A stretch of DNA of 64,000 nt from Sclerodactyla briareus (lineage: Eukaryota; Echinodermata; Holothuroidea; Dendrochirotida; Sclerodactylidae), in NCBI GenBank assembly GCA_026419785.1, contig JAODTK010004832.1, positions 372,001 to 436,000 on the forward strand, given 5' to 3'. This document shows, in pieces, positions 1-64,000 of this stretch (its first letter is position 1; the number at the start of each line of letters is the position of its first letter). A model generated the notes under the pieces. It saw nothing but the letters and a program-made list of their open reading frames with translations, did not search any database and was not told where the DNA came from. The translations under genes and the position numbers were made by a program.

Positions 1-1695
1 CTACTGAAAGGCAACTGGGTGGGAGCATCTCGATGTGGTAAAATTATTGAATCCAGCAACATGAATCACTGCTACTACTTCATTATTCCAAATGTTCTTG
101 ACAGTGTCTTAACTGCTTTGTTTGTCGGGTTGTCTTTTGGAATCCCCGGACTTAGTCGGATAGGTGTGTTATTTGTGTGTACCCCCTTAAGTGTCGTTGA
201 TACGCTTTGTGCCATCCGATTTTATCGGGTATTCTGGTTGAATGACAGCCGCCACAAGTAAATCCAGTCCGCGCATATGGGATTATGTCGTGATAACGTC
301 GTGAGAACACTGCTCCCCCACGCATTCAGAGCAAAAAGGGGTACTGCTAAAAAACTGGAAACGAATGAGAATGGCGTTTCACATAGGCGGCTGTGCTGTT
401 ATTTCAGTGTTGATCGATGAAATCGCTTGTATTGTACCGCTTGAACAACTGTAACATTTCTGTTTGTTTGTGGCACCAATAACCTTCGTCTCTTTATATG
501 GGATTGTAAAACAGATTGTAGAATAATAAATCTAAACTCCACTTGGCTAAAGTTCTGAACGAAAGAATGGTGAATTCAACGACCAGCAGGTTTTCCTTCG
601 AGTGACGTAAGCAAAAAAAATCGGGCCACCCATGTTGCGTAGGGCGTGTGCAATGCTCGTCAATTTAATTCGTATTGGCCTTGTTTGGGTGTGTTTTTCT
701 TTTCCGCCACGTCTCTATGTGATGATGTACGTTACTTTTTGTGATGGATTGAGTCATGATATGTGTAGCCCCGTTTCCGCTACAGTTGACCGTATTGTGG
801 GCAGCAGACCGCAAAACGCAGATATTAGATAACCCTTAGAACTTTCTGTAGAGTTTCAAAGTTGCAAAAGTGGCCCTTCATTATTCAAGTTACTGTAAAT
901 AAGTAATTCAATTTTTGCTAAACTTGGATATTTTCTGATTTTTGAAGTATGGTAATTATTATTTTTTTTTTGAAAATGCACGCCTTTCGATAAGTTTCTA
1001 CCATAACTAGACATGCGATGCTTTGCATTTACTTTGATCGCCCGTTTTGGTTTTGGGCCTTTGTCTATTCAAACCCCATTCTTCAAGTATTTAAAGCAAA
1101 TATTCAATTAATTAGAGGACACTGCAAGCTTTTTGATCAACAGATGTTATATCGTGTAGAATGGAAACCTGTCTATATAGGTCCTCGAAAAAACCTTTTT
1201 CAATAAACAAATAAAATAACGATGTTCCTATGTGGAGTTTTTGGTCTTCAAAGTTTGGTCCAATTTGCTGATCATTGGGGAGAATCCCAAGTGTGATTTG
1301 CGCATAACGCATCAACGCACACTTGGACAACCCAGGAAGTTATGTTATGTATTTCATTTTTTTTTTCATTTTTTTTTTTTAAAAGTCAACATTCAGGCAG
1401 AAGTTCTGTTGTCTCCTCTCACCAAGTGAACCATCAAACCCCCACCCACCACTCCAGCACTCCTCTCCCATATACTAAAATGCTTCTCGAAGTGAAAATA
1501 ATGTTTGAGATTGTTTTGCAGGGTTGTGGCAAGTATGACAATCATTTATCTTATGGCATGATGGGAATCATGGGATGCTTTCCAATCGTGCGCAATACAC
1601 ATGCACAAACTTCAGAGGATTGTAACTCCGTAACGGAAAGTCGTATGAAATTCGGGTTTGGACTGACGCATTCAGTTTTCTTCAGATAATTATAT
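1..1695. other. No recognisable gene or repeat
   Basis: Only short open frames occur here and none resembles a known protein or continues across a plausible exon. The stretch is AT-rich and contains T-runs around 961-970 and 1349-1380. It reads as intergenic or intronic DNA. Repeat family D starts at about 1696. Confidence 0.5.
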
Positions 1696-2563
1696 CAGCC
1701 TATATCCCTACTTCGGGGATATTATGGTTTAGGCAGCGTCGTCTCCGCCGCCACCGCCGGGAACTTATCGCGTAAACGCAATAACTCTCTAACACAATGT
1801 CGATTGACACAAAACTTTGCACACAGTGTTGGCATTACTGTACCACTCTGGCGACGGCCATCTTGGAATTTCAACAGAACTGAATTGAAAGGTGTTTGTA
1901 CAATAACTCCCTAGTGCCTCCTTGGATCCATATGAAACTTGCACACATGATCGTCTGATGGAAATCTTGAATGGGTCGAAAAGGTGGCGTCGCCCGACCG
2001 CTCTGACGGCGGCCATTTAAGATTTTTTCGCTAAACGGAGTTTTCCGCTCATTGCGCGTTTTGAAGCATGTCGATAATTTGAGACCAACTTTTGTTTTCG
2101 CGCCATTTTGAATTTTTGCGAAATTAATTTTTTTTCGCAGATTTGACTTTTTTAACTTTGCAAACATGATGCGTGATGAAAATTTTGAATGGTGGAACAG
2201 GTGGCGTCGCCCGACCACTCTGATAGCGGCCATCTTTTTTTGTTTTGCGAAATTGAGTTTTTCGTTTATTCGCGCATTTCGAAGCATGGCGATAACTTTG
2301 AGACCAACTTCTGTTCTCGCTCAACGACCCACAGGCCGGCCATTTTGAACTTTTGCAAAAATGTTCCTTTTTTGTTTTTTTTTTCTCACAATTTGACAGT
2401 CGCAAATTCGGAACATGGTGTGTGCATCGGGGCCAACCTCCACTTCTCTGAGTCATAAATCCCCTTCTGATAAAAAAAAACAACAAGGCGAATAATGTCA
2501 CTCTGATTGGTCGAGAGTGGGGATATACACGTTGGCGGTTTACCCGCTAGGCGATTTCTAGTT
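1696..2563 (-). mobile_element. Family D interspersed element, copy D1 (reverse)
   Basis: This is the reverse complement of the elements at 14098 and 26250. The right edge (about 2525-2563) carries the family's GGCGG / CCGCC-type terminal hairpin. The left edge carries the GGGGATAT end. In between are repeated modules built around the complement of 'AAAATGGCCGCC' and of 'AAGTTTCAAGTCAATCGG'. Open frames of up to 138 codons on the minus strand are by-products of the repeat and not genes. No transposase is present, so the copy is non-autonomous. Confidence 0.7.
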
Positions 2564-3027
2564 CATCCTGCAGTTGTCCTTCATGGAAATTTACGATACC
2601 ACGGACGGGACAATTTTGTCACAGACGCGACACTTACACATGTATATATGGAGACTAGTTCTGCACCATTGAAAATTACATTGAGAGGGAAATTTGTATG
2701 TTCTGTATTTGCCATTTATCTTTCCTCAAGATTGTGTAAAGAGTTTAGAGAGTATTTTTGAACGCGTTAATTGACGATTCCAACTTGCATATTTATGCCA
2801 GATTGAAATCTTGGGGTCACGTAATATAGTGGAGAGGTCAACGCTGACGTCAATGGGTAGAGTCGCCGGCAGCACGAAAGACGCACGGCCGCGCTCATCG
2901 CAGTATAGACAATGAAAAGTGTACAGTAGATGGACGATCTAGCAACATTTTAGGTATGCCTAAAACACACCGCTTGCAAGACAAATGCCGGCTATTGTGA
3001 CTGAAAAAGAATTCCTTGAATTTTAGG
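2564..3027. other. Unassigned spacer between D1 and a LINE
   Basis: No homology to the repeat families of this window and no credible coding region. The last 80 bases may already belong to the following LINE, but I cannot support that by translation. Confidence 0.4.
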
Positions 3028-4914
3028 AAAATGAGAAATGGGTCAGAAAAGTAGAATTGATCTGCTGTTTGCTTGATTAGAACGTTGTATAGTCAATCAC
3101 CTTATTGATGAGGCGAAACGTGGCTATCTGAAATGCAAACTTCAGACAGCTGATCCAAAAGTCGTCTTAAGACAGTGAACACCATGTTGAATCGTAACGT
3201 TAGGCTGCTTCCTGTCCAGCAAACCAGCCAACAGCTGTGTGATGAATTTGCTGTTTCTTCAGCGATAGGATCAAAGCGGTGTATCAATCTCTCGAGCGGG
3301 AAAGACTTGATATGGATACGGCTCCAGCCAGTTAAAACTCACGGCCGCAACCCTCTATCCAACTCAACAGTCATCGAGAAAGTACAATTCTGAAATATAT
3401 AATGTCATGTATTCTGGACCCGTTACCGACCTGGTTCTTGAAACGCAACATTCAGACATTCGTACCAATAATCACACGCATTGTCAACATGTCTCTAAGT
3501 TCTGGAACATTCCCGAAAGTTTTGAAAAGTGCTGTCATCTCACCTGTCATCAAGAAATCGTCACACGACCCCATTGAGTTCAAGAACTATCGACCAGTTT
3601 CCAACATCCCCTACATGTCGAAAGTTATGAGAAGCAAGCTATTAGCATCATAAATGACTATGTCAACCAACATAACCTTGGCGAACCATTCCATCCGCGT
3701 GTTTATAGACAATGTCACTCAATGAGGACCGCAATGCTGAAGGTGAATTGAAGAAGAAGATATCCTACTCCATTTGAGCAGAAAGGAAGGTGTTCTGCTC
3801 GTCCTACTAGACTTGTGTAGCGCTTTTGATACTGTTTGCCACCCCATAAAGCTGGAGAGATTGAGAAGCTGGGCCAGCGTTACAGGAACCGGTACTGATA
3901 TGGGTTGACTCATACCTCAACGATAGGTCATGGGCTGTTCACATCGATGGGTCACAATCGGCCCCGATTAAACCTAACTACGGACTCCCACAGGGATCAA
4001 TCGTCGGCCCGTCTCTTTTCAACATTCACACTCTCCCAATTGGTCCTATTATCCGGGATCTGTTCATAGTCCCTGTCATTCCCATATGTACCAATGATAT
4101 TCAAATCTACGTAAGCTTCAATCCCAAAGATCCGTCTGTTATTACATCTGCTTGTAGCCCGGCTCTCCGTATCTTCAATCAAAACCTGGATGACCCAGAA
4201 CATGCTGAAGCTAAACGACGAAAATACAGAATTATCGTAATACCATCTCCTCACCAGCAACGCACTTTGGCTCCACTCTCCTGGTCCTTGGCGACAAGAT
4301 CATCAAACCATTGACTGTGTTAGGAATCTCGGTGTGATATTCGACTCCCACATGTCTATGGCTCAACATGTAAAGCTCGTGTACAGCCTCAACTGTCCAT
4401 TACGGCATATTTCACACTGCGGTTCGGTTCATGGACTTTGATACACCCATCTCGTAGTCTGCCTCATCCTATCGAGAATGGGAACATATGGGAGCAGCCT
4501 CTTGGCGGTAATCGAAAGCCGACATTCTACGGTTACAACGGAATAAAAAATGGGCTGCCAAAATTTTTGCCAGGTTGCGAAATACGAGCATGCAACACCC
4601 TCTTTGCTTAGACTGCACTGGCTACCCATCGACAAGAGAATCCATTTCAAGTTATTGTGCTGTGTTTTTTCGATGTCTCCATGGGTCAGCCCCCAATACT
4701 TAATCATCCTGTGTCACACTCCACACTCGAACCCGTCCTAAACCTCCGATCCTTTGCAGATAATACTCGCCTATTGGAACACATACCACTAGAATTCCGA
4801 AATAAGTTGAGCGTCGTTCCTTCCGGTTGGCATTTCCATTCGTCCCCATCTACAATAAAGAGCTGCCAACTTTGAACACGTTCAAGAAACATCTGAAACC
4901 ATTTTATTCATTGT
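3028..4914 (+). pseudogene. Dead CR1-like LINE: reverse transcriptase remnant
   Basis: Conceptual translation in shifting frames gives the C-terminal two thirds of a non-LTR retrotransposon ORF2. Seen in order: a pre-RT linker (frame near 3088 with 'LIDEAKRGY'; 'QQLCDEFAV' near 3225); an RT fingers block open at 3402-3653 with 'SCILDPLPTWFLK' and 'KNYRPVSNIPYMSK'; 'VLLVLLDLCSAFDTV' near 3796; 'YGLPQGSIVGPSLF' at 3979-4020; and the position of the catalytic YADD motif at 4088-4099, which reads CTND. The typical C-terminal 'LNTFKKHLKPF' lies at 4873-4905, just before a (TG)n tract. At least eight frameshifts or stops and the lost catalytic aspartates show it is inactive. The PxxLK and NYRPVSN wording fits the CR1/L2-like groups; the exact clade is inferred. 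Confidence 0.85.
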
Positions 4915-4964
4915 GTGTGTTGGTGTGTGTGTGTGTGTGTGTGTGTTGGTGTGTGTGTGTGTTG

Positions 4965-4995
<31 letters not shown>

Positions 4996-5056
4996 TGTGT
5001 GGTGTGTGTGTGTGTGTGTGGTGGTGTTGTGTGTGTGTGTGGTGTGTGTGTGTGTT
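4911..5056. repeat. (TG)n microsatellite
   Basis: About 145 bases of TG dinucleotides with scattered GG or GTT interruptions, immediately after the CR1-like C-terminus. It probably grew from the LINE's 3' tail. Open frames across it are artefacts of the dinucleotide. Confidence 0.95.
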
Positions 5057-5699
5057 GGACCACAACAACATAGGCTATGAGTGGTTGTTCCGGCTGCCTG
5101 ATCGCGTGCCGGTGGTCAAACACCGAAGCCAAAACCCTACTCGTATTTGGCGAACTTCACCTAGGCCTAGTCGATTGGCCACGCCAGGGCCGAGGTAATC
5201 CAGAACACTGGAATGGAACTTGAATATTTGGGTTTTTTCCGGGTGTAGGCTTATGCAGTTTTAAATTCATTTACGAAGTTGGTGGGTTGGCGGACCGACA
5301 ACCGGCAGTATATAGTAAGTGTTGGGCTGCTAAATCTACTGTATTTGCCACATTTATACGAGGCTCATCAAGTTGCTGTGTAGGCTATTTAGTCAGCCTA
5401 CCTACCATTGCAAAATATTAGACATTTAATACTGGGAATCCCACCTTTACAGTCACAGAAATAGAAATTTCCGAACCTGTCACGTACAATTAGCTCTACA
5501 TTGAAAAAAACCTGTGGCTCAAATTGACTATTAACTAGGCCGCCTTCCATTAGCCAGCTGGTAGCTCACGTATGCTCGACACGTAACTCGCTTTCTGTGA
5601 CGGCAGGATCTGTATATTCGGGGGGCCGTCGCAAGACTAAATTCTTGAACTATTAACTTCCTGGAAGCGTCTTAGATGACGATGACGAAAATTGGAGTT
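5057..5699. other. Unassigned spacer
   Basis: No gene or known repeat recognised between the microsatellite and the start of an L1/Tx1-like LINE. Sequence just before 5700 may include the LINE's 5' part. Confidence 0.4.
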
Positions 5700-7086
5700 T
5701 TAATGCAGAGGGATTAGGCAGGCTAGCAGAAACGGCAGCACTATGCTATCTCCATGGAACAACTTGACCTTGTCTTTATTCGGAAACCCTAGTACTCACG
5801 GCGATGGAGCTAAATGGGCTGAATGGGGAGGAAAAATAATTTATTCGCCTGTACTTCCTCAAGTAGGGGGATTGCTGCTGTAAACCTCCGAGGCTGGAGT
5901 CGATGCTAATGTTTTAAACTTCCATTGCGATGATTGGTAGATTTATTATTGTTGATGTCCGTTGCGGTGGTATTTCTTACCCTTACTCGTATTTTACGGT
6001 CCCAACGTGACAATCCTGATTTAATCAAATATCTCCATTTCTCCGCAAGTTCCGCTGTGAATTATTATTATTGGAGGTGATTTCAATTTTGTTTTCAATC
6101 TTGACTTGACAAAAAGGGTGGTAACGTGGACTAATTTTAAGGCCAGGTCAGACTGCTTAATCGTATGGAGAAGTATGATCTGGTCGATATTTGGAGAGAT
6201 AGGACCCGTTAACCCATTATTTTACTTGAAATTTCTAACATAAGCTGGATATACACTGTAATTGGATTTTTTCATCATATCCCGCCATCTTTCGCCAAGT
6301 TACTAATTGTTTTTGATCCAACCTTTCAATCTGACCATTGCCTGGTCGTGTTATGCATCGACCTCGCTGATATTTCAAGAGGGAAGGGGTCATTGGAAAT
6401 TTCCAATTCTCTTTTAGCGGATGCACTCTATACTGATATGGTTGCACTTTGATTGTTCCTGCACGACCGACGGAACCACGGCTACTCTGATCCGGGTTCT
6501 CCTGGGAAATCGTAAATTTATGAATCCGTGCAGAAACCAGTTCGTTCAGTAAAGAGAACCACTCACATGCGATTATGAGCGTCCATCTCATTTCCCAGAT
6601 TATACTTTGGAATCTGAAACCCTTATAAAAATAATAAAACATATTTAATATTATATATTAATAGTGGCCTTACCCATTGTCGAGTGAATTGATTAATGCT
6701 CGTGATAATCTTCAGCTATTGTATAAGACGTTGGAATGAATTATTGTCCAGTTCTAAGGCACGATGGGTTGAAGATGGCGAACGTAACTATATTTTTCAA
6801 ATCTGTAGAATAGAATAAACGTTCATCTACCATTTACACTATCAAAGTGACGGTACTTTACTGCAAGACAGTAATCAATTTAGATCTGACAATCCGTTCC
6901 TTAATAGGTCTCTTCATACTGCTAATACTTGCAATTCGAATAACTATTTTGATAAGCTCCCAGCGTTACTTCAGATTTGAATTGTTCAGTTGTGAATGGG
7001 TACCTAACGGTGAATGAGTGCAAAACGCATTGTTTTCCTATTGCGATGGTAAATCGCCTGGGAGTGACAGGTTCTCTATTGATTTG
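5700..7086 (+). pseudogene. L1/Tx1-like LINE, segment 1: endonuclease and start of RT
   Basis: Three-frame reading recovers an apurinic-like endonuclease domain followed by the linker to reverse transcriptase. Visible motifs are an N-terminal 'QLDLVFIRKP' (5762) that resembles the usual 'ILLQET' block, 'RFIIVDVRCGGISY' near 5938, 'IIGGDFNF' at 6067-6090, the catalytic SDH triad at 6330-6338 inside 'FQSDHCLVVLCIDLAD', 'RWVEDGERN' at 6762-6788, and 'GKSPGSD' at 7048-7068. This domain order and wording are characteristic of L1-superfamily (Tx1-like) ORF2. Multiple frameshifts and stops make it non-functional. It is broken after 'SIDLY' by family B copy B1; the reading resumes on the other side at about 8354 with 'YKFLA'. 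The same LINE continues at 8355, 9481 and 11106. Confidence 0.85.
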
Positions 7087-8354
7087 TATCGCAGAATGAA
7101 TTTCAGGAAGATACATAGTGGTCATTACGGCGTGCTGTGTGTGTGTTTTTGTGGCTAATTGTATGTCAATTATGTTCCGCTCGTTAGCGGATTAGCAAGA
7201 ACATAGTGCTACAGTGATATAGTTTGCATTGTAGGGCCTGGAATGACAGGCGGTAGATGAAGTGAGTGATTAGATGTTCAGCCTAAATATGCTAATTACG
7301 GGTCTCATTTGAATAATTATACGAATTTTTCAATTTGTCGGATTCTCAAAAACTTGGTGGATTGTGGTCAACATGGTTCCCGAGAAATTAAAAGTGAAGT
7401 CGGGGTCACTGGAGAAAGAGCGTCTTTAAGTGTGATTCTGATAATGAGGCTTTTTTTGGAGTTCGTTGGATTTCCACAAAACTTGGTAGATGGACATTTG
7501 ATACTGTCATTTGAAGGTCAGTAGAGGTATTGTTATGTGCCTAATTTTGCAAATATATTCCAATTTCCAACTTGGTAAGAATTTCGTCAAAAATCAGTAG
7601 TAGGCTCCAGTACGTTTTCGGATCTGATTGGTTGTGTTCAGGGATTTGATTGTGAAGACCCATCATATAATAGCTTCGTTAGGATAAAGCACCGAGGAAG
7701 ACTAAACCAGAGCTCCTTTGGACAAGGTGCTTTTATACGCGCCCAACAAGCAAACCCTCTTGTACCAACCAATTTGAGTAGGTTGATTAGCTTCAAAAAT
7801 ATGGTAACATTTTTTTCCCCTTCTTCGTGCTGGGGGACTGGGGGAAACAAATGTGGAAGTTTTTCCTAAAGATATAGTTGGGGACATCTTGACTGCTGCG
7901 TAGGGATAGACTGGTGTGTGGGGGGGGCGGGGGGAGGGTTGTTGTGTGCTGCGGGCGGGGGGGTGGCTTGTCTGGCTGTTGCAAAGGCACGATGAATAAT
8001 GAAGGAAAAATTATAAAAGGCGACGATGCCCGGGTGCTAAGGGATTGAGAACATTTCAAGTTGTACTTAGGGTCAAAGAAGTGAATTGACTGAGACGATA
8101 AAACGTCATTCAAATTTGGGTATTTATGGAGAGGGGGGGGGGGGGTGAAGAAGAAAGAGCGATAAGGATTTTTGTAATAAACTTATGATCAAATTTAGGG
8201 AAGTTATGTGTTATATGTGGAGATATGTGATGTTCGTTTGACCATGCAATGGTATGACATGGAACTAGGTGGGTTGTGTGTAGTGTGTATTGTAGTGATT
8301 AATAGAAAACACCGATCGGGCACACAGGGCGAGACCACTTTTGGCGATCGCATG
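7086..8354 (+). mobile_element. Family B interspersed element, copy B1
   Basis: The left edge 'TCGCagAATGAAtTTCAGG' matches the family's 5' end (TCTCGCCTG followed by a CCTGAAT-gaa-ATTCAGG hairpin), then 'AGTGGTCA', a short TG-rich stretch, 'CTCGTTAGCGG', and modules with 'GCTAATTA' and 'CGAGAAATTAAAAGTGAAGTCGGGGTCACTGG'-type wording. The right edge 'CAgGGCGAGA' plus 'GGCGATCGC' matches the family's 3' subterminal repeat and hairpin (8319-8351). It interrupts a LINE between its Tyr and Lys codons. A very G-rich patch at about 7918-7968 is internal. Reverse-strand proline-rich frames are shadows of it. Confidence 0.75.
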
Positions 8355-8521
8355 TTATAAGTTCTTGGCCATAAAACAGCATTTGTTGTGATTTTTAATG
8401 TGCGGTTAATAAAGAAAAGTTCTCAGCGGAGACAATGTGTAGTATCGATACTCTAATCCTAAGCAAGACAAAGGACAAAGACAAAGACACTTTGTCTGTA
8501 GAGAAATGAGAATAGCGGTGT
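8355..8521 (+). pseudogene. L1/Tx1-like LINE, segment 2: RT finger region
   Basis: The LINE reading resumes with 'YKFLAIKQ', then 'AETMCSIDTLIL' and 'TKDKDTLSVEK'. This corresponds to the 'GELSxTMRxSIITLIPKKDKD...NWRPI' block at the start of L1-type reverse transcriptase. It is flanked by B1 on the left and A1 on the right, which shows that both were inserted into one LINE. Frames shift within it. Confidence 0.65.
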
Positions 8522-9480
8522 GTGGAATCTATGCAGTCATGCCAGTGTGTGTGTATGTGTGTGACGCCTGGCTTGTGAACACAATAACTTGACCCCACCT
8601 GGAGGATGAAGCTCATACTTGGTATATGTGTTCCACATGATGAGTACATGAACCCTATCGTTTTGGGGGCAGGTCAGCGTCACCAGACGTCAAAGTCTGA
8701 AAACTTGTGAACACGATAAGTCCAGAAGGTTGGTCTGATCGGGTTCAAAATTTGGTGTTGTTGTAGCTTCTTATGGGGGGTACAGGTACCGATTGTTGTC
8801 GTTACAGGTCGGGGTGAATTTTGGTCAAAAAAGAAAATTGAAAAGTCAATAATTTGGTCAAATTGGACTCGTGAACCGATTATCTCAACCCCACCTGGAG
8901 GGATGAACTCATACTGGTATGTGTATTCCCCAGATGAGTGTACATGGGCCTATTGTTTTGGGGGTCAGTCAGAGGTCATCTGAGGTCACCAGAGTGTCAA
9001 ATCTGAAAACCTTGTGAACTCGAAGTCTAGAATGGTTGGTCTGATCGGGTGGATATTGGTGTGTCGCTTTCTCTATGGAGTCCAGGACCTATTCTTTTAG
9101 TATAGGTCAGGGGTGAATGAATTTTGTTCGAAAATAGAAAAAATTGTTGAAAGAAATAAGTCAAATGTTGGCCAGTATGGCTTGTGAACACATAACTCAC
9201 CCTAACCTTAATAGATGAAGCTCTCATTGGTATGTGTGTTCCCGATAATGAATTAATGAACCCCATTGTTTTGAGGTCACCATCTTAGGGCAATCTGAAC
9301 TCCTTGAATGGAAATTAGTGGTGGCTTATTTCTTTCAAGAGTATAGCAAATGCAAATGGTGGTAAAAAAAAAAATGTCAGTCGTTATGTTTCCCACAATG
9401 CGCTGGTACATTGTCCTTGAGTCGTGCTATAGGTTGTCAGAAAGAGTCAAGGAATACTAAGCCTTTTGGCTTTCTGGTTT
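8522..9480 (+). mobile_element. Family A interspersed element, copy A1
   Basis: It begins at the 'GGAATCTATGCAGTCATG' block with a TG tract (the first hairpin arm is missing) and holds three starts of the family's tandem unit ('CTTGTGAACACgATAACTCGACC'-like, near 8573, 8870 and 9180; period about 300). It ends with 'GTCAAGGAAT' and the hairpin AAGCCTTTTGGCTT at 9459-9472. AGGTCA half-sites lie at 8973 and 8983. It is inserted in the L1/Tx1-like LINE. Confidence 0.8.
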
Positions 9481-10090
9481 GACTACTATCTATCTAGACA
9501 CGGCAGAATTTTTTATTCAATTGTAACTTCAATAGTATGGACATGATTCATATTAAAAATGCTTTATCAACGAGTTTGTTTTCGCCTGGGGGAAAACTTC
9601 AGGTCCAACTTGTAATAATTTACCAATGAAATTTTTGGACAATAGCCATATTAAATTAAACCAGAAGGTCGTTTCTATGATAAGCTAGGGGTGATCTAGG
9701 TTCAACGCAGAGGTGATCTACGTAAACGAAAATCTTTAAGAGGACCAATACCCCCATGCCATTAGATTTGTTTTGTAATTAGGTACTCAGTTGTTAGTTG
9801 TAGGCCTCCCTTTCACACTCTATTTGGTTTAATTTGCTGTTCCACCAGTGCGTGGAAAATCCAACATATTCGCTGTTAATACGGAGAGTGCTGAGGCCAT
9901 TATGGTAAATTCATTTCAGTTCTCAAGTAGCTTACTCGAAAGCTTGTTTCCTGTAGTGTCACACACCGACTGCCTTGTCTAAATGGAATAGTTGCTATGA
10001 CATAACGGATGATGATTTTGATTGGAAGATTATCTTTAAAATCCCCTCTATAGCGGGAGAGAAAACTGAAATATTTTTCAATTCCGTTTT
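9481..10090 (+). pseudogene. L1/Tx1-like LINE, segment 3: region after the RT domain
   Basis: Translation in changing frames gives 'MIHIKNALSTSLF', 'LDNSHIKLNQKVV', 'PFHTLFGLICC' and 'DDDFDWKIIFKIPSIAGE'. These match the poorly conserved C-terminal region of L1/Tx1 ORF2 that lies between RT and the terminal Cys motif. The RT palm itself (the motif carrying FxDD) is missing between this piece and the previous one. It ends at 'FFNSV', where copy A2 is inserted. Confidence 0.7.
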
Positions 10091-11105
10091 TTGATTCCGT
10101 GGACGAAAGTAAGAGGAATCTATGCAGTCACTTCTGGTGGTGTGTGTGACGCTCAGCTTGTAAACCGGATAACACTTGATAAGGTCTGAGGTAGGTCAGG
10201 CTCATACTTAGTATGTGTGTTCTCATGAGGAGTACAGAACCCTCTGGTTTTGTGGTAAGGTCAGAGGTCATATGAGGTCACAGAGGCAAAAGTATGAAAA
10301 TATTGTAAACAGATAAGTCCAGAAGGTTGGTTTGATCAGGTTAAAATTTGGTGTGTTAGCTACTCGTGAGGAGTGCAGGACCCTATTGTTTTTGGTATCG
10401 TTGGGGTTGAATTTTGGTCAAAATGAAAATTGTGAAAAGTGGTTATTTTGTCTCAATTTGGCTGTAAACACGATAACATCGACCCCCACCTGGACGGATG
10501 AAGTTTCATACTTGGTATGTGTATTTCCCCATGATGAGACATGAACCCTTTGTTTTTGGGGGCAGGTCAGAGGTCATCTGAGGTCACCAGAGGTCAAAGT
10601 CTGGAAAACCTTGTAAACACGTAAGTCCAGAATGGTTGGTCTGATCCGGTTGAAATTGATGGGTAGCTGTTTATGGGGAGCAACAGGAACCCATTTTTTG
10701 GTATAGGTTGGATGTGAATTTTGGTCAAAAATAGTAAATTTGTTGAAAAGTGATATTTTGGCCAATTTTGGTCTTTTAAAAAACGATAAACTCGACCCCG
10801 CCTGGATGGCTGAAGATCATACTCGGTATGTGTGTCCCCACGATGAGTACATGACCCGATGTTTTGGGGTCAGGTCAGAGGTCATCTGAGGTCGCCACAG
10901 GTCAAAATCTCGAACGAAATTCAGTGTGTAGCTGGCTTATAAAGGTATAGGAAACACCTATGCGGTTGGGTTGGGGAAACCGGGAAATTTGTCAGTTGTT
11001 CATGTTGCCCATAAATGAGCGGGTGCTTTGGCAATCTCCCATTTGTCTGTGTATAGCTAGAGGTGTTTAGAAAGAGTCAGGAATCAAAGCGTTGGCTTTC
11101 TGGTT
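10091..11105 (+). mobile_element. Family A interspersed element, copy A2 (inside the LINE)
   Basis: The 5' end reads 'TTGATTCCgTGGAC' followed by 'GGAATCTATGCAGTCA'. Three tandem units follow. The 3' end has 'GTCAgGAATC' and 'TTGGCTTTCTGG'. The half-site array at 10564-10596 is the best preserved in the window: four AGGTCA copies separated by 1, 4 and 4 bases. Removing the element joins 'FFNSV' to 'LHREIGTNKLL', the expected LINE sequence, so the insertion is well supported. Confidence 0.85.
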
Positions 11106-11470
11106 ACATAGAGAGATTGGTACAAACAAATTGTTGTATTTAATGAAGGAAACTGATAGTGACCTTTGTACCTTATGTAACGCTGAAATTGAGGATATTG
11201 ATAATTTTGTTTTGGGGGGGGTGCTTTTCACCTCAACTTTGCTTAGCGACCCGGAGCAATACCTATTTGGACGCCAGTAGTTTATCCTTCTGAGAAAGAC
11301 TTTTTTGTGTAATAGATTAATTGTGGCTCTCCCATGAAACTTGATTATCTCGACGTAAATTTTTATTTTTAATTGCCGTTTGAAAAGTGCAGGCTAAAGT
11401 GAGATTAGAGTTCAATTTGAAGGTTGGAGAATTCTTTTTGTTCTCATGAAAAACTAACACTAAAACGCGC
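11106..11470 (+). pseudogene. L1/Tx1-like LINE, segment 4: C-terminal Cys motif and tail
   Basis: A 62-codon open run reads 'HREIGTNKLLYLMKETDSDLCTLCNAEIEDIDNFVL'-like protein; the CxxC pair is at 11167-11178. In the family this is followed by a His and a Cys, but here a run of G residues (11213-11220) shifts the frame. Further broken C-terminal similarity ('NRLIVALP', 'FNLKVGEFFLF') reaches about 11450. This is the end of the LINE begun at 5700. Confidence 0.75.
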
Positions 11471-13054
11471 TATATATCAATGGTCTATCTTATAGGCCAC
11501 ACAGGATGATGAGTGAATCTTCTAGTATAATATTTGCAGTCTATTATCTATGTTTTATATTTAGCCTGCTTTTTATTCCAATCGAGTGAAAGGAAAAATG
11601 ATGAAAAAGAAGAAACAGAAAAAAAAATCCTGGGAAGACCGAAATGAGGATGAAATCCCTCTACAGAAAACGGTAGCAAAATAGTTGAATCACGGAGCCA
11701 GTTTTCGTACGAAGAGAATTTTGGACTTGTGACATGAGTTATTGAGTTAACACTGTGAAATTGACATGATATGGTTTCTGCGTGGGAAATGCACAATGAT
11801 GGGACATGAATTGGACTTCAATATTTTTTTTAGTAAATAATAATTTCCCAATAAAACAACATATTTTCGGCTTCGGCGAGTGGGTAATTTGTTAGGCCTA
11901 ATTAGTGCCCGTAGGCAAAAAAAAAAAAAAAAAAAACAATATAGAATAATAAGGTTATGGTCTCCCAAACACGGATGGGAACATCATAATTCCGTTGCCC
12001 AAATGCATCTAAAAATGTGACATGGCTCAGAACTGTTAATAATTTCGTCGTTATAGTTATTGGAGTAGTAATTTTATGACTTGACCTGCTACACCACCTC
12101 GTGTAGTGTATGGTGACAACTTGTTTTCCGATTCAAGAGGATCGGAATTCGAATCCCGAGTCGCCCATATCGTTTTTCCCTTTTCCTGGGGCTTCCTTGT
12201 AGTCTGGATTGATTTGATTGAATTTCAGTTCAGGAATCTCTGGGAAGTTTGGATCAGGAACATCTGTTTTTAATTTGGTATGAGTTACGCCCTAGATGGG
12301 TAATTTTATAGGCCTAACGTTGTTGTATAAACTGTGTTAGCGAAACATGCCTCCTGCATGGTTATAGGCTATATGTTGATCACACTGAGCGTTATACATT
12401 TTGCGCGGCCACCAACACCTTTTCATTAAGGTCAATTGTGGACCTAGACACAGTATTTATTGAAGAATTTTGCACTGAAGTTAACAAGCGCAAGGTCGAA
12501 ACGTCTTGTGCTGCGGACGGCAACTATTCATGTGGCAATTACACTGCATGTTCTTCACCCATCCACATTTATTGTTGTTCCACATCAAAAGCGACCTTAC
12601 TACATCTGTTATAACCTGGGAATGCTTGGAACAGGTCTACACATTAGCCTAATATTGCTATCAGTGCTCAGCACAAAGAACTCAACTAACTCATTCCTAT
12701 GCCTGTATATTAGCTAAATGTACCCAACAAAACTCCAGCACAACTCCTAGGCAGCTAGGTATTGGGGTAGCAGTGAAAAGTGGAAACATACCTAGATTTC
12801 ACATGCCCGGGGGTGGGGGGAGGGGGGGGGGAGAGTCTAGCCACACCAAGGTGATGCATATCGTGTTCGCACGAACGGCCCGTACCCCCCCCCCATGCCC
12901 CAAGTGCCTGTTATCCCAGACACCTCAGTTCTGAAAGACAAAGTAAACAGTCCCTGCTCTACATGCAGGCCAGCCCTGCAGCTCCAAGGAGTAACGTAAA
13001 CAAACCCACTTCACGAGAGTCAATGGGAAGGTGCAGTGGATACCACACATTGGG
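11471..13054. other. Unassigned spacer
   Basis: No convincing coding region. It holds an A-run of about 22 bases (11917-11938), a weak tRNA-like patch (12095-12175), and G-rich then C-rich stretches at 12808-12832 and 12884-12894. Open frames are short and unrecognised. Confidence 0.4.
12095..12175 (+). ncRNA. Possible tRNA-derived SINE fragment
   Basis: 'AATTCGAATCCC' resembles the T-arm/B-box of a Pol III promoter, and the preceding 'GTGTAGTGTATGGTGAC' is a poor A-box. The acceptor arms do not pair and no anticodon arm is clear, so it is at most a decayed tRNA-derived fragment. Confidence 0.2.
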
Positions 13055-13440
13055 GTGGTGGTAATAATTGATTCAATTAAAAATCTAATCACCCACTATG
13101 CAAATACAAATGTAACTCGGCCTAGCCGGTAGCGTGCTTCATTTCATCACCAAGTTTCAACCTGATTGCAGTACGGGTCAGAAGGTACGAATGAAGACTT
13201 ATGGGGTAATTATTGGATTTAATTAAAATCTAATCACACTATGCGAAACAGAATGTAGCTCAGCCTCAGCCTAGCCAGTAGCGGGCTTAATCCACCTACC
13301 AATTTCAACCTGTCCGCAATGGTACGGTTTGAAGTTATGAATGATTGAACGTTACGAACAGACCGGACGAACGAACGAAAACGAACGGACGGACGGAGAG
13401 ACATGATGACTTGTTAGAGCTGCTCTCCGCAGCTAAAAAA
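13055..13440 (+). mobile_element. Small two-unit tandem element with terminal hairpin
   Basis: Two diverged copies of a roughly 145 base unit ('AATTAAAATCTAATCAC', 'CCTAGCCAGTAGCGGGCTT', 'CAATTTCAACCTG') lie at 13063-13200 and 13208-13345. They are followed by a (GGAC/GAAC) run and the hairpin AGCTGC-tctcc-GCAGCT at 13418-13434, then an A-run. The layout parallels families A to D on a smaller scale. Confidence 0.6.
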
Positions 13441-14097
13441 CGGAGTATAGACTGTGTTGTGGCAAGCCTCTCGTGTAGGCTACTTGTTCTCACTGATGAG
13501 CGAAACGGAGCGACTGTGCAATGACTTAGTCGATGTGCAATTATCTTACATGTCCGAGAAATCCCCAAAATGTAATAATAATGTACAAAACAAAAATCTA
13601 TCTGTTAACCTTTGTTTCATTTTCCCTAAGCTCTGTAGCCCTAAGGCTCGCAATGGGCGAGTAACGTATGTTATGCTAGAAAGCGGACGAGCGAAAGCAC
13701 ACCAGGGACCCTACTGATTCGATTGGTTTAATGTTTTCAACAGGGATATGATGCTACTCTGTTCGACCCTTGCTGATATTTAGCTCTCTGGATAGGGATA
13801 GGGACATGATTCACATAAAGTTGATCAAACTCACTGTTTTCAGTGGTGAATCTGACGATATAGCAGGTTTCCTTGACCTCTGTTGCAAGGCCAATCTGCT
13901 TGTTGTCGGGTACATATAGTACGCGCGGTCTGTTTTATCACCAGGACGGAGTTTGCCCGTTGTCTACCCACTGACGTGTAACAGTTGACCTAAAGCCCAC
14001 GCCCCGTTTTCGCTTGTTTGTTCAAAGTCAAATTCTTCGCCTTTAATTCACCAATTCGTTCGTGTGTGTTAGCGGGCATGCACTTCGTTCACATTGA
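13441..14097. other. Unassigned spacer
   Basis: No recognisable gene or repeat. Open frames on both strands in 13335-13717 overlap and look accidental. Confidence 0.4.
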
Positions 14098-15102
14098 ACA
14101 CTAGACATGTGCCGGCGGTAAACGGCCGACGGTTACATCCCGCCCGAATGGCCTAGTGGACTCTTCGGAAAGAAGCCCATTAAACTTTTCGGTCAATTGA
14201 CCTCTGGTGAACCCTTTTGAAAGTGCAGAAGTTCGTCAAAAAATCACGCACGCCCACTTTCGAAATCGTCTAAGATTTTCTCATGGCGGACCTGTACAAC
14301 AAGTCTCAAGTCAATCGGATATTTAGAGCGTTATTTTTGCGAAAACTTCAAATGGATCGCCATGGGGGGTTCAATGGGGCGAAAATGAAGTTGGTCCCCA
14401 AAATGATCGCCATGTTCCGAAACAGTGCAACAACTGCCCAAAAAAAATCAGCCTCGTCAAAAAATACAAGATGGCCGCCGGTGGGAGGGGTGGGGCCATG
14501 CCCACTTTCGGAAATCGTCAGAGATTTCGCCATTGGCGGAACCTCGTCCACCGATTTTCAAGTCAATGAGGGGTAGCGCGTTTATTTTTGCGAAAAAAAA
14601 TTCAAAAATGGCCGCCATTTGTTTGGGGAGGTCCCATGGGGCGAAATTGAAGTGGTCCCAAAACGATAGCATGTTCCGAAACGATGCATATGTGCAAAAA
14701 AGGTCAGTTCGTCGAAAAATCCAAGATGGCCGCCGTGGATGGTGTCGGGCCACGCCCCACTTTCGAAACTTGTTCAAGATTTTTTACATGAGAACATTGG
14801 TGCAAGTTTCAAGTAAATCAGAACAATGCTTGGAGAGCTAGGTGCTAACGAAAATACCAATGGCGTTAGTCGAAAATCCCAAGATGGCCGCCACCAGAGC
14901 GGTGTGGCGACGTTCATTTTCGAACTTGTCCGAGATTTATTCATGACAAACATGGGTGCCAGTGTTGCGAGTAAATCGGACAATGCCGTGGGAGAGCTAG
15001 AGCGCTAACGAGGAACGCGGCGGCGGCGGGGGGACGGAGACGACGGGTTACAGCCAAAACATAGTACCCCCTGGACAACTAAGGTCCCGGGGATATAATT
15101 AG
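14098..15102 (+). mobile_element. Family D interspersed element, copy D2
   Basis: The 5' end 'CTAGACATG' is followed by a GGCGGtaaaCGGCC hairpin-like block. The core has diverged modules, three of them with exact AAGATGGCCGCC (14468, 14723, 14881), alternating with 'GTCCCAAAACGATcGCCATGTTCCGAAAC'-type wording. The 3' end contains the hairpin arms CCCCtGGAC and GTCCcGGGG (15066-15092) before 'ATATAAT'. Open frames of up to 138 codons on both strands belong to the repeat. Confidence 0.75.
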
Positions 15103-15445
15103 GGCAAAAGTCGGTTTGTCAATCACTATGCCCTTATTTAACATTGCGGTCATTCGTGCCGCCGCCCCGTGAGTGAAATTCTAAAGCTCCTAATGTCCCG
15201 CCCATTGATGCCTTTTTTTTTCAGGTGGGTGGTGTTCAATCAGACACTCATTGAATTTTTGGCTAAAAAGGGATCAGTTGGAACACAGACCATTTGTACA
15301 ATAGATCATTCTCACCTCTCAGATACTTTTACGTTCATTAAAGTAGAGGATTGGATATAAGATAGATAAACATGTCAAAACCGCATGCCCATTCTCTGTC
15401 CCGTCCGTAACCCCTCCTTGGAAAACCCTATATATATATAGTAGA

Positions 15446-15532
<87 letters not shown>

Positions 15533-15816
15533 CAAACACTTGAAATGTTTGTTCTAATGTAAATGTTTTTTCTTCACTTGGACTACATAAGAAATATTTG
15601 GACCGCTGTACGTTGGTTTACAGGCCTCTTCCGTCGCTAACAGGTACAGCAAAGGTGTAGACCATAGACCGATAGACAGATACTCCAAGCGACATGGGGA
15701 TTTTCATTTAGTTTTCATGCAGCAATTCAGAAGCTATTTAATGTAGGCCTATTCTTAAATAATTCGCAAAATCATTCGCATTGACTCCCAATCCGTTCTT
15801 GGTGATACTCACCTAC
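15103..15816. other. Spacer between opposed D copies, with (TA)n
   Basis: No gene recognised. It contains a (TA)n microsatellite and lies between D2 (forward) and D3 (reverse). Confidence 0.5.
15428..15531. repeat. (TA)n microsatellite
   Basis: About 100 bases of TA dinucleotides with a few interruptions. It is self-complementary and sits roughly midway between the inverted D2 and D3 copies. Confidence 0.95.
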
Positions 15817-16425
15817 TTATACCCCCACTTCGGGGATGTTATGGTTTGGCATCGTCGTCCCCACCGCCGTGCCGGAAAATTCCGTGTGGAATGCAATACT
15901 CTTTCAGCAAGGTCCGATTGACAGGAAACTTTGCACCGTGTGTAGCCCTTACGGAATCTCAGATGAGTTGTTCGAATGTGGGGTCGTGGTACCAATCTGG
16001 CGGTTGGAATTGTTGAATTTTCAACGAAACTGAATTAAAGGTTTGTACAATAACCCAGTGTGATAGTCTGATGAAAAATCTCGATATTGGTAAAAATGGT
16101 GGGCAGTCTTCCGGATCGCTTGATGGCGGCCCATCTTGGATTTTTGCTGATTTGATAGTTTTGAAGCATGGCGATCATTCTGAGACTTGTTTCGCCCCAT
16201 ACAACCCGACCCGGCGGCCATTTTGAATTTTTTCGAAAGTGTTTTTTTTTTTTCTAGGCAGATTTGGCATTTGCATATTTTGGGGCATGGTGTGTGCAAC
16301 CGACCTCCCACTTCCCTGGGTCATAAATCCCCTTCTGATTGAAATAGAGCGAACAATGTCACCCTCTGATTGATCGAAAGTGGGATATACACGTTGGCGG
16401 TTTACCCGCCAGGCGATGTCTAGTT
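15817..16425 (-). mobile_element. Family D interspersed element, copy D3 (reverse)
   Basis: Same family as D1 and in the same reverse orientation. The left edge is 'CCCCCACTTCGGGGATgTTATGG' followed by 'GCATCGTCGTCcCCACCGCC'. The right edge at 16386-16425 has the GGCGGtttaCCCGCC hairpin and 'CTAGTT'. It is shorter than D1 because core modules are missing. Confidence 0.7.
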
Positions 16426-17835
16426 TTAATATGCAGGCATCACTTAATATTATAATGGCTCCCCATTGTTAACCGCATCATATTCAGGGTAGCTGTGAGC
16501 TCTCGCACCTCGGGCGCATCGATCAAGAGTCACGTTAGAGCATAGCGTATAATGTGTTCTTTATTTTGTTTACGGGTGTCTACTATTTCACAATTGATCT
16601 TGATCGCCCTCGTGACCTAAAGATTCCCATATTCACAGAATATTTGTTATCTGTCACTTGGAATAATTAACCTATGAATGCATTCATAATAAAATTTCAG
16701 AATAACAGGTTCAAATTTATTGAAACAGCTGTGAATCATATCGGTAAAATTGTACCAAGAATACAGGTACACTTCTATTCTGATCTTGCATTCACGCAGT
16801 TGGCCTATTCTGTTAATACGACACGGCCGTTTGTGTGTCTGAATGTCTGTCCAGTAACGCCCCATTTTTTCTTTTCCGCCCTCGATTTTCAATGGGAAGA
16901 GCTATACCAAAACATGTGGAGTCAAAACACGAAGACCTCCCCTCACACTTGAAATGGGGTGGAGGTCATGTTGCCAATCACTGGGACATTTGGGCTCCCT
17001 GGAAAGGGTCACCTGCTAAAAACGATTCACACTCTCCGAAACCGAAATCGAATGATACCCTTGAAGAATGCCAAGAGTCACCTTTGGAGCGTCGTCTAGT
17101 ATTCAGGTTTTCCAAGTCGATCCGTGCTAGAGCAACACACATATCTGCATATTGCGAACGGGCAATTCGTTCATCATGAGTGATATTACTTCGCGCACCG
17201 ACCTGATCAGTCGGTAACGTCTGAAGGCGCAAAAAGCCCGGAGTCATGAAATCGAAATTTAAAATAAGGGATATACCAATTAAGTCAATATTTTTACTTT
17301 TGGAATTAACGAAACTCGAAACAACACTATAGATTACTATAGCCATTTATTGTTCGTGGGTGTATTTTTTTTTTTTTTTTGGCTGGAATTTAGAAGAAAA
17401 AATTAATAGCGCAAGTAACGTAATTTTTTTATTTGGCAGCCAGAGACTCATGATCTTGGTTTTATTGAAATTTGTGAAGTAGGCCTATATTAGTGTGGTA
17501 GTTATAGTATAATATAGGAATTGAAGAGCGAGAGGGAGTTGACTAAAGTTTCACGTATCGGTATTATTGCTTCATTTTGGATATTGATCCATGACAACCT
17601 CTGAAAAATGAATAGTGGAAAATTGCACATCCTTATGCGCACTATTTGACGAATTATTTACAAACTCTCGTAGGCCTACCTCTGACATGAATATATGAAC
17701 TCCGCCGCTGTCATGGAATAGCAATTCTCACTAATTTTTTTTGTGATAATGTTAATATTCTTGAATTGTAATAACACACTCGAAAGTTTACCCCTCCTTC
17801 ATATTGGTCATGTAAATATGACTGAACCTCTGGTA
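16426..17835. other. Unassigned spacer
   Basis: Open frames of 92 codons (16674-16952) and 114 codons (16835-17179) occur but overlap each other in different frames, contain no recognised motif and have no splice context I can defend. T-runs lie at 17366-17380. Treated as non-coding. Confidence 0.4.
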
Positions 17836-18583
17836 CTTTTCGATTCCTTGACTCCAGCCAGGTAATCCATGCAGTCATGATAGTGTGTGTGTATGTATGT
17901 ATGTATGTATGTATGTATGTATGTACATGCTGTACATGTGTAAAGCGCCTTGAGCAGCTGTCAGCTGGATACGTGCGCTATATAAAGACTACATTATTAT
18001 TATTATTATTATTACATTATTAATTTATCATTATGACATTATTATTGTAGTTATATTATGTATTGTGGTGTGTGTACGCCGGCTTGTGAAGAGCATAACT
18101 CGACCCCACCTGGATGGATGAAGCCCCCATATTTTGGTACTTTGTGTTCCCCATAATGGATAATTATCCCTATTGTTTATAAGTTAAAATTGGTGTGACT
18201 TTCTAATGGGGAGTACAATCACCCTATTGTTTTTGGTGTAGACCAGGGGTCATTTTGGGCAACATATTGAAAAATTGTGAAAAATTGATATTTTGGGGAA
18301 TTTCAGGTCGTGAAGAACATAACTTGACCCCACAGATCGAGAGCGTCAACTTGGTATGTGAGTTTCCCATAATGAGAAACATGATCCCCATTGTTTTGGG
18401 GTCATGTTAGAGTTCATCTGAGGTTATTAGATGTCAAAGTCTGAACATCTCGTGAAGAGGATAAGTCCAAAGCGGCTTGGTCCAATCAAGTTAAATTTCG
18501 TAGAGAAGTACAAGCACCCTATTGTTTTTGGTGTAGACCAGGGGTCATTTTGGGCAACATATTGAAAAATTGTGAAAAATTTT
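17836..18583 (+). mobile_element. Family A interspersed element, copy A3 (3' truncated)
   Basis: The 5' end 'GATTCCTTGACTCCAG', then 'CATGCAGTCATGATAG' and a (GTAT)n tract at 17886-17925, is intact. A foreign LINE/SINE tail follows, then two tandem units ('GCTTGTGAAgAGCATAACTCGACCCC' near 18081 and 18304). The usual 3' hairpin is missing because the DIRS-like element begins at about 18584. Confidence 0.75.
17930..18058 (+). repeat. LINE/SINE 3' tail with (ATT)n, nested in A3
   Basis: 'TGTAAAGCGCCTTGAGCAGCT' and 'TGCGCTATATAAAG' followed by ATT repeats is the familiar 3' tail shared by CR1/L2-like LINEs and their SINE partners: a GCGC stem-loop, then a microsatellite. No body of the element remains. 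Confidence 0.6.
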
Positions 18584-18677
18584 AAATTTATTGCGCTGGA
18601 CTGCAATTACCTGTTTACACTAACTGTGCAGTATGCACTACAGCTAGCTAGATCTGGCATTATTGTCTGGCCTGAAG
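18584..18677 (+). repeat. DIRS-like left inverted terminal repeat
   Basis: Its inner half pairs with 19456-19500. Its outer half ('TTATTGCGCTGGACTGCAAT') pairs with 18962-19008 of the internal block. Confidence 0.7.
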
Positions 18678-18946
18678 CTTTTTGGTAAAGTTATTTTCAA
18701 TCTGAAAAATGTTGTACACTCTGAGATAGTGTTGTTGATTCATTTTTCGCTGGAGCCGATCGGCCATGAATTGTGGGCCTGGTTCGCTAGCATAGCATTA
18801 GAAGAGATCATGAAGGCAGCAGCGTGGAAGACCCCATTGTCTTTTGTATCTCACTCCTTGACGGACACCCTGTCAGCAGAGGAAGCTTTCGCCAGGGCGG
18901 TTCTTCACCGTCCTCAACAACGAGTTCCGGACCACCCTCAATCTTA
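18678..18946 (+). pseudogene. DIRS-like tyrosine recombinase C-terminus (dead)
   Basis: The open frame reads 'IGHELWAWFASIAL', then 'EEIMKAAAWKTPLSFVSHSL' and 'TDTLSAEEAFARAVL'. In tyrosine recombinases of DIRS-type elements this block carries a HxxR motif and, after 'AAxWKxxxxF', the nucleophilic tyrosine in a (H/F)YL context. Here the Arg position is Trp (codon at 18774) and the Tyr position is Ser (codon at 18855), and a few residues between the two motifs appear deleted. The protein would be catalytically dead. Only about the last 90 residues remain of a domain usually around 250 or more. Family assignment is from motif pattern only. Confidence 0.6.
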
Positions 18947-18954
18947 GCTTGTGT

Positions 18955-19070
18955 CACGTCTGCACAGGTTAGTGGTAAAAGGTAAGTGCAGTCAGCGCAA
19001 TAAATTGCCCCAAACCCCCGTTATGGCAATTTATAAGCGATGCACTTACCTCTACCACGGCCCACCCACC
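18955..19070 (+). repeat. DIRS-like internal complementary region
   Basis: 'GGTTAGTGGTAAAAGGTAAG' through 'CGCAATAAAT' is complementary to the left terminus. 'GGCAATTTATAAGCG' through 'CACTTACCTCTACCAC' is complementary to the right terminus (19513-19548). The two halves also pair with each other as an imperfect hairpin around a C-rich loop. In DIRS elements this region is thought to template joining of the termini during circle formation. Confidence 0.7.
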
Positions 19071-19455
19071 TCCCCAAGTCGGAACACGTTGGGGCGTCTA
19101 CAAGCCTGGAGTCGCAGGGAGCTTGCAACCTCAGTGGGACCGTTTCAGGTCATGGGGGTCGGACTCATACTCTCTCGACTGACGAGGCCCGACCATTGGC
19201 CTACATGACTATGTTTTGAAGACGATTGGAGTCTCTCGTTCAGGGTCAGTATAGTGGTTTCAGCCAAAGGTGGACACGATCTCAGTGGTCAGGAACCAGA
19301 AGGAGCTACATTTCGGGTGAGATCGAACTCATTTACTTGTCCAGCTCTCTCACCTCGCTCCACAGAGCTTCTTCTCCCTACAGTTCCGCTCCTATCCTCT
19401 AATCCGCTGAGCTCCGTTTCGTCAGCCAAAATTTTGGAATGGCGGAGGTGCCCAC

Positions 19456-19548
19456 CTTCAGGCCAGACAATTATGCCAGATCTAGCTAGCTGGTAGGTGG
19501 CTACTGGCAACAGGTTAGTGGTAAAAGGTAAGTGCATCGCCTATAAAC
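19456..19548 (+). repeat. DIRS-like right inverted terminal repeat
   Basis: Reverse complement of the left repeat over 'CTTCAGGCCAGAC' and 'AGATCTAGCTAGCTG'. The outer end 'AAAAGGTAAGTGCATCGC' matches the internal block rather than the left end exactly. Family B wording begins directly after it. Confidence 0.7.
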
Positions 19549-19989
19549 ATAATAGCTTCTGTTAGAATGAAGCAATGAGGAACGCGTAAGCCATAGTTCC
19601 TGTGACAATTTTACTGCTGTTATAAGCTCATTTATGCGCCTAATTGCATAATTTATTCCAATTTCCAACTTGGTAAGAATTTCGCCAAACTCAGTAGGTA
19701 TGGTCCGTTAACATTTTCTGAATCTGATGTGTTGATGTTCATGAATTTGATTGAATTCCACCATATAATAGCTTCTGTTAGAATAAGCACTGAGGAAGAA
19801 TAAACCATAGCTCCTGTGACAATTTTACTGCTGTTATAAGCTGCCCATAAAAGCTGCAAACCCTCTCTCACCCAACCAATTTTGATTAGGTTGATTAGAC
19901 CTACAAAAATACTGTAAACAAATTCTTTCCTCTCTTCTTGCCTGGGGACGCATGCCCAACACATATGTGCCTGAATTGCACCATTTGTT
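19549..19989 (+). mobile_element. Family B fragment, copy B9
   Basis: It matches the distal part of copy B8 (62570-62900): 'TAGCTTCTGTTAGAATgAAGCA', 'TAATTGCATAATTTATTCC', 'CAACTTGGTAAGAATTTCGCC', 'TTACTGCTGTTATAAGCTG', 'CCTGGGGACGCaTGCCCAAC'. An internal roughly 200 base piece is repeated twice. Copy A4 starts inside its end. Confidence 0.7.
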
Positions 19990-20657
19990 ATTCCTTGACG
20001 AAGTCAGAGCAATATATGCAGTCATGACAGTGTGTGTGTATGTATGTGTGTATGTAACGCTGGATTGTTAAACACGATAACTCGACCCCACCTATATGAA
20101 TGAAGCTCACACTTGGTATGTGTGTTCCCCATGAGTACATCAACCCTGTTGTTTTGGGATCAGGTTTGAGGTCACCGGAGGTCAAAGTCTGAAAACCTTG
20201 TAAACACGCTAAGTCCAGAATGGTTGGTCTGATCAAGTTTAAATTGATGTATAGCTTTCTTATGGGGAGTACAGGAACTTTTTTCATTCTGGTCGGGGTG
20301 AATTTTGGTCAATATAGAAAATGTGTGAAAAGCCGATATTTCGTCCAATTCCGGCTGGTAAACACGATAACTCGACCCCACCTATATGAATGAAGCTCAC
20401 ACTTGGTATGTGTGTTCCCCATGAGTACATCAACCCTGTTGTTTTGGGACAGGTTGAGGTCACCGGAGGTCAAAGTCTGAAAACCTTGGAATTTAGTGTG
20501 TAGCTTTCTTATCAAGAGTACAGTATAGGAACTCTATTAGTTGGTTGGGAGAAGTGGGAAATTTGTCAGACGTTATGTTGCCAATTTGTCCGTGTGTCTG
20601 GCTATAGGTTGTCTGAAAGAGTCAAGGAATCACTAAGCCTTTTGGCTTTCTGGTTAA
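19990..20657 (+). mobile_element. Family A interspersed element, copy A4 (complete ends)
   Basis: 5' subterminal repeat ATTCCTTGAC at 19990-19999, a TG tract, and two tandem units. One unit block recurs almost identically at 20055-20190 and 20350-20480. The 3' subterminal repeat GTCAAGGAATC is at 20621-20631 and the hairpin AAGCCTTTTGGCTT at 20635-20648. Half-site pairs with 4 base spacing lie near 20169-20184 and 20457-20472. Confidence 0.85.
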
Positions 20658-22625
20658 TGATTTCAGAATGCAATTTCTAACGTGAATTGATTTGTTGTAG
20701 AATTATTAGAATAGTAAAAAGCTTGGCTATATTTGACACCATTCTCGCTAAAATCGCGATCGTAATTCGATAAGTTTTGAATTATTTAGGTCGACTTGGT
20801 ATCTTGAAAGCAAACGTGTTGGCAATGATGGGCCTCAAAATTTTGGATCAGCCGAGGAATCACTGAGCCTTCATCTCGCCTGAAAGAGACTTTGCGATCA
20901 CTCGCGTATGTGTGTGTTCGTTTGTATGTGTTCGAGCTCTCACGTATCTAATTAAGTGAGTAATTAGCCTATTATATGTAATGCACTGTTTTAGTCGTAG
21001 TACGAGGTTTGAACAGACACATGACAATTACTTAGAGCAATTTGATTGGCTAATGCCTAAAATATCCACGGTCAAATGCAGGCAGGCTTAAAGTGAAGCA
21101 ATACGAATGAACCAGTCACCAGGCTTCTGACTCTTGGTTACTGTAGTGACTGTAACAAGTTGGAGCTCGCAACAATACTGGGTCCTGGGCCAAGTTGTCA
21201 CAACTGTTTCCCACATTGACCAAGTTAAAGGCCCACTCTACCTGCTAGTGATAGTAAAGCTCAACACATGGATTGCAGGATGTTTTTTCGCTGAATTAAA
21301 AGAAAATTCCGAAGAAAAACCGGAAGATTTCTGAGACCAGAAGGGTTCGAGACTAGCCGTGTAGTGTCTCGAGACCGAGACCGGTCTCGAGACACTGCTC
21401 ATCGTTAGTATACACTGTCATGGATATTATGCTGAACTGATTAATGACAGAATTCGACAGAATTCGCCCCACACCCACTTTGACTTTTCACCTGAGGAAG
21501 GTGGAAATTTAGTCTGGAACACATGTAGTTACATTCACCTAGTTTCGATAAAAACCCGATTGAGCTCTCTAATTTATTGACCTTTTTTGTTAGAGGAATA
21601 TATGTGTGGGCAAGTTCCGGTTCAATCGGGCAATGTATTAGAGATTTATTGCGATAACGTAACTGTTCTACAATCTTAAAGTACACACCCTAACCGTTAT
21701 GCCCTCAGCTACACGTGTTAGAGGGTTGAGTGAGTGACGTCACCCGCCGTAAAGCTAGGCGATGTTCTAACCATCCTGGGTTATTTAAGTTAGGCAGTTG
21801 TTGTGAGATGGTTCACTAGTACAGGCACACAAATTTCAGATACTCTGTATACGGGTGCTACGGACTCGGTAATCTATAAGTGGTGTTTGTCTGTTTGATG
21901 TTGAGCAGTCTACTTGCCCTTAAAACCAACCTCTTGTTGCTTTCTTGTTACCAAGTAATTTAGATTAGATTTAAAATAGATAACTTGGCTGTTTACGTGT
22001 CAACTGGTGTTCCTTCGCAGTTAGTGCAGATTGCTGTACGAAGGCTTAGGTCGGGGTTCTGTTTACATAACAATAAATTGTGTGTTACGAGGTATCAAAG
22101 TCCGCATATTGCTTGCAATTAATAACCTTTGTATCCATACACCTAACTCTATTTACAATACTTTTGAAAATCTGCCTCCACATCAGCGTGGTGTCAATGC
22201 AAATATTCAAAATGGCTCGTCCTACCACTCACGCTAGATCACAGAACTCGGGAGTCTCGAAAACTTTTTTGCGCGAATCGTGCCGTTGATGGTTTATAAA
22301 ACAAGGGGTATTATGTTATATTTCATAAAATACCCAATTACAATGGTTTGTAATTTCAGTGAATGAAACCAGCCTGAGGTTGATTTGGGCGACCTTGAGA
22401 TGACAATCAACCAAAATTTGGGAGAAATTATGTTTCCACTGTGTGCTAGTTGCATGCAAAATGTATAGGCCTATATCGCGTCAGTACGCATGCTTTGCTT
22501 GAATCGTTACGTTCTCCAATGCAGACTACTAGGCCTAGCTGAATATTTCACGGTAGCATACAAGGATATTCCTATCGCTATTTTGTTGTGAGAAAGACTA
22601 TGTAGGCTTACTGTGTGATCAGTTT
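20658..22625. other. Unassigned spacer with a B-like 5' fragment
   Basis: A short family B-like start ('TCATCTCGCCTGAAAGAGAC' at 20869, a TG tract, 'TAATTAAGTGAGTAATTAGCC') occupies about 20869-21060. A perfect inverted repeat is at 21363-21396. The remainder holds only short unrecognised open frames. Confidence 0.45.
21363..21396. repeat. Perfect 14 bp inverted repeat
   Basis: AGTGTCTCGAGACC (21363-21376) and its exact complement GGTCTCGAGACACT (21383-21396) flank a 6 base loop. The surrounding sequence is a further string of GAGAC/GTCTC words. It is probably the end or centre of a small foldback element. Confidence 0.9.
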
Positions 22626-23260
22626 CATTTTTGTCCTTGACGTCGGAGGAATATATGCAGTCATGATAGTGTGCGTGTGCGCGCGCGCGCGCTGGTGGTG
22701 AACGCTTTGTCTTGTTACCACGTAAACTCGGCCCACTCGGAAGGATGAAGTTCAACCTGGGATATGGGTTCCCCATAATGAGTACATGATCCCCATTGTT
22801 TTGGGGTTTTGGTTAAAGGTCATCTGAGGTAAAAGAGAGGTCGGTATGAAAATCTTGTTAACACGAAGTCCAGAATGCTTGGTCCGATCAGGTTGAATTC
22901 CGTATGCAGCTTTCCTCGTGGGGAGTACAGAGACCATATTGGTGGTGTTTATATCCCGGGTGTTTTGGGATTGAAACAGAAAAACATGTGAAAAATTGAT
23001 ATTTTGGCAAATTTCAGCTTGTTGACACGGTAACTCGATCCCACCTGGATGGATGAAGCTCATACTTGGTATGTCGATATGGGTCTCCATAATAAGTACA
23101 TGATCCATGTTGTTTTGGAGGCAAGTCAAAGGTCATCTGAGGTCAAGGGAGGTCAAGTCTGCGAACCTTGTTGACAAGTCCAAAATGCGCTGACCAGATC
23201 AGGTTTGAATTGAAATTCAGAGAGCTATCTGCATGGGCAAGTAACAAGGATCCCTTGTTG
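22626..23260 (+). mobile_element. Family A interspersed element, copy A5 (3' truncated)
   Basis: The 5' part 'GTCCTTGACGTCGGAGGAATaTATGCAGTCATGATAG' is followed by a GC-alternating tract (22675-22692) in place of TG. Two tandem units follow, with AGGTCA half-sites near 23128-23155. The terminal hairpin is absent. Confidence 0.75.
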
Positions 23261-23399
23261 CTTTGGTGTAACCGAGGACACTTTGGATATTGTGATATTG
23301 TAAAAAAATTACTAACTCCAATTTGTAAATTAATGTTAAAAAGACATCACTGGAGATCCCTGTTTCAAATGTTGTAAGCATGTAAAGTTGGAAATGCTT

Positions 23400-23770
23400 A
23401 GCTTAGCTCTAAGAGCAGAAAAATAAACATAAACATCAAACTCAGGATTTTCGAAGCTCCAATAAAGATTAGTTTTCTGTATATTTGTGAGATGTGGGGT
23501 ACAACGAAGGAACTTGATCACATATTTGACACTACGCAATGAAGACTACTTCGCATGTTCTCAACATAAGATGGACCAATAACAATTGGATAACAAACGA
23601 TGAACTCCATCAAGTGATTAACCAAACCCCTTAGTCATCCATAGTAGTATATAGGAGATTGGGATTTTTCAGTCACGTGCAAGACTCCAAGAGGAAGCTT
23701 CTGCAAAAATCGCTCCAAGAGAAGCATCGAGACATACTGGTAACGCCAGTTGGGAGACCGGTGACTACGT
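23400..23770 (+). pseudogene. RTE-like LINE fragment: end of reverse transcriptase
   Basis: Translation across two frameshifts gives 'KINIKLRIFEA', 'LYICEMW', then 'RLLRMFS', 'WTNNNWITNDELHQVI' and 'RRLGFFSHV'. This resembles the 'TKLRIFxxxVxxVLLYGCExW ... RWxxxITNxEL ... RLxFxGHVxR' block at the C-terminus of RTE-like and related LINE reverse transcriptases. The body of the element is absent. Clade assignment is tentative. Confidence 0.65.
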
Positions 23771-24125
23771 TGCTCTGAAAAATAAAGCGCTGTTGACGGA
23801 CATCAACAGTTTTGAGGAAGCAATAACACCATGCACAAAATCGTGATACAATTCTAGGGGACACCGAAGTTGACATTGTATTTCTGATACTACAGAGTGT
23901 CAGAAAAGCACAAACATTTATGAGTATGAGTATTTACTAATCATCTGGCAATAGTAATTTAGTTGAAAAAGAATAAAGGGGACCCCTCTAGCACAAACAC
24001 GAAGATAACCTCACCAGGAAGACGGTAGTTTAAATTGTCATCATCTTTGGTCTAAAAACAGACATTTCTTACTACTCCACCATGAAAAATGAGACCAATT
24101 CGAGACAGTGTCTGAATTCAGGTTT
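23771..24125. other. Unassigned spacer
   Basis: It may contain the last bases of the preceding LINE, but nothing is recognisable. Confidence 0.35.
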
Positions 24126-24700
24126 GATTTTTAGATCAAACCAGCTATGCTGGTTGAGCTATTGTGATCCGCCAGTCATTCTATCTATCTGTGTCTGTCT
24201 GTCTGTCTGTCTGTCGGTCTGTCTGTGTTAGTGTTCTGGTATGCTTCTTTAAGATTGTACACAGATTTTGGATGAGACGTCATATAGTGCCATTAGAGTT
24301 GAAAACAGAAACATCTGGTGAGAAGTAGTAGTCATACTTTGTGGATGGTGACCCAAACTTAGAAACAATGTTAATTGCCCCATGGGACATCTTTGACCTG
24401 TGAAGTTAAGTCAAAGGTCCTTAAAGAGAAATGAGGGACTATTTTGTTTAAATCTACAAAATGCATTTTCTGCTATGAAGAGGATTGGATTGTTCTCAAA
24501 TTGCATCTAATGTCTCTCGAAAATGCTCCTTCATAAATTGTTCACAAAATTTACATGTAATGTTATCTGAGGTAGGTTAAGGGTAATTTTATGCGAAAGT
24601 TGACATTTTTCCCATGAGCCTTTTCATTTCTACCATAATCAGTGCCCAATAGGGCCAATTCCGACACATGTACTGTACCGAGCGATTCGAGCAGGAATCG
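24126..24700 (+). mobile_element. Family C fragment with 5' hairpin
   Basis: It starts with the hairpin ACCAGCtatGCTGGT (24140-24154), 'TGAGCTATTGTGATC' and a (CTAT/CTGT)n tract at about 24180-24225. It continues with 'ACATCTGGTGAGAAG' and 'CCAAACTTAGAAACAATGTTAATTG', which recur at 42240-42330 and 42500-42600. The same start occurs at 46564 and 58104. Confidence 0.6.
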
Positions 24701-25626
24701 AAAGTGGCACTGATATTCTCAGTGGCCATAGAGACTCCTCCTTAAATGTGTACATGTGTAATACAGAAAATTAATTAGTAAGAGATCGGAATTTCTACGG
24801 AAGGTCGCGATCAATGGACCCTTGAAATCAAGGATTTGGAGCATACTTTGCAGCGAGGGTTTGAAGCACAGGAACTAGTATGTAGCGTTGACCGCAATAC
24901 CCATAATGTAGCCTAGGCCTAGTCAATCACTATCGTTAAGTAGGTCAACACTACGAGACGAGCCACCGTGGTTTGAAGAGGGTGAGTTTCGGTACGGTCC
25001 AATATTTCTTGCACAATAAACCTTTTCGCAAATAGCAATGTTGCGACTTTGCAGTGCATGTGAGACTAGTTGATGCATGCGGAGATCCTTCAGGGGGCAG
25101 TTTTGTGTTAGCATGTATAGGGAAAAAACTTAATAAATTTTCGATTAAAAATTAAATTTCGATTATCTTCCTCATTCGCTGTGCATATTCTCTCAAAGTT
25201 TAGTATGTTGTCCCCGATAGACATCTTACATCTTTCAACGTGAAAATTTGGGATGAATGTGCTATTTCGCCAGAAAAATCAAATTTATCTGCCAATTTTC
25301 GTATTTGGCCTCCCTTAGATTGCCTACTTTGCCCCATGATCTTAGACCACAATGCATTGCGAGAGGCTATTCGCGAAAAGGCTAATGTATTCATACTCAT
25401 ATAATTGTGTGTCAGGACATCGTTACCCTGCAGGACATGAGAGGAAACACTAGCCCGTTTGACATGAATCATGATTCTGCAGAACTGGTGCATGTTACCA
25501 CTTTCTATGGTAACCATGTGGAAGGGGGACCAAACCAAATTCACTGTAAAAATAACGTTAAAATCTTGCAATCTGAAAAAACATTGAACATCATCAAAAT
25601 ATTGAAAAACAGACAGTAGTATGGGT
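24701..25626. other. Unassigned spacer
   Basis: A 146-codon minus-strand frame (25200-25640) has no recognised motif and ends in the F1 repeat; I do not call it. Otherwise nothing recognisable. Confidence 0.4.
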
Positions 25627-26205
25627 TGATACAAACACATTCACAAAAGATTGATGAGTCATGTTATTTGCAAGGTGTATTCAGAAAGAGTGACTAAGTG
25701 TGGTCCCTGTACAAAATCACAGCAAGTTTCAGTAGCTTAGCTTAAGCTATGTGGCTACCTTGTTTGGGATATAAAGCCATTTGAATGAAAAATTATTATT
25801 TTCGTTTCTTTTCACTCAAAATACAATTTGCTGGAACGAACATTCACTCATTGGCCAGAAAATGTTGCCGTTGAAGGATTTACTCTTCGGCGACAGTCAT
25901 ATAGCTATGGGATGGAGAGGAAACGGTATGACATGGGGTAGCATTATCCCCATGGACCCACTGTCACAGTTGTTGTATGTACTTTTGTAGGAGAAGTTTG
26001 CAATGCACTCCATTGGAGAGTCAGGGAGACTTGGGCCAAGAGGGGAGGCTGTAGCGTGACCCCTTAGCAAACACATAATTCCTATTGTCAGAAACGGGCA
26101 ATGTTAGGCAGTATGCATGGTACTGTACCAAAGATTCGAGATGATGTCTGAGAACCCCCCCCCCCCCCATAGATTTCAAACTCCCTCTTTAAAGAATTGT
26201 TTTGA
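25627..26205 (+). repeat. Duplicated block F1 (partner at 30228)
   Basis: It aligns by eye with 30228-30745: 'ACAAACACATTCACAAAAGATTG', 'TTATTTGCAAgGTGT', 'CGGTCCCnGTACAAAATCA', 'AAAATACAATTTgCTGG', 'TTCGGCGACA', 'CTCGGGCCAAGAG'-type words, 'GTATGCATG.TACCAAAGATTCG', then a C-run at 26155-26169. Many small differences and one extra piece (25925-25985) show it is old. Confidence 0.75.
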
Positions 26206-26249
26206 AACTTAGCGATCACTGGTATATATCAAACATATTCACGTACAAA

Positions 26250-27520
26250 ACTAGACATGGGTAGGCGGGTAAACCGCCCGACGTTTGTATATCCCGCTTT
26301 GAGCAATAATTGAGAAGTATCTAACAACCCCATAAAGACGCCATTTTGCTCAGAAACCAAGATAACTTTCATCCACCAAGTTTTGTAATCCATGGAAGTT
26401 AATGGGCACATGAATTATGCAAATTTGACCCATGATGGCTCTGAAGTGACTTCTAACTCTGTGAGGAACAAATGTAGCCCCCATCCACCAATGTTTCGTT
26501 CAAATCTGACAAAGTTTGGAAAATCACAAGTTTCAAGTCAATCGGATAGAGCGCTAGTTTTGCGGAAAAAAGGACCGCCATGTGGGGGTCCAATGGGGCC
26601 AAAACTGAAGTTGGTCCCAAACCGATCGCCATGATTTGGAACGTGCAAAAATAGTCGCAAAAAAGTCCGTATTCGTCAAAAAATCCAAGAGGCCGCCGTT
26701 GGAGTGTGGCCACGGCCCCTTATCCCAAATCGTTTAAGATATTCTAGTCTCAATGAGACGGACTGTACCAACCAAGTTTCAAGTCAATCGGATACAGCGT
26801 TATTTTTGCGAAAAAATTCAAAATGGCCGCCATGTGGGGTCCTATGGGTCGAAAATGAAAGTTGGTCCCAAAACAAGCGCCATGTTCCCGACCTGCATAT
26901 CTGCACAAAAATCAGTTCGTCGAAAAATCCAAGATGGCCGCCGGTGGAGAGGTGTGGCCACGCCCACTTTCGAAATCGTCAGTGATTTCTTCATGGCGGA
27001 CCTGTCCACCAAGTTTCAAGTCAATCGGCATATGAAGCGTTTATTCTTGCGAAAAAATGATCGCCATGTTCCGAAACACGAAACACTGTGGAAAAAGTCA
27101 GCAGGTTCGTCGAAAAATCCAAGATGGCCGCCGTTGGACGGGTGTGGCCACGTCCCCACTTTCCAACTTGTACAAGATTTTACACGACGAACATGGGTGC
27201 CAAGTTTCAAGTAGATCGGACAATGCTTGGGAGAGCTTAGAGCGTTAACGCGAATAAAATGCGTTTAGTCGAAAAATCCAAGATGGCCGCCGCCAGAGCG
27301 GTGTGGTGGCGACGCCCACTTTCGAACTTGACCGAGATTTTTCTGGACAAACATGGGTGCCAAGTTTCGAGTGTAACTCGTGACAATGCATTTGAAGAAG
27401 GCTAGAGCGCTAACGAGAAACGCGCAGCGGCGGAGACAGAGACAAAGACGGAGACGGAGAGCGGGCCGCCAAAAAAAATGAGTCACCCTGGACATTACAG
27501 TGTCCCGGGGATATAATGAC
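26250..27520 (+). mobile_element. Family D interspersed element, copy D4 (longest)
   Basis: 5' end 'CTAGACATGGGTA' with the hairpin GGCGG-gtaaa-CCGCC at 26264-26278. The core has five or six modules with exact AAGATGGCCGCC at 26931, 27121 and 27280 and variants at 26690 and 26821. The 3' hairpin CCCtGGACA / TGTCCcGGG is at 27486-27509. A 153-codon frame (26753-27214) is composed of the repeat modules and is not a gene. Confidence 0.8.
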
Positions 27521-27907
27521 TGCAAAAAAGGAATCAGCCTTCTTTAATATTTGAGAAGTGATGTCCCCCTACTGGACACACAAGTCATCTGTCCAGAAAG
27601 CTTCTTATATTTGCCAAGGCAGTAGAGTGAAAGAAGTTTTTACCAGTATAATTGCATAAAAATTGCATTACCCATGTTGTGCCTGGATGTTTGAGATGGT
27701 ATTAGGGGTGCGGCGGTAAGGGATTAGGAGTAGGGTTAAAGGTTACAGTATGTTTAGGCTGTCACCATGAATTCGGGATGACATCTGCAATTGGGAATCT
27801 GACCCTGACCCTACCCTACCCCTAGGCCTACTCCCTGACAACAGTGTAACACTAATCTGATACATCCAGTACACATGGTATACATGGGTATGCACATCAT
27901 GTCGTTT
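27521..27907. other. Unassigned spacer
   Basis: No gene or repeat recognised. Confidence 0.4.
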
Positions 27908-28385
27908 TTGTTTCGCCTGAACAAACTATTTTAGCGGGATTTCTCTGAAACGGTTAGGCCAATTTTGAAGAAATTTTGTATGTATATCAGGGTTGGGTGA
28001 ACACCATCTGACTAGTTTTTTTTCGCGCGAAACTCACTAATTAAGGAGGGTAATTAGCCTATTTTGTATCATTTATTGTTTAAGCTCGGTAGCAAGATTA
28101 CGGATGAACCGTAGTACTATGGTGACTTGGTTTGGCACATAAGTGAAGGATATAAGGTAGATGGACGATTAGAGTCACAGCGTAAAATATGCTAATTAAG
28201 TGTCTGATTGCCTAATTATGCGAAATTTCCAAAGTTTGTCAGATTTTCCCGAAACTTGATGAATGGTCTAAATCCAGTCCCGAAACTTTTTAACAGAGAT
28301 TCAGGGTCAGTGGAGTCATTCAATGTGTCTAATTGCATAATTTATGGAGGGCCCAAACTATTTCTTTGGGTTGACATCTAGGGTT
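27908..28385 (+). mobile_element. Family B fragment, copy B2
   Basis: The 5' part is shortened ('TTTCGCCTGAACAAACT', then 'TTAGCGGGATTTCTCTGAAACGG'). The core has 'GCTAATTAAGTGTCTgATTGC', 'CAAAGTTTGTCAGATTTTCCCGAAACTT' and 'GTGTCTAATTGCATAATTTATGG'. No 3' end. Confidence 0.7.
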
Positions 28386-28404
28386 CGACCTACTGCTTTC
28401 TAGA

Positions 28405-28500
28405 AGTTTGGCCAACAACCGTTTCAGCCAAGTACTATTTCAGCTAACCTGTATCCATGGACGTTTCGGCCATCCACCCTGGATGTTTTGGCCGCCTGCC
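28405..28500. repeat. Short TTTCGGCCA motif repeat
   Basis: Five spaced copies of a TTT(C/G/T)(G/A)GC(C/T)(A/G) motif at roughly 20-25 base intervals. A small degenerate minisatellite. Confidence 0.5.
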
Positions 28501-28689
28501 TTAATGTAGCCAACATGCCCCTATTATTCATTCCATAATACCAGCGCTAATGCAATACTTTGTGACCTGTTCTGACCATAGAGCGTTCAAAGATACATAG
28601 AACTTCTCGATACAATGCCATCTAATAAGAAGGGCAAGCAGTGAATTTGGCCCAAAAGAACCTGAAGTATTACAGGCTTTTAAAAGACT

Positions 28690-28915
28690 TATTTATTAAC
28701 TTTTTTTTCTTTTTCATAAACTTAGGTGTGCATGAGGTGCTGAAATAACAATCATTGTCTACATCGAGGATAGGTCAAAATAACTAAAGGAACAAACAGC
28801 ATTCACTTGAAAGTTCCCGTAAGTCATGATGCTCCTTGTTGATCATTCTGACGTGAAATATTATGAGCATTTGTTTGGATTTGAGCTACAGCACCATTGG
28901 TGCTCTTGTTTTTTT
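28690..28915 (+). mobile_element. Short element H1 with C-type 3' hairpin
   Basis: About 220 bases shared with 48716-48915: 'ATAAACTtAGGTGTG', 'GAgATAGGTCAAA', 'GATGCTCCTTGTTGATCAT' and 'GAGCTACAGCACCATTGGTG'. It ends with the hairpin AGCACCATTGGTGCT (28890-28904) and a T-run. The same hairpin ends the C arrays at 43010 and 60015. Confidence 0.65.
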
Positions 28916-28927
28916 GTTTTTTTTTTA

Positions 28928-29816
28928 TCTCGCCTGAATGAAATTCAGGAGGAGACTTAGTGGAAACTATGGCGTGGGTATGTGTGGGTGTCTGTGTCAC
29001 ACTTTTGTTAGTAGGATATCTTTCGAGCGGTAAGTGCAATTGCGACATTTGCGACAATTGCTTGGATTTTTAATAATTTATGCGTTTTTCGTGAAACTTG
29101 GTAAATTATGTTATTTGCATAATTTAGGCCATCCAGTCACATTCTCCACAACTCATTTATCACTTTAGTAGACATTGTCAATAATCAGTCTTCTTGAATT
29201 TGAAATTATTCACTGATTATAGGCTGTTTCTGTTAAATGATAATACCGAAATCTTCAAGCGATACATGGAATACCTTGTAATTGTTTGCATGGTGACACT
29301 GATCGCGCAGTCAGGCGAGACACTGGTCGATCGCCTTATTTCAAAGTTTGTTCGATTCTCATGAAGCTCGATGGCTATGGCCTACTTTTAGTCCCCCAAA
29401 ATTATTAAAATTGACTGGAGTCACTGTGGGCTGTTCAGTGTGGTTTTGCTCCATTCATGCAAAGTTTGTTGGATTGAACCATGACACTTATTATATAAGT
29501 GTGGTCCACTATTGATCCTGAGAAATTTATGTCAATGTAGTGGAGTCTCGGTTCTATTTTGGGGTCATGTTTGGCACTTTATTCACATTTCCACAAATCA
29601 TCTATTGCTTCCGTAGACATGATCAATAATCAGCCCTTATGAAGTTCAGATTGTTTCACTGATAGGCATCGTTTCTGTTGAAAGCTAATACCCAAATCTG
29701 GAAGCACAGCATGGAAGTCTCCATTGTTTGCAAAAAAAATAGTTACTGATGGAAAACCCCCTGATCGCGCAACCAGGGCGAGAATACTTGGAGGGCGATC
29801 GCCCTGTATTTGGTAC
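28928..29816 (+). mobile_element. Family B element, copy B3 (two 3' ends)
   Basis: The intact 5' end TCTCGCCTG (28928) has the hairpin CCTGAAT-gaa-ATTCAGG (28933-28949). A first 3' end is at 29312-29335 (CAGGCGAGA then a CGATCG palindrome). A second module block follows and ends at about 29770-29815 with 'CAACCAGGGCGAGA' and 'GGCGATCGCC'. This looks like two copies head to tail or an internal duplication. Confidence 0.75.
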
Positions 29817-30227
29817 ATTTTTATGAAAACAAAATTAAATCATTGAAAAAAACATGAGGAAACAAAAATGTTGAGACCTCATAAAAACACCTACAGTGAG
29901 ACATTCTGCAATGGCCAGTTACCATTTCGAAGGCGCCATCCATACGTCCGTTCCGTGTCCGTTCAGTCTCCTCTCCATGTCTCTGAAAATAGGTGTGTCA
30001 TCCATTGTGTGCGAAAGCCTACCTGTGGAGCCCACAAGTATTGTAGCGTTACACAATAGCTATCATTTGTGTGTGTGTGTGAAACATACGAAGCACGTCC
30101 CGCTCAAAACTGAATCGCGATTTAACTGAGCACAACCATTTGATATTCCCTGTCTATGTCCCAAACAGGAAAGGAAGGCATGATGGGTGTATGACGTACT
30201 ACGACGCAGTGTTTACGTTAAGGTTGA
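29817..30227. other. Unassigned spacer
   Basis: Two overlapping frames of 63 and 77 codons are unrecognised and look accidental. Confidence 0.35.
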
Positions 30228-30745
30228 GGTTGATACGAACACATTCAACAAAAGATTGGAAAATGTTATTTGCAAAGTGTCTTCAGATGGTTACTTTTCT
30301 GTTTTAGGCTTATGTTCGGTCCCCCGTACAAAATCATAGTAAGTTCAGTAGCCTAGCCTCACTGCTGGCGACATTGTGGGAATTAGTGAAGCCATTGGAA
30401 GATTGTCATTCTTATTTATTCACACAAAATACAATTTTGGCCAGGAAAGAACAACATTCTTACTATGGCCAGAAAAATGTTTGCTTTTGTGGGATTTGCC
30501 CTTTCGGCGACAATATAGCTTGTGCAGCAATAGTTTGGCAATGTATTCGCTAGAGTGGCAGGGGAGTCAGGAGACAACTCGGGCCAAGAGAGATGCTGTA
30601 AAACCTAAGCGCACACCCTTCCTACTGTTACAAATGGCAATGTGGCAACGTTCGGTAGTATGCATGATACCAAAGATTCGCTGCTCTGTATTTTCTTACA
30701 CCCCCCCCCCCCTCTAGATTCCAGAATCCTCTTTTGAAAAATTGT
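30228..30745 (+). repeat. Duplicated block F2 (partner at 25627)
   Basis: Homologous to F1 along its length, including the C-run (30701-30713) at the equivalent place. It ends about 420 bases before the first exon I can support. It could be a dispersed repeat or a duplicated piece of the gene's upstream region; I cannot tell which. Confidence 0.75.
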
Positions 30746-31165
30746 GAGTGACGCGTCCTGCCACCTGGTGAAGAGACTGGAACTAGACGCTGAGTAGCGC
30801 ATCGTTACATGTTGAGCAGTGAAAATGTCGACAAATGCTATTCGGCATGGAAAAGTCACTGGCCAAGAACTCCAATTTTGATTTGTCATTTTCATATTAT
30901 AATTATTATCGTTGTTGTTGTTGTTATCATGAATGAAAAGGATTACACAGACTGCATTATACACACAATATTGATACTGCCGTTAACAAAAAGCACTCCA
31001 TAGTGTACAAATAGCGCTTCATAATAGCGTCCGTTCAGATTTTGCATCTGTGAAAACGCTCAATTACCCAAAGGACACTGAACGGACACGACACGTTTCT
31101 TCATTGCAGTTTGAAGTGTTCATCTCTCTGTGTTAAAATCCTTGCATTTTCTGTTTTCATTGCAG
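30746..31165 (+). other. Upstream flank or intron of the 31-36 kb gene
   Basis: It contains a GTT-rich patch (30913-30925) and two candidate acceptors: a pyrimidine tract plus AG ending at 31109, and a better one ending at 31165 (TTTCTGTTTTCATTGCAG). No upstream exon or promoter is identified; earlier exons are presumably outside the part I can read. Confidence 0.5.
31148..31165 (+). other. Probable splice acceptor of the large exon
   Basis: The uninterrupted pyrimidine-rich TTTCTGTTTTCATTGCAG is immediately followed by a frame that reads into the PANEK repeat. It explains why the reading has no credible ATG nearby. Confidence 0.6.
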
Positions 31166-34100
31166 ACGTCGCAGCCGTATTGAAGGAAAGGAAAATGTTG
31201 AAACACATGAAATTGAAGGCGGCCAATGAGAAGCGGCCAATGAGAAGCCGGCCAATGAGAAGCCGGCCAATGAGAAGCCGGCCAATGAGAAGCCGAATGT
31301 TGTAGATGCAGAGGTCAGTCACCTCAGTACTAGCAAAAATGACGTGGAAGACACTTCTTCTAAATACGTGGACTCCGATCCCATCGTCGGGCCTCGGCAA
31401 CTGCCACCCTCTGAGACAAAAGATGGGGGCGAACAGGTTTCTGCAGATATGTTATAAATAGAGATAGCTGTGACAGCGACATTCACAATGGCAGCAATTG
31501 CCCGACCCTCACCTCGACGGCAGTGCCGGTGAAGTAATTTACAACTACAAGTCACCGTGCAATGATCCTGGCTGTCATTGTTCCCCTGGAAAGGTCTATT
31601 CACACTCACCCAAACTTGAGGAATATTGTCACTGCCTCTCTTGTCAGCAGATCCCCCGAGTGATGCCACACAGTCACGTGCCCTACTACCATCCATCTGC
31701 TATGCACATTCCTCAGGGCGCTGTACATTTTCGTCGCCCTACAGCCGGCGTATTTATACAACCAGAAACGAGCATTGGTCATCATCACCCTGTCTATCAC
31801 TCTCCGACGTTCAACCATCACAACACCAACGACTGGGCAAAGTATGCAGTGCAAGGTTTCAGCCATAACACTCACAACTTACTACACCCAAGCGCACACC
31901 AGTTTTGGAGAGCACCTGCTCCTACACGGTTTGAACCATCGACGAGTGCAGCATCTCAATGCACTCCGAGTCCGAAGCTTTTGCTGCCTTTGTCCAGATC
32001 CACTATTGTTTCATTGGTGAAAGATGGCAAGTGTGACATTATTCTAGAGTCTTTGGATCGACCCCTGCATGATGAATCCAGTCCTTTATACCCGCTCGCA
32101 CTCAAAACCGTTTTGGAGATACTAGATGTGATTCAAAATGATTTTACACAGGCCTATCAGACTGACGAGAGGGTGGAAGCAGATATTCACCACTTGTCAG
32201 ACTTTGTGAAAAACATGGAAAAGGCTACACTCGGACTTGATGATTCCCGTTTCAACTCTTCGGAACAACAGAGGGTTTCAGCCCACCAATCAGGTTCTGT
32301 CGATGCTACTGTCGGTTCCCATAAAAGTGTTAACAGAAGACAGGAAACTAAGCATCAGAAAGATGAAGCCGAATCGACTCATGCTAACGTAATAGACCCG
32401 TTTCCGTCCAAGGAAAGACATGCTGATAGTAACAATGATGAAAAGATGAAACATCTTCTAAGGAAACCCATTCCAGATTCCATTGTTATTGGTGATGACA
32501 TTGCCAATATACTCGCTCAATTCAAAGCCCAAAGCAAATCGACCGAAACCAAGGCAACTCAGTCTGTTGATGAAATAAAGGTGGGCAACAAAATAGATGA
32601 AGGGGAATGTTCAGTTGTCTTACCTGAGGACGAAAAAACCAGTGTTGCAGAAAACATGGGTGCCACTTCGAGCAACGATGCAATTCCCGACGAAAAAGCA
32701 GATGAGGAAATGATAACGAATCGGAAACAGCTGCTTTGAAGAACTCAAATACAACAGTTTCCAAAGAGGGTAGTGTAGGAAAGACAAACCCATCGTCCGT
32801 TGATAAAGCACCTCCCATTGTTGCTCCCGATCAAACAGACAAACTGATGAAAGATCCATCCGACATCGATGTAGTCGATGAACTTTTGGACCAGAAACTG
32901 TTAGATTGTGTAAAACAAGGGAATCCAAACGGCCAGTGACAAGTGCCTGTGACGAGCCTTCTGCAAGTTACAGAGGCAAAGGCTTTAAAGTGAGGTCAGT
33001 TGGAGGAACGGACAAGCCTCAGGTCAAGCCAAGAATACCTGTCAAAACGTTTTCCCAACCTCACTGATGATCAAAAGAAGGATTCCGCTAAGCCCCCGAA
33101 TCCAACACATCCGAATCTCCATGCGGGAGGAAGTGGCAAGAAAACGACGGATGTTAATGATAACTCGCTGCAGGTACTTTCTTGAACCATGAAATGTGAA
33201 TACATACCTTAAGGGAGAGCTTAAAGAAGCTACCCCGGACCCCCTAGAGGCCGATAAATCCACTCTCTCCTCACCTTCGGAGAGTTTGGACAGCACAGAC
33301 TTCAAATCTATGTTACTGAAGAAGAAAGCTGGAATTTATTTAATGAACGATTGATCACCCTAAAGCAGCAGTAGGACCTGATAATGTTATAGAACCAGGT
33401 CTCACAAGTTCATCACATTCAGCCAAACAGAAGCTGAGCCGAGAAAACAGAATATCGAGAAAGACGCGTCCCGAGAATGTACTCCGCCGAGTACTCTTAC
33501 AAAGCCACTGATGTCGAAAACATTTCATGGAAAACTCTTGTTGCAAAAGCATTCCAAAGACGAAGCCTGCCCTATTCCATTGGAAGTGGTTGATTCTGCA
33601 TTTGCACCACGAGATCCACGGCTGGCTTTGTCAAATCTAATGGAACCTCGAGTGAACCACGACTTAAAAGCCTCCAATGGAGAGGCGGTTGTAGCATTCA
33701 GAAAAACTTGTCTGAAGGGCACGACAAGTTCATCGTTAACACCCCTAAATATGCGAGACCCCAGGGTAAGAACGCCTCTCGGGAGATAATGTGAACCCAA
33801 TGTGCAGTGTCCAAATGTAGTTCCTTCCGCAGAGCAGTGTTGACAAGCTCGCACTGAAATGTCGCAAAGAGATGTGCACACCAAGACAGCCGTTGTCGAG
33901 GGAGACAATGGTGCTACTCAGAGGTCTCTCAACGTATCAATCAGCTGCCGATCTGATTCTGCAATGCAGCCAGTCGTTGGTCTTGAAGGACACGCCAAAA
34001 GTGGTCATCCGACTGTGGGGACCACTAAAGAAATGCCAACTGAGGTATTGAAGTGTTAAGAACCCCCATAAATTGGTGTCACACACGGTTCCATGTCAAG

Positions 34101-36078
34101 AATTTCGGCACCTGCGCCTCTTCTCCAGTCATAACTCGTAATAGTCGATGAATGCGTTAAGAAAAAAGCAGGGGAAAAATCCTCATGCAGCATCGACCCA
34201 TGCCCCCCTCGAGAAAACAGTGGATAAATGGACACGAAGTACAGTTTCCAAGAGTCCCTCTCAGTATTGAAGGGATAGTCTGATATAAAAGAAGCCATAA
34301 TGTTTGTGGTGAAATGCAGAAACGCTATAAACGCACCGCAAGCAATTTGTCCAAAGAGTATCGTCCTGGAAACGGCTGTGTGAAGTCAGTTGTTGCAACT
34401 GACTATGCAGACAAAAACGCCACTTGAAAGAGGATGGAGATGCTGAATGGTATTTTGGAAGACCATTTCATCTTGACTGCAGACCTAATCATTTTGGGAC
34501 TCTGGTTAAATGTGGTAGCCTCCCTCCGGCTCGACAATGGTTGGAAGAGTTTCGAAAGGGGGTCTTCGGCAGACGGTGTGCACCGTCCTTGAAAAAATTC
34601 AGACTGGTTAAAGAACCGGTACGAAATTGAATGGCTTCAAAGATGACACCCTGATGACCTTGACTACATGAGTTTTTCAAAGGTGTTTGAGGAGCGGTCT
34701 AGTCTAGAAGTTCCCGCACAAGCTCCGACAGCATAAACGTAAACGGTCGAGAGTTCACGGATCAGTGACAGAGGCACCGCTCCAGGAGCGCCGACGGTGA
34801 TCAACATAAACCATCAGGTGACAGACAGAACGAGCGGACTCCAAAGGTACGGATCTCGATGAAAGTTCCAAAAGACGCCACTCTGTAGAACAAGAGAAGG
34901 CGCCATCAACGAAATGGAAAGCTTACAAACATCATAGTCTGATATTGAACTGTTCATCCCCGAGGGTGACGACGAGAACCTTCAAAGAGAACACTTTCTT
35001 CTTTCTTCAAAGAGGAAGGCAAACGGAAGAGAAGAAGTGAACTGTAAGCGAAGAATTGCAAGCAAAGTGTCCACTGTCAGTAACTCTATTCATGACTTCC
35101 CCAAGATGTCAGATATTAAGCGCGAAGTACTAATTGCGCTTAGTGATCCGGGAAAAAAAAAATTTTAACAAAAAAAATAGCTCATCAGTGTCTCGGTCTC
35201 GAGAAAGTTACCCGAGATGTCAAGAATGCGCATGTACAACTGGATAATGAGAACAAGACTACACGTCTATGAAGAATGTCAGTCCTGACACGAGAGCAAA
35301 GTTTAATGATGTTTATCAAAGGGATACAGAAGAATATTGTGGACTGGTGAGATTATGATATACTCCTTGTCGTGGTGCCAATAGGGCGGGTGGTCAAAGG
35401 CAAGTATACCATATGGACAATTGCTCAAAAGTCTTCCCATAAGCCGTCTATGAGAAGAACTCGTCTTGTTGCTTTCCTTGCGTAAATCCTACACTCTACT
35501 TGACTTGTGGCAGTACGTCCGAGATGACCTTGATGATGGATCGTAGTCTACAGAAGAAGTGCCGCTCTAGCCAAAAAATAGCTGCTTTAATTGCACGACT
35601 ACCCCATTAAAACGACATGAGACACAACTGGCCCAAAGGACCACAACCTATCCCTTATCCGCTGGCAGGCAGTGGTCCTATACAATGCTCCACCCTTGCC
35701 ATCATTATTCCATAACATCAGAGCTATGACAGGGCACCAAGCATGGTGTACAATGGCCCATCCAGTAACACTACGGCTACACAGGCAACTACGACACCCC
35801 GATGATGATATTAACTCTTGCTGACAGCCTGTCCAGCCGTTCCCCCCTTCCCAATCTACCACCACCGAATCAAGCAATGCCCCCCCCTATCCACACCAGG
35901 TCCACCGGCACCCATGGCCATTTCCAGCCACTCCACCACTCTGCCACCATTGAGGGAGCAGCCGAGAGACTTCGAGTACTGGCGCAATGAGAACGGACCG
36001 ATTGTTTGGACAGACAAGCCCAGTACTGTGGTTTCGATTGACAGCAACAACAGATATACACCGCCGATGATGATGTAA
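31166..36078 (+). CDS. Large exon of an unrecognised, probably disordered protein (frame-broken)
   Basis: Coding character persists for almost 5 kb but moves between frames. In order: 'VLKERKMLKHMKLKAANEK' and PANEK pentapeptides (31168-31296); 'VDAEVSHLSTSKNDVEDTSS' (frame 0 to 31454); 'INRDSCDSDIHNGSNC'; the long open run 31474-32739; 'SVGKTNPSSVDKAPPIV' to 32939; 'RGKGFKVRSVGGTDKPQVK' (about 32960-33010); 'FPNLTDDQKKDSAKPPNP'; 'HPKAAVGPDNVIEPGL'; 'FAPRDPRLALSNLMEPRV' and 'MRDPRVRTPL' (33511-33789); an Asp/Ser-rich run to 34059; 'AEWYFGRPFHLDCRPN'; basic 'KRKRSRVHG'; 'SDIELFIPEGDDENL' (34938-35165); and a Pro-rich end 'DFEYWRNENGPIVWTDKP' stopping at 36078. About fifteen single-base frame breaks are needed. 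Composition (Ser, Asp, Glu, Lys, Pro) suggests disorder, and the basic runs suggest a nuclear protein. RDPR motifs occur in several RNA-processing proteins, but I do not recognise the family. It is either a decaying gene or unpolished sequence. Confidence 0.55.
31219..31296 (+). repeat. 15 bp coding tandem repeat (PANEK)
   Basis: Six near-identical units of 14-15 bases (GCCGGCCAATGAGAA) encode (P/A)ANEK. The second unit lacks one C (near 31234) compared with the others, and this alone moves the reading from one frame to the next. With a full-length unit, the frames before and after the repeat join. Confidence 0.85.
31474..32739 (+). CDS. Longest intact open run of the large exon
   Basis: This is the only long unbroken frame in the window (about 420 codons). 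Near its start it has a Cys/His-rich stretch 'CNDPGCHCSPGK' followed by 'YCHCLSCQQIP', which could bind metal but fits no zinc-finger spacing I know. A His/Pro/Tyr-rich region follows. From about 31980 there is a predicted helical part ('STIVSLVKDGKCDIILESL', 'ALKTVLEILDVIQNDFTQAY', 'VEADIHHLSDFVKNMEKATL'), then a charged, Ser/Glu/Lys-rich region with 'IPDSIVIGDDIANILAQFKA'. The first codon is not ATG; it is an exon interior. The frame is lost near 32715, where a neighbouring frame continues with 'SETAALKNSNTTVSKEG'. Confidence 0.7.
   Translation, partial: QRHSQWQQLPDPHLDGSAGEVIYNYKSPCNDPGCHCSPGKVYSHSPKLEEYCHCLSCQQIPRVMPHSHVPYYHPSAMHIPQGAVHFRRPTAGVFIQPETSIGHHHPVYHSPTFNHHNTNDWAKYAVQGFSHNTHNLLHPSAHQFWRAPAPTRFEPSTSAASQCTPSPKLLLPLSRSTIVSLVKDGKCDIILESLDRPLHDESSPLYPLALKTVLEILDVIQNDFTQAYQTDERVEADIHHLSDFVKNMEKATLGLDDSRFNSSEQQRVSAHQSGSVDATVGSHKSVNRRQETKHQKDEAESTHANVIDPFPSKERHADSNNDEKMKHLLRKPIPDSIVIGDDIANILAQFKAQSKSTETKATQSVDEIKVGNKIDEGECSVVLPEDEKTSVAENMGATSSNDAIPDEKADEEMITNRKQLL
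35600..36078 (+). CDS. Proline-rich C-terminal part of the large exon
   Basis: Readable pieces are 'NWPKGPQPIPYPLAGSGPI', 'APSMVYNGPSSNTTATQ' and, from 35818, an 86-codon run with 'LREQPRDFEYWRNENGPI' and 'VVSIDSNNRYTPPMMM' ending in TAA at 36076-36078. The codons before the stop overlap a GTAAGG that could instead be a splice donor, so whether this is the true C-terminus is open. Confidence 0.5.
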
Positions 36079-36379
36079 GGTATGCTGCTACTTTATTCAT
36101 TCCATAGTATTCTAAGCAGTGCGGCGTCATAGTAACAACTCGGCGCAATGACGCATGATTCAACGGATTTTAGTTGGAACACCATGAAAAAAAAAAGCAA
36201 TACAATATTACATCTGTTTCTCATTCGCCTTTCCATTCACCGCCATTTTCGTTCTGGGCAGCAAATAATCCTAGTTCATGTGCGCAAGCTCACCACTGAA
36301 ACAACGTTCTCTGTATAAAAGAGATGTTCCCCGTATTCCCATAGCAGTTGCACGTGTGTATTTCGTGAACCTTTTATCG
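36079..36379. other. Downstream flank of the gene
   Basis: No clear AATAAA immediately after the stop ('CAAATAATCC' at 36264 is the nearest). No other feature. Confidence 0.4.
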
Positions 36380-37014
36380 ATGTTCGGTCATCTACTATCC
36401 AGTCTGTGTAACTTTTGCTTTTTTGAGGTCAAAAATGTTCGTGCTTTGATGATCTCGCCGAACTTGGTCCAGTTTATTGACTGATGGTCATCGTTTGACC
36501 ACCTAAAGGTTAAGTTCAAATGGCAGTTGAAGGGGGTACACTGGGCCCAATAGTGAAAATGCACAACGCTTTCTTCTTCTCCGCTACAAATTCTGGTCTT
36601 CTCCAACAATTTTTGTGCACAGTGCTGATGTCGGTCCTAATGATGGTCTAATCAGCCGTACCTACTTCGAGGTGTTTCAGTAAATTTTGAACCCAATAGC
36701 CCTTTTTATTGATTTTCACACAATGGTACTTGAAATGCATCTCCTCCCAAAACTTCAAGTAGTTTTCTTGAAAGTGACATGTAATGTTCCTTGGGAGAGG
36801 GCATTGGGTGGTGTTCAGGATTTTGGGGCCCAGGGACCAGTTCAGCAAGAAGGCTTATCTGTGAAATACTGCAAAAATCTTGTACTCCGACAAACTTGCC
36901 AGTGCTGATTACAGTCATATGATGTTCTAATCGACATAACTTTTGGGGTGTCAGGATTTTTGTTCCAACTTGGTATGGATCTTGGGGCCCCGAGGGGGAG
37001 GACCATTTTTTCTT
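36380..37014 (+). mobile_element. Family C interspersed array, copy C2
   Basis: It starts in the family's proximal region ('TCCAGTCTGTGTAACTTTTGCTTTTTTG', 'GTTCGTGCTTTGATGAtCTCG'; compare 58395-58450) and continues with modules carrying 'GATTTTGGGGCCCAGGGACCAG' and 'CTTGGGGCCCCGAGGG'. B4 begins in its T-rich stretch at 37014. A 170-codon minus-strand frame here is an artefact of the repeat. Confidence 0.7.
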
Positions 37015-37870
37015 TTGTCTCGCCTGACTTTGTTCAAGGAGAGACAAGTGGTCAATTTGTTGTCGTCTGTCTGTCTTCGGTATGTGTATGTCAGTATGTG
37101 CGGTTCCGATATCTACCGAAAACCGGTGGAAAGCATCATGACGGGACCTTTTTGTGGAGGTGCGCGGGAAAGAGTTGCCGATGTGCTTCCATTTTTCGTC
37201 CCGAAAGGACCATATCATTTGCAGAAATTTGCATTATTTATGAAAATTGGCCAGGGAGTGTGTACACGATATTCTTGATCGGTAGATGCAATGGTGAAGC
37301 CGTCGGAGTATATAACAACTATGAAGCGTACACGATTGCTTAGATTCCTGGCATTATATAGGCTAATTAAGTATTCTAAATTGCATAATTAGGCGTATTT
37401 TGAAGTCGTTTGGATTTCGACGAAACTCGTGGTGGAGTGTGGAGATGGAGATGTACACGGGTTCTATAGTCCCAATGAAGTTTACAGTAGGACGCGGGCC
37501 ACCGAAGGTCATTTAATGTATAATCCGAGATTTACCTAGTCCATTTGACAGAATTTATGCAGATTTGAAATCATGGAAACTTGGTGGAGATGGCACACCT
37601 TTGATCCTGTAAATTTAAACAAACAGTGTTAAGGTCACTTTACAGGTCATTTAAGGGGAATAATTTGCTAGGATTATGCAATTTTTCGAATTTTGTTAAA
37701 TGACAGTAAAATGGAATGGAATGAAGTTAGGGTGCTCGTAGAGAGGTGTCATGGTCATGTTGGGTTCCGTAATCAAACAACATCTAAACACAAGGTCAAA
37801 AGGTCAAAGGCAAGTTTTGAGAAAATGTGCTTATTTTAGGAGTTACAGGCCAAAGAATAAATCTGTCGAT
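37015..37870 (+). mobile_element. Family B element, copy B4
   Basis: 5' end 'TTTTGTCTCGCCTGACTTTG', a TG-poor start, then modules with 'GGCTAATTAAGTATTCTAAATTGCATAATTAGGCG' wording and 'TTGGTGGAGATGG'. The 3' hairpin is not reached: A6 begins at 37871 inside it. Confidence 0.7.
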
Positions 37871-38615
37871 TTTTTATTCCTTGCCGAAGTCAAAGGAAAT
37901 CTATGCAGTCACGTCGTGTGGTGGGTGTGTGTATGTGCGTGTGTGTGTGACGCCAGCTTGTAAAACACGATAAACTTGTCAGGTCTGAGTTGGTCAGGCT
38001 CAAATTGAATGTGTGTTCCCCATGATGAGTACATGAACCTATTGTTTTGGGGTCAGGTCAGAGGTCAATCTGAGGTCACCAGACGCCGTCAAAAGTCTGC
38101 CCCCAAAACTTGTACAAGCACGATAAGTCCCAGAACAGTTGGTTGATCAGGTTGAAATTAGGTGTGCAGCTTTCTTATGGGAGTTACAGAAACCCTATTG
38201 TTTTATTCATGGTCTGGGGTGAATTTTGGTCGAAAATAGACAAATTTGTGAAAATTCGAAAATTTTGGACAATTGTTTGACTTGTAACACACGATAACTT
38301 GACCCACCCGGATGCTGAAGCTTCATACTATGGTATGTTGTTCCCCTGATGAGTACAATGAACCCTATTCTTTTGGGGGTAAGGTAAGAGGTCATCTGAG
38401 GTGGTTAGAGGTTCAAAGTCTGAAAAACATTGAAATTCAGTGGGTAGCTCTCTTACCAAGGGTACAGGAACGCTATTAGTTGGTTGGGAAAGATAGAAAG
38501 TTTGTTCCAGCCGTTGAGGTTGACAATAAGAAGCTGGTACAATTTCCCATTTGTCCGTGTATCTGGCTTTAGGTTGACAGACAGTCAGGAATCACTCAGC
38601 CTTCAGGCTTTTGGT
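37871..38615 (+). mobile_element. Family A interspersed element, copy A6
   Basis: 5' 'TTTTTATTCCTTGcCGAAGTC', 'AATCTATGCAGTCA' and a TG tract. Two tandem units follow, with AGGTCA half-sites near 38055-38080. The 3' end has 'GTCAGGAATCACTcAGCCTTCAGGCTTTTGG', in which the hairpin is AGCCTtcAGGCT. Confidence 0.8.
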
Positions 38616-39590
38616 TGGATATGTGATAGTTCTACTGTAATGCTACATAGCGAAACAATCCCGCTCCGATTTTCGACACTGGTCTTCAAGTTACAAGGGG
38701 CCACAAGGTGATTTTATACCTTTGGGCGATAGCATAGAGCATGTACCTGATTACATAATGTTTTTGGGGATTGGTGGCATCACATGAGGCAAGCATTTTT
38801 TTACTAAAAACGTCAGTCACAAAGGTCATCGCGGTCAAGAAAATGCCAAAATAATAACATTTTCTGCAATCGTTTCAGTGGAATGAGTGTGATAGGCCTG
38901 CAATTTTGGGACATGCTGACCTATGATCAAGGGTAACATTTTCTCATAAAAAACCGTTATGTCATCGAAGATCATTCAAGGTGACTTATGGACGAAAATC
39001 AAAATAATAAATTCCTGCAACAACCTGCCAGAGGACTGTACTTATCTTTTCAAGAATGGTATAGTCTTGGGGGCACCCTAGTGACCAGATTGATGCTGAA
39101 ATCACTATTATTATGCATGATATCCAATAAAAAAATGTCTCCGACACAACGCCCCAGTCCACATATACTCATTTTCAATCCTCAAGGATGTTTTATTTCC
39201 ATTCATCCAAACTAGTATTCCTATCTGTGAAGACGATTTCATCTATTGTCAATGAAACCTGCCTTTACCTTGAGGTTGCCCACTCCTGCCTGTCATAACC
39301 CTATTCTGGGCCGCCTACCACTGCCATATTAAAGTGTAAACACTCAGTCATTTGCTATTACTCCCAGGCACTATTCAAGGAAGAAGGGTGTCAGGTTACC
39401 CCTGCTGTAGCTCTGGTGTGTGAAATAGGGAGGGGGGAGTAAGAGTATAAGTCCGTTGGGAGGGCTGGTATTAAATGGAATCCTATGAGTGACACTGCGG
39501 ATATACCAGACAAACTTTATTAGATAGGACTATCTGCCACTATGACTGTTGATCTACCTTCAGTCTCGCCAAACCAAAAATGTTTAACAG
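38616..39590. other. Unassigned spacer
   Basis: No gene or family assignment. Frames of 75 codons are unrecognised. Confidence 0.35.
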
Positions 39591-40010
39591 AATAAGGTCA
39601 CTAGGGGTGGTTATGCAGTTTGGTATAAATTGCTGATTCATTTGGCAAATGTTCAAGTTTTTTTAGTTCCGATGAAATGTATTAAGTGTTCACAATTGGT
39701 CCTGAGATAAGAGAAGTGAGCACAAGGGGCAACAGAAGTTGGAAGTTATGTCTAATTTGCATAATTTGGCAATCTTAGTCACATTTCCACAAAAACTATA
39801 TGTAGACATTGTTCAATAATCCAGTCCTTACGGATTATTTTATGTGAAACATGGTCACTGATTAGTAGGGTTTTTCTGTCAAATGCTTTGAATAGCCAGA
39901 ATCTTAAAGCAATAATTAAAGCCTTCTAATTGTTCGCATGGTGACTAATAGATGAAAACATATCCTATCGCGTAACCATGCGAGACACTGGAGGCGGGTC
40001 GCCTTGTATG
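39591..40010 (+). mobile_element. Family B 3' fragment, copy B5
   Basis: Distal B modules ('GTCTAATTTGCATAATTTGGCAATcTtAGTCACATTTCC', 'TAGACATTGTtCAATAAT', 'TTTTTCTGTCAAATGCT') end in 'AACCATGCGAGACACTGGAGGCGGGTCGCCTTGT', a diverged form of the family 3' end. Confidence 0.7.
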
Positions 40011-40866
40011 ATATTTTACACAGTGCTGTGTTGAAATGAAATGCACCCCCAAGCTTCAATCGCTTTTCTTCAGTTACATGTGATGGTCTTGGGTAGATGG
40101 GCCATTGAGGTTGTTCCGGAATTTTGGGCCCAGGGCCCAGTTGTGCCCTATGGGCCCATTGGATAAAATACTTGTTAAATCTTGCATCTCCTACAAATCT
40201 ATAAGTCGCACCATGCTGAATGTTCGGTCGTATGATATCTAATAGCTGTACCTACAATTGCACAGTGCTGAGTTAACGGTAATAAGATGTCTATTAGACA
40301 TACTTTTGGGGTGGTCCTGATTTTTTGTTCCAAGGTCCGACTTGGCGCCCGAGGGCCCATTTTATGATATTTTCACACAATGCTGCTTGAAATGCATCCC
40401 CTCTCCCTCCCCCAAGCTTTTCTCAGCGATTTTTTCAAAGTTACATGCAAAATGCCCTTGGGTAGATGGGCCATGGGGTTTTTCGGAATTTTGGGCCCCG
40501 GCCCAGTTTGGGCCCTGGGGCCCATTATATGAATTACGATTAAATCTTGCATCTCCTACAAAACTAGTCGCACCATGCTGATGTTTCGTCATTATGTTGG
40601 TCTCTGTACCTTCAGGGTGCCAGGGAATTGGGACCCAAGCCTATGGGTGGTGTCCGAGAGGCCCCACTATGTGGATTAACAAATGCTTCTTCCCCTTAGT
40701 GCAACAGTACTTTACATTCGGTCATAACGATGGTCTAACAGTCGTACCTTTTGGTGTTCAGGAATTTTCTATCCAAGATCCCACTCGGGCCCGAGGGCCC
40801 CATTCTATGAACTTTCATTCCACAAAAATTGTTACTTGAATTGCATCTCCTTCCAAAAGTTCTAAT
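40011..40866 (+). mobile_element. Family C interspersed array, copy C3 (left part)
   Basis: Five modules of about 150 bases. Each has a 'TTTGGGCCCAGGGCCCAGTTG' or 'GTCCAAGGTCCgACTTGG' half followed by 'GCCCATT', 'AAATGCATC' and 'TTCAAAGTTACATG' or 'GTCATAATGATGGTCTA'. It is interrupted at about 40867 by B6 and resumes at 41846. Confidence 0.75.
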
Positions 40867-41845
40867 TGATTTTTGTCTCCCTGAATGACAATTCAGGAGG
40901 AGAATGGTGGTCACTATGGCGTGTGTTATGAATTTGTTTGTTATTGTGTTTGTGTCACACTTTCTCGTTAGCGGGATATCTTTCGAAAGGCAGGTGCAAT
41001 TGCGACAGAATTGTCAGTGTAGCATCGGGGTTGGTTGAACACGATTGATTAGATTTTGGGCACAAAAATCACTATTTAAGCAAGGTAACTAGCCTATTTT
41101 ATGTAATTTATTGTTAAGGCGCGTTAGCTAGGTTTACGGATGAACCATAGGTGCTATGGTGACTTGGTTTGGCACATAGATGCGGGATAAGGGATATAAG
41201 TAGATGAAAATGATTAGATTTTCAATGTAAAATATGGTAATTAAGTCGTCTAATTTACATAATTTATGCGAATTAAAAAGTTCGTCAGCCCCGCACCCTT
41301 ATTTTCCGAAACTTGGTGAATATGGTCTACCTCCAGTTACAAAACTTTTTTAACGAAGTTTCGGGGTCAATGGAGGTCATTCAACGTACCTAATTTGCAT
41401 AATTTATGCGAAATTTTCAAGTTGCTTGGATTTTCATGAAACCTGGTGGGTATGGTTTACCTTGAGTTCCAAATTGTTCTATCATGGATTAAGGGTCATT
41501 GGAGGTCATTCAACGTGTCTAATTTACATAATTTATGCATAATTTTGAAGTTGCCGCATTTTCGTGAAACTTGGGAAATTGCCTAATTTGCATAATTTAG
41601 GCAATTTCAGTCACATTTCCGCAAAACTTCTACTCCTTTAGTAGACATTGTCAATAATCAATCAGTCCTTTCGAATTTGAAATTGGTCACTGATTAGTAG
41701 CTGTTTCTGTTAAATGCTATAACCGAAATCTTTGGGCGAACACATGGAATGCCTCGTAATTTGTTTGCATAGAGACTAATAGAAGTAACGCACTGATCGC
41801 TCAACCAGGCGAGACACTGGGGGCGACCGCCTTGCCTTGTCTTTA
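40867..41845 (+). mobile_element. Family B element, copy B6 (near complete, inside C3)
   Basis: 5' 'TTTTGTCTCcCTGAATGacAATTCAGGAGGAGAATGGTGGTCACTATGGCGTG', then 'TCTCGTTAGCGGGATATC'. Four modules of about 125 bases carry AATTTGCATAATTTATG or AATTTACATAATTTATG (41272, 41393, 41518, 41585). 3' end CAGGCGAGA at 41806-41814 and 'GGCGACCGCC'. Taking it out joins the two halves of a C module ('...AATTGATTTT' with 'GTCTTTAAAGTTACATGTAA'). Confidence 0.85.
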
Positions 41846-43040
41846 AAGTTACATGTAATGCTCTCCTCTGTTAGTGGTCCATCGGGGGTGTTTGCGAACT
41901 TCTGGCTGAACGCCCAGCCCATCATGTTAAATCATGCAAAATGCTTCAACAAATTTTGATGCACAAGTCAAGTGCTGATGTTCTGTCATAGTGATGGTCT
42001 GTAGCCGTACCCCAGAGTTCTCAGGACTTTTGGACTTGAGGCCCGTTTGGGCCCGAGCCCCGAGGGCATATCACGTGCAATCAAGCAAAATGTTCCTCCT
42101 CTACAGTGCTGATGTGTTATTCATGAAGGATGGAATAGTCCTACCTATGGGCTTTTCAAGAATATTTGGTCCAAGGACCCATTTGGGCCCTACAGCTCTA
42201 CCCAGTGTATCACATTCTCTTTTTGGCCCCAACAGTCATTCTGTGACGGATGTCGACTAAACTTGGACACAATGTTAATTGATTCATGAGACATGCTTGA
42301 CTTCGTGAAGGTCGAGTCAAAGGTCAAGGGGCAATATAGGCCATCACCTATGAAATTTCAAAATGGTATCTCCTCCTACAAAGTAATGTTAGATTTTTCG
42401 GAAACTGTGCATAAGTTTCCTTCGGGGGTGCCCTTTTCAGCTTGTTCAGAGTTGGAATCTACCTCATATAGTGTCGTTAGAATTAAAACAGTAACATCTG
42501 ATGAAAAGGAGCAAAACAGTCAATCTTTAATGGATGTTGACCAAACTTGGACCCAATGTCATTGACTTTTGTGAATTGTGAAGGTCAAGTTCAGGTCATC
42601 AAAGGGCGCAATAGGCTGTTGTGTGGAATTGCCTCTCTCTCTCTCAATTAGGCATTCTTCGATGGATGTTGACAATGTTAGTGAAGTGAGTAACAATGTT
42701 CATTGACTGCTTGGACATTTCTAGCCATATGAAAATCGTTGTTACAAGTTGTTACAGGGCACAATAGGCCATTGCTTGAAACTGCCTTCTTGGCCTCATG
42801 ATCGAGAACATTTCACACATGATTGTACACTCGTCTTGGTACATTTATGCGATTTGAGCTACAGCAGCATTGGTGCTCTTGTTTTTACTGCTAAGACATC
42901 TTCGGCCATACGAAGTCAAAAGTTTTTACAAGGGCAACAATGGCAATTGTTCGAAACTGCCTTCTTGGCCCCCATGACCTTCTTGGTACATTTGTGCGTT
43001 ATGCGCTACAGCACCATTGGTGCTCCAGTGGCCCTGTATA
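41846..43040 (+). mobile_element. Family C interspersed array, copy C3 (right part)
   Basis: It continues the modules interrupted by B6, then a distal region ('AAACTTGGACACAATGTTAATTGA', 'GGTCAAGGGGCAATA') repeated several times at about 250-300 base spacing. It has two copies of the 3' hairpin: AGCAGCATTGGTGCT (42863-42877) and AGCACCATTGGTGCT (43010-43024). Confidence 0.7.
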
Positions 43041-43588
43041 CTGTTCGGGCTGTGCTTGTCTATTGAGCCAAAATTTTCTCTGAGCAGTACACCTCTAACC
43101 TTTCCTCATATTTTGTTCAAGATGTGCAGATGATCAAATCTATCCTTTACAGGCGTGTAGGGCGCGGACGTAGATACTTGCATGATTTTCCAGTCGCGAA
43201 TCCTTCACAAGGTAACAAAATTAGGCAATGCCTCTTTGGTGTACCTTAATGTGGGGTGGGTGTTCTCACACGCAGACGGCAACATGCGAATGGCCTAACT
43301 CACGTTTGCCCTTCCCCCAATCTCTCGCGTTGAGCGGCCAACGAGAAGCAACAGGTATCATTTTCAATGTATTTGGATGATCCGACCGCAATAAGCTATT
43401 TTGTGAAGGTCTAAAAAAAAAAACTTTGTGCAAAATAATGCAAAAAGCATTTCCTCATTAATTGGCATTAATTTCTTGAACTGAGCCAATCATGCATTGG
43501 GGCGCGAGTGGCCAATGTGAATTTGAAGACAAGCAGCCCGATGTTTATTATAAGCTTCACTGGGGGGAGTTGATTTCACATTTTCGAT
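43041..43588. other. Unassigned spacer
   Basis: No gene or repeat recognised. Confidence 0.35.
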
Positions 43589-44625
43589 TCCTTTCGATTC
43601 CTTGAAAGTCATAGGAATCATGCGTCATGACAAGGTGTGTATGTGTTTACGTATGTGACGCCCAGCTGTAAACACGATACCCGCCTCGACCCCACCTGGA
43701 TGGATGAAGCTACATACTTGGTAGTTGTCTTCTCATAATGGGTACATTAACCCTATTGTTTTGGGGGTCCGGGTCAGAGGTCACCAGAGTCAAGTCAGAA
43801 AAACCTGTAAACCTATAATCCAGACAGTGGTCTGATCAGTTGAATTAGGTGTTCAGCTTTCTTATGGGGAGTACAGAAAACCCTATTTTTTTTGGTTCAG
43901 GTCCTGGGGTGAATTGGTCGAAAATATAAAAATTGTTAAAGTCGATATTTTCGGCCAATTTTTTGGCTTGTAAACAGTAACTCTACCCCACATGGATGAA
44001 AGAAGCTCATACTGGGCGTGTGGGTGTTTCTCCCATCATGAAGTACATGAACCCCTATGTTTTTGGGGTCCAGGTCAGAGTCATCTGAGGTCACCAGAGG
44101 TCAAAGTCTGGGAACCTTGAAACAGATAAGTCCCAAAATAGTTGTCTTGATCAAGTTGAACTTGGTGTATACCTTTATTATGGGGAGTAACGGAACCATA
44201 TTGTTTTTGGTGTAGGTTGGTAGTGAATTTTGGTCAAAATAGCAAAATTGTTGAAGCGATATTTTGGCCATTTCAGCTAGTAAACATGATAACTCGACTA
44301 ACTCGACTCCACCTGGCTTGGATGAAGCTCATACTTGGTAATGTGTGTTTCCCGCATTATGAGTACGTAAATCCTACGTTTTTGGGGTCAGGCAGAAGGT
44401 CCAGCTGAGTCACCAGAGATGAGTCTGAAAAAACCTTTGAATTTAGTGTGTAATTTCTTATCGAAAGCACAGGAACCCTATGTTGGTTGGAGAAAATGGG
44501 ATTTGTCGGACACGTTCTGTTGCTCTGTATGAGCTGGTCCATCTGCCATTTGTCCTTGTGTCTGGCTAAGGTTATCAGGCAGAGTCACGGAAACACTAAG
44601 CCTTTTGGTCTTTTCTTTGGTTTAG
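43589..44625 (+). mobile_element. Family A interspersed element, copy A7
   Basis: 5' 'TTCGATTCCTTGAAAGTCATAGGAATCATGCGTCATGACA' with a short TG tract. Three tandem units start near 43665, 43970 and 44275. Half-site clusters lie near 43766 and 44072-44103. 3' end 'CACTAAGCCTTTTGGTCTTTT'. Confidence 0.8.
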
Positions 44626-44860
44626 TACTTGTGATGCTCCTTGGGTAGTGGTCAGTAGTGGGGGGGGGGTGCGAACTTCCTGGCCCAAGGGCCAATGTGG
44701 GCCCTAGAGCCAATGTGGGCCCTAGGGCATCATGTGGAAATCACTCAAATGCTTTTCTCTGTCTTTTCGTTGCACAGGTCGGTGGCTGAAGTTCAGTCAT
44801 AATGATTAGTCGAATAGGTTTCTTAATATTTCCTAGTCCCGTCGCATTATGTCGATTGAC
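44626..44860 (+). mobile_element. Family C fragment, copy C4
   Basis: One and a half modules ('GATGCTCCTTGGGTAGTGG', 'CTTCCTGGCCCAAGGGCCAATG', 'GGGCCCTAGGGCATCATGTGGAAAT', 'TTCAGTCATAATGATTAG'). Confidence 0.65.
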
Positions 44861-46560
44861 GACATATTGACTATCTTCTTGAATAGCAGCGGACCAAGAT
44901 AATCAGTTTGGGTGAAAACACAAACAGACAAAAATAATATATGTTTTAAAATAGAATTACTGTATTGTTAATCTTCTTCTAATATAGACTTGGGATATGA
45001 GCAAGATGAATGAGCATATGGAACTGATCGCCAAAATATATTTTATTGATATTACATTGTTGTTTTAATCGACCCTCTACCCCACTCTCAAGACCATCAA
45101 GTACACAATAAGAAGTCCAATACGACCCACAACCTATTAGTCAACAGCAATCTATTCGACATATATCTGAAGATTTACTTCTGTCAGGACATTTCACAGT
45201 AATGAATGATGACATTCAATTGTATGTTCATCCAACGTACACTCTATTAAATAGCACACCATGCACCTACTGTTCAGAAATGCCATCGAGTTGTGAAAGC
45301 ACTGTGACATGCAGAGAAAGATAACTTTGAATATAAGGTGCCTGGAGTTTAAATAATAATGAAAATAATGATTTGGTGAATTGAGGCATAACATGGATAC
45401 AAACATCATGGGAAAACAATGAATAAAAGCCAATGCCGGTTCATGTAACAGAGTTGCTCCAAACTACACAGGTGCATGCGAAGGGGGCAATAGAAAAACC
45501 ACAACACCCAAATTTGAAGTATAACGATGTTGCCATTGTTTGAGATTTTCAGTTTACTTTCGATGAAATCCATGACACACAGGGGGGGCGATGCAAGGCG
45601 GCCCATATACCCTAACACAACGGCTGCATTTTAACGACCAAAAGACGAGAAAGGATATACACTTATAATGAATGAGAATGATTCCTTTCCTTACGTTCCA
45701 TTCAGCCTTCGAATATTCGAGAAAATACACATCATTTTTATTGTAAAAACGAAATGCCATGTTCGAACCTCATCTACAGGAATGTAGTCAAAATTACAGC
45801 ACTCAATTATGGTTCTTGCAGTCCTGGAAAACTTAGGAAAGTAATGGAATCTCATCAATGACAATCCAGGCCTGGTCTGGTAAGTTTGGAAATTCAGTGA
45901 AAAGTTGAGTCTTGAATAATCCATGGAAACTTTTCATGGATTGATTTTGTCACTTTCTCACAGCAGATTGCTGTTGTTGCTTTGGCTCTTTCTTGGATGT
46001 TTCAGTTGCGAATTATGCGCGAGATGTATAGAGAAGGTCATCGAAGTCCTTCATTTGGCCATGAAAAAGTCATGAAAATGGAATGCCCAGAACTGCCGGA
46101 TGGAACCCTGTCAAAACATTTCTTTTCTTCGAGAAAATAGTGATCAGTACGCAAATTTTCAAAGAAGCCGGCCGGCCGCAACATATGTATGTTTTCGCTA
46201 CAGGGACCCATTCTACGAAATGACGATTTTTTTCAATGGTAAGTTTTGATATCAGTCAATACAAAAATTACTACAGTATGGTTATCTTCATGGCTGGAAA
46301 GTGCACTGAATAAAAGCTTGATGGAAAAACTTTAACATTTTGTGAACGATTTTGTTGCTTTTCTTTCAGATCCCATAATGATGATGTTCGATCATAGAGT
46401 CAAATGATCAAACATTTTTGCAGAGTTAGGTGGGGTTGTGCAGGGTTTTGAGGGTCAAAGTTTGACAGCCTGTATTTCGACGTGTATTGCAGCCGGTATG
46501 ACCATGTCGTCATTTGTTCCATGTTTATAGACATAGCTTGGGAAACGTACGTTTTTAGCG
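44861..46560. other. Unassigned spacer
   Basis: Four overlapping minus-strand frames of 68-79 codons lie between 45194 and 45924 in different frames. They share no recognisable protein, and the sequence resembles AT-rich untranslated or intronic DNA. I do not call a gene. Confidence 0.4.
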
Positions 46561-47110
46561 CAAACCAGCTATGCTGTTAAACTATTGTGATCTGCATGTC
46601 ACTCTATTACTCCATCTATCCAGTCTGTCAACATTTGCTACTCCTACATCGTTTGATGGATCATGATATAACTTCATCACAACGTTCACTCTGGGGTGTT
46701 CAGAAATTTTGGGCCAGAGGCCCGGTGTGGGCACTGGGGCCCTTTCTGGTGGACATCACGCAAAATGCTGCTCCTCCTAGGCATTATTCTGGTGCACAGT
46801 GCTGATGTTCGGTCATAATGATGGCCGTACGTAATACCCATACCTACGGACTTTTCCGGGTTTTTTTTAGTCCAAGGTCCCACTTGAGCCCTACCGCCCA
46901 TTTCATGAAATTACACACATTGCATGCAATGCCTCAAATCTTGCAAAATGCTAATCTACAAATTTTGTTGCACATGATGATGTTCGATCATATATTCAGG
47001 ATATTTTGGTCCATTGTCCCACTTGTATCCTATTGCCCACTCTATGAAACTCCATATGATGGTGCTTGAATGCATCTCCTCTTCCCATGTTCATTGTAAA
47101 ATATGGAAAT
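46561..47110 (+). mobile_element. Family C interspersed array, copy C5 (5' end)
   Basis: 5' hairpin region 'AAACCAGCTATGCTGtTaAaCTATTGTGATC', 'TCTATCCAGTCTGTC', then modules 'GGGGTGTTCAGAAATTTTGGGCCAGAGGCCCGG' and 'GTCCAAGGTCCCACTTGAGCC'. B7 takes over at about 47110. Confidence 0.7.
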
Positions 47111-47448
47111 TGCTCCTCTCGAAAGCAATAAATCGGGGTGGGTAAACACGATTGGATTAAGATTTGGGAAAAAGTCACTGATAGTTAAGGGGGTAATAGC
47201 CGTTTTATATAATTATTTGTTTAGGCTCTAGATAACGAATGAACCGTAAGTTGCTATGATGACTGTTTGGCACATAGATGCCAGATATAAGGTACGTGCA
47301 ACTGTTCAGATTTTCAGCGTAAAATATGGTAGTTAAGTATTCTAATTTGCAGAATTTAATGCGACATTCAAAAGTTTGTCAGATTTTCACGGAACTTGGT
47401 GAATATGGTCTACATTTAGTCCCAAAACTTTTTACTTGAGTTCCGATT
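47111..47448 (+). mobile_element. Family B element B7, left part
   Basis: Proximal and first B modules ('GGGTgGGTAAACACGATTgGATTAAGATTTGGG', 'CGTAAAATATGGTAGTTAAGTATTCTAATTTGCAgAATTTAATGCGA'). It is cut at 'GAGTTCCGATTTTTT' by A8; the other half lies at 49756-50096. Confidence 0.7.
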
Positions 47449-48715
47449 TTTTGATTCCTTGACGAAGTCGGAGGATCTATGCAGTCGTGCCAGTGTGTGT
47501 GTATGTGTGTGTGTGTGTGTGTGTGTGTATGTTGTGTGACGCTGGCTTGTGAACACGATAACTCGACCCCACCTGGATGGATGAAGCTCATACTTGGCAT
47601 GTGTGTTCCCCATGATGAGTACATAACCCTACGGTTTGGGGTCAGGTCAGAGGTCATCTGAGGTCAACCAGAGGTCAAAGTCCCTGAAACCTTGTGACAA
47701 CGATAAGTCCAGAATGGTTGGTCTTATCGGGTTCAATTTTGGTGTGTAGGCTTTCTTATGGTGATACAGGAACCCTATGGTTTTTTGTATAGGTCGGAAT
47801 ATGTCCGGGGTGATTTTTGGTCAAAAATAGAAACTTGTGGAAAGTCATAATTTGACCAATTTTTGCTGTATGACCACGATAACTCGACCCCACCGGGATG
47901 GATGAGCCTCATACTTGGTGTGTGTGTGTTACCCTGATGAGTACCTAACCCTATTGTTTTGGGGTCAGGTCAGTGGTGATTTGAGGTCACCAGAGGCAAA
48001 GGTCTGAAAACCTTGTGAACACGGTCAAAGTATCAGAATGGTTGGTCTGATCGGGTCAAATTTTGGTGTGTAGCTTTATTTATTATGGGGATTACAGGAA
48101 CCCTGTTTGTTTTTGTATTGGTCATGGGTGAATTTTGGTCAAAAATAGAGAATTTGTGAAAAGTCAATAATTTGGCCAATTTTGGCTTGTGAACACGATA
48201 ACTCACCCCACCTGATGATTAAGCTCAACTTGGCATGTAGTTGTTTTCCCCATGATGAGTCATAACACCTCATTGTTTTGGGGTCAGGTCGAGGTCATCG
48301 AGGTCTAGCGGTCCAAGTCGGAAAACCTTGTGAACACGATAAGTCGAGAAAGTTTGGTCTATCGGGTCCAAATTTTGGTGTGTCGCTTTCTTATGGGACT
48401 ACAGAATACTGGAACCCTATTTCTTTTGGTATAGGTTCGAGTGAATTTTGGTCAAAAATATCACATATTTGTGAAAAGTCAATAATTTGGCCATTTTGGT
48501 TGTGACCACGATACCTCGACCCACCTTGGATGGATGAAGTTCATACTTGTGTGTGTGTCCCCCTGATAGTACATAAACCCTCTTTTTTGGGGTCAGGTCA
48601 GAGGTCATACAAGGTCATCCAACTGTTACAATCTCCCATTTGTCCTTGTGTCTTGCTATAGTTGTCAGGAGAGTCAAGGAATCACTAAGCCTTTTGGCTT
48701 TTCTGGTTTTCTATA
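47449..48715 (+). mobile_element. Family A interspersed element, copy A8 (complete, longest)
   Basis: GATTCCTTGAC at 47453-47463, 'GAAGTCGGAGGATCTATGCAGTCgTG', and (TG)n at 47494-47537. Four tandem units start near 47545, 47872, 48190 and 48500 (period 310-327). 3' GTCAAGGAATC at 48673-48683 and hairpin AAGCCTTTTGGCTT at 48687-48700. The half-site cluster at 47644-47677 has four AGGTCA copies. This is the best copy for defining the family. Confidence 0.9.
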
Positions 48716-48915
48716 AACTCAGGTGTGTATGAGTCTGAGGTGAGAAATAACAATTCAATGACCACATGAGATAGGTCAAAGACCTAAAGAATCAAACAGC
48801 TTCCTTGAAGTTCCGTACGTCAATAATGCTCCTTGTTGATCATATGTCTGAGTGAAATATGACATTTATTTATTTGAGTTTGCGCTACAACAGCACATTG
48901 GTGCTCTTGTTTTTT
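48716..48915 (+). mobile_element. Short element H2 with C-type 3' hairpin
   Basis: About 200 bases homologous to H1 (28690-28915), ending in 'GCTACAACAGCACATTGGTGCTCTTGTTTTTT'. It lies between two A copies. Confidence 0.65.
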
Positions 48916-49755
48916 GTGTATGGGTCGGGGTGTGAATTTTGGTCAAATGAAAATTTAGCTGCAAAATTGTCATAATTGGCAATTTTGGTTGTGAACACAT
49001 TAACTCGACCCCACCTGGTGGATGAGGCTCATCCTTGGTACGTGTGTTTCCCCATGATGTGTAACCTTAACCTATTGATTTAGGGTCCAGTCAGCGGTCT
49101 CTGATGTCACCAGGGTTCAAAGTCTGAAACCTCGTAAACACGATGAGTCCAGATTTTTTGGTTCTTACCTGGTTCAACTTCGGTGTGTAGCTTTCCTTAT
49201 TGGGAGTACAGGACCCTATAATGTGTTTTGGTATCAGTCGGGTGATTTTGTCAAAATAGAAAATTTGTGAAAAGTCAATAATTTGGCCAATTGCCTTGTG
49301 AACACGATAACTCGACCTCACCTGGTGAATGAAACTCATACTTGGTTAGGTGTGTTCCCCATGATGAGACATGGACATATTGTTTTAGGGTCAGTTCCGA
49401 TGTCATCTGGGTCACCAGAGGTCACCGTCTGAAACCTTGGTGAACACTATAATCCGAATGGGTTGGTCTGATCGGTTCAAATTTGGTATTGGTGTTCCCT
49501 TCCCGGATTATGTTCAATGAGACATGAACCCTATTGTTTTGATGGTCCAACCATAGGTCAAAGTCTGAATCTTGAAATTATGTGAGCTTCTTATCAAGAG
49601 TAGGAACCCTATTGGATGGTTAAAAAAAAAATGGGAAATTGTGAGACGTTATGTTTTCCCCAATGAGCTGGTACAGTCCCCATTTGTCCCTGTGTCTTGC
49701 TATGGGTTGTCAGATAGAGTCAATGAATCACTAAGCTTTTGCTTTCTGTTTTTAA
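48916..49755 (+). mobile_element. Family A interspersed element, copy A9 (5' truncated)
   Basis: It begins inside a unit ('GTATGGGTCGGGGTGtGAATTTTGGTC') and carries unit starts near 48990 and 49298. It ends with 'GTCAATGAATCACTAAGCTTTTGCTTTCTG', a diverged version of the family 3' end. Confidence 0.75.
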
Positions 49756-50096
49756 AATGGCTTAAGGGTCACTGGCTGTCCATTCAAAACGTGTATGATT
49801 TGCTAATTACTGCGTAATTTCAAGTTTGCGGATTTTCATGAAACTTGATAATTTGCTAAATTTGTAGGCTTTACATACCCAATTCAATATCACTTTCACA
49901 AACTTATATCCTTTATAGACATTGTCAATAACATGTCCTTTGCGGAATTTGAAATAAATAGTCCACTGGGTTGCTGTTTCTGTTAAATGCTAATACGACA
50001 CATGGAATGTCTTTAATTGTTATGCAGCACGGTGACTAATAGAAGTGGAACACTGATCGTGCAACCAGGCGTGACACTGGTGGCAGATCGCCTTGT
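49756..50096 (+). mobile_element. Family B element B7, right part
   Basis: It continues the interrupted module ('TTAAGGGTCACTGGCTGTCCATTCAAAACGTG'). Distal modules follow, then the 3' end 'CAACCAGGCGTGACACTGGTGGCAGATCGCCTTGT'. Confidence 0.75.
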
Positions 50097-53000
50097 TACA
50101 TATATGTCACATTTTTAGTACTGATTGGTTAGTGCCAGAAACTCACCATGAATCGCGTCACAGGCGAGCTGAGTGGTTTAAAAACCCACTTGTTGCATAT
50201 TGGACAGTTATTATAAAAGAGTTTGGGAGAGTCCCACGGTTAAGCATACAGCCGATCTCGCCGTGTTCATAACTGGAACAAATGCAACAGATACATTATT
50301 GTATAACAGTTTTGTTTACCAAAGAAGACCAAGACCAAAGCTGTAATCACAATAAAAAATTCTGAAAAACAAAGAGAAAAACATTTCAAGGGCACTGTAT
50401 AAACACATGTGGTAAAGTGCGTTAACCATTTCCCCCTGCTGCCTAGTCGTGATACATTGCTCTAAATTCAAAATTATGTTTTCCTAATCTTACAGGTTCC
50501 GAAACATGGAACAGTATCGTTACCTGGAGTTTACGCCGAAAGTGAATATTCGAATTTTCCCACGCCATTGTTGGCTTTCGGGTACATTTCCGCGAATATA
50601 TGCTACTAATATAGACGGGTAATTATATCAGCGTTGCCTCAGCCATGATGAATATGGTAAAACCTTATACGTGCGCGTGTGTGTGTGTGTTTCTCGTGCC
50701 GTTCAGAACCATATTATTAGGCAAGTCACGCTGAAAAATAAACTTAAAGGATACTGTTCTCAGTATTATCGGAAAGTGAGACGGCCAATTGCCAAGTTAA
50801 ACCCCTCGTGTGGCAGTGCTGGTAGTATATGGACACATGCTTTCTGAAGACACTTTACTGATATCATTGGGTGAAACGCCGAAGGTGAAGAGCACAGCTA
50901 TCATGCATATGATACAACTTGATGACATTGTATGAAACATGTCTTCTTTCTATCGTTAAACATTACGTGGGTCATTTATCGGTCGTTTCTGAAAGAAAAT
51001 AATCCTGTAGATACATGCTTAGAAAAGGGCATGGCAAATGAAAGAAAAAAGCTGATTTGCATACTATTTTTGTAATCCCACACCCTTGGCCACAGTGAAA
51101 CATCGTCCGCTGCTTGCTTCTCGTAAGCTTTCGGGGCACCAGATGGGGTTAATCGAACGGCCAACTTCTTATGAAAATTCGGTCAACTCGGCCAACCATT
51201 TTTCTCACGACGGAATCCTCCGGCAACAAGGGTGTACCACTATTTCCCCGAGGTGGCCCCTATTTGCCCTCCCATCATTGAGTAATTTTAGATTGGCATG
51301 GTTGTTTTGTGAGCAACACTGCTGAATCGCGCTGCCCTGGTTCCACAACATAGCGAATTGGTTGAACCACGATTTTGTAAAATATTGTAAAGCTATTTAG
51401 CTAGTTATTATTGTATCCCACCTTCGATACAGTGGTGGATTCAGTTCAACAAACTCCAGTTCAACAAATTTCCCTTTGGTTCAGGCTAGTATTCCATATA
51501 TGCGGATTTAGTGTGCGGTGTGAATGTGAGAAGCATGAATGCATGTTTTCGGTCCTATCCATTCATAGATCATATACCATACTTATGAGCATCACCATAG
51601 CGACTATCGCATTTAACAGAAGCTTGCGTGCCATTTGTAAGGCATGACTAACCGCCCCATCAGTTGCAGCTTTTAGCCCTCGACTACCATCAATATGACC
51701 CTCGAGACATCGTCTAAACATGCCTTTTGTGTTCAACATTCCTAGATGCAGAGATGGAATCATTCTGTTATGCGTCATTGTTGGGGAAGAAAGCTTGGCA
51801 ACCTCAATACGTTTTGTCACGATTACGTACAAGTGTTGGTGTTTTGTAATATATAGACACGCCCTTCGGAAACGAAACTACATGTAGCATTGTTTGTGAT
51901 GTCCAGTAGATTGAAATTCACAAACTGCCATGTATTTTTTGCTCATTTAGCATTTTCCCTGGTGAAGCGATGCACTGTTATTCCAGTGGAAATTGCAATA
52001 ACATATGAAAGTGGCAGGTGCGTGACATCTTTCTTCAAGGGAACTCAATGGCCACTCGGCCCATGGGCATTCACAGGTTTATCTGTTTATATTTTACTGT
52101 GTATTAAAAACGGAAAAGGTATGGTCTGGCATGTAGGCCGAGCAGAGAGTACAAATTACTCAAGTAGGCCCACGTAACTGGCTTGTAATGTTTATGAAGA
52201 GATGATCAAATTGACAACTTCCCTGACACAGACTCCTTTCTATGCAATATGGATGTAGGTGAATGGGGTTGTGTCGTTAGGGTAAATGTTTTTGTTTTTA
52301 ACCTGAAGAAAGATGTATTTGACGTTCATTACTAAAACAAACATTGTTCGATGCGTAGCGTTTTGTCCAATAGAATGGAGAAACATGATGCAGAATTTCA
52401 TTGTAGCGGTATACAGTCAGGTCTTAATATACTGTTTGAACACACGATACATTGATATGTATGGTGCACAGTAGAGCCAAATGAAGTGTTTAAACCGGAT
52501 TTGTGAGAATCAACTATTTGCTCGACGCCCACATGTGTACACACAATGAAGGCGGCCATTCTATCGAGCATCTATATAAGATAAGAAATGATTGTTGCCT
52601 CACAATGGTCCTAGAGTTATATATTGCAGTGCGTCTATTATTGCATCCACGAGCTGGATGCCCTCTTTCTATCAGCCGAATTACAAATAGCATTGATGAA
52701 CCGGCCTGGGATTTTGTTTTTTGCTGTATGGTAATGTAATATCGGAATCCGGTGGGCGTACCATGGGGTAGGGGCAAGAATGAGTTCCTCCCTCCCCTAA
52801 CAAGAGATCGGAGCGGACGAATCGGGAAATCGAAGTCTAAAAAACGGGAAATGGGGGGAAAGAAAAACGAGAGAAAATGGTGGAAAACCAAAAAATCCTG
52901 TAAAGTTTTTGATTAACTGAATAATTGCGAGAATAAGTGGCCCTAAAAGGCATTGTGGTATGGTTAGCTCGGTGAACCGCTCATCCGCGCCCTCATAAAG

Positions 53001-53443
53001 ATAGTGGTCACTGCCCTGACTGTCCCCTCGCTCACCAATTCCGTCAGCATAGGGTAACCCGGCGGGAAGAAATGTCCGAATCGGTAATAACTCGTCTCGC
53101 CCACCTCCCATCCTCCGAATCAGAAGGCTGGCTACGCGCTCAATTAGAATGGATGAACAATATGATCTTTCATAGCGCTGTCATCAGTTTCTTTTGTCCT
53201 TAGAAAAACACTGAATAGGTCTAAATAATGTATCGCCGAGTCATTCGTATTGTTTGTTTCGATTTAACACATTTCAGTTTCAGCCTGTTGGGTCTCAGGG
53301 TTTCTGGCTATTTAGTTCATGGGAACATTTTACGAATCAGTGTATACACTCCTCTTGTGTTGGTGTCATTACTGCGTTGTTTGCCACGTATGTATGAATG
53401 ACTCTGGGAATGGAACTTACCCTAAGTTTGTCATATATATACT
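50097..53443. other. Repeat-poor unassigned region (left)
   Basis: None of families A to D appears here. Short frames (up to 125 codons on the minus strand at 52514-52891, and 104 codons at 52797-53111) overlap each other and show no recognised domain or splice context. A small TG patch lies at 50678-50691. Likely intergenic or intronic. Confidence 0.45.
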
Positions 53444-53628
53444 TCACACTCATTTGTTGATATGTCATTGAGTTAGACACGTCACACTCATTTGTTGATA
53501 TGTCATTGATTTTAACACGTCACAATCATGGACTGGTATGTCATTGAGTTGGATCATAAACACCATTTGTTGATAGTCATTGAGTTGACTCGTCCACACT
53601 CATGTTGTTATGTCAGTTAAGGTCAACA
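53444..53628 (+). repeat. 38 bp minisatellite, about 5 units
   Basis: Units begin at 53444, 53482, 53520, about 53558 and about 53592, with consensus 'TCACACTCATTTGTTGATAT' plus 'GTCATTGAGTT.GACACG'. The first two are nearly identical; the last three are progressively diverged and shortened. Confidence 0.85.
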
Positions 53629-56600
53629 TACAAACGTAGGGGCTGTCACATTCGCGAAGTATTCATCAGTCATTTATCATTCTTCACTAGAAAGACATAA
53701 CAAAAATGCGTTTCCTGGTTGAAAGGATAAAAACGTGTTGTACTCGAAGGTGTGCCTGTGGCTATACACTTTCCTGGCGTTGTTGGCAAGAGCGACCGAT
53801 TTTCCTGCTTTTCATCCGAACACCAGGCGCATTGTGACGATTCAGCTGCTGATCCAGGGGACGGGTTTATTGGATGACTGATGGGTCTACACTGCAAACG
53901 CTCGTCAACATGAAGGAATATCAACAGTCTGGACGAAATGGACAATGCCTCATGACAATGTCGTCTATATTGTGACCTTCGAGTGTAAATGATTGACGGG
54001 GGTGCAAGGGGGGGGGGGTATTGTCTTTGGTAGTCAATTATGGCCGATATCTGGCTATGAAGGAGGGTTTGGACGATGCGTTTTCCGTATATAACTTATG
54101 TTGTATTCAAAGCGCGCAAGGACGATACCTTTAGCGGCATATTCGCTCGGCATCGGCCTATAGAATTTAAACTATCAAGAGGTTTAATCGTGTAAATGAG
54201 TGGGCTCAATGCCAGAACGGAATAGGGGTTACCCAGTAAGTAACCCAACTACGAGATGCTATATCACGGCAGAGGGAGAGGGGAATTCATGACAGTATGC
54301 TAACTGACTTTGCGCCAGTGGTACACACGGGGCTAACGATCATCTTTAGCTCCACAGTGACGTCTATGAGAGGTAGCCACTCCAGAAATTGGAGCGTTAA
54401 TTTTCATTATTATGTTGATTGATTTTTCGCTAATGTTTATTCTGTTTTGTTCGTGGGAAGAATTATCTTTAAAACAAATATTGGACACGAATATGTTGGA
54501 GTGCAGTTGGGCAGTTGCCTTTGATATAGGCCTACTTGTAGCATGAAGTATACCAGTGTGTGAAAACCTGCAGTTAGGACTACGAAAAATATTGTAATAT
54601 GGGGAGAGATATTCCCTGTATTGGCTGCTCAAGTGCAAGACTTTCAAGCGAGGATCATAGCTTTAAGCGATATTGCGTTGGGTTGTACGGTACATTTCGA
54701 AAATGCTCGTCAGTTATGTGTCATAAATTGTAAATACTTATTTCTCATTAAACAGAGGGAAGTGACCATACTACTGGAAAACATGTTATTACATATGTTA
54801 GTTCTCATTTGTACACCCTGTATGTTACTTCATTTGATCATTCTTATGCAACTGGTACTTCTAGAATGGACTGTTGAGATAACTATTTAGATTAATGGAA
54901 AAACAAGTGTCTTCTTTTTACTAATATATTTGAAGTCTTATTTTCATTTAAATAGTAATTGCATTGTAAGTGGAGTTTGGACCACTTAAATGACCCCCAA
55001 TCAGATGAGGGCGAGTTTTCCAGGAGAAAGAGAGGCCAAAGTTTTAAAATGTTCTTTTGTCCCAATCAGTCCCAAAGCCCATTTAGAGAAAACAATACGA
55101 ATCGTCCGGATCATTCATTGATTCACTAAATCGGAGGTTAACACACTTTAGCCTATTACCTTGCGGCCTACATAACACACTGCAGCCTATATTCGCATGA
55201 CTGGAATTTGAACGCGTGGTGACGGTGTGATTGTTACGGTGTGTTGACAAAGTACCACGGTTAATTGCGCGAGTCCCAACGCCCAACTTCCTAGCTTGTG
55301 AGGATATAACAAAAGGTCTATTATATATGTTTGTTTATACGCTGTTTCCCACGTTCGAGCATTGCTTTTAAAGCACTTTGCATTAGTTACCCTGGTCAGC
55401 GAAGCCACAGCAACTCGGCAATCGCGCAGAGTGACCGACAGCGCTCGTACATCACCGGTTGTACTCGTGTTCCTCACGAGGACCCCAATGAGCACCTGGT
55501 CAAAAAGAGACAATTGAGATATTTCGCTATGAAACCTTTTGTTACATGTCCAAATTTGCCGATATGAAGGCTAGGGGTTACATGTGATTAATATATTGAA
55601 CATGCGTGGGCCATTCAGTGTTTGGGCGCGTACGCCTGGCTGGCAGCACGCTATGGGTTCAATTGTCCGGATCAAAACTCCATTCCATTGTTGTATCAGT
55701 ACCTTTTCCAAGAAATATAACCTGCATTGTGTCTTGATGATGAGTGGTGCTGAATGTTAGCGTATTGACGGATGCTGATTCAGTCGTAGAGGTAAATTGT
55801 AAATCATTATGGTTCTGATTGTCAGTTTATACGATATCTATCAACCCTACCACTGAAGCACCCTAAATTCTTAACTTTATGAAAAGTCTTGTCTCCGTGG
55901 TATCGGAGCTCATGCAGTATGAGAGGTGTACTGCCCCGAATGATTCAACAGCTCATGCGAGACTCCTGTCAGGAGTCAAGACACTGATGATGATATTGTT
56001 TGCTTCTTAATTGAGTTTTATCGTATGCTGTACAGCGATTACATATCAGCGAATGTTGATTCTGAAACAGTACAAATTGGGCATGAAGAAGGTTTTGTTA
56101 TGTTGTGCTGGCCTACACTTTCCCAATTATAGGTTTATTTATGTTTTCCATAGTGTACCGATGTTTGTACTGCGCTAGTACATAAATTCTGTTGTTTTAG
56201 GTAATAAATTGCTTTGCCACTATTATCTACAAGTAAGTATAGGATATAACATCTGATTTAATGGATCTGTGATGGATTTTCAATGTGCTTATAAGCCTAT
56301 AATGGAAACACTATGGTGTCTTATAATTCATTACAATAGGTTGAACAGTTCGAAGTTACTGCTACAACGGGCATCGGGGAGAGACATACAGGCGATCGAG
56401 GAGAGGATTGGGGGTGGGTTGATATGGCCTGGAACAGTACAACATGACATTTTTCATCTTGAGTTTTAATCAGTTGTTCGCCCAAATGTGAATGCCGTAG
56501 AATTTGTAGTAACATGTCAAGTGGGACGTTTACCGGCATGAACATACGCCATTCTGATTCAAATTATTTGAGTAAGGATAGTACGATTTAACCTCCGTAC

Positions 56601-58089
56601 TATTGCTATACTACTGGCTTACAACATTTTTCACGTACGGTACATTGATTACCCGGAGAGAGGTTCACTTCTAGATATTACGGTGTGGTTCAGGGCAGTA
56701 GGGGGCTGCTTTTTTTCTTTGTTTTAATAATTATATATTAATGTTTGCCCGAGCACAAGGGCGATAACTAACAATATTTTGTGATCAAATTTTGGTTGTG
56801 TAGAACCGTCGATGTCTAAGCTGCAGACTAGCTGACTCGTAACAATTAGCCTACTGCTTGTATAAGTGTATCACTTAATGAGAACGTAACATGGCGGTCT
56901 CGCCATGTCACCACCCCCCCCCCCCCCCCCCCCCTCCTCCCGAGGAGGACGTTTTAGTGGCGATTCCAACTTGCGGCCACTTTCATGTCCGTGAAAGGGA
57001 AACTGTAAATAAAAGCAACCTGTGCCTTGGACGGGTTTGTGATCACTAGCTTGCGAGTTGGCCACTAAATCCACCGCCATGCCAAAACTGAGTTCCGCAT
57101 TTATATTTGAATCGAAGTATTGATGTTCGTTATTCTTACCCCAAAAATTATGATATAATTTTTAAATTGCTCCGCATATGTAAATGTTTAAATATCCGTT
57201 GAGGATACGAGTAGCCACTGATATGAACCAACTGTCCTTGATGATTCCTATGTACGTATGTTGTTGAGAAACACCGATTTCATAATAAAAAACGAATTGC
57301 AAATAATTCCAGTGTCTGGTTTTGGGAATCTCTCTGGATTTGCTATTTATATCAATGCCCTGGATGGAAAACTCGAATCGACGACCTACCATGTGTAATT
57401 AATTTTGGCCTATAACGGCAGGAACGTCGGTTTAATTAAGTAGATATGACATGTGTCATACCCCCATGCTCCCCGTGACCTGTACCCCAAGCGTTTTATA
57501 GTCAATTGTGTATCGCGACTGAGCGTTAACAATTTGTCGTAACGTTTATCGCATAGGCCGCGAGGAAAATGGCTATTGTACGAATATCCTTGAAAGCCTT
57601 GACTGATGTGTAGTTGGAGTTTAGTCCGGTTGACTTGGTAATGACGCCTGCTACGGATCCTTTGCCAACGAAATTTTGTCCGCCTGTAGTATTAAACGGT
57701 TATATGATATCGGTGTTACTGCTTCATTCTCCTTAATCATGAAATCATGCACGTCACGAAAATCAACATCGCCCATATAATGACGTATTCGACTTCCTAC
57801 TCGACATTCTGTAACAACCAAAATGACCAACTCTCGTTTACACGAATCACTTGCCGGTAGATAGGACAAAGCTTTTCACAGCTCCAGTGTCACGAAACTG
57901 AATGCAAAATGTTCGAAAGGAGTTCAGAACATATGCTGCACTATACTTCCTGTTCTTGACTATTCCGACGAGGAACCGTTGAGTCCGAATACGTGCATGA
58001 ACATTCTGTTTCGTGAAACCTCGCTCCCCCTCGCCTGGCGGCAGGTTGGAACAGTGGGAACACAAACAAGCGCAGTGTTCCCACGTAAT
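53629..58089. other. Repeat-poor unassigned region (right)
   Basis: No recognised gene. It includes a C-run of about 26 bases (56911-56934), a tRNA-like B-box word near 55660, and scattered short frames (for example 108 codons minus, 55187-55513) without known motifs. Confidence 0.45.
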
Positions 58090-60040
58090 ATTTTTTTTAA
58101 GCTAAACCAGCTATGCGGTGAGCTGTCGTTATGCCCTTGTCTTCTATCTATCTATCTATCCTCCTATCTATCCTATTTTTCGACCAGAATTTAAAGCCTT
58201 CATTGCGGGGTCAATGGGGGGTTATATGGGTGATTTAATGTATGACAGATAGTGTACGTTATGTAGGAAGGACCTATCCGCTGTGTCTCACTCTTCAACA
58301 GAACTAGCCGTCATTGCTGGGTTGGGAGAATGGTGGCTAAAATGAAATGTGGCATACCTGTCATGACTCGCCTTTGTGATGAGCAAAGTCTGTTTCCAGT
58401 CTGTAACTTTTGCTTTTTTGGGCCAACAAATATTCGTGCTTTGATGAATCTCGACCATACTTGGGTCACAATTTCATTGACTGATGGGTCTCTTTGACAC
58501 CTCAAGCAATGGTAGTAAAGTGGCACAATGGGTCAATAATTGGAAAACTGCAAAACGCTACCTCTACAAATTTTGGTGTTCAGGTCCAATGATGTCTAGT
58601 TCATCCGTACCTCCGGGGTGTTCGGGAATTTTTGGTCCAAGGTCCCACTTGGGCCCGAGGGCCCATTTTATGAAATTTCACGCAATGGTACTTTGAATGC
58701 CTCTCCCTCCCCAAGCTCCATTACTTTTCTTCCAATTAACTGTAATGTTCCTTGGGTAAAGGGCCATTAGGGGTGTTCAGGAATTTTCAGGCCCAGGGCC
58801 CAGTATTGGCCAAAGGGCCCATTATGTGAAATACTCTGTAAAAAAAAAAAAAACAAATCCTTGTATCTCCTACAAATTTCAGTTTCACAATGCTGATGTT
58901 CGGTCATTCAGTCATTATAATGGTCTGACAGCTGTACATTTGGGGTGCTCAGGATTTTTTCGTTCCAAGGTCCGACTTGAAGCCGAGAGCCCATTTTCTG
59001 ATATTTCACACATGTGCTTTGAAATGCCTCTCTCCTTCCACAAGCTTCAATTGCTTTCCTTCAAAGTTACCTGTAGGTCCTTCGGTAGGGGTCGCCATTG
59101 ATTGTTTTCTGGAATTTAGGGCCCAGTTGGGCCTAAGGCCCATTATATGGAACACTGCAAATACTTTATCTGCTACAAATCTAGTTGCACCATACGTTAT
59201 GTTCGGTCATAATGTTGGTCTAATAGCTGTACCCTCAGGGGGCCCAGGGATTTTGGGAAAGCCCAGCGGCCAGGTGTGGGCCGAGGGCCCATCATGTGGC
59301 ATTAGGCAAAATGCTTCTCCTCTTACAACTTTTGGTGCACCGTATGACATTATGTCATATTGATGGTCTAACAGACATATACCTTCGGGGTGTTGAGGAT
59401 TTTTTAACCAGGTCCGCACTTGGGCTGGGTGCCCATTGTATGAAATTTCACACTTGGTACTTGACAATGCATCTCCTCCACAAGTTTTCCATTGATTTCC
59501 TTCAATGTTACATAGCAATTCCAATCCTCGGTATGCCATCTTTCCGGGGTGTTTGCGACTTTAGTTGAAGGCCCATGTTGGCCCTAGGGCCCATCATTTT
59601 TTCCATGCAAATGCTTGTCAAATTTTGGTGCACAAGTCAGTGCTGATTTTCGGTCATAATGGCAGTCAATAGCCGTATCTGCAGGGTTCTCAGGAATTTG
59701 GAAGACTTGATGCCCATTTTGGGGCCCGAGGGCGGCCCATCATGTGCAATCACGCAAAATGGTTAGTCCCGCAAAAATACACTCAACGAATATAAAACCG
59801 ATTTAAAGTTATACTCTCGTAAGCACCCATCCTGAAATTTGCAAGCGCCCTGAGTACTTAGCAGAATGAATAACGGTATGTTCCTTGAGTGGTGCATCTT
59901 TCCACATGTAGCAAGTTAAATCGCCATGTGTGACTATATATTGAAATAATGCATTTTGCACTATCATTGTCTCTTGTAATGATATATTTGTTACATTTAT
60001 ACGGTTTGAGCTACAGCACCATTGTGCTCTTGTTTCCAGT
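58090..60040 (+). mobile_element. Family C element, copy C6 (longest, both ends)
   Basis: 5' 'AAACCAGCTATGCGGTGAGCT' (58104), a (CTAT)n tract at about 58142-58175, and a proximal unique part. About eight half-modules follow, near 58620, 58780, 58960, 59110, 59240, 59395, 59570 and 59690. Each has 'GGTCCCACTTGGGCCCGAGGGCCCAT' or 'GGGCCCAGTTGGGCC' type words. The 3' hairpin AGCACCATTGTGCT is at 60015-60028, followed by 'CTTGTTT'. Open frames of up to 128 codons are products of the repeat. Confidence 0.75.
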
Positions 60041-61139
60041 CCGTAAGTACACATCAGGCCAAATATAGTCAAGGTAGAATTGTAGTTGAGTTCAGCCTTG
60101 TGGCAAACGATACGATAAACGAGCTCGTAGTATGAGAGCATGGCGCCGCGGAATGTGCTCAATTGTCGTAATTCACCAAGTCCGTCCGTAGCTTCCCTGA
60201 CTGTAAAATGTTTTCAATAGGATCTCACAAAACCAGCCGAATTTGACAAATGGTTATGAAGAATTACGCAATTAATCGCTGTCAACTATACTGAGCTCTC
60301 TTCCATAACAGTAAATATCTGACCATACCTAATACGAAATTGGGACCCCCGGTTCCCATATTGTTGCGTGAGAGAACAGCACTGCGGCCACCGCCATGAT
60401 CAACACAGTGGATTTCGTTTTCTGTTCGATTCTTTTTTTAAGAGAAACTAGGATGAAACGTTCTGTCCATGTGAAGCCTAGTTTGATAATATCTTGTTGT
60501 CAAACGGAGAGTGATAAGGGGCCGTTTTTCTCCAGTCCGCTGTCCTCTATTTCACGTGTGGCACGATGAAGCCGCAGTACGGAATTTTTCACACTTGGTC
60601 AGTGTTGGAGGGCGATGACGCATGCGCAGGAGATTATCTACGATCTACCGTATTGGTGTCTACCACAACTTGCCCCAGCAATCCGGCCAACGATAACGCG
60701 CCTATACTGATTGACGCTGCTGTGTAGAATATGGCCGTAGACCATACTATGCCATGTCATGCTTTCGTAACTTTGCTATGTCTACGTGCGAGGCATGTAA
60801 TTATGAACCGACTTTTGTTGTCAGTCGCCCTACTTATAGTCTAGAAGCCAAAATGTCCCGCACCCATGTTGGAAGGCGATTGCACATGCACGTACTGCAC
60901 AATGGCACTATCCACAACCAGGTTGCTGGGTCTGTGTATAAGGAATATCAAATATTGGTGACGACATGCATGACACCCAGTGTCCTTAGCATGACTGCCA
61001 TTATCAACTACTTTACTACTGTCAATGACTAGCGAGTAATGAGCACCAGTTTTATCATGGCGTTTAGCATAGAGATTGTTCAAGTACAAATATTATAGGA
61101 AACGCAATCGAGGGATAGTATGTTTGAACAGGGTCGGAT
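60041..61139. other. Unassigned spacer
   Basis: A 92-codon frame (60754-61032) and a minus-strand frame on its complement are unrecognised. No other feature. Confidence 0.35.
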
Positions 61140-61919
61140 TGCCATGATACGTGATTAGTGTTATCTTCGACAATATATCTGGTACGTATCGCGTCGTTCA
61201 CGAATTGAAAGTGAAAGGTCATCAAAAGGAGGGTAGCAGGCAATTCTGTTCAAATGGCATTAAGAGGCACATTGAGATATTATGTGGGAAACTGCAACAC
61301 GCTACTTCTGCATGCAAATGAATTCGGATTGCATGATACATGACTAGTGTAATCATTGATTAGTTGTATCTATGGGTACGACAGGAATTGGAGGTGAAGT
61401 CATTGAAGGCATTCTGTTTGAAATTGTAGAATATAGCAATGGCATGTTTTCGGCCCTCAAATATAATGCTTTGATGGATGTGGACCGAAGTTGGACACAT
61501 ATTCATTGACTTTTGGTTTATCTTTGACCACCTGAAAATCAAGGCCAGAGGCCATTAAAGGAGCCTATGCGGCCATTGTGTGAAGATAAATGTACTGCTC
61601 TAACAAATAATTTGAGATTTTCCATGCTGCTCATTCAATGTCATCATTGACTAGTGGTACCCTGGGCGTTTAGGAATTTCAGGTTAAGAGGCGTAATGGG
61701 CAATTTTGTGAAAAAGTCGCCTAAAATCCTAAATGCTACTTCTGCTACGATTGACTGATTGCCCCGGATGTTTCTTTGTCAGTGTAATCATCGACTAGTG
61801 TTACATGTGGGATGTCTTGGAACAATTTTCTTCGATAATTTGTCGATTTTGGTAATAAATTGAATTGGAAAGTAGGTTAAGGAATCCAGTGAACTGTTCG
61901 CACCGAAATCGGGGATATC
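61140..61919 (+). repeat. C-like diverged modules
   Basis: Three or four recurrences of 'TGACTAGTGtAATCATtGA' (61342, 61650, 61785) and 'GGAAACTGCAAcACGCTACTTCTGC'. One proximal C block has 'TGCTTTGATGgATGTGGACC' and 'TTTGACCACCTGAAAATCAAG'. It ends where B8 begins. Confidence 0.5.
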
Positions 61920-63145
61920 TTTGTCTCGCCTGAATGAAATTTTGAATTCAGTAAGAAACTTAGTGGTCACGTGTGCATGTGCGTGATGTGTGTGCTGTGT
62001 GTGGTATGTGTGTGTGTATGTCACACTTTCTTTTTAGCAGGGTTTCTCACAACCCGTGAGGCAGATTATGACGAAATTTGTATGTAGCCTGGGTTGGGTG
62101 TACACGATCTGATTAGATTTTGGGCAGCAAAGCCATTGATTAAGTTGGGTAATTAGCCTATTTTATTAATTTATTGTTTAAGCTCGTTAGCAAATTACGC
62201 AATAACCGTATTTGCTACAGTGATGTAGTTTAGCATGTAGGACCTGGATGACAGGTAGATCAACTGGTTAAATTTTCAGCCCCAAATATGCTAATCAAGT
62301 GGTCTAATTTGCATAATTTATGCAAGTTGTCGGATTTTTACGAAACTTGGTGGATGTGGTCTACATGGTTCCCGAGAAATTTAAAAGTGAAGTCGGGGTC
62401 ACTGGAGGTCATTTAATGTGTCTAATTTGCATAATTTATGCAATTTACGAAAGTTTGTTGGATTCCCCAAACTTCGTAATGTGATCCACATCCTGATCAT
62501 TTTAAAGGTACAGCTGGGGTCAGTAGAGGTCATTGTATGTGCCTGATTTGCATAATTTATTCCAATTTCAACTTGGTAAGAATTTCGCCAAACTCAGTAG
62601 GGGTATGGTCTTTTAAACATTTTTCTGAACTGATTTGTTTGATGTTCATGAATTTGATTGATTCCATCATATATAGCTCCTGTTAGAATAAAGCACTGAG
62701 GAACGAGTAAACCATAGCTCCTGTGACAATTTTACTGCTGTTATAAGCTGCCCACAAGCAAACCCTCTCTTACCCAACCAATTGATTAGGTTGATTAGAC
62801 CTACAAAAATACTGTAACATTTTTCTGTCCTCTCTTCTGACCTGGGGACGCGTGCCCAACCCCCCCCCCCCCCCCCCCGGATATGTGTTTGGATTGCGAA
62901 ACCTTTTTTCAAATTTGGGTATTTATGGAGAGAATAGTGGGGGGGATGAAGAAATAAAAAGCAATTAAGGGACTTTTGTATCAAGAGTAAACCTTTTGGT
63001 CATTTATTTTAGGATGTGAAAATATGTGATGTTCGTTTGACTTGACTATGGTCTGCATGAGCTCTGTTTGTTGTTTGTTAGTGCAAATACTACAAAACCA
63101 CCATCCGCGCAACCAGGCGAGACACTTTGGCGATCGCCTGTTCAT
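61920..63145 (+). mobile_element. Family B element, copy B8 (complete ends)
   Basis: TCTCGCCTG at 61924-61932 with the CCTGAATgaaATT... hairpin partly expanded, a TG-rich tract (61975-62022), and 'TTTAGCAGGGTTTCTC'. Modules with 'GTCTAATTTGCATAATTTATGCAA' lie near 62300 and 62420. The distal part is shared with B9 and B1. A C-run is at 62858-62878. 3' end CAGGCGAGA at 63114-63122 and GGCGATCGCC at 63129-63138. Confidence 0.85.
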
Positions 63146-63484
63146 CTTAAAATTTACCCATGCAGAATCGACTCAATCGACATGGCTTAAGTTCGTGTGG
63201 TGCATTCTGGGAGAAATGTTTGACATCTGCATGAGAATCCCATTTTTGAGAGATTCGTCAAGCGAAGTCCTACAGACGATATGGTCGTAGCCGAGAATTG
63301 CTAGAATTGGCTCTCGCATATCGTTTGCTTCAGCAGGATGCCCTTTGCGGGACGTGAGGGGCGACCTACCCATGGTGTGCATGGAAGATCATGCATTTAA
63401 CTAGGCAAATCCGTCAAATTGCAATCCGCGTCTCGATCTGAGCAGCCAAGTTGTTTGTGGAGCATCGAGGCTTCGGACGTCTTA
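63146..63484. other. Unassigned spacer
   Basis: Nothing recognised. An 82-codon plus-strand frame crossing 63042-63290 starts inside B8 and is not credible. Confidence 0.35.
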
Positions 63485-64000
63485 CCCTTGGAACATTGAA
63501 ACACTGGGAATATGATTCATGGAACATCGACCCTGGGAACCACAAACCCGAGGAAGAGGGGAACATTGTACGTTGGAGACATCCTACCCTGGGAACATAA
63601 ATTCTTTGAAACAACAAACCGTGGAAACCTTAAACATAGCAACAATGAATCCTGGGGATACCAAAACCTCAACAACTAACCATGGGGACAACACTCCAAA
63701 GAGATTGACACATGGGAGCCTAAAACCATGGGAGCATCGATTCATTGTAACGGTGAACCACGGGAACTCCAAACCTGGCAACAGTGAACCCTGGAAAATC
63801 AACCTGGGAAAATGAACCTTTGGATATTGAACCCTGGGAACAATGATCCACGAGAGCTCAAACATGGGAACATCAGACATGGGAGCAGTGAACCAAGGGA
63901 ACATCAAACCCCGAGGACATTGAACCCTAGGAACATGAAACCCTGGGAATAATAAACGAGCATCGACCTGGGAATTCCAAACTTAGGCAACTGTGTACAG
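63485..64000 (+). repeat. Degenerate minisatellite, roughly 16 bp unit, runs off the window
   Basis: About 30 loose repeats of a word like AACCCTGGGAACATC, with substitutions and one or two base indels in nearly every unit. The two long overlapping frames on opposite strands (63519-63815 and 63584-63907) follow from the repeat. The array continues beyond base 64000. Confidence 0.75.

Follow-up and report, generated by a model that had tools for sequence, protein, structure and literature searches.

A short DIRS1-like element in Sclerodactyla briareus is probably a decayed, internally deleted retrotransposon copy

What is the short element with inverted ends that lies in a 64,000-nucleotide stretch of the Sclerodactyla briareus genome (the whole stretch is called the window here)? 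A preliminary description, made from the letters of the window, had taken it for an internally deleted DIRS-like copy that kept its termini and the sequences needed in cis for circularisation, and that might be a MITE-like derivative of a tyrosine-recombinase retroelement. Our analysis makes it highly probable that the window copy is a dead, internally deleted and right-end-truncated DIRS1-like tyrosine-recombinase retrotransposon. It appears to be an ordinary decayed relic rather than a new mobile family.

The element spans approximately 18586-19547 (0.96 kb), a small correction to the 18584-19548 first given. Its inverted terminal repeats (ITRs) are complementary between 18602-18677 and 19456-19536 (84% over 81 columns), and their innermost 37 bases (18641-18677 and 19456-19492) are 97% complementary. 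The internal complementary region (ICR) has a left half complementary to 18585-18631 (88%, 48 columns) and a right half complementary to 19518-19547 (90%, 30 columns). These three pairs scored 75.2, 53.6 and 38.3 bits, respectively, against a maximum of 34.6 bits in 200 dinucleotide-preserving shuffles. The inverted ends and the ICR pairing in this span are real and beyond chance, and on both points the preliminary description was right. The features are collected in Table 1.

Table 1. Features of the window copy (positions are those of the window; L031 and the like are relatives in the same genome)
Feature	Position	Strand	Remarks
Left terminus, outer part of left ITR, begins ATT	18586..18677	+	matches L031 positions 1-91
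Left-interior piece, fused to ITR with loss of about 120 bp, AAG at joint	18675..18749	+	89% to L031 1189-1264
16-bp piece from further inside the element	18751..18766	+	identical to L031 2833-2848; weak alone (E 0.006-0.008)
C-terminal tail of recombinase-like ORF, including stop; upstream part absent	18776..18947	+	81 bp 95% identical to L041 DNA; tblastn to relatives
Left ICR half	18960..19006	.	complementary to left terminus
Inner ICR stretch, unpaired in window copy	19007..19029	.	in relatives complementary to right extension (read from sequences)
Right ICR half	19030..19058	.	complementary to right terminus
ICR-to-right-ITR stretch, also in long relatives	19059..19455	+	inside alignments: 82% to L031, 89% to L032
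Right terminus = right ITR; stops short of right extension, then host repeat	19456..19547	+	

Relatives of the element were sought in the 319-Mb assembly (3171 contigs). The whole-element query gave at least 90 matches genome-wide (40 of 208 candidates scored). Among those scored, the best 11 after the window itself started at query positions 193-326 and ended at 957-964, so that they begin inside the recombinase-like tail or soon after it starts. Four long relatives with both ends were measured: L031 (7097 bp), L032 (6249 bp), L046 (7450 bp) and L047 (7201 bp). In termini, ICR and recombinase-like tail they agree with the window copy. Their interiors can be aligned to one another, more fully in some cases than in others, and their frames are broken where read. 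The pieces of the window copy are collinear with L031 and L032; on the 7097-bp L031 element they fall at 1-91, 212-287, 1856-1871 and 6317-7071. The proposal of an internally deleted DIRS-like copy is thereby borne out, as the window copy is collinear with these two long relatives and most of its middle is gone. Repeated structures were seen at three other loci. L050 (C330:403500-412500) has two DIRS 3' ends, separated by about 5.3 kb and identical in their match statistics, probably a tandem or segmental duplication, and L044 (C183:5500-14500) and L045 (C458:1-9000) each hold parts of the DIRS interior twice in succession within one element.

The coding content of the window copy is slight. 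The recombinase-like open frame in front of the ICR, also noticed in the preliminary description, ends in frame at 18947, and approximately its last 60 codons resemble the tails of relatives, the long ones included. At the protein level this tail is common to many copies (tblastn). At the tail position some relatives have H-x-L/V-R followed by S-H-Y or S-R-Y, with the two in the same frame only in L021; we take these to be the tyrosine-recombinase motif. The window copy has no first motif, and its second motif is without the tyrosine. Pfam gave no meaningful recombinase match for the window tail. The window copy is without gag, reverse transcriptase (RT) and most of the recombinase; it encodes no complete protein and is probably immobile now.

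An RT was looked for in the relatives. Pfam scans of the nearer copies (pieces or frames of L024, L031, L032, L047, L049, L050, L053, L054 and L055) gave no RT or recombinase match, and the same was true near the C405 and C1951 tails and in the RT-like ORFs of C405. RNase H and methyltransferase did not appear in the Pfam scans of the copies, which were not aimed at them. A more distant member, L061, matched RVT_1 (E 1e-4) at 22.5 bits, below the Pfam gathering score of 29.6. Compared with solved RTs, L061 gave weak matches to retroviral and Ty3 RTs, with a best E of 0.086 among the 60 listed of 161 at E up to 1. A piece of L054 is similar to L061 (E 4e-10), and the L054 locus also contains a tail together with some of the ICR. 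When two pieces of L054 were compared with the Protein Data Bank, no RT was found. At C405 (E 5e-4) and, weakly, at C1951 (E 0.15), tail-like matches follow some 2.3 kb downstream of RT-like stretches. By these similarities an RT appears traceable in more distant members of the element's relatives. A search for the full element, as the preliminary description had suggested, found the termini, ICR and tail in the long relatives, and traces of an RT only in the more distant members.

The right end of the window copy is incomplete, as judged by comparison with the relatives and not visible from the window alone. A right extension, approximately 26 bases past the point where the window copy stops, was recognisable in all 22 other right ends printed, degenerate in some of them (for example in L038 and in one of the two right ends of L050). 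In the window copy it is absent, and a host repeat begins where it would stand. In the relatives, most left ends begin with ATT or a near form, which is also found at many right ends, and AAT stands at the matching place in the ICR; the window copy has ATT at its left end, and its right-end trinucleotide is missing. The extension, right or left and matched only by the ICR, that characterises DIRS1-like elements is found on the right in the relatives and not in the truncated window copy. The termini are therefore only partly kept: most of both ITRs is present, and the right extension with its trinucleotide is not. Because these two are missing, the proposal that the sequences required in cis were kept is not supported: at its right end the window copy falls short of what circularisation requires in the published model.

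Target-site duplications were sought in the flanks of nine copies. In eight of these, including the window copy (whose right side is truncated and uninformative), the flanks were no more alike than mispaired ones, with similarity scores of at most 7 against a mean of 5.9 and a maximum of 9 for 72 mispairings. The C2965 copy scored 17 and is the sole one of the nine with a 22-bp imperfect direct repeat in its flanks. The 384-bp C2506 copy (L057, C2506:93850-94310) sits within a repeat related to the one flanking the window element (window 18212-18300). When its flanks are joined, they give the homologous repeat with a single ATT, no duplication and one extra base at the joint. C2506 is an example, among the relatives of the window element, of the expected recombinase-type insertion. 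No duplication, as anticipated for a DIRS element, was seen at C2506 or in the eight copies, the uninformative window copy among them; C2965 is the exception. Set against a related repeat copy, the sequence to the left of the window element has a few additional bases, and no empty site for the window insertion was found in the window or in the loci compared.

The surroundings contain further repeats. A unit of 308-321 bp forms tandem arrays at window 10202-10910 and 47543-48608 and is also dispersed through the window; a related form flanks the DIRS copy. A 15-bp tandem repeat (5.5 copies, 97% matches) at 31215-31295 lies shortly before a long open frame at 31474-32739 (421 codons), and a second open frame follows at 33385-33789 (134 codons). 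Pfam returned no match at E up to 0.01 for either frame, and they are perhaps exons of a host gene. At window 1606-1700, 95 bp share 83% identity with a portion of the C2845 locus (L054) close to a DIRS copy, perhaps a common host repeat.

Other short copies exist. Besides the window copy, an incomplete census found eight copies under 2 kb with both ends: C1947 (191 bp), C385 (217 bp), C3091 (223 bp; L058, C3091:255150-255460), C2527 (250 bp), C2965 (283 bp), C1878 (362 bp), C2506 (384 bp) and C2967 (about 1.8 kb, read at its ends only). In all seven that were aligned the breakpoints differ and the ICR is absent. C2965 (L033, 136000-137800) consists of little beyond the two ITRs and forms a long hairpin (z -14.8); its joint was spanned by C2965 alone (40 of 163 candidates scored). 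A search with the C3091 joint (18 of 18 candidates scored) found only C2285 spanning the region, at 73% and with a joint that is near but different. The C2285 copy (L062, C2285:105760-106130) has lost its outer left end, and another small deletion in a C2285-like form could have given rise to C3091, so that one short form would stand at two sites. Lacking the ICR, the seven aligned copies should be unable to circularise by the published route, and deletion after integration is therefore the simplest reading. With their different breakpoints, independent decay would be the simplest explanation of the short copies.

The MITE-like derivative suggested for the window copy would be a short nonautonomous form with termini and ICR, mobilised in trans by full elements. 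In its favour, both halves of the ICR and the larger part of each ITR are present in the window copy, there are further short copies that have both ends, and C2285 and C3091, with their near joints, may represent one short form at two sites. Such a form should recur, and a query with the junction region gave 17 matches in the genome (17 of 17 candidates scored; the search tool skips very common words) in which the window copy alone spans the joints: 15 of the others contain the left-interior piece only and one the tail only. The missing right extension and right-end trinucleotide, together with the differing joints and absent ICR of the seven aligned short copies, also speak against mobilisation in trans. 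We found no second copy with the joints of the window copy and consider this reading highly improbable. Our literature search returned no work on nonautonomous DIRS elements. Even less credible to us is an ordinary DNA-transposon MITE or a foldback element with long inverted repeats, as could be imagined from the inverted repeats themselves and from the hairpin and flanking direct repeat of C2965. The ICR is complementary to both ends, long relatives share the architecture, an RT appears in relatives, a flank repeat is absent in eight of nine copies, and C2506 shows no duplication. With the architecture and most flanks against it, a DNA transposon was rejected.

The short copies could also have arisen by a process specific to the element, such as an RT jumping across the base-paired ITR panhandle, and have integrated already short. 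That aligned short copies retain both ends, that C2965 has lost nearly everything between the inner edges of its ITRs and that C2506 is a precise insertion despite its shortness are consistent with this origin. However, the other breakpoints are asymmetric, the precise ends of C2506 are equally expected if deletion followed insertion, the window copy requires several separate deletions, and the sample is biased by the demand for both ends. We regard this origin as unlikely. A more specific proposal, that RT skipping across the panhandle recurrently yields short DIRS derivatives which the recombinase can integrate, with the window copy as an ICR-keeping variant, seems to us very unlikely. If it were true, the copies of 190-380 bp that carry both ends, among them one clean ATT insertion, would represent a foldback form of DIRS not recognised before.

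Decay of a DIRS1-like retrotransposon remains the preferred reading. Following the published model, a long ancestor (the four measured relatives have 6.2-7.5 kb) would have passed through an RNA copy and been circularised with the help of the ICR. Its own recombinase would then have inserted it at a trinucleotide of the ATT type, leaving no target-site duplication; of these steps, the relatives show only an ATT insertion without duplication, at C2506. The interior was probably lost in three deletions. The pieces now follow each other as ITR, left interior (AAG shared, about 120 bp lost), probably the 16-bp piece, and the recombinase-like tail; one joint has a 3-base match, and the middle step would rest on the 16-bp match. 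The right extension was lost as well, perhaps along with neighbouring host DNA. We infer the order of the deletions and whether any of them preceded integration. Against the DIRS reading stand the Pfam results for the nearer copies, for the C405 RT-like ORFs and near the C405 and C1951 tails, the RVT_1 match of L061 below the gathering score, and the C2965 flank repeat, which is unexpected for DIRS and occurs in one of nine copies. The window copy is mainly a clear example of how a DIRS1-like element decays, and the series of short copies would, given related genomes, provide a small data set on whether the middle of DIRS elements is lost before or after integration.

MITEs and foldback elements are short, internally deleted and nonautonomous, and keep most of both inverted ends. 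The window copy is likewise short and has most of both inverted ends, but no amplification of its structure was found, and the seven aligned short copies differ in their breakpoints. DIRS1-like elements, in the published account (PMC3266345), have ITRs, an ICR whose two halves overlap by a 3-bp junction, and, matched only by the ICR, a right extension of 9-75 bp; element lengths in its table are 3.8-6.3 kb. Compared with that account (PMC3266345), the window copy differs in its length of 0.96 kb, with 6.2-7.5 kb in its long relatives, and in being without gag, RT, most of the recombinase and the right extension. The right extension of the Sclerodactyla relatives, at approximately 26 bp, stands beside the published 9-75 bp, and most copies tested here are likewise without target-site duplication (PMC3266345). 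Shared with the DIRS1-like elements described there (PMC3266345) are the ITRs, the two ICR halves, the recombinase-like ORF before the ICR, and ATT ends (in the window copy the left one only) with AAT in the ICR, a 3-bp circular junction as in SkoDIRS1 and several others.
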